Positions 1 through 32,512 of a DNA stretch of 32,512 bases are shown piece by piece. Position 1 is the first letter of the stretch. Each line of letters starts with the position of its first letter. The DNA is from Akkermansiaceae bacterium (GTDB taxonomy: Bacteria > Verrucomicrobiota > Verrucomicrobiia > Verrucomicrobiales > Akkermansiaceae). Both the position numbers and the translations under genes were made by a program. The notes below the pieces were generated by a model. That model had not been told where the DNA came from and did no database searches. It saw only the letters and a list, made by a program, of their open reading frames with translations. The DNA lies in assembly GCA_029253285.1 (NCBI GenBank), contig JAQWZU010000108.1:1-32512 (forward strand), in the 5' to 3' direction.

Positions 1-23
1 CCAGCGGAAAACACCTCCCAGAC

Positions 24-55
24 AAAAAAAAGAACGGAGTCCGAAGACTCCGTTC
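24..55 (-). terminator. Rho-independent terminator of the porin gene
   Basis: On the minus strand a perfect 10-bp stem (GAACGGAGTC / GACTCCGTTC) closes a TTCG tetraloop with a C-G closing pair, the very stable cUUCGg type, and is followed by a run of eight T. It lies about 33 bases past the porin stop codon. Read on the plus strand the hairpin has no T run, so it works in one direction only. Confidence 0.9.
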
Positions 56-87
56 CAAAGGTTAAGTTAGTTGTGGTTCGTTACCTC

Positions 88-801
88 TTAGAAAGAAAAG
101 GAAACAGATGCACCACCGATGACACCGTCTGCAGCGTTAACGCCGATACGCTTGTCCTCACCCTCGATGTATGAAACATAAGGAGAGAAGGTAATGGCAT
201 CGCTAACGGCATAGTCGAGAGAGATGGTAGCAGAAGCGTAAACTTCACCGTCATCATTCGAGTAACCACCAGCGCCTTCATCAAGCACATAGCCATAAGC
301 GACTCCGAAGTTCGCAGTAAGCTTGTCGCTTACCTCTTGGGAAAACCCAATTGTACCTTCGAGGAGAACCTGATCGTCAAGAATACCATCAGTTCCGAAG
401 AACACGGTAAGTCCGAGATCAACGCAAGCCTGCTGGGTCGAGAATCCGAGGTAAACCTCAGCATCATCAGCTGCTCCACCATCATAGGTGTAAACAGTGA
501 AACCAGCTGCAACAGAACCAATACCAAGATCTTTGCTCACAGCTGCGTAGATATCGAGTTCATCAACATTACCGTCTTCACCGTCAGGTGAGATGGACCA
601 GAGACCAGCGGACCAATCAAGGCCAGAGTCGCTGGAACCGGCAAAATCAAGACCATATTCATAGGCATCTTTTCCGAGCTCAACGCCGCGGTAGATGTAC
701 TCTGAATTATAGCCAACATGGAATTCCGATTCGATTTCAGCCTGTGCTTGGCCGAAAAACAGTCCGGAGGTAATTGCGATAATTGTGGATGTCTTTTTCA
801 T
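88..801 (-). CDS. TorF family putative porin (outer-membrane beta-barrel)
   Basis: About 237 residues. The start at 801 gives a clean signal peptide (MKKTSTIIAITSGLFFGQAQA), whereas the upstream in-frame ATG at 852 adds 17 residues without membrane character. The mature part has the TorF/Gcw_chp pattern: an opening segment with EFHVGYNSEYIYRGVE, then alternating polar and aromatic strands ending in a C-terminal phenylalanine (SVSFSF), as expected for an outer-membrane barrel. It follows an ammonium transporter gene in the same direction after 119 bases and has its own terminator. I recall this family near amt/PII genes in other bacteria, so a role in nitrogen compound uptake is plausible, but that is inference. 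The substrate cannot be read from the sequence. Confidence 0.8.
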   Translation of the reverse strand: MKKTSTIIAITSGLFFGQAQAEIESEFHVGYNSEYIYRGVELGKDAYEYGLDFAGSSDSGLDWSAGLWSISPDGEDGNVDELDIYAAVSKDLGIGSVAAGFTVYTYDGGAADDAEVYLGFSTQQACVDLGLTVFFGTDGILDDQVLLEGTIGFSQEVSDKLTANFGVAYGYVLDEGAGGYSNDDGEVYASATISLDYAVSDAITFSPYVSYIEGEDKRIGVNAADGVIGGASVSFSF

Positions 802-920
802 GACGCAGGGAACTAAGCAATTACCGTGCCAATGTGCAATACTTAGTTTCATCTAATTTTAAACTTTCCGAAATAATTTAGTGCAGATTGCAATGAAAAT
901 TTAAAAAAATTGGATGCTTA

Positions 921-2252
921 TTAATCCAGATTATACGCCGTTTCCCCGTGCTCGGCGGAGTCAAGCCCCTCAAACTCAGTGTCTTCGTCAACTCTCAGCC
1001 CCACAATTGCACGAGTGATGTAAACAATAATCACTGTCGCAACAGCGGACCAAATCACCGTAATCGCCAAAGATTTCAATTGAACAAGCAACTGCTCCAT
1101 AGCGGTGAAGGTCTCCCCCGTTGCGGGATTTTCGCCCAGTCCGACACCACCAAGGACGCCTTCAACCCCCAGAAATGCCACCATAATGGTTCCCATAATA
1201 CCACCGACCCCGTGAACAGCGAAAACATCGAGTGAGTCATCAATCTTCAACTTACTCTTCACAATGCCGCACATGAAGTAGCAGATCACACCAGCCATTG
1301 CTCCAATCACAATCGCCCCCATTGGGCCGACATTACCAGAGGCAGGTGTAATGGTCGCCAATCCAGCCACCATTCCCGTGGCGATTCCCACCACTCCGGT
1401 CTTACCAGTCTGAAGACGCTCAACAATGCACCAGACGATCGCTGCCGTAGCTGCCGAGAGATGCGTCACCAGCATCGTCAAACCGGCAGCCTCGCTTGCG
1501 CCACCCTGAGATCCTGCATTAAAGCCAAACCAACCGACCCAGAGCAAGGACGCTCCAATCATCACCAAACCCGGACTATGGGGAGGGTGTAACTGGGACG
1601 GGAATCCTTTCCGGGGACCAATCATTTTGGCCAGAACCAGAGCGGAAACACCCGCTGTGGCATGAACCACAATTCCACCGGCGAGATCAATCGCCCCCCA
1701 TTGCGCCATAATACCTCCACCCCAAACCCAATATACGGCCGGAGCATAAACCAAGATCAGCCACAGAGCGGTGAAGACCATGACCGCCGCGAATTTCATC
1801 CGCTCGACAAAAGCGCCCACAATCAACCCGGGTGTAATAATCGCAAAAGTCATCTGGAACATCACCATGACGGTCTCAGGGAAATCATTTCCCCAATCCC
1901 CTTCTCCCAGACCTTCCATGAAGAAGTGCCCGAATCCCCCGAGCCACTTCCCGCCGGTATTGTCAAAAGCCAAACTGTAAAGACCAATTGCCCACATCAC
2001 GGAAGCAAGCGCGGCAATGGCATAACAGTGCATCAGCACCGAAAGAACATTCTTGGCACGAACCAAGCCCCCATAGAAGAGAGCCAGACCAGGAAGAGTC
2101 ATTAAAAGGACCAAAACGGTCGCCGTGATCATCCAGGCCGTATTGCCGGTATCCGTGGGCACTTTTTCCGCAGCTTCAGCCGAAGCCATGCCCATTCCAG
2201 CAAGACCGACCAGCAGTCCTACTCCGATTTTACTGAGTATCTTTGTTCTCAT
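921..2252 (-). CDS. amtB: Ammonium transporter, Amt/MEP/Rh family (first copy)
   Basis: 443 residues, the usual length for bacterial AmtB including a cleavable N-terminal signal (about residues 1-27, ending MASAEAAE). Inner-membrane channel that moves ammonium into the cytoplasm. Family landmarks are visible: the TM1 stretch GLALFYGGLVRAKNVLS, the segment GAIDLAGGIVVHATAG carrying the conserved Asp and first pore His, WFGFNAGSQGG, and DVFAVHGVGGIMGT carrying the second pore His. The C-terminal tail (GLRVDEDTEFEGLDSAEHGETAY) is the conserved cytoplasmic tail that contacts PII proteins. No glnK/PII gene is adjacent. It is divergent from a second ammonium transporter and has a possible sigma-54 promoter 53 bases upstream. 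Confidence 0.95.
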   Translation of the reverse strand: MRTKILSKIGVGLLVGLAGMGMASAEAAEKVPTDTGNTAWMITATVLVLLMTLPGLALFYGGLVRAKNVLSVLMHCYAIAALASVMWAIGLYSLAFDNTGGKWLGGFGHFFMEGLGEGDWGNDFPETVMVMFQMTFAIITPGLIVGAFVERMKFAAVMVFTALWLILVYAPAVYWVWGGGIMAQWGAIDLAGGIVVHATAGVSALVLAKMIGPRKGFPSQLHPPHSPGLVMIGASLLWVGWFGFNAGSQGGASEAAGLTMLVTHLSAATAAIVWCIVERLQTGKTGVVGIATGMVAGLATITPASGNVGPMGAIVIGAMAGVICYFMCGIVKSKLKIDDSLDVFAVHGVGGIMGTIMVAFLGVEGVLGGVGLGENPATGETFTAMEQLLVQLKSLAITVIWSAVATVIIVYITRAIVGLRVDEDTEFEGLDSAEHGETAYNLD

Positions 2253-2304
2253 TTAATTGTGAATCCTTGATTTAACGGCATTTCCGCCTCTCAAGTCCTC
2301 CAAA

Positions 2305-2320
2305 AGCATGATTCATGCCA
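2305..2320 (-). promoter_or_regulatory. Possible sigma-54 promoter of the leftward ammonium transporter
   Basis: On the minus strand TGGCATGAATCATGCT has the invariant GG and GC at the spacing required for -24/-12 elements (consensus TGGCAC-N5-TTGCW, two mismatches: T for C in the -24 and A for T in the -12). The -12 end lies about 52 bases before the start codon. Caution: the site coincides with the perfect palindrome GCATGA-T-TCATGC (2306-2318), so part of the match could reflect an operator instead. Confidence 0.5.
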
Positions 2321-2345
2321 ACCATGAATTTCACTCATCCCCCTC

Positions 2346-2361
2346 TGGCACACCCCTTGCT
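2346..2361 (+). promoter_or_regulatory. Sigma-54 (-24/-12) promoter of the rightward ammonium transporter
   Basis: TGGCACACCCCTTGCT matches the sigma-54 consensus TGGCAC-N5-TTGCW at every specified base. The expected transcript start, about 12 bases past the -12 element, falls near 2372. That excludes the in-frame ATG at 2308 and fixes the start codon of the following gene at 2398. Control by RpoN with an NtrC-type activator under nitrogen limitation is what is known for such genes; no rpoN or ntrC gene is in this window. Confidence 0.85.
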
Positions 2362-2397
2362 AAAACAGGTGTTGGTCAAATTCAAAGAACCAAAACC

Positions 2398-3954
2398 ATG
2401 ACAAAAACTACACGATACTCGATGAAGACGGTCCTCATGGGACTTATCTTCTCAATGATCGCCGGATTCGGCACCGCCTCAGCTGCGCAGGATTATGCCA
2501 CTCTCATTGCCCAAGCTGAGGAGTTCGCTAAAGCGACTGAAGAAGCAGGTGACGATGAAGACAAGGCCCCCAGCTGGGATACTTACGTCACCGACGATGC
2601 CGACACCGCCTGGGCCACCATAACCGATGCCATTGGTGACGAGGAGGCCGGCGAAGCCAATTCCGAACTAATGACTTCGGCTTCTCCCGAGGCCATTCAG
2701 GCAATTTACGATAATGTCTGGGCCAACACCAAGGCTTTGACACCTTGGCTGGTTCACAACATCTGGGTTCTCATAGCAGCCTTCCTCGTGTTCCTTATGC
2801 ACCTTGGCTTCTGCTCTCTTGAATCTGGTCTTTGTCAGAAAAAGAACGTGGTCAACATTCTCTTCAAGAACTGCTGGATCATCGCAACCGGTATTCTCAC
2901 CTATTACTTCTGGGGATTTAACGCCCACTACCCTGGCTTTGCCGAGGACAGCGCAGGCTTCTTCGCCGCTGGCTCAGTCGCTTCCTACGGACCATCCGAA
3001 CTCCTTCTGATGGCTACCAACCTTTATCACCCATCATACACTTGGTGGACAGACTTCATCTTCCAGGCCATGTTTGCTGCCACCGCGGCCACCATCGTCT
3101 CCGGAGCAGTTGCCGAGCGCGTCAAGCTCACCTCCTTCATGATCTTCGCCGTAATCCTTGTTGGAATCGCCTACCCATGGGTCGGTTCATGGCATTGGGG
3201 TGGCGGATGGCTCTCCGGATTGAGCAACGGTGGATTCTACGACTTCGCCGGATCAACAGTGGTTCACGCCTTCGGTGGATTTGCCGCTCTCGCCTGCGTC
3301 ATGGTTCTCGGAGCCCGCAAAGGCAAGTATACCGCTGAAGGCACCAAGCCCATCCTTGGTCACAGCATGCCTCTCGCTACTATCGGCGTGTTTCTCCTCT
3401 TCTTCGGATGGTTTGGATTCAACGGTGGATCTGTTCTCGCTGCCGAACCGCATCTCGTTTCCCTCGTGATCGTTGCGACATCACTCGCCGCCGTCGGTGG
3501 TGCTATCGGAGCCATCGCTACCGGCTGGATCTGCCTCAAGAAGCCGGATCTCTCCATGGCCCTCAACGGGTTCCTCGCCGGACTCGTTGGCATCACCGCC
3601 GGTCCTGACGTCATCTCACCAACTTGGTCAATCGTTGTTGGCCTCATCGCCGGTGTTCTGGTTGTCTTCTCTATCCTCTTCTTCGACAAGATCAAGATCG
3701 ACGACCCTGTCGGTGCGATCTCGGTTCACGGAGTTTGTGGAATCTGGGGAACCCTCGCCGTAGGAATCTTCAGCGCAGATCACAGCATTGTCACTCAGCT
3801 CATCGGTTGTGTCTCCGTCTGCGCCTTCGCCTTCGTCTTCTCTTACGCAGTCTTCTACGCCTTGAAGGTCACTATGGGTGTCCGGGTCGACGAAGAGGAA
3901 GAGTACGAAGGACTCGACGTTGCCGAACACGGTTCACCTGCCTACACAGGCTAA
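2398..3954 (+). CDS. Ammonium transporter, Amt family, with acidic N-terminal extension (second copy)
   Basis: 518 residues from the ATG at 2398; the sigma-54 promoter at 2346 rules out the longer frame from 2308. After a signal peptide ending near TASAAQD there are roughly 100 acidic residues (many Asp/Glu, e.g. EEAGDDEDKAPSWD) before the first core membrane helix, a part absent from the first copy, so it is probably periplasmic. The Amt core follows: LESGLCQKKNVVNILFKN, YDFAGSTVVHAFGG with Asp and pore His, FFGWFGFNGGS, and GAISVHGVCGIWGT with the second pore His. It ends in the PII-contact type tail GVRVDEEEEYEGLDVAEHG. Both pore histidines are kept, so it should transport ammonium; a sensor role for the extended form is speculation. 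A strong terminator follows. Confidence 0.95.
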   Translation: MTKTTRYSMKTVLMGLIFSMIAGFGTASAAQDYATLIAQAEEFAKATEEAGDDEDKAPSWDTYVTDDADTAWATITDAIGDEEAGEANSELMTSASPEAIQAIYDNVWANTKALTPWLVHNIWVLIAAFLVFLMHLGFCSLESGLCQKKNVVNILFKNCWIIATGILTYYFWGFNAHYPGFAEDSAGFFAAGSVASYGPSELLLMATNLYHPSYTWWTDFIFQAMFAATAATIVSGAVAERVKLTSFMIFAVILVGIAYPWVGSWHWGGGWLSGLSNGGFYDFAGSTVVHAFGGFAALACVMVLGARKGKYTAEGTKPILGHSMPLATIGVFLLFFGWFGFNGGSVLAAEPHLVSLVIVATSLAAVGGAIGAIATGWICLKKPDLSMALNGFLAGLVGITAGPDVISPTWSIVVGLIAGVLVVFSILFFDKIKIDDPVGAISVHGVCGIWGTLAVGIFSADHSIVTQLIGCVSVCAFAFVFSYAVFYALKVTMGVRVDEEEEYEGLDVAEHGSPAYTG

Positions 3955-3973
3955 TCACCTCAAATTCACTCAA

Positions 3974-4004
3974 AAGACCGCAGGTTCCCCTGCGGTCTTT
4001 TTTT
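3974..4004 (+). terminator. Rho-independent terminator after the second ammonium transporter
   Basis: An 11-bp perfect stem (AAGACCGCAGG / CCTGCGGTCTT) with a TTCC loop runs into a T tract of seven. It lies 20 bases past the transporter stop and just beyond the recG stop, which reads from the other side. On the minus strand it is followed by only four T, so it may also end recG transcripts, less efficiently. Confidence 0.9.
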
Positions 4005-4007
4005 GTG

Positions 4008-6017
4008 TCAGCTCATCTCAATCTCAGACTGCTTTTCAATCCAGGACTTCAAATTTAGAGAAGATTCAAGCATCGGATCATCACGCAACACTTGTTCTGC
4101 AACCTCCCGCGATTCCCGGATCAAACTGGTATCCGCCAAAAACTCCACAAAGCGCAGATCCCCCACGCCACTTTGACGCATCCCCAAAACCTCTCCAGGA
4201 CCACGAAGCCGCAGGTCCTCCTCCGCGATCTTAAACCCATCGATCGTGCCCGCCAGGATGTCCAACTTCTCCACCCCGTCAGCGCTCTTTCCATCAGTAA
4301 CCAGAATACAATAGCTCTTATGCTCGCCTCGGCCGATCCGACCACGCAATTGATGCAACTGCGCCAACCCAAATCTCTCGGCATTGAAGATCACCATAAC
4401 ATTGGCATTGGAAACATCCACTCCCACTTCGATCACAGTCGTCGAAACCATCACTTCCGATTTTCCCTCACGAAACCTCGTCATCACAGCCTCCTTCTCC
4501 TCCGAAGGTAATTTTCCGTGAAGCAATTCCACCTCGAAATGCTTAAAGCGCTTCTGCCACTTCGGATGCTCCTGAATCACCGAAGCCGCCTTCACCGACT
4601 CGCTTTCCTCCACCAGCGGGTAGACCAGATAAACTTGTCGTCCTTCTTCCAACTGATCTTTCAGAAAGCTCGTCATCTCACCCACCTTTGGCTTCACCCG
4701 CACGCCCGAAATGATCTTCCCCCGCCCCGACGGCAGCTCGTCTAAAATTGAAACATCCAGATCACCATAAATCGTGAGCGTCAAGGTCCGGGGAATCGGA
4801 GTCGCAGTCATCACCAACACATCCGGCATCACACCGCGCTGAATCAACCTCCCCCGTTGGGCCACCCCAAACTTGTGTTGCTCATCAACCACAACCAAAC
4901 CCAAGTCATCAAACTCAACGCCTTCATAGAGAAGCGCATGGGTTCCGATAATGATCTGCGACGAATTTACATCCTCTTTTCGATCTGCTGTTGCCAAACC
5001 AATCCTCACTCCGAGCGGCTCGAGCCATTTTGAAAATGTCAGGTAATGTTGTTCCGCCAAAATCTGGGTCGGAGCCATCAAGGCTGCCTGACACCCCGAA
5101 TCAACTGCCAGCAACATCGCACAAATCGCCACGAAGGTTTTCCCGCTTCCGACATCTCCTTGCAGCAAACGATTCATCGGTCGGGCTAATCGCATATCTC
5201 CGACGATTTCTTTCACGCTCCGCTTCTGCGCTCCCGTCAAATCAAAGGGCAATGATTCATAAAACTCCGTCAGCAAATTCGTCTTCCTCCCCAGCACTCG
5301 CCCATTCAATTCCGCATGCCGCGCCCGCTTCCAGACGACCCGAAGTTGCTGCAGAAAAAACTCCTCCTTCGCAAAATGCCGCCGTGCGGTATCAGCCTCC
5401 ACCAACTCTCCCGGGAAGTGCAACTCGCGATACGCTTCGATTCTCGGGTAAGTCGGATCAACGTCATACATGGAAGTCAAACTCTCCGGCTCCACCAACT
5501 CCAAAACACCATGAATGATCTCACGTAATCGCCGCTGGGGAATGCCGTTCACATTTCGATAAATCGGAACGAGGCGTTCGAGATGAAGCGACAACTCCGC
5601 GTCTTCTTTCATCACCTCAAACTCCGGATGATCGATAACAATCCGCCCATTATTCTCTTTCGGTTTTCCATACAGCACCACCTCCTGCCCTGCGGCAATC
5701 ACCTTGCTCATGTAAGGCATGTTGAACCAACGGCAGGTCAGCCGCGAAAAACCACCACCAGGCTCATCCTCGATGACCGCTTCATAAAACCCCTTCCCGC
5801 CAAATCCTTTCCGCTGCGTATCCAGAACGACTCCCCGCAAACACACCGCCGAACCTCCGGCCTGTGCTGGAAACGCGTCAAAGCGCCGCCGATCTTCGTA
5901 GCGCTTCGGCAACCAATCCAACAACTCCTGCCCCGTATGAAAACCAGCCTTCTCAAAGGCCTCCCACTCCCGGGATTTCAGTCCCGGAAAATCTTGTAAC
6001 GAGCTCTCTGCCCTCAT
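4008..6017 (-). CDS. recG: ATP-dependent DNA helicase RecG
   Basis: About 669 residues, close to the usual 690. RecG reverses stalled forks and migrates branched recombination intermediates. Visible in order: N-terminal wedge/OB region (about residues 1-150, with GFGGKGFYEAVIEDE), Walker A GDVGSGKT near residue 286, DEQH motif in VVVDEQHKFGVAQRGR, motif III MTATPIPRT, and the C-terminal helicase motifs STTVIEVGVDVSNANVMVI and QLHQLRGRIGRGEH, followed by the RecG-specific GPGEVLGMRQSG. The start is uncertain: an ATG at 6017, or a TTG at 6026 that would overlap the recJ stop as TTGA. Either way it is tightly coupled to the upstream recJ. Confidence 0.96.
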   Translation of the reverse strand: MRAESSLQDFPGLKSREWEAFEKAGFHTGQELLDWLPKRYEDRRRFDAFPAQAGGSAVCLRGVVLDTQRKGFGGKGFYEAVIEDEPGGGFSRLTCRWFNMPYMSKVIAAGQEVVLYGKPKENNGRIVIDHPEFEVMKEDAELSLHLERLVPIYRNVNGIPQRRLREIIHGVLELVEPESLTSMYDVDPTYPRIEAYRELHFPGELVEADTARRHFAKEEFFLQQLRVVWKRARHAELNGRVLGRKTNLLTEFYESLPFDLTGAQKRSVKEIVGDMRLARPMNRLLQGDVGSGKTFVAICAMLLAVDSGCQAALMAPTQILAEQHYLTFSKWLEPLGVRIGLATADRKEDVNSSQIIIGTHALLYEGVEFDDLGLVVVDEQHKFGVAQRGRLIQRGVMPDVLVMTATPIPRTLTLTIYGDLDVSILDELPSGRGKIISGVRVKPKVGEMTSFLKDQLEEGRQVYLVYPLVEESESVKAASVIQEHPKWQKRFKHFEVELLHGKLPSEEKEAVMTRFREGKSEVMVSTTVIEVGVDVSNANVMVIFNAERFGLAQLHQLRGRIGRGEHKSYCILVTDGKSADGVEKLDILAGTIDGFKIAEEDLRLRGPGEVLGMRQSGVGDLRFVEFLADTSLIRESREVAEQVLRDDPMLESSLNLKSWIEKQSEIEMS

Positions 6018-6022
6018 CGCGC

Positions 6023-7720
6023 TCAATTATCGCTCGCCGCGCGCACGTGTTGAATACTAATCTGCACCGAAATCCTTCCCCGAAAGACATTTCGATCCAC
6101 CGTAAAGGTCACATCCCAAGGTGGATCGGGAAGATCATTCGCTCCCCCCCCGAAGAAAATCGCATCACGCTCCTCGTATCCCTGCCGAAGAAACAACCTC
6201 AGATGATTATTCTTTAATCTCCGCGGCGGCTCAGTCAGCCAGACCTCGCGCGCCATAAAAATCGGTTGCGCATTTCCGCTCCCAAAAGGCTGAAGGAGTT
6301 CATAACTCTGCAGAAAATCGAGCGACAAATCGCCCAACTCCACTTCCGCATCAATGTGGACTTTCGGCGAGAGATCCTTCCCAGCAGAAGTCTCATTATA
6401 AAACTTCACGAAGCGCTTTCTGAAGTCATCGATCATTGCTTCTTCGATACTTAAGCCAGCCGCCATGTGGTGGCCACCACCGGCCACCAGTAAGTCACGA
6501 GCAGCTCCGATAGCTTCCACCAAAGATACTCCTTCGATACTTCTTCCACTTCCTTTCCCAATCCCATCTTCATCGATGGAAATAACAAAAGTCGGCTTGT
6601 GAAACATCCGCATCAAACGCGATGCGACAATCCCTACCACTCCGGCATGCCATCCACGGGAACCCACCACGATCACGGGAAGATCTTCGTTTTCCTGCAT
6701 CAGGCTTTGAGCTTCGGCCAAAATCTTTTGATCCAATTGTTGTCGGACTCGGTTGAACTCCTCCAGATCATCAGCCAGTTGCATCGCCTCACTTTGGCTC
6801 TCGGTAGTCAATACCGCCAGAGCCTGCTCGGGTTGATCCATGCGACCAGCGGCATTGAGACGTGGCCCGATTCGAAAACCAATATCCGCACTGCTCAACC
6901 GCCCCATCACTCCGGTCAGCTTCAGGAGAGCCTGCAGTCCCGGCCGGTGGGTTTTTTCTAACAACCGCAATCCGTGACGAACCAATAAACGGTTTTCATC
7001 AACCAAGGGAACAATGTCCGAAATCGTGGCCACCGCCACCAAATCGAGAACTTGTTTCAAATCGAAACCTGGAAGAGGCCTCTGTTTCAACAGCGCATGA
7101 GCCAGCTTAAAAACGACTCCGGCCGCACAAAGATATCCCCGCTTATCCTCCACTGATTTGGGATTCACCAATGCGACACAATTCGGACGACCGACAGTCC
7201 CCATCTCATGGTGATCCACCACGACCGTTTCGATCCCCTTCTTCGCCAACTCATCAATGGCATCGTTTGATACCGTGCCGCAATCAACACTGATCAACAA
7301 ACTTACCGTGGGATTCTCCCGGAGGCAGCGCGCCACGCCCCCATCGCTCAAGCCATATCCCTCGCCACTGCGATGCGGCACAAAACAACTCGGGCTCAGT
7401 CCATAAGCCTGAAGCACCGAACTCAAAACCGCAATCGAACTCACACCATCAACATCATAGTCGCCGAATATGCAAACTTCCTCACCGGCATCGACAGCCA
7501 ACAAAACCCGCTCAACAGCGAGATCCATTTCAGCGATCTCAAAGGGATCGGAAAGCTGCGCCAACTTCGGCCTAAGAAATCTCTCAACCGATTCCGCCTC
7601 GACTCCCCGCTGCGCCAAAAGACGCCCGAGAATTTTTGGCATACCTTCCGGCACGAGACTTTCCCAGTCGTCCGGGGCTTCGCGGAGAATCCACTCCACC
7701 TTGTGATCCTGTTTGCTCAC
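6023..7720 (-). CDS. recJ: Single-stranded-DNA-specific 5'-3' exonuclease RecJ
   Basis: 565 residues, the normal size. RecJ resects 5' ends in recombination and mismatch repair. The DHH phosphoesterase motifs are intact: GDYDVDG at residues 86-92, SVDCGT around residue 146, VVVDHHEMG with the DHH at 169-171. The DHHA1 domain carries SRGWHAGVVGIVASRL and GGGHHMAAGL, and a C-terminal OB-fold part follows. The start codon is GTG. The stop TGA touches the recG start, so recJ and recG form a two-gene unit that is probably translationally coupled. Confidence 0.95.
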   Translation of the reverse strand: MSKQDHKVEWILREAPDDWESLVPEGMPKILGRLLAQRGVEAESVERFLRPKLAQLSDPFEIAEMDLAVERVLLAVDAGEEVCIFGDYDVDGVSSIAVLSSVLQAYGLSPSCFVPHRSGEGYGLSDGGVARCLRENPTVSLLISVDCGTVSNDAIDELAKKGIETVVVDHHEMGTVGRPNCVALVNPKSVEDKRGYLCAAGVVFKLAHALLKQRPLPGFDLKQVLDLVAVATISDIVPLVDENRLLVRHGLRLLEKTHRPGLQALLKLTGVMGRLSSADIGFRIGPRLNAAGRMDQPEQALAVLTTESQSEAMQLADDLEEFNRVRQQLDQKILAEAQSLMQENEDLPVIVVGSRGWHAGVVGIVASRLMRMFHKPTFVISIDEDGIGKGSGRSIEGVSLVEAIGAARDLLVAGGGHHMAAGLSIEEAMIDDFRKRFVKFYNETSAGKDLSPKVHIDAEVELGDLSLDFLQSYELLQPFGSGNAQPIFMAREVWLTEPPRRLKNNHLRLFLRQGYEERDAIFFGGGANDLPDPPWDVTFTVDRNVFRGRISVQISIQHVRAASDN

Positions 7721-7779
7721 AGAATTTTAGTGTATTGAGCCGTGAGAGATCCCCTTGGAAAAGGAAACCCGCCCCACGA

Positions 7780-8265
7780 CTACTGTTCGCCACGGAGAGC
7801 CTCCGTGATCTGCTTGAGGCTCGGCAGTTTCACTTTCCCTTCGGGATCAGCAACAGTGAATACCACGCGGGACGTCTTACTATGAGCCACCACATTCATG
7901 AGGTAGCGACCGGGTTTCAGAACCTTCTTATCCAGCGTCGCGTTCAGTTTCACCTGATCGGCTTTCTGGGCAAACATTGCAGCGGGAGTGGTCCCATTGG
8001 CAACGGTACCGTCTTCTTCGCGACGAAAAGCATTTACGATCAGCAAATCAGACTGCTTCTCGATTTTAAGAAGAGCATGAGTCTTAATCGGCTTGGCGAC
8101 CACCGCAAAGAGGTCGCCTTTCTTCTGCATCTTGGCCTCCTGGCCACCCACGGTAACCTTGAAAGGATAGATCCCGGCGGTGTCCAGTGGTTCCTGCGCT
8201 GCAGCCCATCCGCTGAGCAAGCCCAGCATCAGCAGCAGCTGAATCACGTGTGAATACGATTTCAT
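7780..8265 (-). CDS. Small secreted protein of unknown function
   Basis: 161 residues from the ATG at 8265, chosen because it opens directly with a signal peptide (MKSYSHVIQLLLMLGLLSGWAAAQ); an in-frame extension to 8322 would bury it. The mature part is mostly beta-type sequence (YPFKVTVGGQEAKMQKKGDLFAVVAK; LKPGRYLMNVVAHSKTSRVVFTV) with no cysteines and no recognisable catalytic motif. It lies upstream of recJ with 59 bases between and may or may not share its transcript. I do not recognise the family. A periplasmic beta-sandwich is the most that can be inferred. Confidence 0.65.
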   Translation of the reverse strand: MKSYSHVIQLLLMLGLLSGWAAAQEPLDTAGIYPFKVTVGGQEAKMQKKGDLFAVVAKPIKTHALLKIEKQSDLLIVNAFRREEDGTVANGTTPAAMFAQKADQVKLNATLDKKVLKPGRYLMNVVAHSKTSRVVFTVADPEGKVKLPSLKQITEALRGEQ

Positions 8266-8362
8266 GGATAACCAATGACACGCTCCCCTCCGACCTGCAA
8301 GCGAAAGCCGAATTCCTATCAATTCACAGTGCGATCTTTCAAAATCCTCATCCGCTTCAGTC

Positions 8363-8731
8363 GTGAAAAGCCCTCAACGCGTCGTCATCATTGGCGGAGG
8401 ATTTGCCGGGCTCAACTGCGCCAAATCCCTCGCCAACGACGATCGCTATGCCGACTGCTCCCATGATCTCCGTCCCGCTTTCACCCACAGGGACAGGGGC
8501 ATGATGGCCATCATCGGGAAAAACGCCGCTGCCGCCGAATCAAAGCGCCTCGACCTCAAAGGCTACCCGGGCTGGATTGCCCGGCTCGTCATCCACCTCG
8601 CCTTCCTCGTTGGATTTCGTAACAAACTCGCCGTCCTCCTCTCCTCGACCCTCGCCTATCTCGTCGATAAACCCGGCACCCGCGTCTTCACGTTCAAAAA
8701 TGAGAAGGCCTCAACAAAAGACACAAAATGA
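8363..8731 (+). pseudogene. Collapsed type II NADH dehydrogenase (NDH-2) remnant, internal deletion
   Basis: The 122-codon frame opens with the FAD-binding Rossmann motif of NDH-2 (RVVIIGGGFAGLNCAKSLA) and then jumps, around residues 30-38, straight to the C-terminal end of the family: HRDRGMMAIIGKNAAAAE followed by the membrane-anchoring segment GWIARLVIHLAFLVGFRNKLAVLL. In intact NDH-2 these blocks are separated by roughly 280-300 residues holding the rest of the FAD site and the NADH site. The deletion left the frame open. The product could not be a working oxidoreductase; it could be expressed as a small membrane protein, but decay is the simpler reading. GTG start. Confidence 0.8.
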
Positions 8732-8810
8732 ACAAGTTCACGATATTCCTCGCCACTATTTCCTCAATTTGTGAGAGTGTAAGAGTAGTAACATAATAAA
8801 GTAAGATTAC

Positions 8811-8819
8811 TGCTATAAT
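8811..8819 (+). promoter_or_regulatory. Extended -10 promoter element, possible leaderless start
   Basis: TGCTATAAT is a perfect extended -10 (TGN-TATAAT) in a very AT-rich stretch. The expected transcript start, about seven bases on, coincides with the ATG at 8827 of the LamG gene, and no Shine-Dalgarno sequence lies between, so the mRNA may be leaderless. There is no convincing -35 box. Confidence 0.45.
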
Positions 8820-8826
8820 AAAAATT

Positions 8827-11319
8827 ATGAAAACACACATACACCGGCTCCTCATCGCTATCGGCATCGCTCTGATGCCTGGCATGACACGAGCCCAGCA
8901 ATTGACCGATGGCCTTCTTAACTACTGGGACTTTGAAGATAACGCCGAAGACACTGCATCCGATTATCCCGGATCCACTGGAACGACCGACAATGACGGT
9001 CAAATTAACGGAATCGTCACTTTTTCCCCAGGACAATCCGCCGGATTCGGGCAAGCCGGCAACTTCCCTGGAGGAGCCGGGAACAATATTACCGTCGCCG
9101 ACCCGGATGGCGGAACCAATGACATCGATCGCTCGGGAGCCAGCGTGACAATCTCCGCTTGGTTCCTCCTAAACAACCGGGACACAGGCTGGCAGGCCCT
9201 TATTGCCCACGGTGAAGGCAATGACTATCGCATTGCCCTTCAAGGGACAAACAACCCAATGCCAATAACCTACAACGGGGCCGGAAATGGCACCGACATC
9301 GCTTCAACATCCACTCTCGGAGCAGGCCCGGCAGGGGACGCCACTTGGCATCACCTTGTCGCTGTTACCGATGGAACTACGACCCGTCTCTACCTGGACG
9401 GAATACTCGAAGTATCGGGAGGAGGAGGCACTATCAACGAGAACGGACAAAACCTTCTCTGTATCGGCTGCAACCCAACTAATGGTCGCGAGTGGAATGG
9501 CATGATCGACGATGTGGCCATGTGGGACCGCCCTCTGTCTCAAGAAGAAGTTTCTCAAATCTATGACACTGGCCTTGCTGGCAACGATCTGTCCACACTC
9601 CTAGTCGGCGGAGATGATGATAGCGACGGCCTGCCCAACGGATGGGAAATCTCCTATGGCCTCGATCCCAACGACGACGGCACCGTTGATATCAACAATG
9701 GCCCGGCCGGAGACCCCGACATGGATAATCTTTCAAATATAGATGAATTCAACAACGGAACGGATCCCACCAAAGAAGATACCGACGGTGACACCCTCAA
9801 CGACGATATCGAAACCGACACAGGAACCTGGATCAGCGCAGCTGATACCGGAACCGACCCTCTCAAGGTCGACTCGGATAACGACGGACTAAATGACAAC
9901 GTCGAAGATAATGGCGGCGTCTTCGTCAGCGACACCATGACAGGAAGCGACCCTAATACCGATCAGAGTGATACCGACACAATGCCTGACGGATACGAGG
10001 TCGTTAATTCCCTCGATCCCAATGTCGATGATTCAACGGGCGATCCGGACATGGACACTCTGAGTAATAGTGATGAATTCGGACTGGGAACAGACCCACA
10101 GGACGATGACTCCGATGATGATTTTCTGAGAGACGACTACGAAACGAATGACGCCGTCTATGACAGCCCGACTGACACTGGAACTGATCCGCTCAATTCC
10201 GATACTGATGGAGACGGTCTCCTTGACGGACATGAAACCAACAACGGAGAGGATTCCTTCGTCAGCCCTACTGATACCGGAACAAACCCCCATATTGTCG
10301 ATACCGATGGTGACGGCACGCATGATGCCGCCGAAGTCGTCGGCCCCCGCGACCCGACTGTTGCGGACGGGGTAGAATCCGGCTTAGGCAAAAAACTCCT
10401 CGCCTACTGGAACTTCGACAACAACCTCGACGACATCGCCCACTCCCTTCCCGGAGAAAGCATGGTCGCAGACAGCGGAGCATTTACCGGACCGGAGACT
10501 GACGTCCTCTACGCGGCTGAAGGACTCTTTGGCCCCAGCGCCCTAGAGCAAAATGGTGGTGCCGGATGGGTCACCGTTCCTTCAAGTCTCGACACCTTGC
10601 GAGGTTTGGACAACGCCATTTCCGTTTCCACCTGGGTCAAGGTCAACTCACTTGACGTTAATTGGCAAACCATCATCTCACACGGTGAAGGGGCGCAATG
10701 GCGAATAGCCCGTCGAGGCGGGGAACCCACCCCTTCATGGGCTGGTGGTGCCACTGACCTGCCCGGAGCCAGCGTTGGACCTGCGATTGATGATTTGGGA
10801 TGGCACCATGTCGTTGGCGTCTCTGACCCCGTTTTAGGAGTGACGGCTATTTACATCGACGGAGTTGAAATCGCAACCGGAGGTGCACCAAACCTCAGCG
10901 ACACCTCGAATGGGGGACTCACCACTGATCTTTTCATCGGAGCCAACCCAAATGCCCCGAATCGCGAATGGAGCGGACAAATCGATGATCTCGCAATCTG
11001 GGGTCGTGGACTTACCCAGGAAGAAGTCACTGAGATCTTTGAAGCCGGAATCAGCCTCGGAGACCTCCTTGGTGGAGGCGTCGGACTACAGATTACCGAC
11101 ATTAGCTTCGATCCTTCCGGTGGAGCCAATGGACAGTTCTCCATCACCTTCACCTCCAGACAGAATGCCAGCTATGCGCTCTATATGTCTACCGATCTCA
11201 TTGATTTCGGAGCGGATGTCGACGACGACATTACCGGTGAAGATGGAAGCACCACAGTTATCTTCGCTCACCCGGATCCAGGCAACAGCCGGTTATTCTT
11301 CCGCGTTGAGCCCAACTAA
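8827..11319 (+). CDS. Secreted protein with two LamG domains flanking TSP3-like calcium-binding repeats
   Basis: 830 residues. A signal peptide (residues 1-23, ending MTRAQQ) is followed by a LamG/concanavalin A-like domain (about 28-255), a run of Asp-rich repeats of DTDGDG/DSDNDG type (about 258-510) like thrombospondin type 3 repeats, a second LamG domain (about 518-745) and a C-terminal beta-rich segment (about 750-830). The two LamG domains are clear duplicates: each has W-x-x-LIAHGEG or W-x-x-IISHGEG, WHH-V, a YLDG/YIDG strand, REW-G-IDD-A-W and a closing L-QEEV. Probably exported and binding carbohydrate or surfaces through calcium-stabilised modules; the ligand cannot be told. It has its own promoter and terminator. 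Confidence 0.88.
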   Translation: MKTHIHRLLIAIGIALMPGMTRAQQLTDGLLNYWDFEDNAEDTASDYPGSTGTTDNDGQINGIVTFSPGQSAGFGQAGNFPGGAGNNITVADPDGGTNDIDRSGASVTISAWFLLNNRDTGWQALIAHGEGNDYRIALQGTNNPMPITYNGAGNGTDIASTSTLGAGPAGDATWHHLVAVTDGTTTRLYLDGILEVSGGGGTINENGQNLLCIGCNPTNGREWNGMIDDVAMWDRPLSQEEVSQIYDTGLAGNDLSTLLVGGDDDSDGLPNGWEISYGLDPNDDGTVDINNGPAGDPDMDNLSNIDEFNNGTDPTKEDTDGDTLNDDIETDTGTWISAADTGTDPLKVDSDNDGLNDNVEDNGGVFVSDTMTGSDPNTDQSDTDTMPDGYEVVNSLDPNVDDSTGDPDMDTLSNSDEFGLGTDPQDDDSDDDFLRDDYETNDAVYDSPTDTGTDPLNSDTDGDGLLDGHETNNGEDSFVSPTDTGTNPHIVDTDGDGTHDAAEVVGPRDPTVADGVESGLGKKLLAYWNFDNNLDDIAHSLPGESMVADSGAFTGPETDVLYAAEGLFGPSALEQNGGAGWVTVPSSLDTLRGLDNAISVSTWVKVNSLDVNWQTIISHGEGAQWRIARRGGEPTPSWAGGATDLPGASVGPAIDDLGWHHVVGVSDPVLGVTAIYIDGVEIATGGAPNLSDTSNGGLTTDLFIGANPNAPNREWSGQIDDLAIWGRGLTQEEVTEIFEAGISLGDLLGGGVGLQITDISFDPSGGANGQFSITFTSRQNASYALYMSTDLIDFGADVDDDITGEDGSTTVIFAHPDPGNSRLFFRVEPN

Positions 11320-11341
11320 GATCTTCGCCAACTAATCTTTC

Positions 11342-11370
11342 AAGCACCGGTAGCAATACCGGTGCTTTTT
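11342..11370 (+). terminator. Rho-independent terminator after the LamG gene
   Basis: A perfect 11-bp stem (AAGCACCGGTA / TACCGGTGCTT) with a GCAA tetraloop, a stable GNRA type, is followed by a T run. It lies 22 bases past the stop codon of the LamG gene. Confidence 0.9.
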
Positions 11371-11497
11371 CATATCCCGCGTTCTACCAACCGGAACACC
11401 CCGTTCCAATCGCTTGGCGCTCTCTCCGCCGAGAAGCAGCGTTGGACAAAGAAAAATCTCACACAGCTATTCCTTGCTTCACTATCGGCTTAGGACC

Positions 11498-12064
11498 CTA
11501 GCTTTTATTCCAGTTCACTTCGACCTCCAACTCGTTGCCGCCGCGATCCTCGTATTTCAAATGCCCGTGCTTCACTCCGTATTCGTAAACCTCCTTGGTC
11601 ACTTTAACATCAAAGCAGCAATACTCGGCGATGTTCATCATGTGCTCGATGTCGCCGGTCTTTTTGTATTTTTGCCACCACTTCAGCGCTTCCAATCCAT
11701 CTGCCGTCTTCTTCGCCTTGAGCGTGGCCGACGCAATAGAATCCAACTTCAAACGATGTCCCAACACCTCCTCGACATCAACCAACATGTCGCAGTTGAT
11801 CGTCTGATCGACCAAATCGTAAAGCGTGTAGGCTTGTAAAACGCCATAATCAAAACCGATATGATTGTAGCCCACCACCAGGTCGGCCTTGATCAATTGA
11901 TTCACCAGATCCTCTGCCTGATCCTCACCAAAAATATGATACTGCCCGGTTTCCGTCGAATAGGTCACCCCGACCGACATTCCCATCTTGTCCTTATTGG
12001 ACGCTCCACCCACGTCGGTAAAACTCCGCTGCGTCTCAAGGTCAAAGTATACGATTCCAGGCAC
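11498..12064 (-). CDS. Ribonuclease H-like DEDDy 3'-5' exonuclease domain protein
   Basis: 188 residues, a stand-alone exonuclease domain of the PolB-related / YprB-like type. The four acidic residues and tyrosine of the DEDDy set can be placed: D8 and E10 in VYFDLET, D72 in GYNHIGFDYGVL, and Y148 with D152 in AEYCCFDVKVTKEV. The expected reaction is metal-dependent 3'-5' hydrolysis of nucleic acid, but the substrate is unknown. The start is GTG and the Shine-Dalgarno is weak. It stands 54 bases downstream of the RDD protein gene, in the same direction, and could be the last gene of that transcript. Confidence 0.82.
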   Translation of the reverse strand: MPGIVYFDLETQRSFTDVGGASNKDKMGMSVGVTYSTETGQYHIFGEDQAEDLVNQLIKADLVVGYNHIGFDYGVLQAYTLYDLVDQTINCDMLVDVEEVLGHRLKLDSIASATLKAKKTADGLEALKWWQKYKKTGDIEHMMNIAEYCCFDVKVTKEVYEYGVKHGHLKYEDRGGNELEVEVNWNKS

Positions 12065-12118
12065 GAATGAGTCTTACGAAATGCCCCGCCCCACCGCAAG
12101 AGCGCGACCCCGGTAAAA

Positions 12119-12889
12119 TTAGCGAGACTCCATCTGCCGCATGATTTCCTCATGCATCGGCTTGGTCTCCGGCCAAAGCAGAATGGAAATTGCGACAAAT
12201 ATCGCTCCAAAGAGAAGAAAGAACGCCAAGATCTTCTTTGGCGACGGTTTTTCCCCGTCCACTAGGTGACCCAGCGGAAAATCCCACAAGGGCGCACCCT
12301 TTTTACGCCCCATCCAAAGTGCAACAAGATGGCCAATAGGCAAAAGAATGGGATGCCCCATCCCCATTCCCAGGACCCACACTCTCAAAGACCGGATCAC
12401 GGAGGCTCCCGTCGAGAGCAATCCCCCGTCCGGTCGGGTCACTCGAAGTGACATCAGCCACTTCCCTGGCGTGTGCCCGAAGGCCCCGATCAGCGCACCC
12501 TCCATAATTACCAGAGGAAGCATCATCAGAAAAACCCTCCCCATCGATGGCTCTGCTTCCGGATCAGGAAGGATCGACAATCCTCCCGCCCGAAAAATAG
12601 CAAAAAGAATGAGATGATAGAGCATGTAGTCAAACCACCTCGCTCCAAAGCGCCTCCAGTAGAAGAATGGCGGCTTCTCTTTCAACTCCTCTGGAATCGG
12701 CGGCGGCTCGAGCTTCTGCTCAAACTCACTCTTTAACACCGCGACCTCCCCTGCGGAAATCCAGCCATCCGCCCCCTCGTGCCAAATCTTCCGATCCGAC
12801 GAAACCTCGCCCTTACGGATCAATTCACGGATTTCATAGTCCTCCAAGGGACCGCTCTTTTCGCCATTGTCAATTAACCAAAACTGCAT
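12119..12889 (-). CDS. GYF_2 domain plus RDD family membrane protein
   Basis: 256 residues. The N-terminal 50 or so residues (FWLIDNGEKSGPLEDYEI, then IWHEGADGWISAGEV) have the GYF_2 pattern, a small cytoplasmic module that binds proline-rich peptides. From about residue 75 an RDD domain follows (RRFGARWFDYMLYHLILF, then GHTPGKWLMSLRV) with four or so membrane helices. RDD proteins are poorly understood; some are linked to ion exchange and others to envelope maintenance. It begins 9 bases after the stop of the LolC/E-like permease gene, so the two are probably one transcript. Confidence 0.85.
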   Translation of the reverse strand: MQFWLIDNGEKSGPLEDYEIRELIRKGEVSSDRKIWHEGADGWISAGEVAVLKSEFEQKLEPPPIPEELKEKPPFFYWRRFGARWFDYMLYHLILFAIFRAGGLSILPDPEAEPSMGRVFLMMLPLVIMEGALIGAFGHTPGKWLMSLRVTRPDGGLLSTGASVIRSLRVWVLGMGMGHPILLPIGHLVALWMGRKKGAPLWDFPLGHLVDGEKPSPKKILAFFLLFGAIFVAISILLWPETKPMHEEIMRQMESR

Positions 12890-12898
12890 CGATCAATT

Positions 12899-14509
12899 CT
12901 ACAAGTTACGAAGTGATTTAGCCGGATCGCGGAAAGCTGCCATCAAGGCCGGAATCAAGGCCGCCACTAAACAGAGCACCACCGCCACGAGACAAATCAG
13001 CACAAGTTGCTCAGGAACAATCTCAGCCGGTAATTCGCTCATGCCATGAAAGCCCGAGGGAAAGGGATCCACTCCGAATTTTCGCAGGAAGGACACAATA
13101 TATTCACGATAATGAATCGCCGTCAGCCCCATGCCCAGCCCCAGCAAGGCGCCGCCAATGCCCACAATCAGGCCCTGATATAGGAATACCCGCACGATTT
13201 GCGAAGAAGAAGCCCCCAGAGCCTTCATCACTCCGATCTCCTGACGCTTTTGCACCGTCACGGTATACATCACCGCCATAATACTAAAAGCCGAGAGCAC
13301 CGTGATGAACGACAGCGCGAAACTCATCATGATCTTCTCCGTCCTCACCAGCTGGAATTGCTGGGCGTGCGTTTCCATCCAACTCCGAACAATCCACTCC
13401 GGTCCCAGCTTGTTTTTGAGATCAGCCGCAACATCCCCCGCAGTGTATGGATCATCACACAATACTCCGATCGATTCTGAAACACCCTCCAGCCCCTTTA
13501 ATTCCATCCCGATCACCAGAGGAATAAACAACTCCGGTCCCACCGCCCTCTTGGTATCGCCATAGACGCCATAAACCGTCAGCTCCTTCGGCAAAACAAA
13601 TTTCTCCACACTGCGAAAAGCTTCCACGTCCGCTTTCTCGGTGTCCAATTCCCGCAAGGCCGCCAAGCGGGCCAACAAATCATCCTTTGTCCCGACGGGA
13701 TAGGTCTCCGTGCCATCGTCGCGACGCGTCGCCGTATCAAAAACATCGAGAATCTCACCAATCATTCGCGTCTCCACCTGACGCATCGGTTGGCCACCTC
13801 CCTCCTCAATTGGATACAATACCTGCAGAACGCGATAGGCTTCCGTCACCGCATCTGATTTCGCAACTTCCCGATCATCCTTCGTTTCAAAAAGCGCTTT
13901 CACCCTTCCCTCGAAATCAGTGAAGATCTCAGGATAAAGATCCCAAGCCTTTTTCTTGGGCACATCGTAAACCTTCATCACCGCGTCCAAATTACTCGCC
14001 GCCAGCACTCTTACCGTGTCACCAACCTGCAACCCCAGGCCTTCTGCCAATTGACGCGAAATAACGCAGCGATCATCCAAACCCATGTCAGCCTGACTGC
14101 TGGGATACCCTTCCCGGTCCAACAGGCCATCGATCTCTTTCACCTTCCCCTCGTTCTCCGTATTGAAGGCCCGAAATCCCACCGGCCGACGCCACATCGG
14201 CGTATCCAGCAAAACATAGCCCTCCACGACTGCGTAGGCGCTTTTCACACCCGTTTCCGTTGCCAGCCCCTCCTCCATTTCCTGCCAGTTTTCGATTCCC
14301 CCCATCGCAGAACTCACCGTGACATGCGGAGAATACCCCAAAAGGATCTCCTTCAGGTTCCGCTCAAACCCCGCGTGTACTGAGAGAACGACAATCAACA
14401 CCATCACGCCAAAAGCAACCCCGAGCAGCGAGATTAAGGTGATGATCGATACAAAAGTGCGCAGAGGATTGAGATACCTCAGCGCGAGAGTCCAACTAAA
14501 CGATTTCAA
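12899..14509 (-). CDS. LolC/LolE-like ABC transporter permease (FtsX/MacB family)
   Basis: 536 residues. An N-terminal membrane helix (about residues 18-45, LRTFVSIITLISLLGVAFGVMVLIVVLSV) precedes a large periplasmic part, and three helices close the protein with the FtsX signature QKRQEIGVMKALGAS around residues 415-430. This is the layout of lipoprotein-releasing permeases. The periplasmic part spans about 345 residues and the whole protein exceeds the usual 400-415 of LolC/LolE by over 100, so it carries an insertion (near 150-300, including RRDDGTETYPVGTKDD). The ATPase partner (lolD) is not in the window. Lipoprotein export is the likeliest role; another MacB-type function is possible. 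Confidence 0.85.
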   Translation of the reverse strand: MKSFSWTLALRYLNPLRTFVSIITLISLLGVAFGVMVLIVVLSVHAGFERNLKEILLGYSPHVTVSSAMGGIENWQEMEEGLATETGVKSAYAVVEGYVLLDTPMWRRPVGFRAFNTENEGKVKEIDGLLDREGYPSSQADMGLDDRCVISRQLAEGLGLQVGDTVRVLAASNLDAVMKVYDVPKKKAWDLYPEIFTDFEGRVKALFETKDDREVAKSDAVTEAYRVLQVLYPIEEGGGQPMRQVETRMIGEILDVFDTATRRDDGTETYPVGTKDDLLARLAALRELDTEKADVEAFRSVEKFVLPKELTVYGVYGDTKRAVGPELFIPLVIGMELKGLEGVSESIGVLCDDPYTAGDVAADLKNKLGPEWIVRSWMETHAQQFQLVRTEKIMMSFALSFITVLSAFSIMAVMYTVTVQKRQEIGVMKALGASSSQIVRVFLYQGLIVGIGGALLGLGMGLTAIHYREYIVSFLRKFGVDPFPSGFHGMSELPAEIVPEQLVLICLVAVVLCLVAALIPALMAAFRDPAKSLRNL

Positions 14510-14591
14510 GACGGGCGAGTTCTACCTCTCCAAGGCGTCTCCCTCAACCAAGCTTTTCACGTATTTCTCTCATTTCGCGGTTTTCAAATCT

Positions 14592-14613
14592 GTGGAAGAC
14601 TCCAAACTTCCAC
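14592..14613 (+). promoter_or_regulatory. Hairpin immediately before the VOC gene start
   Basis: GTGGAAG and CTTCCAC form a perfect 7-bp stem with an 8-base loop, ending one base before the ATG at 14615. It covers the place where a ribosome binding site should be, so it could influence translation. It may equally be chance. Confidence 0.3.
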
Positions 14614-14614
14614 C

Positions 14615-14989
14615 ATGATTAAGTTTCTCCACACCCGCATCCGCGTTTCCGACCCCGCCGCCTCCATCGCCTTCTACCAAAAAGTCGGCTTCGAACTCGG
14701 CGAGCAGAAGAAATCCCCCCAAGGCAACGAACTCGCCTTCATGAACCTCCCCGGCAACGAGCACTTCCTCGAACTGACCTACTCGCCGGACTACAAAGTC
14801 GAATTTCCCGAGGACCTCATGCACACCTGCGTCGGCGTCCCAGACATCATCGCCTACTGCGATCAGCTCGAAAATGACGGCATCGAAATCTGGCCCGGCG
14901 GCTGGCGCGAAAAATTCTCTTCCGGCGAGCGTAAGATGGCCTTCATCACGGATCCCGACGGCTACGAAGTCGAGATCCTCGAAAAGTAG
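14615..14989 (+). CDS. VOC family protein, glyoxalase I-like
   Basis: 124 residues, one VOC module of two beta-alpha-beta-beta-beta repeats. The four metal ligands of GloA-type glyoxalase I can be placed at near-canonical spacing: H6 (FLHTRIRV), E53 (HFLELTYSP), H70 (LMHTCVGV) and E120 (YEVEILEK), and the motif ITDPDGYEVEI is typical. It may therefore isomerise a thiol-methylglyoxal adduct, although VOC proteins vary widely and the exact reaction is not certain. It is the first gene of a rightward group, 9 bases before coaX, and divergent from the LolC/E-like permease gene. Confidence 0.85.
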   Translation: MIKFLHTRIRVSDPAASIAFYQKVGFELGEQKKSPQGNELAFMNLPGNEHFLELTYSPDYKVEFPEDLMHTCVGVPDIIAYCDQLENDGIEIWPGGWREKFSSGERKMAFITDPDGYEVEILEK

Positions 14990-14998
14990 TCCTTTTCC

Positions 14999-15733
14999 AT
15001 GCAGCTCCTGATCGACAACTCCAACACCCGCACCAAGTTTGCCTTGGCCGATGGTGACACTCTCGCGGAGTGGCGAACCATCATTCCCACCGCGGAACTC
15101 AGCCCGGAATCGATCAGCAAGGCCTTGGACGGCATCGCCTTCACCCATGCCACGATCTGCTCCGTGGTTCCCGATGCCTCCGAACTCCTCGCCGCCTCAC
15201 TTGGCGAAATCCCCCTACATCTCATTTCCCACCAATCGGATCTCCCCATCGCCATCAACTATCCCAACCCTGCCCAGATTGGGGCCGACCGCCTCGCCAA
15301 CTCCGTCGCGGCCGCCGACCAACACGGTTCACCCGCCATCGTGATCGACTTTGGGACTGCGGTCACTTTCGACGTGATCGACGAATCCGGAGCCTACTGC
15401 GGCGGCGCCATCGCCCCGGGAACCGCTTCCCTGAGGGATTACCTTCATCGCCGCACCGCTCTTCTTCCCTCGATCCAACTCGAAGAGCCCACTTCCGCTA
15501 TCGGCAAAAGCACCGAGGATGCCATGCAAATTGGCGCCGTCATCGGCTATCGAGGCCTCATTCGTGAAATCCTCGAGGAAATGCGTCAGGAACTAGGCGG
15601 AGAACCCCACATTATCGCCACCGGAGGTGACTCTCCATTGATCAGCAGCGGCTTAAAAGAGATAAGAATCCTGTCCCCTGACCTCACACTCCATGGAATT
15701 CGCCTGATTGGGCAAAGAAATCACGATTTTTAA
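14999..15733 (+). CDS. coaX: Type III pantothenate kinase
   Basis: 244 residues, slightly short of the usual 255. It phosphorylates pantothenate in the first step of coenzyme A synthesis. ASKHA-fold motifs are present: phosphate loop LLIDNSNTRTKFAL (a variant of the common DxGNT), GADRLANSVAA with the substrate-contacting Asp-Arg pair, IDFGTAVTFDVID, and GGAIAPG. The C-terminal IATGGDSPLI is also typical. It sits between a VOC gene (9-base gap) and a ROK kinase gene (45-base gap), all in one direction and probably co-transcribed. Confidence 0.93.
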   Translation: MQLLIDNSNTRTKFALADGDTLAEWRTIIPTAELSPESISKALDGIAFTHATICSVVPDASELLAASLGEIPLHLISHQSDLPIAINYPNPAQIGADRLANSVAAADQHGSPAIVIDFGTAVTFDVIDESGAYCGGAIAPGTASLRDYLHRRTALLPSIQLEEPTSAIGKSTEDAMQIGAVIGYRGLIREILEEMRQELGGEPHIIATGGDSPLISSGLKEIRILSPDLTLHGIRLIGQRNHDF

Positions 15734-15778
15734 AAACAAGCGTTTCCCCTTTCGTTCCGATCCTCTAATTTTTCCGAG

Positions 15779-16735
15779 ATGAGTGACGTCCCTCTTGGAA
15801 TTGGAATCGATTTTGGCGGAACTTCGGTGAAAACCGGAGTCCTTTACCGTGGCAATGTCATTGAGGAAGCTCCCAGGATCGACACCCAGAAATTCGAAGA
15901 GGCCGCACCCTTGATCGAGGAGATTGCCAAGGTCGTCAGAGAACTCCGTACCCGTCACCCCAAAATCGAAGCGGTCGGCGTCGGAATGCCCGGCTTCGTC
16001 GACTTCCCCACCGGCATGGTCCACAACCTGACCAACGTCAAAGGATGGAAGCGCATTTTTCTCAAGAAAGAACTCAGCGAGCGCATCAATCTCCCCGTCA
16101 CCGTGGAAAATGACGCCAATTGCATGGCCTACGCCGAATGGAAGCGCGGGTCCGGACGTGGCCTCAATCACCTCGTCGCCCTCACCCTCGGCACCGGAGT
16201 CGGAGGCGGATTGGTCGTTGATGGCCGCATGGTCCGCGGAGCCAACTTCGTTGCCGGCGAACTCGGCCAAACCTCCATCGACTACCAGGGACCCGACGGA
16301 ACCTACGGCAACCGCGGCGCGCTCGAAGACTATATCGGCAACCAACAAATCACCGACATGGCCAAGGCTGCTTATGAAGCAGCCGGAAATCCCCAGTCCG
16401 ACGAAGACTGCTCTCCCGCCCATCTGGCCAAAGTCGCCGAAGGCGGCGACGTAGTTGCCCTGGAGATCTGGGACCGGGTCGCCAAAAAACTCTCCACCGC
16501 CCTCATGAACTGCTGCTGGCTCCTCAACCCGGAAGCCATCATCATCGGTGGCGGCGTCGCCAAGGCCGGATCACTCCTCTTTGGACCGCTCGACGACTAT
16601 CTTCGCAACCAGCTGAGCCCCGCCTTCAAACAGAACCTCCGCATCCTCCCCGCCCGCTTCGGCAACGAGGCCGGAATCGTAGGGGCCGCGACTCTTGCGC
16701 TCGAAGAAGCCGGCTTCGACGTTGACGACCATTAA
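15779..16735 (+). CDS. ROK family sugar kinase lacking the zinc motif
   Basis: 318 residues, normal length. Likely phosphorylates glucose or a related sugar with ATP. Seen: phosphate-1 motif GIDFGGTSVKTG (D11), catalytic Asp in VENDAN (D112), phosphate-2 motif LTLGTGVGGGLV and the adenosine motif AIIIGGGVAKAG. The usual ROK zinc site (GE-x-GH followed by CxCGxxGCLE) is absent: the His position is Q164 and the three Cys positions are G174, Y176 and A181, in GPDGTYGNRGALE, while the flanking glycines and the LE remain. The protein therefore keeps the fold but not the metal. The stop overlaps the convergent DUF1802 gene by a few bases. Confidence 0.88.
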   Translation: MSDVPLGIGIDFGGTSVKTGVLYRGNVIEEAPRIDTQKFEEAAPLIEEIAKVVRELRTRHPKIEAVGVGMPGFVDFPTGMVHNLTNVKGWKRIFLKKELSERINLPVTVENDANCMAYAEWKRGSGRGLNHLVALTLGTGVGGGLVVDGRMVRGANFVAGELGQTSIDYQGPDGTYGNRGALEDYIGNQQITDMAKAAYEAAGNPQSDEDCSPAHLAKVAEGGDVVALEIWDRVAKKLSTALMNCCWLLNPEAIIIGGGVAKAGSLLFGPLDDYLRNQLSPAFKQNLRILPARFGNEAGIVGAATLALEEAGFDVDDH

Positions 16736-17202
16736 AGGTCCAACTCGACCCAACTCCGGCAGCCGCCGTATTTTTTGGTGTATTCGAAGCGGATCGGCTC
16801 GTCGAGTTTCTCGACCGTCACGTAAGCCACATGAATGCTGCCCGAGGCCATTCCCTTGCCTTCCCAGAAAAAGCGATCGCGAATGACATCCTCTTTCCAG
16901 ATGTGCTGGTCCGACAACTTCGCCACTGCCTCCCAGTCCGTCAATGTCACCGCTTTCGTCACCTTCACGCGGCTCGTGATCACCACTTCCTCGCCAATCT
17001 CCCATTCCGGCTTCGCCGTCACCCCGGGCACGGTGACAAATTCACCCTGCGCGTGAAATCTCGTCGGAAACAAAACAAACTCCTCATGCGCAAAAGAAAA
17101 CCCCTCGCGCCCCTCATGAATCCCCCCTTTTCGCAAAATCACCGACTGGCGTCCGCCCTCCAGGGCCTCACAAATCACGTCCCATTCCTTAAAAGCAATC
17201 AC
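16732..17202 (-). CDS. DUF1802 family protein
   Basis: About 156 residues. The opening AFKEWDVICEALEGGRQSVILRKGGIHEG and the later FVLFPTRFHAQ are characteristic of DUF1802, a family without known function. I prefer the GTG at 17202 because family members start just before the KEW motif; a TTG at 17235 would add 11 residues. The stop TAA overlaps the stop of the ROK kinase gene, tail to tail (16732-16735), so the two transcripts must interfere or run through each other. The gene is divergent from metX, 76 bases away. Confidence 0.75.
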   Translation of the reverse strand: MIAFKEWDVICEALEGGRQSVILRKGGIHEGREGFSFAHEEFVLFPTRFHAQGEFVTVPGVTAKPEWEIGEEVVITSRVKVTKAVTLTDWEAVAKLSDQHIWKEDVIRDRFFWEGKGMASGSIHVAYVTVEKLDEPIRFEYTKKYGGCRSWVELDL

Positions 17203-17278
17203 ACCGCTTGATAATTCCCCCACGCGGGAATTCAAATCTCATCTTTCAAAATCCCCAATTCCCCTTCACTCTCTGCCC

Positions 17279-18412
17279 GTGGCCAACAACACCACCTCTT
17301 TTCTTCCTCTCGGCGACCTCACTCTCCGCGAAGGCGGACGCATTCCCGGAGCACAACTCGCCTACTCCACCTGGGGCACCCTCAACGAAGACCGATCCAA
17401 CGCTATTCTTCTTAACCACGCACTCTCGGGAACCCATCACGCCTCCGGCTCCCACCCCCACCCACCGGAAGGTGTCGATCTCTGGACCGAAGAAATCCAC
17501 CTCGGCTGGTGGTCGACCCTTATCGGCCCCGGCAAGGCCATCGATACCGACCGCTTCTTCGTCATCTGCGCCAACTACCTCGGCGGCTGCTACGGCTCCA
17601 CCGGCCCGGCTTCCATCAATCCCGAAACCGGCAAGCCCTTTGGCTCGTCCTTCCCCCACCTCAACGCCTCCGATCTCGTCGACGCCCAGATTCCTCTCCT
17701 CGATCACTTCGGCATCAAGCAACTCCACACTGCCATCGGCCCATCAGTCGGCGGTCTGCTTACCCTCACTCTGGCCACCCGCCATCCCGAGCGCGTCAAG
17801 AACGTCATCCCCATCGCGAGCGGATTCAAAACCACCGTTCTCAACCGCCTCATTCTCTTCGAGCAGATTCTTGCCATCGAAAACGACAGTCACTTCAAAG
17901 GCGGTGACTACTACGACAGCGAAGATCCCCGCATCGGACTCGCCCTCGCGCGCATGATTTCCCACAAAACCTTCGTCCACCTCGACACCTTCGAGCGCCG
18001 TGCTCGACGCGATCTCGTCCAGGAAGAAGAAATGCTCTCCTGGTTCCAGGTTCGCGACACCTTCCAGAGCTACATGCTCCACCAAGGGAAAAAATTCACC
18101 GAACGCTTCGACGCCAACACCTACCTCCGCATCATCGATATGTGGTCGCGTTACAGTGCCGTCATCGAAGGCGAGGCCGAATCACACGAAGAACTTTTCG
18201 CGCGCTGCAAGGCCGCCGGGCAGAAATTCCTCGTCTTCTCCATCGACTCCGACTTCTGCTTCTACCCCGAGGAACAAGCAGAACTCGTCGGCCACCTCGA
18301 ACAAGCCGACGTCTCCACCGTGCACATCACCGTGCACTCCGCCAAAGGCCACGACTCCTTCCTCCTCGAGCCCCACCTCTACACCCCCCACATCCGGGAG
18401 ATCCTCGCGTAG
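17279..18412 (+). CDS. metX: Homoserine O-acyltransferase (MetX)
   Basis: 377 residues, full length. It activates L-homoserine by O-acylation, usually with acetyl-CoA, for methionine synthesis. This alpha/beta hydrolase shows LNHALSGTHHASG, the family motif CANYLGGCYGSTGP, the nucleophile S156 in GPSVGG (commonly GPSMGG), the Asp in FSIDSDFCFYPEEQ (D325) and the catalytic H358 in KGHDSFLLE. Whether it uses acetyl- or succinyl-CoA cannot be settled by eye. The start is GTG; the leader has no SAM riboswitch that I can recognise. The last base of the stop codon is the first base of a long inverted repeat. Confidence 0.93.
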   Translation: MANNTTSFLPLGDLTLREGGRIPGAQLAYSTWGTLNEDRSNAILLNHALSGTHHASGSHPHPPEGVDLWTEEIHLGWWSTLIGPGKAIDTDRFFVICANYLGGCYGSTGPASINPETGKPFGSSFPHLNASDLVDAQIPLLDHFGIKQLHTAIGPSVGGLLTLTLATRHPERVKNVIPIASGFKTTVLNRLILFEQILAIENDSHFKGGDYYDSEDPRIGLALARMISHKTFVHLDTFERRARRDLVQEEEMLSWFQVRDTFQSYMLHQGKKFTERFDANTYLRIIDMWSRYSAVIEGEAESHEELFARCKAAGQKFLVFSIDSDFCFYPEEQAELVGHLEQADVSTVHITVHSAKGHDSFLLEPHLYTPHIREILA

Positions 18413-18493
18413 GGAATGTAGCCGAGATTTTCAGTTTTGGTGCGGATCCCCTGCTCCGGCGGTATCAAAAGCAAAACTTTCGACTACATTCCC
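18412..18493. repeat. 82-base imperfect hairpin element between metX and a ROK gene
   Basis: The ends form a perfect 10-bp inverted repeat, GGGAATGTAG (18412-18421) and CTACATTCCC (18484-18493). Inside, CGA/TCG and GTTTTG (18434-18439) / CAAAAC (18472-18477) continue the stem, leaving a GC-rich loop of about 32 bases. It abuts the metX stop codon, and a second small hairpin (CCGGCC / GGCCGG, 18492-18510) overlaps the convergent ROK stop. There is no T run on either side, so it is not a standard terminator. A short non-autonomous repeat is possible; a termination or mRNA-end role for both convergent genes is the alternative. Confidence 0.55.
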
Positions 18494-18498
18494 GGCCC

Positions 18499-19854
18499 CT
18501 ACAAGGCCGGCAACGAGGCCGCCGCAATAGCCTGACCATGGCGCTTCATCGTTTCATCCGGCGTCACGAAGGAAATCTGCTCGTGCAAATTCGGATAATG
18601 TTCCGCCATCGTCTCAGTCGCCTTATCGAGAATAATCTGTCCTCCCTCTCCTGATGTCACACGTCCCAAGATAAGAAGATTACGAATCTCATAAAAGCGC
18701 GAGTAGTGTTTGATCGAATGACCCAAATCACTTCCGATGTTTGAAAAGATGGTGGCCGCTTTTTCATCCCCCGTCTTCATCAAATTCTGCACCTCAATCA
18801 ACTGTTCGGGGAATGGCATGTCTCCATAGTCGATTCCCAAATCCTTGGCATGACGCGCCACCGCTTGCTGGGAAAAATACTGCACGCCACAACCCCTATC
18901 TCCCGACCATTCATCGACCGCCGCGTTCGGATCATCATCCACCGGAGCGAAAGCCAATTCATTGATTCCAGGTGTCAGTTGTCCTTCCGGGTCACAATAC
19001 CCCACCGCCATTGAGGTCCCCATCGCGATTCCCAACACGGAATCGATATTGAAATTCATCGCCGCGGCCAAGGCCGTTACGTCGCCGTCATTGATCACTT
19101 CGAAAGGCACATTCCCCCATTCTTTTTGCAGGTTGAGAAACATTGGACGCACTTCCTTTTCGTAGCGCTCTTCATCAGTCACCCCGCGAAAGAGTGACGC
19201 CACCCGCACGACGTTGTTCATGTAGTTGCCAGCTGCCGAGCCACCAATGGCATCCACCTGCGGCAAATGCTCTGCCGCCCGCTTCAGCGAATGACGAATC
19301 CCTTCCAAATGATAATTCGGATCCGCTTCGAAATAAGGATCCCAGGGAACCTCCTCCGAAAAAACAACCTTCCCGTCGATCACCGCCGCCGTCTTGCGAT
19401 CCGACCCTCCCAAATCAAAACCAATCCGGCAGCCATCGAGGTGACGCCCCAGAGGATTCGCCTTCGATTTGGGCTCGGGAAGAGAATCCGCCGTTTCATG
19501 GTGATGAAAACTCAGCGGCTCACCGCACAATTTAGGCCCCATGAAATCCGCATCAAAATGCCGTTCGCCTGTCGCCGAATACAGCGCGGAAAGAAAGCTC
19601 ACCAAATCAGCATCCCCATAAAGGTGCACCCGGGAGCCGCCTTTCAACCAAAACAAGGTCTTCAAAGCCCGACCGAGATACTTTTCATTCTCAGCACGCA
19701 TTGCTCCTTCGTGAGGAAGAAGCGTTAAGGAATGGTGAAAGCACGTTCCATCTTCCCGTCCCAAGGCCAGAATCCCGCGCGTTCCGCCGGGGTGTTCTTC
19801 CGCCCTTTTCTCAAAATCCGCATCCCATAGGTGTGTAGGTATCAGCCCGCTCAT
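18499..19854 (-). CDS. ROK family protein of the long, N-terminally extended type
   Basis: About 451 residues. The ROK/ASKHA core starts only near residue 145 with CRIGFDLGGSDRKTAAVIDG, followed by VINDGDVTALAAAM (catalytic Asp) and the phosphate-2 motif GIAMGTSMAVGY. About 140 residues before it (with LALGREDGTCFHHS) are not recognised. Members of this long group lack the ROK zinc cluster, and here too only DRGCGVQYFS is seen at that place. The substrate is unknown; a sugar kinase is the default guess. I prefer the ATG at 19854, because an upstream ATG at 19887 sits inside an inverted repeat and adds residues with no support. Confidence 0.75.
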   Translation of the reverse strand: MSGLIPTHLWDADFEKRAEEHPGGTRGILALGREDGTCFHHSLTLLPHEGAMRAENEKYLGRALKTLFWLKGGSRVHLYGDADLVSFLSALYSATGERHFDADFMGPKLCGEPLSFHHHETADSLPEPKSKANPLGRHLDGCRIGFDLGGSDRKTAAVIDGKVVFSEEVPWDPYFEADPNYHLEGIRHSLKRAAEHLPQVDAIGGSAAGNYMNNVVRVASLFRGVTDEERYEKEVRPMFLNLQKEWGNVPFEVINDGDVTALAAAMNFNIDSVLGIAMGTSMAVGYCDPEGQLTPGINELAFAPVDDDPNAAVDEWSGDRGCGVQYFSQQAVARHAKDLGIDYGDMPFPEQLIEVQNLMKTGDEKAATIFSNIGSDLGHSIKHYSRFYEIRNLLILGRVTSGEGGQIILDKATETMAEHYPNLHEQISFVTPDETMKRHGQAIAAASLPAL

Positions 19855-19885
19855 GTTTCGGCCGCAATCTAGAAAATGATCCAAC

Positions 19886-19926
19886 ATCGAAAAAGTAAAT
19901 ATTTCAAAATAACAAACTTTTTCGAT
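19886..19926. repeat. Perfect 11-bp inverted repeat upstream of the ROK gene
   Basis: ATCGAAAAAGT (19886-19896) and ACTTTTTCGAT (19916-19926) are exact reverse complements, separated by 19 AT-rich bases. The unit lies between the helicase stop codon, which it touches, and the ROK start. Its AT-rich stem is unlike a terminator; an operator or promoter-overlapping regulator site for the ROK gene is a fair guess. Confidence 0.5.
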
Positions 19927-22614
19927 TCACGCACTCGCTCCCGGCAGCAAGCGACGCAGGAATTCAATCACCTCATTCTTCTGATGCAGCCACTCATCCA
20001 GCCTTAACGGCACCAGCGTGACTCCGGTTCGATCCAGCAGAAGCATTTTCGATAAGGGAATTGCGCTCCCCTCGGCTCCCGGGGTTCCGATCAAATCAAT
20101 AGCGATATATTTCCCGCCATTCACTAAAAGCAAGTCCACCGGGACTCCCGACAGGGTCGCACGGGGCACGACCTTCCAGCCAATCGCCGAAAGAGTCGGA
20201 ATCAGATCCGCCAAAGACGGAGTCCCGGTCTTCGCCTCCCGAAACTCTCCTCCTTGCAAAAGAAAGTCCCGCAGCAAGGAGCCCAACTTCAACTTGCCCG
20301 GCTCAAGCGAATGAAGAACCGACATCTCTTCCCGGCTCCGCGTCACGGCGACATTGAAAACATCCTCCCGCTCAGCAAAGCGATGCGCTCCGTGTGGCGA
20401 GGAATTTGTCAACACCAGCGAAACGATCATGTGATCACGCTCTGCCCCCTGAAAAGAATGTCCGGTCCCCGCCACCAATTGATGGCGTTTGATCAGAAGC
20501 TCCACCTCCTGAGGTGTCAGTCGCTCCGTGATGAGCTTTAAAAACGCTTCCACCTGCGCCCGAAAGGGAGAAAGAAAACCCACAGACATCGGGAGCGGCG
20601 CATCCAAAACCTCCCTGCAAATATCGATTGCTTTCGATATCTCTTCCCGATTCACCCCAAGCGTGTCGCGCTTTCCATGCACTTTGAAAACCTTCAAGGC
20701 CTCCAAATCTCCCTCCATCACTTCGGGCTCCCGCATCAAATGCATCTTACCTTGGTAAAAACGATTATTGCTGAACCGAATCAACTCGGGCAGCGAACGG
20801 AAATGCTCGTTGAGGAAGACATACGCTTTACTTCCCAGGACCTGTTCAAGCCCTCGATCAATGAGCGAGACATTCCGGTAGTGATATTTCTCAACCTCTT
20901 CGGAATCCAAATTCCACATTTTCGCCAATTCGGAATGCCGGACCTCGGACAAAAACGAAATATGCCGCAGCTGCTTCGGGTCTCCCGCAATCAACCCCCT
21001 CTTGGCTCGCATCAACACCGGAATCACCGAAGCCAAATCGCACTGCGTCGCTTCATCCATGATGGCGAGATCAAACAACTCCGACTTGAGCGGAATCACC
21101 CGGTGGAGGTCATCAGTCGTGGTAATCCAAATCGGGCACACCTTCAACAAAGCCCGGGGATCCAGGGTTTTGAGCGCCTTTTCCTGATCCCTGGCATAGC
21201 GACTTTTGAGACTCTTCAAGTAGATGTTCAGCGATTTTCGGGTCTTCTTCTCATCCAACGCATCGAGAAGATTCACCTTATGCGTCAAGATATTGAATTC
21301 CCGCGCCTTTTCCAATCGAGCTTCATGAAGCTGCCTGAAGGTAGCCGCCACTTCCGCGAGAAGCGGCGAAGATTTTAAGGTCTTGAGATGAATCCACTTC
21401 CTCATCTTGAGCCACCACGATTCCGAGGGTGTCTGAAACCATTCACCGGTTTTCAACCCCTCATCGACTTCACTCTTAAGCCACTTCTCATAGCGAAACA
21501 CATCCGAGACAATTTTGGAGAGCTCTCGTTTGATTGTCGTAGGCCGGTCTCCAAGAATGGAAGTCTGGTAGGACCCCAGAAGCTCGGTAATCGTGCTCCG
21601 TAGTCTCTTCAAATGCCCCTGTCTTCCCGCACGCACAATCATCTTGGAATTCGGGATCATCTCCACGAGCTTCTCATGCAAAACATTCGCCGCTTCGTTC
21701 GTCCGACAACAAATCAGCACCGAGCGCCCCATTAAGACCTGCTCGGTTGCCGCAGCCGCAATCGTAAACGATTTCCCCGTCCCCGGCGGCCCCTGACAAA
21801 CCGTGAGAGGTGCCGCATTGATCGAATCAATCAAGGCCATCTGGGCATCGGAAAGAAGCGCGGGAATGTACTCCGGCTTCCCCTTATTCTTCTTGATCAC
21901 CAAATCCTCGCCCGCACTACCAAGCAAAGCTTGAAGCGGGATTGACAATTTCTCTTCCGGCAATGCCGAAACTTGTTCCAGCTCCTGAAGCAAACCCGCG
22001 ACATTTTTGGACCGCTCGGAAATGATCACCGCAGAGGCGGGCAGGATTGCTAGGCGTTTCTTTTTCGAGGCCTTTTTCACTTCCCCTGAACCGAGGAGAT
22101 CAGGGAACTGATCAACCCGGGAAATATCAAGATCCAACAAGTAGGTCTTCAACTCTTTTGCCAAAAGAATCGGAATGGCCGGCCCGATAACACCTTCCGG
22201 AACCAGCTCCAGGAGACCAGACTCCGCCGAACTAGGAATGCCAAAGGTCGTGAAAACCGCCGGATTAATCCGAACCTGATCCAAGGCCAAAAACAACTCA
22301 TCCTTGGTAATCCTGATCGGATACAGCAAGAGGGGGCAGACGATGGGCTTGGTCTCAAAAGAGCCCGTAATCGGCAGCGTGGCATACAAAAACTCGGTAT
22401 CCCGCTTCCGCAACTCTGCCGCATTGGACATGCTCTGCTTGACCTTCTTCGGCAGAGGGATCGACTCAAACTCACTTCCCGTTACCGCATCGAACCCCGT
22501 CAAAAACGAACGTTTCAAAACCCGACCCGCAAAAAGATTCGGCACCCCCGACTGCGAACGCTCCTCCTGCAGGCAGTCACGAAAAAAACTGATCAACTCT
22601 TGAGTGCTCGCCAT
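19927..22614 (-). CDS. Superfamily 1 (UPF1/DNA2-like) helicase with degenerate PD-(D/E)XK-like C-terminus
   Basis: About 895 residues. After roughly 270 residues of unrecognised N-terminus come the SF1B motifs: Walker A GPPGTGKS (near 278), IMDEATQCD (motif II, near 517), AGDPKQLRH (III), LNEHFRSLPELI (IV), GTGHSFQGAERD (V) and VAVTRSREEMSV (VI). The last 100 residues look like the nuclease-fold tail found on many such helicases (SGVPVDLLLVNGGKYIAIDLIG, then KMLLLDRTGVTLVPL), but at the expected E-x-D/K site the sequence reads I-D-L-I, so catalysis is doubtful. The start is uncertain (ATG 22614 chosen; ATGs at 22644 and 22656 and a TTG at 22662 are also in frame). A role in nucleic-acid repair or phage defence is possible but unproven. 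Confidence 0.85.
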   Translation of the reverse strand: MASTQELISFFRDCLQEERSQSGVPNLFAGRVLKRSFLTGFDAVTGSEFESIPLPKKVKQSMSNAAELRKRDTEFLYATLPITGSFETKPIVCPLLLYPIRITKDELFLALDQVRINPAVFTTFGIPSSAESGLLELVPEGVIGPAIPILLAKELKTYLLDLDISRVDQFPDLLGSGEVKKASKKKRLAILPASAVIISERSKNVAGLLQELEQVSALPEEKLSIPLQALLGSAGEDLVIKKNKGKPEYIPALLSDAQMALIDSINAAPLTVCQGPPGTGKSFTIAAAATEQVLMGRSVLICCRTNEAANVLHEKLVEMIPNSKMIVRAGRQGHLKRLRSTITELLGSYQTSILGDRPTTIKRELSKIVSDVFRYEKWLKSEVDEGLKTGEWFQTPSESWWLKMRKWIHLKTLKSSPLLAEVAATFRQLHEARLEKAREFNILTHKVNLLDALDEKKTRKSLNIYLKSLKSRYARDQEKALKTLDPRALLKVCPIWITTTDDLHRVIPLKSELFDLAIMDEATQCDLASVIPVLMRAKRGLIAGDPKQLRHISFLSEVRHSELAKMWNLDSEEVEKYHYRNVSLIDRGLEQVLGSKAYVFLNEHFRSLPELIRFSNNRFYQGKMHLMREPEVMEGDLEALKVFKVHGKRDTLGVNREEISKAIDICREVLDAPLPMSVGFLSPFRAQVEAFLKLITERLTPQEVELLIKRHQLVAGTGHSFQGAERDHMIVSLVLTNSSPHGAHRFAEREDVFNVAVTRSREEMSVLHSLEPGKLKLGSLLRDFLLQGGEFREAKTGTPSLADLIPTLSAIGWKVVPRATLSGVPVDLLLVNGGKYIAIDLIGTPGAEGSAIPLSKMLLLDRTGVTLVPLRLDEWLHQKNEVIEFLRRLLPGASA

Positions 22615-22810
22615 GACTACTTTGGCCCATCCTAGAGATATCATGCCACTTGTCATGACCAAAAAACCTTTCTCCCAAAAGAAGAGTAAATGAAAGCTCC
22701 CCTTTCATTCTTCCCCCTCAACGTCCATCAGACAGTCGGACTACTTAACGACAGATTTCCTTGCTCTAAATCTCAGGGGGAACTCTGTTTCAATCTGCGG
22801 TTCATTCCCC

Positions 22811-22848
22811 CACAAAAGCAAAGACAGCCCCTCACCAGAGGAGCTGCC
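22811..22848 (-). terminator. Probable terminator of the sigma factor/vWA operon
   Basis: On the minus strand CAGCTCCTC and GAGGGGCTG form a 9-bp stem (one G-T pair) with a TGGT loop, followed by TCTTTGCTTTTG. It lies about 22 bases past the vWA gene stop and separates that operon from the helicase gene. Confidence 0.7.
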
Positions 22849-22869
22849 TTGAATTCTTTTCAGCGCGAC

Positions 22870-24978
22870 TTATCGGCGCGAAGACCATCGACGGACGAGG
22901 TCCATCAATTCGACCCGATCGCCATTGACATCATCACCCTGGCCACTCGAAGAAAGTTCACTCACCAGCTCGGGCGTGCCACTTCCAGCGTATGGAGAAT
23001 TCCTCAACAGCATGCCCCACAGGGCAACACCGGAACTAAACTTAAAGTCTTCGCTGGATTTCTCCCATGGATTCCCCGTATCAGTCAACGGTCTGGCCAA
23101 CTCGGTCGAGACATCTCCATCGGGCTGCTTGTAGCGGAGTTTAACGGTCAACATCTCCGGCGAATCAACGACATCCAGCTTGAGCTCTTCTTTCACTTTT
23201 TGATACTTCAAATCATTCGCCACCATTACTCCGGCAGGGACAATTTCATACAGAGCTGTGACCCGGTGCCCGGCACCAATATCTCCGGCATCCACTTTGT
23301 CGTTTTTAAAATCTTCATCCTTTAAGCGACGGTTGGCATAGCCAATGAGACGATACCGCCCAACTTTTCCGGGATTAAACTCCACTTGGATTTTTACATC
23401 CTTGGCAATGGTCTGAATCGTTCCAGTCAGTCCTTCCTGGAAGACCTTCTGACCTTCCCGAAGAGAATCGAGGTAGAAGTAATTTCCATCCCCGCTATTG
23501 GTCAGCTTCTCCATCATGGCGTCATTCAGATTCCCCTGACCAAATCCAAGAATAGTCAGCGAAATATTCCCTTCAGCTTGATTCTTCACCAACTTTTCGA
23601 GTTCAGTGGAATTCGTCGTCCCGACATTAAAATCTCCATCCGTCGCAAGAATCACGCGATTCACACCACCTTCGACAAAGCCTTTTCGGGCCAACTCGTA
23701 AGCCGTTTTGATTCCTGCGGCACCGGCGGTCGAACCACCAGCCGACAGTTTTTTTAACGCTTCGGAAACCTCGGTCCGACCATCTTCATCGATCGCGGTG
23801 GGATTCAACAGAACCGCCTGACGTCCGGCATACACCACCAAGCTCACCCGATCTTCTTCATTGAGTTGCTTCAATAAAATCTGAAACGACTGCACCAGAA
23901 GCGGAAGCTTGTCCGGGCTCTTCATCGACCCCGACACATCGAGAAGAAAAACCAGATTGGCGGCCTTGCGCTCACCTTTATCAATCTTCTCTCCCTGCAA
24001 CCCAATTCTTACCAGGCGATGCTTTGGATTCCAGGGGCACGATGCCACTTCGGTATGCACCGCGAAGGGGTGATCCCCTTCCGGCTGGGCATATCGGTAA
24101 TCGAAGTAGTTAATCATCTCTTCAATCCGAACGGCATCCGGATGAAGCGGTTGGCCATTCATGATGTGGCGACGAATATTCGTGTAGGACGCAGTATCGA
24201 CATCGATCGAAAATGTCGAAAGCGCCGAGCTCAACGGAGAAAGAAACCCACCATCGATCAAGGCTCCATATTTGTTACCCGGCTGAACCGGATCAAAGCC
24301 AGAGCTGTGCCCTTTGCGGGGTTCGTCAAAGTCAACAATGCCCCCTGTGTATCTAGTCCTCATCGAACCTCGTTGACTCACCCCACGTTCCGTCCCTAGA
24401 GCCAGATCGGACACCGGCATGGAGGTCGCGGCAGGTATGACCTTCGCCATCTCGGGAGAAGGTAGGCGAGCCGCAGAAGTTTCACCTAGGAATCCCTTCC
24501 CGCCCTTGGCCATGAGAAAATCCTTTCCTTCTTCAAGTCGACCCCCGTCCTCCACGAGAGATGATTCAACCTGCACTTCGGCAATGGGATGACTTACTCC
24601 CGGGGCAGCAAGGGGAGATCCCTGTGGATCCACCCCGGATTTTCTCACGTCCAAAGATGCCATCCGCCTGTCGCGTTTCGGCTCCGTGGAATCGGAAGAT
24701 TCGCGAGATTCGGATTCATTGGCCGTCGATGCCAAAATTTGATCTTGAGGCTCGTGCTTAAACATTGGCGAAATCGCGACAGCTGATACCGCAACTGTTG
24801 CTGCGATGGCGGGCCAGAAAAACTTTTTCGCTCCAGAATCTTTCTCTTCGTTTTTCAACTCTGTGACATTCTGCATGTCCAGCTGGGATTCAAGCTGATC
24901 CAGAAAACCCTGATCATTTTGTCCTTCAAGGCGGGCGTGCTCTTTGAGCGCGTTATCAATAAATTCATTTTCGTTCAT
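22870..24978 (-). CDS. vWA domain membrane protein, YfbK/DUF3520 type, probable anti-sigma partner
   Basis: 702 residues. A short acidic cytoplasmic N-terminus (1-50, MNENEFIDNALKEHAR) leads into one membrane helix (about 52-70, FFWPAIAATVAVSAVAISPMF) and a long linker. Then come the vWF_A N-terminal segment (FSIDVDTASYTNIRRHI), the vWA domain with an intact MIDAS motif DVSGSM near residue 346 and ILATDGDFNVGTTN, and a DUF3520 C-terminus ending LMDLVRRWSS. The ATG overlaps the sigma factor stop by one base (TGATG), so the two are translated together. The layout, with a cytoplasmic head next to an ECF sigma gene and an external metal-binding module, suggests a membrane-bound anti-sigma factor. 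No zinc-binding HxxxCxxC is present. Confidence 0.88.
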   Translation of the reverse strand: MNENEFIDNALKEHARLEGQNDQGFLDQLESQLDMQNVTELKNEEKDSGAKKFFWPAIAATVAVSAVAISPMFKHEPQDQILASTANESESRESSDSTEPKRDRRMASLDVRKSGVDPQGSPLAAPGVSHPIAEVQVESSLVEDGGRLEEGKDFLMAKGGKGFLGETSAARLPSPEMAKVIPAATSMPVSDLALGTERGVSQRGSMRTRYTGGIVDFDEPRKGHSSGFDPVQPGNKYGALIDGGFLSPLSSALSTFSIDVDTASYTNIRRHIMNGQPLHPDAVRIEEMINYFDYRYAQPEGDHPFAVHTEVASCPWNPKHRLVRIGLQGEKIDKGERKAANLVFLLDVSGSMKSPDKLPLLVQSFQILLKQLNEEDRVSLVVYAGRQAVLLNPTAIDEDGRTEVSEALKKLSAGGSTAGAAGIKTAYELARKGFVEGGVNRVILATDGDFNVGTTNSTELEKLVKNQAEGNISLTILGFGQGNLNDAMMEKLTNSGDGNYFYLDSLREGQKVFQEGLTGTIQTIAKDVKIQVEFNPGKVGRYRLIGYANRRLKDEDFKNDKVDAGDIGAGHRVTALYEIVPAGVMVANDLKYQKVKEELKLDVVDSPEMLTVKLRYKQPDGDVSTELARPLTDTGNPWEKSSEDFKFSSGVALWGMLLRNSPYAGSGTPELVSELSSSGQGDDVNGDRVELMDLVRRWSSRR

Positions 24979-25553
24979 CAGTCTTGGGCGTTGGAAGTTT
25001 TTTGGGTGAGACAGGTTTTTAGCGCTGTGCGTGCTCGCTGAAGCCGCTTGCGGGTCGCCGCCTCGGAGGTGTTGAGTTGCTCGGCCGTTTCAGCGGTCGA
25101 GAGCGATTGATAGTAGTACGAAAGCACCGGACTCAAGAGAGTCTCCGGGAGCTTGTCGAGGCAGTCCTTTAGCTCATCAAAGAAGCCCGTCTCAGGCATG
25201 CTCTGCATGGTATTTTCAAGTTCGGACAATGCCTCCTCGTTCCAATGGGAGACGCGGGAATTCTTCCGGCAATGCTCGCGCCATTTGTTGCGAATAATGC
25301 CGCGCAGCCAACTGGCAAAGTCGCGGGTAATGTCGAACTTCGCCCAATTCTGCCAAGCGAGGAGAAAGGCATCTTGGGCGAGATCGCGGGCGGTATGTTC
25401 TTCCCCCGCCAAAGTGCGGGCATAGAGCAGCGCCATGCGATGATGCTCCCGCGCCAAACCCGAAAAGGTCTGGCGGGGAGTGGGATCAATAGATTGCGTC
25501 ATGGATAATGAGTTCACGGAGGGTATTGATCCGGGAAGCTCGATTTGTGACAT
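24978..25553 (-). CDS. ECF-type RNA polymerase sigma factor
   Basis: 191 residues. Region 2 is clear (ARDLAQDAFLLAWQNWAKFD, then FASWLRGIIRNKWREHCRK) and region 4 has the helix-turn-helix LSTAETAEQLNTSEAATRKRLQRARTAL. There is no region 1.1 or 3, as usual for the group. The ATG at 25553 is used; an internal ATG at 25502 (MTQSIDP) would still contain all of region 2. It sits 30 bases after the metallophosphoesterase gene and overlaps the vWA gene by one base, so sigma and vWA protein are made in fixed ratio. No autoregulated promoter could be identified. Confidence 0.92.
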   Translation of the reverse strand: MSQIELPGSIPSVNSLSMTQSIDPTPRQTFSGLAREHHRMALLYARTLAGEEHTARDLAQDAFLLAWQNWAKFDITRDFASWLRGIIRNKWREHCRKNSRVSHWNEEALSELENTMQSMPETGFFDELKDCLDKLPETLLSPVLSYYYQSLSTAETAEQLNTSEAATRKRLQRARTALKTCLTQKTSNAQD

Positions 25554-25583
25554 CGAATTTCATTTTTCTCAAATCTCCCGAAA

Positions 25584-26381
25584 TCAAGCGATCCCAAAAC
25601 GCCCTTTTACCTCACCTTCAACAAACATGCCCTCATCCAGATCAATCGCCCGCGCGATCACTTCCGCCCCCTCAAGATCCACCAGCCACGGCTTACTTCC
25701 CTTCATAAAGGAACCGGTATTGATGACGACATGTTCACCATCCTCCCAAATCCCCGCGCGATGAAAATGACCGCACACCAACACTTTCGCGCCTTCACCA
25801 GACTTCTTGAGAAACCTCAGCCCTTCCTTCCCCATCGTTCGCCACACCCGGATCATTTCAAAAGTCCGACTCGGTGGCCAAAGCGCGGTCGCGAAAAAGT
25901 TAAACGGCACCGGTAACCTCGGCAGCTTCCTCGGCTGAATGGTATTGGCAATTTCACACGCCCGATCCGAACAGGCCTGCGCCAAGTGCGATTGCGGTTC
26001 GTAGCGATCCACAATCTCGCGAATCTCCTCGCGGTAATACCCAAACTCCCGTGACCACGGCGTGGCCTCATCGTAAACGGCATCGCCATGCGTCACGAGC
26101 ACCACTCGATCCGCACACCACGCCACACCTTGCGGCGTTCCCGGGTCGTGATTCCCTCGCAAAATCTCCACCGAAAGATTCCGGTCATGGACCATCTTCT
26201 TCAACTGGGCAAAAAGAATCCCGGCATTCGTGACTCGCTCTCCCGCGATGCGCTCCTGCCAAACATCCCCCGCCAAGATCAAATAATCCACACCTTCCAA
26301 CAAAGGCTCCAGCATTTCACAGTCCTCAATCCGGGACGCGGAATGCCCCAGATGTAAATCCGATAAAATCCGCGTCTTCAC
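25584..26381 (-). CDS. Calcineurin-type metallophosphoesterase
   Basis: 265 residues. The five metal-binding blocks are in order: LSDLHLGH at residues 6-13, [25 protein letters not shown] and VCGHFHRAG. The layout and size recall LpxH-like UDP-2,3-diacylglucosamine hydrolases and related small phosphoesterases, but the lipid-specific residues cannot be confirmed by eye, so I leave the substrate open. The start is GTG and overlaps the stop of the upstream rRNA methyltransferase gene by four bases (GTGA), showing translational coupling. Confidence 0.85.
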
Positions 26382-26977
26382 GATCCCGGCTCGCGCTGAC
26401 GAACCGCTTCATACAAACACACCCCGCTTGCCACGCTGACATTCAAACAATCCACTTTTCCCTTCATCGGGAATTGAATTAAAAAATCACATTCCTCCTC
26501 GGTCAGCCGACGCATCCCCTCACCCTCTCTCCCCATCACGATCGCGGTCGGTCCTTTCAAGTCGGTTTCATATAAGGACTGCGTGGCGCGATCCGACGTC
26601 CCCACGAGCCAAATCCCCCGTTCTTTTAAATCCCGCATCGTCCGCGCCAGATTCGTCACTTTCACAAAAGGCACACTTTCCCAAGCCCCCACCGAAACCC
26701 GTCGCACCGTATCGGTCAGGCCCACCGCCTTATCCTTCGGCGCAATCACCGCATGGACCCCGGCTCCGTCGGCCGTCCGTAAAATCGCCCCCAAATTATT
26801 CGGGTCCTGCACACAATCCAGAACCAACAATAGCGGTACTTCCGCCCCTTCGAGAATCTCATCCAGGTCCTCCTCACTCAGAGCCCTGGTTTCCCGTTCT
26901 CCACGAACCCGGTCTACCCGTTCACCGCGTTCTCCACTGTGTCGATTCTTTCGGGCTTCTCCCGGTCGCTTGCGCAT
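26378..26977 (-). CDS. SpoU/TrmH family RNA 2'-O-methyltransferase, RlmB-like
   Basis: 199 residues. The SPOUT trefoil-knot motifs are all visible: [16 protein letters not shown] (motif 1), [14 protein letters not shown] (motif 2) and [18 protein letters not shown] (motif 3). The reaction is transfer of methyl from S-adenosylmethionine to a ribose 2'-OH; RlmB acts on G2251 of 23S rRNA. It is about 45 residues shorter than RlmB because the L30e-like substrate-binding domain is reduced to an Arg/Glu-rich head ([20 protein letters not shown]), so the exact target is uncertain. First gene of the leftward operon and divergent from the sulfatase. Confidence 0.88.
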
Positions 26978-27053
26978 ACCCTTGTCTAACTCCGCACTCT
27001 CTGAATTTCAAAGTTCAAATCGCCCCCCAAACCTGCCATCTTCGACGCCGGTC

Positions 27054-28532
27054 ATGAAAAAACTTCTCTCGCTCCTTCTCGTCTCAGCCACTTACGCTGC
27101 CGAAAAACCCAACATCGTCTTCATTCTCGCCGACGATCTCGGCTACGGCGAAGTCGGAGCCTACGGCCAAACCAAGATCAAAACGCCCAACCTTGACCAA
27201 CTCGCCAAGGACGGTCTCAAGTTCACCCACCACTACACCGGAGCCCCCGTGTGCGCTCCGGCCCGCTGCGTTCTCCTCACCGGCCGCCACCTCGGCAACG
27301 CCGAAATCCGAAACAACGGCGATTCCAAGAACGGACGCAAGTTCCCTGGCCAATGGCCCATCACTGCCGAAGCACTGACCATCGCCGAAGTCCTTAAGAC
27401 CGCCGGCTATACTACCGGCGGATTTGGCAAGTGGGGCCTCGGACCCACCGACTCCTCAGGCTCGCCCATGACCCAGGGCTTCGACCGCTTCTACGGATAT
27501 AATTGCCAGCGCAATGCACATTCCTTCTACCCGCCCTACCTCGACGACGACGCAGGGATCGATGAGATTAATAAAAAACCTATCCCCGGCCACAAACGCC
27601 AGCCCGAAGGCGAAGTGAAAGCCGAAACCTACCAGGCCGAAACCTATGCGCCCGACCGCATTCTCGAGGAAGCCCTCAAGTTCCTCGACTCAAACAAAGA
27701 CAAACCCTTCTTCCTCTACCTTCCCTTCGTCGAGCCGCACGTCGCGATGCATCCGCCCAACGAATGGACCGAAAAATACCCCAAGGAATGGGACGACAAA
27801 AACGGCCCCTACCGCGGCCAGAATGGATACCTTCCCCACCCCCGGCCACGCGCCGGTTATGCCTCGATGATTTCTGATCTCGATGAACACATCGGCTCCG
27901 TTTTGCAGCGCCTTAAAAAACACGGACTCGACGACAACACCCTCGTTATTTTCACCTCCGATAATGGCACGACCCACCCCGGCCGCGACCCCAAATTCCA
28001 CATCGGCGGCGTCGATGCTCCCTTCTTTAATTCCACCCAAAACCTTCGCGGATGGAAGGGATCGGTTTACGAAGGCGGCCTCCGCGTTCCCACCATCGTC
28101 CGCTGGCCCGGCAAAACGAAAGCCGGCAGCGAGACCAACGCACCATCTTACTTCCCCGATTGGTTTCCCACCCTCTGCTCCGCCGCTGGCGTAAAAGTCC
28201 CCTCCAAAATCGACGGCACCGATCTCACCCCCGCGCTTCTCGGTAACAAATTCCAGCGCAGCAAACCAATGGTCTGGGAGTTCCACGGCTATGGGTGTCA
28301 GGTCGCCATTACCGACTTCCCTTACAAAGCCGTGCGCACCGGACTCAAAAAGAAAAACGCTCCCGGCAATTGGGAGCTCTACAACCTCAAGGATGATCCC
28401 GGCGAAAAGACCGACCTCGCCGCCAAGCACCCTGAAATTGTCAAGCGACTCGAAGATGCCTACCGCGCCGATCGCACGCCCAATCCGCGTGCCAAACTTC
28501 CTCTCTACGATGGAACGGCAAAGAAGGACTAA
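27054..28532 (+). CDS. Secreted sulfatase, arylsulfatase A-like (formylglycine type)
   Basis: 492 residues. The start at 27054 gives a short signal peptide (MKKLLSLLLVSATYAAEKPN) directly before the sulfatase opening IVFILADDLGYGEVG; the frame upstream of it is open only because it runs antisense to the methyltransferase gene. The formylglycine signature C67-A-P-A-R71 in VCAPARCVLLTGRH, calcium ligands D27/D28 and D303/N304 (FTSDNGT), the Lys in GFGKWGLG and a His in EPHV are present. It removes sulfate esters, most likely from polysaccharides, in the periplasm or outside. The maturation enzyme is not in this window. It stands 40 bases before the cytochrome c/DUF1592 gene, so the two are probably co-transcribed. 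Confidence 0.94.
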   Translation: MKKLLSLLLVSATYAAEKPNIVFILADDLGYGEVGAYGQTKIKTPNLDQLAKDGLKFTHHYTGAPVCAPARCVLLTGRHLGNAEIRNNGDSKNGRKFPGQWPITAEALTIAEVLKTAGYTTGGFGKWGLGPTDSSGSPMTQGFDRFYGYNCQRNAHSFYPPYLDDDAGIDEINKKPIPGHKRQPEGEVKAETYQAETYAPDRILEEALKFLDSNKDKPFFLYLPFVEPHVAMHPPNEWTEKYPKEWDDKNGPYRGQNGYLPHPRPRAGYASMISDLDEHIGSVLQRLKKHGLDDNTLVIFTSDNGTTHPGRDPKFHIGGVDAPFFNSTQNLRGWKGSVYEGGLRVPTIVRWPGKTKAGSETNAPSYFPDWFPTLCSAAGVKVPSKIDGTDLTPALLGNKFQRSKPMVWEFHGYGCQVAITDFPYKAVRTGLKKKNAPGNWELYNLKDDPGEKTDLAAKHPEIVKRLEDAYRADRTPNPRAKLPLYDGTAKKD

Positions 28533-28572
28533 TCGGCGATAAATTTCCGGCCTCTCTCTCGTAATATCCCGC

Positions 28573-30816
28573 ATGCGATTCAGCGGGTTTATCCTCTTTT
28601 TTACTCTGGCTCTCCAAGCCGGCGCGAAAGATGGCGCAGCAATTTACAAGGAACACTGCGCCTCCTGTCATGGCGACAAAGGCCAAGGCGTGGCCGATGA
28701 ATACGATGAAGCTCTCGTAGGCAAGAAGAGCATCGCTTCGCTGACGAAGTATATTCACAAGTCCATGCCCGAGGACGACGAGGATGCCGTCATCAACGAC
28801 GACGCCCGCGCCGTCTCGGAGTATTTGTTTCACGCCTTCTACTCCCCCGAGGCCCAGGCCAAGCTCAAGCCCGTTCGCAAAGATCTTCTCCGTCGCACGC
28901 AACACCAGCATCGCCGTGCTCTCTCCGATCTGGTCGCCAGCTTCCGCGGTAACAGTAACCTTGGCGACAAACACGGACTCTTTGCCCGCTACTTCAACAA
29001 GGAGAAGATGAACAACCAAAAGGGTAAGTTGGCGGAACGCACCGACACTTGGATTGGCTTCGACCTCAAATCCGATCACAAGATCAAGAACCTCAACCCC
29101 AAGGCTTTTTCCATCAACTGGAGCGGATCCATCATGCCTCCCGAAACGGGCTCCTATGGATTTCGCATCAGCACCCCCAATGGCGCCCGCCTCTGGCTCA
29201 ACGACATCGACAATAATACCGACCCCTTGATCGACGCCTGGGTTTCCTCCAACAACAAGATGCGACAGGTTGAGAAATCCACCTTCCTTCTCGGCGGCCA
29301 CTCGATCTCGCTCTATCTCGACTACGTTTCCTACAAGGAAAATGTCTCCTCTATTCAGTTCGAATGGAAGCCACCTCACGGCACCTGGCAGCCCATCCCG
29401 CAGCGTTACCTCTTCCCGAAGCGCTCCCAGATTCTCGCCATCCCCACCACGCCCTTCCCCGCGGATGACGCCTCGATGGGCTACGAACGCGGCTCCAGCA
29501 TTTCCAAAGCCTGGCGCGAAGCGGTCACCAATTCCGCCATCGAAATCACCAACCACATCTTCGAAGACATCGACCGCCTTTCCCGCAGCAAACCCACCGA
29601 CAAAGACCGCCATCAAAAGCTCCGTGATTTCTGCGCAACTATTGCCGAACGGGCCTTCGCCCGCCCACTCACCGCCGAGCAACGCAAGCTCTACGTCGAT
29701 GCGGTCTTTGAACAAAGCAAAGACGATACCGACCGCGCTCTGAAACGCTCACTCCTCTTCACTCTCACCTCGCCCTACTTTCTCTATCCCGATCTCAATC
29801 GAAACGCCGAGGGAAAGCCCGATCAATACACTCTCGCTTCCAAGCTCGCCCTCACTCTGTGGGATTCCCTCCCCGACAACTCCCTCCTCGAGGCCGCGCG
29901 CAACGGCCACCTCGCCAAGGAGAATCAAATCAACCCACGCATCGATAAGATGCTCAATGATCCGCGCACCAAGGAAAAGCTCCACCGCTTCTTCTTCGCC
30001 TGGCTCAACCTCGCTGAAAAAGACGACCTCAGCAAAGATCTCAAAACCTTCCCCGGCTTCGACGAAAACGTTATCGCCGACCTCCGCACCTCGCTCTCTC
30101 TTTTCATCGAGCAAGTTATCTGGTCCGAGAAGTCAGACTACCGCCAGCTCTTCCTCTCGGGAAAACTCCCCGTCAACAAACGCCTCGCCAAATTCTACGG
30201 CACCCAAACTCCCGAGTGGGGCTTCGCCGACGTCCCCGCCAACAACCACCGCGCCGGTATCTTCACCCATCCCTACATTCTCGCCGCCTTCTCCTACCAC
30301 AAACAAACCTCTCCGATTCATCGCGGTGTTTACCTCAGCCGCAACATCCTCGGGCGCTTCCTCAAGCCCCCGCCCAAGGCCATCGAATTCAAAGACGCCG
30401 ACTTCAACCCGCACCTCACGATGCGTGAAAAAGTCACCGAACTCACCAAGGACACCAGCTGCATGGCCTGCCACTCCATCATCAATCCCATCGGCTTTGG
30501 ATTGGAAAACTACGACGCCGTCGGCCGCTTCCGCACCCACGAAAAAGAAAAACCCATCGACGCCTCCAGCGACTACTCCACCGAAGAAGACACCACCGTC
30601 CGCATCAACGGCGCCCCCGACCTAGCCAAACTCGCCGTCGAAAGCCCCGGCGCCCACCGCGCCTTCATCAAACACCTCTTCCACCACCTCGTGAACCAAG
30701 CCACCAACAGCTACGGCTTCAGCACCATGGACACCCTCCACGAAGACTTCACCGCCAACAACTTCAACATCCGCCAACTCATCAAAGTCATCGCAAAGAC
30801 CGCCGCCACGCAATAG
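28573..30816 (+). CDS. Secreted cytochrome c / PA14 / DUF1592-DUF1588-DUF1585 protein
   Basis: 747 residues. A signal peptide (1-18) is followed by a c-type heme site CASCH (near residue 29) with a Met-rich end, a PA14-like beta domain (about 135-300, YGFRISTPNGARLWLNDI), and then the planctomycete-type modules: DUF1592 (about 410-545), DUF1588 with IFTHPYILAAFSYHKQTSPIHRGVYL and a second CMACH site before INPIGFGLENYDAVGRFR, and DUF1585 at the C-terminus. Such proteins abound next to sulfatases in Verrucomicrobiota and Planctomycetota; their biochemistry is unknown, with sugar oxidation or binding proposed. The DUF1552 gene that usually follows is missing here; a repeat cluster takes its place. 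Confidence 0.9.
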   Translation: MRFSGFILFFTLALQAGAKDGAAIYKEHCASCHGDKGQGVADEYDEALVGKKSIASLTKYIHKSMPEDDEDAVINDDARAVSEYLFHAFYSPEAQAKLKPVRKDLLRRTQHQHRRALSDLVASFRGNSNLGDKHGLFARYFNKEKMNNQKGKLAERTDTWIGFDLKSDHKIKNLNPKAFSINWSGSIMPPETGSYGFRISTPNGARLWLNDIDNNTDPLIDAWVSSNNKMRQVEKSTFLLGGHSISLYLDYVSYKENVSSIQFEWKPPHGTWQPIPQRYLFPKRSQILAIPTTPFPADDASMGYERGSSISKAWREAVTNSAIEITNHIFEDIDRLSRSKPTDKDRHQKLRDFCATIAERAFARPLTAEQRKLYVDAVFEQSKDDTDRALKRSLLFTLTSPYFLYPDLNRNAEGKPDQYTLASKLALTLWDSLPDNSLLEAARNGHLAKENQINPRIDKMLNDPRTKEKLHRFFFAWLNLAEKDDLSKDLKTFPGFDENVIADLRTSLSLFIEQVIWSEKSDYRQLFLSGKLPVNKRLAKFYGTQTPEWGFADVPANNHRAGIFTHPYILAAFSYHKQTSPIHRGVYLSRNILGRFLKPPPKAIEFKDADFNPHLTMREKVTELTKDTSCMACHSIINPIGFGLENYDAVGRFRTHEKEKPIDASSDYSTEEDTTVRINGAPDLAKLAVESPGAHRAFIKHLFHHLVNQATNSYGFSTMDTLHEDFTANNFNIRQLIKVIAKTAATQ

Positions 30817-30826
30817 CACACCTGTG

Positions 30827-30846
30827 GCAGAGGCTCTTAGCCTCTG
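30827..30846 (+). repeat. 20-base hairpin repeat, copy 1
   Basis: GCAGAGGCTCTTAGCCTCTG folds into an 8-bp stem with a 3-base loop. Its exact reverse complement is found at 31646-31665, on the far side of the toxin-antitoxin genes. It lies 10 bases past the DUF1592 gene stop, without a T run. Confidence 0.85.
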
Positions 30847-30903
30847 TCTCCGTGGAGGCCACTGAGTGCTCTTGGGTATTCCAGCCCCCACGCCATCTCA
30901 TCT

Positions 30904-31004
30904 ACCCCAAAGGGGTTTCGCATCTAAGCCCAGGGTTGTCGGAGTGGAGCGGAGGCTACCCTGGGAAACGACCGCCACGATAGATCAACCCCAACGGGGT
31001 TGCG
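30904..31004. repeat. REP-like repeat cluster
   Basis: Two similar short units, ACCCCAAAGGGGTTTCG (from 30904) and ACCCCAACGGGGTTGCG (from 30988), flank a hairpin formed by CCCAGGGT (30929-30936) and ACCCTGGG (30958-30965). Each outer unit is itself a small palindrome (CCCC/GGGG). This arrangement resembles the repetitive extragenic palindromes of Planctomycetota and Verrucomicrobiota. No gene is seen in the 256 bases between 30817 and 31072. Confidence 0.7.
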
Positions 31005-31072
31005 CCGATCCCGGAACCGCCCTTCCCCTTGGACACACCCCCGTTGATCTTGGCAATACGGGTGATCAAATC

Positions 31073-31330
31073 CTAATAATGGTACCTCGCCTGTGCCACC
31101 TCAATCACCCCATCATTAATCCGATACACCAAACGGTGTTCATCGGTAATCCTCCTCGACCAAAATCCTGAAAAGGCATGTTTCAATGGCTCCGGCTTCC
31201 CGATCCCTTGATAAGGATCATCCCGACTAATATCGGTTAGGAGAGCATTGATCTTATTGACCATCTTCCGGTCATACTGCTGCCAGTGAGTATCGTCCTC
31301 CCAAGCACGCTCAGAGAACTGAATGTTCAT
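31073..31330 (-). CDS. yoeB: YoeB family mRNA interferase toxin
   Basis: 85 residues, exactly the normal size. The C-terminal half is nearly textbook YoeB: GKPEPLKHAFSGFWSRRITD, EHRLVYRI and the end RYHY. The catalytic residues of the RelE-fold toxin are kept: E47, R66, H84 and Y85. It cleaves mRNA in the ribosomal A site when freed from its antitoxin. Its ATG overlaps the antitoxin stop by four bases (ATGA), the standard arrangement, with the antitoxin first. Confidence 0.95.
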   Translation of the reverse strand: MNIQFSERAWEDDTHWQQYDRKMVNKINALLTDISRDDPYQGIGKPEPLKHAFSGFWSRRITDEHRLVYRINDGVIEVAQARYHY

Positions 31331-31584
31331 GCCAGCTCATCCAAGCTCTTCACCACTCCCTTCCCTTTCTCAAGCTGGGCAATCCCTTCTGAAAGCCGCT
31401 GTGCATTCTTTGGCGAACGAAGAAGATAAGCGGTCTCCTGAAGAGATTCGTAGTCTTCCAGAGAGAGCATCACCACCGCTTGATTGCGCTTCCGGGTGAT
31501 GATCACCGGATCGTGATCCTCGCAAACTTTGCTCATCGTCGCAGCAAGGTTTTCCCGGGCTGCTGAGTAGGTCACTGATTTCAT
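31327..31584 (-). CDS. yefM: YefM/Phd family antitoxin
   Basis: 85 residues. The N-terminal DNA-binding part SVTYSAARENLAATMSKVCEDHDPVIITRK and the toxin-binding stretch SLEDYESLQETAYLLRSPKNAQRL closely follow E. coli YefM. It neutralises YoeB and, in known systems, represses the operon with it. The stop overlaps the toxin start. A possible operator (inverted TGGACAA/TTGTCCA) lies directly upstream. Both toxin and antitoxin look intact, so the module should be functional. Confidence 0.94.
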   Translation of the reverse strand: MKSVTYSAARENLAATMSKVCEDHDPVIITRKRNQAVVMLSLEDYESLQETAYLLRSPKNAQRLSEGIAQLEKGKGVVKSLDELA

Positions 31585-31585
31585 G

Positions 31586-31618
31586 TGGACAAGATCACGT
31601 ACAACGACGGATTGTCCA
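31586..31618. promoter_or_regulatory. Possible operator of the yefM-yoeB operon
   Basis: TGGACAA (31586-31592) and TTGTCCA (31612-31618) are inverted 7-mers with centres 26 bases apart, right before the yefM ATG. A TTGCAA / GACAAT pair 16 bases apart on the minus strand just upstream could be a weak promoter overlapped by this site, fitting autoregulation. Inferred only from position and symmetry. Confidence 0.4.
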
Positions 31619-31645
31619 TCCTTTTCAGGCTATTGCAAACCAGCC

Positions 31646-31665
31646 CAGAGGCTAAGAGCCTCTGC
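31646..31665 (-). repeat. 20-base hairpin repeat, copy 2 (inverted)
   Basis: This is the exact reverse complement of the hairpin at 30827-30846, and with one mismatch the identity extends four more bases to 31669. It lies just past the stop of the SDR gene (31670), in the same relation to that gene as copy 1 has to the DUF1592 gene, i.e. immediately downstream. Confidence 0.85.
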
Positions 31666-31669
31666 TACA

Positions 31670-32446
31670 TCACCCCTCCGGGTGATAAGACCGATCCAGA
31701 TGCACATAGCCGCCATCGGGATAAATGATCTGCCCGGTCGTGTGGCTTGAACGCTCCGACGCCAAGAACACCACGGCGTTCGCCATTTCCTCTGCCGTCG
31801 TCATCCTCTTACCCAGCGGGATCACCGAGCTCATGTCATCGAGAAATTTCTGCGGGTCCTTCTCTGCTGCGGCGAGCCCTTCATACATCGGCGTATAGAC
31901 TTCGGCGGGCACCACGGAATTCACGCGGATACCGTGCTTTGCCAAATCCAAGGCCCATTCTCGCGTGAGCGCATTCATCGCTCCTTTCGATGCGGCATAC
32001 CCCGAGGTCCCACCCTGCCCGGTCACAGCCACCTTGGAGGTGACATTCACAATGAATCCCTTTGAAGCAATCAAGGACTCCAACGCGTGATGAGTCAGGG
32101 CATAAAGGTGAATCAAATTCTTCTGCAGAGACCCTTTAAAAGCCTCCACTCCATCGCGCAAGGACACCTGATCATTGATCCCCGCATTATGCACCAGGCC
32201 ATCGATCCGGCCATACTCTTTTATGGTTTTCGCAATGGCATTCTCGCAAGCTTCTTCCGAGGTCAACTCCGCCTGAATCACCGATCCTCTTCCAACTTTC
32301 TCAATGAGCGCCTTCCCCACTTCCGGCGAGCGCCCGACGATCACCGGAATCGCTCCTTCTTCAGCAAAGAGCTCCACGCACGCGGCGCCGATTCCTTTCG
32401 ACCCTCCGGTGACGATCACCACCTTATCTTCTAATCCTAAATTCAT
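31670..32446 (-). CDS. Short-chain dehydrogenase/reductase, L-fucose dehydrogenase-like
   Basis: 258 residues, a classical SDR. The cofactor loop TGGSKGIG (13-20), N87-A-G, and the catalytic S137, Y150 and K154 (TSGYAASKGAMNAL) are present, with N110 completing the tetrad. The head MNLGLEDKVVIVTGG and the stretch VVPAEVYTPMYE recall SDR enzymes annotated as L-fucose dehydrogenase, which would oxidise fucose to its lactone. This is recognition by resemblance, and other sugar or alcohol substrates are possible. It follows the tail of another gene by 8 bases, suggesting an operon that continues beyond the window. Confidence 0.85.
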   Translation of the reverse strand: MNLGLEDKVVIVTGGSKGIGAACVELFAEEGAIPVIVGRSPEVGKALIEKVGRGSVIQAELTSEEACENAIAKTIKEYGRIDGLVHNAGINDQVSLRDGVEAFKGSLQKNLIHLYALTHHALESLIASKGFIVNVTSKVAVTGQGGTSGYAASKGAMNALTREWALDLAKHGIRVNSVVPAEVYTPMYEGLAAAEKDPQKFLDDMSSVIPLGKRMTTAEEMANAVVFLASERSSHTTGQIIYPDGGYVHLDRSYHPEG

Positions 32447-32454
32447 CGCTTATT

Positions 32455-32512
32455 CTACTCTTCTGGTGGCCATTCAAAATGCGTGCCGCTCCGATGCTTC
32501 GGGCGATCTTTC
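32455..32512 (-). CDS. C-terminal end of an upstream gene, cut by the window edge
   Basis: An open frame enters from beyond the window and ends with KDRPKHRSGTHFEWPPEE and a TAG at 32455-32457, 8 bases before the SDR start. The composition and tight spacing suggest a real gene co-transcribed with the SDR. Eighteen residues are too few to name the product. Confidence 0.45.
   Translation of the reverse strand, partial: KDRPKHRSGTHFEWPPEE

Follow-up and report, generated by a model that had tools for sequence, protein, structure and literature searches.

How two ammonium transporter genes, transcribed away from each other across a gap of 145 bases, are controlled is the question raised by this locus, which lies in a 32,512-nucleotide stretch of DNA (hereafter the window) from an Akkermansiaceae genome of 4.3 Mb (G000; 224 contigs, 97% complete). 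In Proteobacteria, amtB (glnK-amtB) is controlled by sigma-54 and NtrC. The original prediction, made from the letters of the window alone, placed back-to-back sigma-54 promoters in the gap and proposed that a palindrome over one of them might tune the two genes apart. Having compared the locus with its relatives, we favor, with modest confidence, a nitrogen-limitation promoter hub in which a dimeric regulator, more likely a sigma-54 activator, would act on both amt promoters through a shared dyad.

The amt locus and its sigma-54 boxes

Both open reading frames (ORFs) flanking the gap belong to the Amt family (Pfam PF00909). Each contains a full-length Ammonium_transp domain above the cut-off, which places it in Amt/Rh, and both pore histidine motifs were seen by eye in the alignments. 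They are two different Amt proteins, as had been predicted, and their nearest solved chains differ: AmtB (9cs5, 1.6e-94) for Amt1 and 6eu6 (1.6e-67) for Amt2, which reached AmtB chains at only ~1e-40 and scored higher against 6eu6 and 8qj3 than against them. These two chains are presumably Amt sensor proteins; Amt2, in contrast, terminates with its Amt domain, which begins at residue 123 after an N-terminal extension with a signal-like start (by eye). The placement of the amt2 start codon matches that in relatives, and the protein scored 423.6 bits against the marine Amt subtype TIGR03644, below the cut-off of 514. No P-II gene lies beside the pair, the flanking ORFs being a porin-like gene and a RecG-like gene; the only P-II match that the genome has at E ≤ 1e-30 is on contig C49, so the locus is not a glnK-amtB operon.

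The gap holds two outward-pointing sigma-54 boxes, 25 bases apart, and both the full-consensus rightward box and the weaker leftward one occupy the positions originally assigned to them (Table 1). They have the GG at -24, the GC at -12, the TGGCAY..TGCW core and the N4 spacing of sigma-54 promoters, with predicted starts at ~2372 for amt2 (leader ~26 nt) and ~2294 for amt1 (leader ~42 nt). Since the sigma-54 weight matrix was approximate, bit scores are to be read only relative to each other; when the 145-base gap was shuffled 20,000 times with its dinucleotide composition kept, a score of at least 18.6 bits on either strand was reached in three shuffles and at least 14.8 bits in 46, and none had at least 14.8 bits on both strands. 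In the 32.5 kb window, the three top N4-spaced sites were the two boxes of the gap and a third box near the porin-like gene, with the next site at 13.1 bits.

Table 1. Features of the amt locus, in window coordinates.
Feature	Position	Strand	Description
Porin-like gene	88..801	-	Gcw_chp outer-membrane porin-like protein, 237 aa, signal-like start; PF09694 28.9 bits, cut-off 24
Third sigma-54 box TGGCACGGTAATTGCT	816..831	-	19.7 bits; upstream of porin-like gene; missed by the original prediction
amt1	921..2252	-	AmtB-like ammonium transporter, 443 aa; PF00909 2.4e-108; TIGR00836 above cut-off
Left sigma-54 box TGGCATGAATCATGCT (amt1)	2305..2320	-	2 mismatches to TGGCACR-N4-TTGCW; 14.8 bits
Palindrome GCATGATTCATGC	2306..2318		By-product of left sigma-54 box, not separately conserved
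Central dyad ATGAAT-TTC-ACTCAT	2324..2338		Proposed shared regulator site, 15 bp; missed by the original prediction
Right sigma-54 box TGGCACACCCCTTGCT (amt2)	2346..2361	+	0 mismatches to TGGCACR-N4-TTGCW; 18.6 bits
amt2	2398..3954	+	Second Amt, divergent from amt1, 518 aa; PF00909 8.2e-108

With up to three mismatches allowed, the pattern was no more frequent in the window than expected by chance (57 matches versus 66.7), and the evidence must therefore rest on position and conservation. Over-representation across the genome was likewise rejected as proof, because the strict pattern TGGCAYRNNNNWTGCW barely exceeded its reversed-pattern control (seven matches versus six). Five of the seven strict matches precede amt1, amt2, the porin-like gene, P-II and a glutamine synthetase gene of GlnII type (372 bits, below the model cut-off of 500), three of them sitting within the same 1.6 kb of the window; the other two are inside a coding region and at a place with no clear target.

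We take the Gcw_chp protein behind the third box to be TorF-like; its PF09694 scan started at a longer ORF start (852), and it had no meaningful NCBIfam match. The box of this gene is also found in relatives. Its predicted leader is only ~4 nt (window 801-831), and the 14-15 nt from box to ATG are kept in L071, L089, L090, L091, L092, L098 and L100, so the porin-like message may be almost leaderless.

Conservation was assessed in a set of 116 genomes, 111 of which had a match to Amt2. Sixty Amt2-relative stretches, 80 further loci and the window yielded 142 upstream regions, or 123 after the removal of near-identical ones. A box of at least 13 bits with a spacer of 4 was present upstream in 108 of these 123 amt2-type loci, and spacers of 2, 3, 5 and 6 gave boxes in 0, 1, 1 and 0 of them; the 15 loci without such a box include L096, which is a piece of a broken hit, as well as L063 and L065, both from small genomes (1.5-1.6 Mb). 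Thirty of the 123 loci are divergent amt1/amt2 pairs, 16 in the genus and 14 elsewhere (seven in other genera and seven on contigs not placed to genus). The amt2 stretches of the genus came from 20 of its 27 genomes and comprise three single amt2 genes and 17 divergent pairs, 16 of which were left after removal of the near-identical L050. Both boxes are kept in all 16 divergent loci of the genus, with 41 bp from start to start in 14 and 40 bp in two, which bears out the very compact shared control region that had been proposed. In the other divergent loci, the right box is present in 14/14 and both boxes in 11/14, at 54-81 bp. An amt pair with two divergent sigma-54 promoters is thus confirmed as a real observation.

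Of the 27 genus genomes, 23 yielded a P-II gene and 22 a glutamine synthetase gene. A box precedes P-II in each of the 22 loci with upstream sequence (lowest score 13.4 bits; one further locus lies at the edge of its contig) and glutamine synthetase in 22/22 (lowest score 12.7 bits). In seven of the 22 P-II promoters (L230-L233, L235, L236, L249), a TTTCTNNTAGAA stretch was also seen by eye immediately ahead of the -24 box, possibly the site of another regulator.

The promoter hub seems to have outlived a gene that it serves. Compared with the closest relatives (G002 and G005), the DNA is ~87-90% identical over amt1 and the promoters up to 2362-2363, and the identity drops directly behind the right sigma-54 box (window 2362-3954). 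Amt1 is 96-97% identical to that of these two genomes, but the Amt2 domain only 62-63%; the same domain is 76-80% identical to that of G014, G020, G023 and G026, whose Amt1 is only 80-84% identical. The sharpness of the break behind the right box suggests that amt2 was exchanged or replaced in this lineage. In the amt2 leader (window 2362-2397), many relatives in the genus share a conserved stretch resembling GTTCAACNNGAACCCA at the predicted start; the window's own copy of it is degenerate (both by eye).

The genome search that had been suggested alongside the promoters found one rpoN (TIGR02395 above cut-off) and two clear sigma-54 response-regulator activators with receiver domains, one of which (L002) lies directly behind a histidine kinase-like ORF. 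Their AAA+ loops read GAFTGA in one and GSFTGA in the other (by eye). The expectation of an NtrC-type activator held in part: both are NtrC-like, but their 402.8 and 382.5 bits fall below the NtrC equivalog cut-off of TIGR01818 (NCBIfam, 558.6 bits). Either of them may work like NtrC despite its score. Six more PF00158 matches, at 20-29 bits, were just over the Pfam cut-off, and two PF00158 matches were left at E 1e-20.

A dyad between the promoters and at other genes

The central dyad spans approximately -30 to -44 of amt1 and -34 to -48 of amt2. All 16 divergent loci of the genus match ATGAAT-NNN-ATTCAT with at most two mismatches, a degree of similarity found in 450 of 320,000 shuffled gaps, and 12 of them read exactly ATGAAT-NNN-AYTCAT. 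In these loci the dyad keeps a distance of 3 bp to the left box and 7 bp to the right one (6 bp in two loci). Mean pairwise identity across the 16 was 0.98 and 0.86 for the dyad arms and 0.88 and 0.89 for the boxes, with 0.51 for the dyad centre, 0.40 and 0.37 for the spacers and 0.32 and 0.44 for the leaders. The 14 other divergent loci have no dyad (at least four mismatches), and their promoters, where both are present, are further apart; the tight 25-base packing and the dyad therefore go together. Of the single amt2 genes in the genus, that of G010 has the dyad 6 bp from the box, and those of G018 and G024 have none at up to one mismatch. Sigma-54 enhancers usually lie at -80 to -150; the dyad, centred at ~-37 and ~-41, is closer to the starts and adjoins or slightly enters the usual polymerase footprint.

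In its own genome, ATGAATNNNAYTCAT occurs at three places (none for the control): in the amt hub, 8 bp before the sigma-54-like box of rpoN, and ~104 bp upstream of a gene for a CysJ-like flavoprotein, where there is no sigma-54 box. Allowing one mismatch gives ten places; at the seven other than amt, rpoN and the CysJ-like gene, no sigma-54 box within 200 bp scores above 10 bits, and these places look like chance and were rejected as regulon members. Of 30 rpoN loci inspected by eye, 19, our genome included, could be read upstream of the gene, and 18 of these show a sigma-54-like box there (the exception is L167). Among the 24 genus genomes with a recognised rpoN, four have the dyad ahead of it (our own, G002, G017 and G001), and one of the four lacks an adjacent clean box.

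Across the 27 genus genomes, ATGARTNNNAYTCAT was found at 49 places, versus 10 for the reversed control. A box of at least 12 bits pointing away from the dyad lies within 220 bp of 24 of the 46 distinct dyads that could be inspected, when ~0.02 would be expected per place and ~1 in total; the association of the dyad with sigma-54 promoters is seen at the level of sequence. The 24 comprise 12 amt hubs, one single amt2, three rpoN loci, six porin-like copies, one reductase and one contig-end site, and they are not independent, being orthologous groups of only six kinds of place. The dyad-to-box distances are 3-8 bp, 28 bp (a nitrite/sulfite reductase gene) and 123-124 bp (the six porin-like copies, which are one gene region). 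The other 22 dyads have no nearby box, one recurrent place before a secreted protein among them. At that place (L128, L137, L138, L180, L184, L192), the dyad lies ~40 bp before the gene, whose product starts with ISDDFND, and no box points towards it. Elsewhere (L182, 1262-1490), a porin-like gene is preceded by the sigma-54-like box TGGCACAAAAAACGCT twice in tandem, in identical copies 20 bp apart, and the dyad lies upstream.

In the order as a whole, a dyad with TGGCAY within 2-12 bp was found in 11 of 288 genomes and three of 50 genera, and the control gave 0 in each genome. Two further genera (g10 and g11) have the dyad before a single amt1 (G056, G266) or amt2 (G036) with the same spacings of 3 and 7 bp; the dyad of G056 is part of a longer, perfect palindrome of 27 bases that runs as far as the -24 box, and that of G266 has arms lengthened to 12 bases.

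Candidate readings of the dyad

In the mechanism that we propose, sigma-54 RNA polymerase would wait at the divergent amt1 and amt2 promoters, and a third promoter would serve the porin-like gene. Upon nitrogen limitation, an NtrC-family activator would open these promoters together with those of P-II and glutamine synthetase elsewhere. A dimeric regulator bound to the 15-bp dyad, in the 25 bases between the promoters, would act on both amt genes and, in this species and a few relatives, also on rpoN, thereby feeding back on sigma-54. The packing of two promoters around a dyad kept in close relatives means that one regulator probably controls both amt genes. A dimeric nitrogen regulator is the most likely protein to bind the dyad, and it may be the sigma-54 activator itself; the nitrogen response, the binder and the sign of its effect are what we infer from these patterns.

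We consider this binder more likely to be a sigma-54 activator, using an enhancer site that is unusually close, than a separate repressor. The variable distances from dyad to box at other genes argue for an activator site, as expected of an enhancer. The dyad was not seen at the P-II, glutamine synthetase or porin-like promoters (the last in the window), though these have sigma-54 boxes; it is therefore not a general nitrogen enhancer. This, together with the dyads that have no box, argues for a separate regulator, and the activator is only slightly ahead.

The dyad would then be the operator of a repressor or co-regulator, distinct from any enhancer-binding protein, that hinders or helps sigma-54 polymerase, and we regard this as a possible, less probable explanation. 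Lying 3 bp from the amt1 box and 7 bp from that of amt2, it could allow such a regulator to set unequal levels. The dyad adjoins -24 boxes at 3, 6-7 and 8 bp, hence in no fixed helical phase, and it also occurs at a gene without a sigma-54 box, both of which fit this explanation, as does its absence from other nitrogen-related sigma-54 promoters. The dyads 123-124 bp upstream at the porin-like copies and 28 bp upstream at the nitrite/sulfite reductase gene are, however, awkward for a steric repressor, and no candidate regulator gene was recognised next to the dyads of the genus, judging from ORF starts and a family scan of some ORFs.

That only the two sigma-54 promoters matter appears improbable to us; on this view the activator would act from coding-region sites or while free in solution, and the dyad would be conserved by accident or serve as a structural spacer. 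The 11 of 14 divergent loci outside the genus set that keep both boxes without a dyad are in line with it, as is the glutamine synthetase box, which follows so closely behind the upstream gene that little space is left for a non-coding enhancer; but conservation in the dyad arms is similar to that in the boxes, and the adjacent spacers are near random.

As for the palindrome, GCATGATTCATGC is indeed present and coincides with the left box, but it is exact in only 3 of the 16 genus loci, and its inner pairs are complementary in 11, 4 and 6 of them, the outer GCA/TGC pairs, complementary in 16/16, being promoter bases; conservation rules it out as a separate regulatory site, and we give very little credence to its being the tuning site. 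The idea that a palindromic element tunes the amt pair survives for a different element, the central dyad.

Returning to the activator, a more far-reaching proposal is that it works from a single dyad between back-to-back promoters without the usual looping distance and that the feedback on rpoN makes a self-amplifying nitrogen switch, which we put forward as speculative and rather unlikely. If the dyad is an activator site, the usual distance rule for sigma-54 activation would be challenged. The dyad is in any case a defined DNA site that can be used to fish out its binding protein, and the locus suggests, for a Verrucomicrobiota lineage, a candidate regulon that can be tested: amt1, amt2, the porin-like gene, P-II, glutamine synthetase and rpoN.

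Comparison with known systems

According to the accessible part of one survey (PMC12316311), the ammonia permease COG0004, P-II and glutamine synthetase are sigma-54 targets mainly in Pseudomonadota, and sigma-54 autoregulation of rpoN is inferred for Verrucomicrobiia and other classes. The boxes before rpoN in our readable loci agree with the autoregulation described there; unlike it, the rpoN box of this species and a few relatives is preceded by a dyad of the amt type. For a verrucomicrobial methanotroph, the accessible text of PMC3404531 reports amtB three- to fourfold up in N2-fixing cells and lists NtrB and several NtrC-family genes. In the open-licence literature, to the extent that its texts were accessible, we found little on sigma-54 nitrogen control in this phylum and no description of this promoter pair or of the dyad.

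The dyad resembles the E. coli NtrC enhancer site and the ArgR box in being of the kind bound by dimers, and its arms resemble TGAAT; unlike either, it has three bases between the arms and a different sequence. In E. coli, the NtrC core is GCAC-N-GTGC, the ArgR half-site is TGAAT, and the ARG box has four bases between its arms. ArgR was set aside as the binder, since the arms in the 16 genus loci are three bases apart and those of its box (TGAAT-N4-ATTCA) four.

As in Proteobacteria, amt, P-II and glutamine synthetase lie behind predicted sigma-54 promoters, and the genome contains NtrC-family activators. In contrast to the glnK-amtB arrangement, two amt genes diverge here, P-II is elsewhere, a porin-like gene lies alongside, a dyad is common to both promoters, and the activators fall short of the NtrC cut-off. 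That sigma-54 controls amt is textbook knowledge; the compact double promoter centred on a dyad is the new part.
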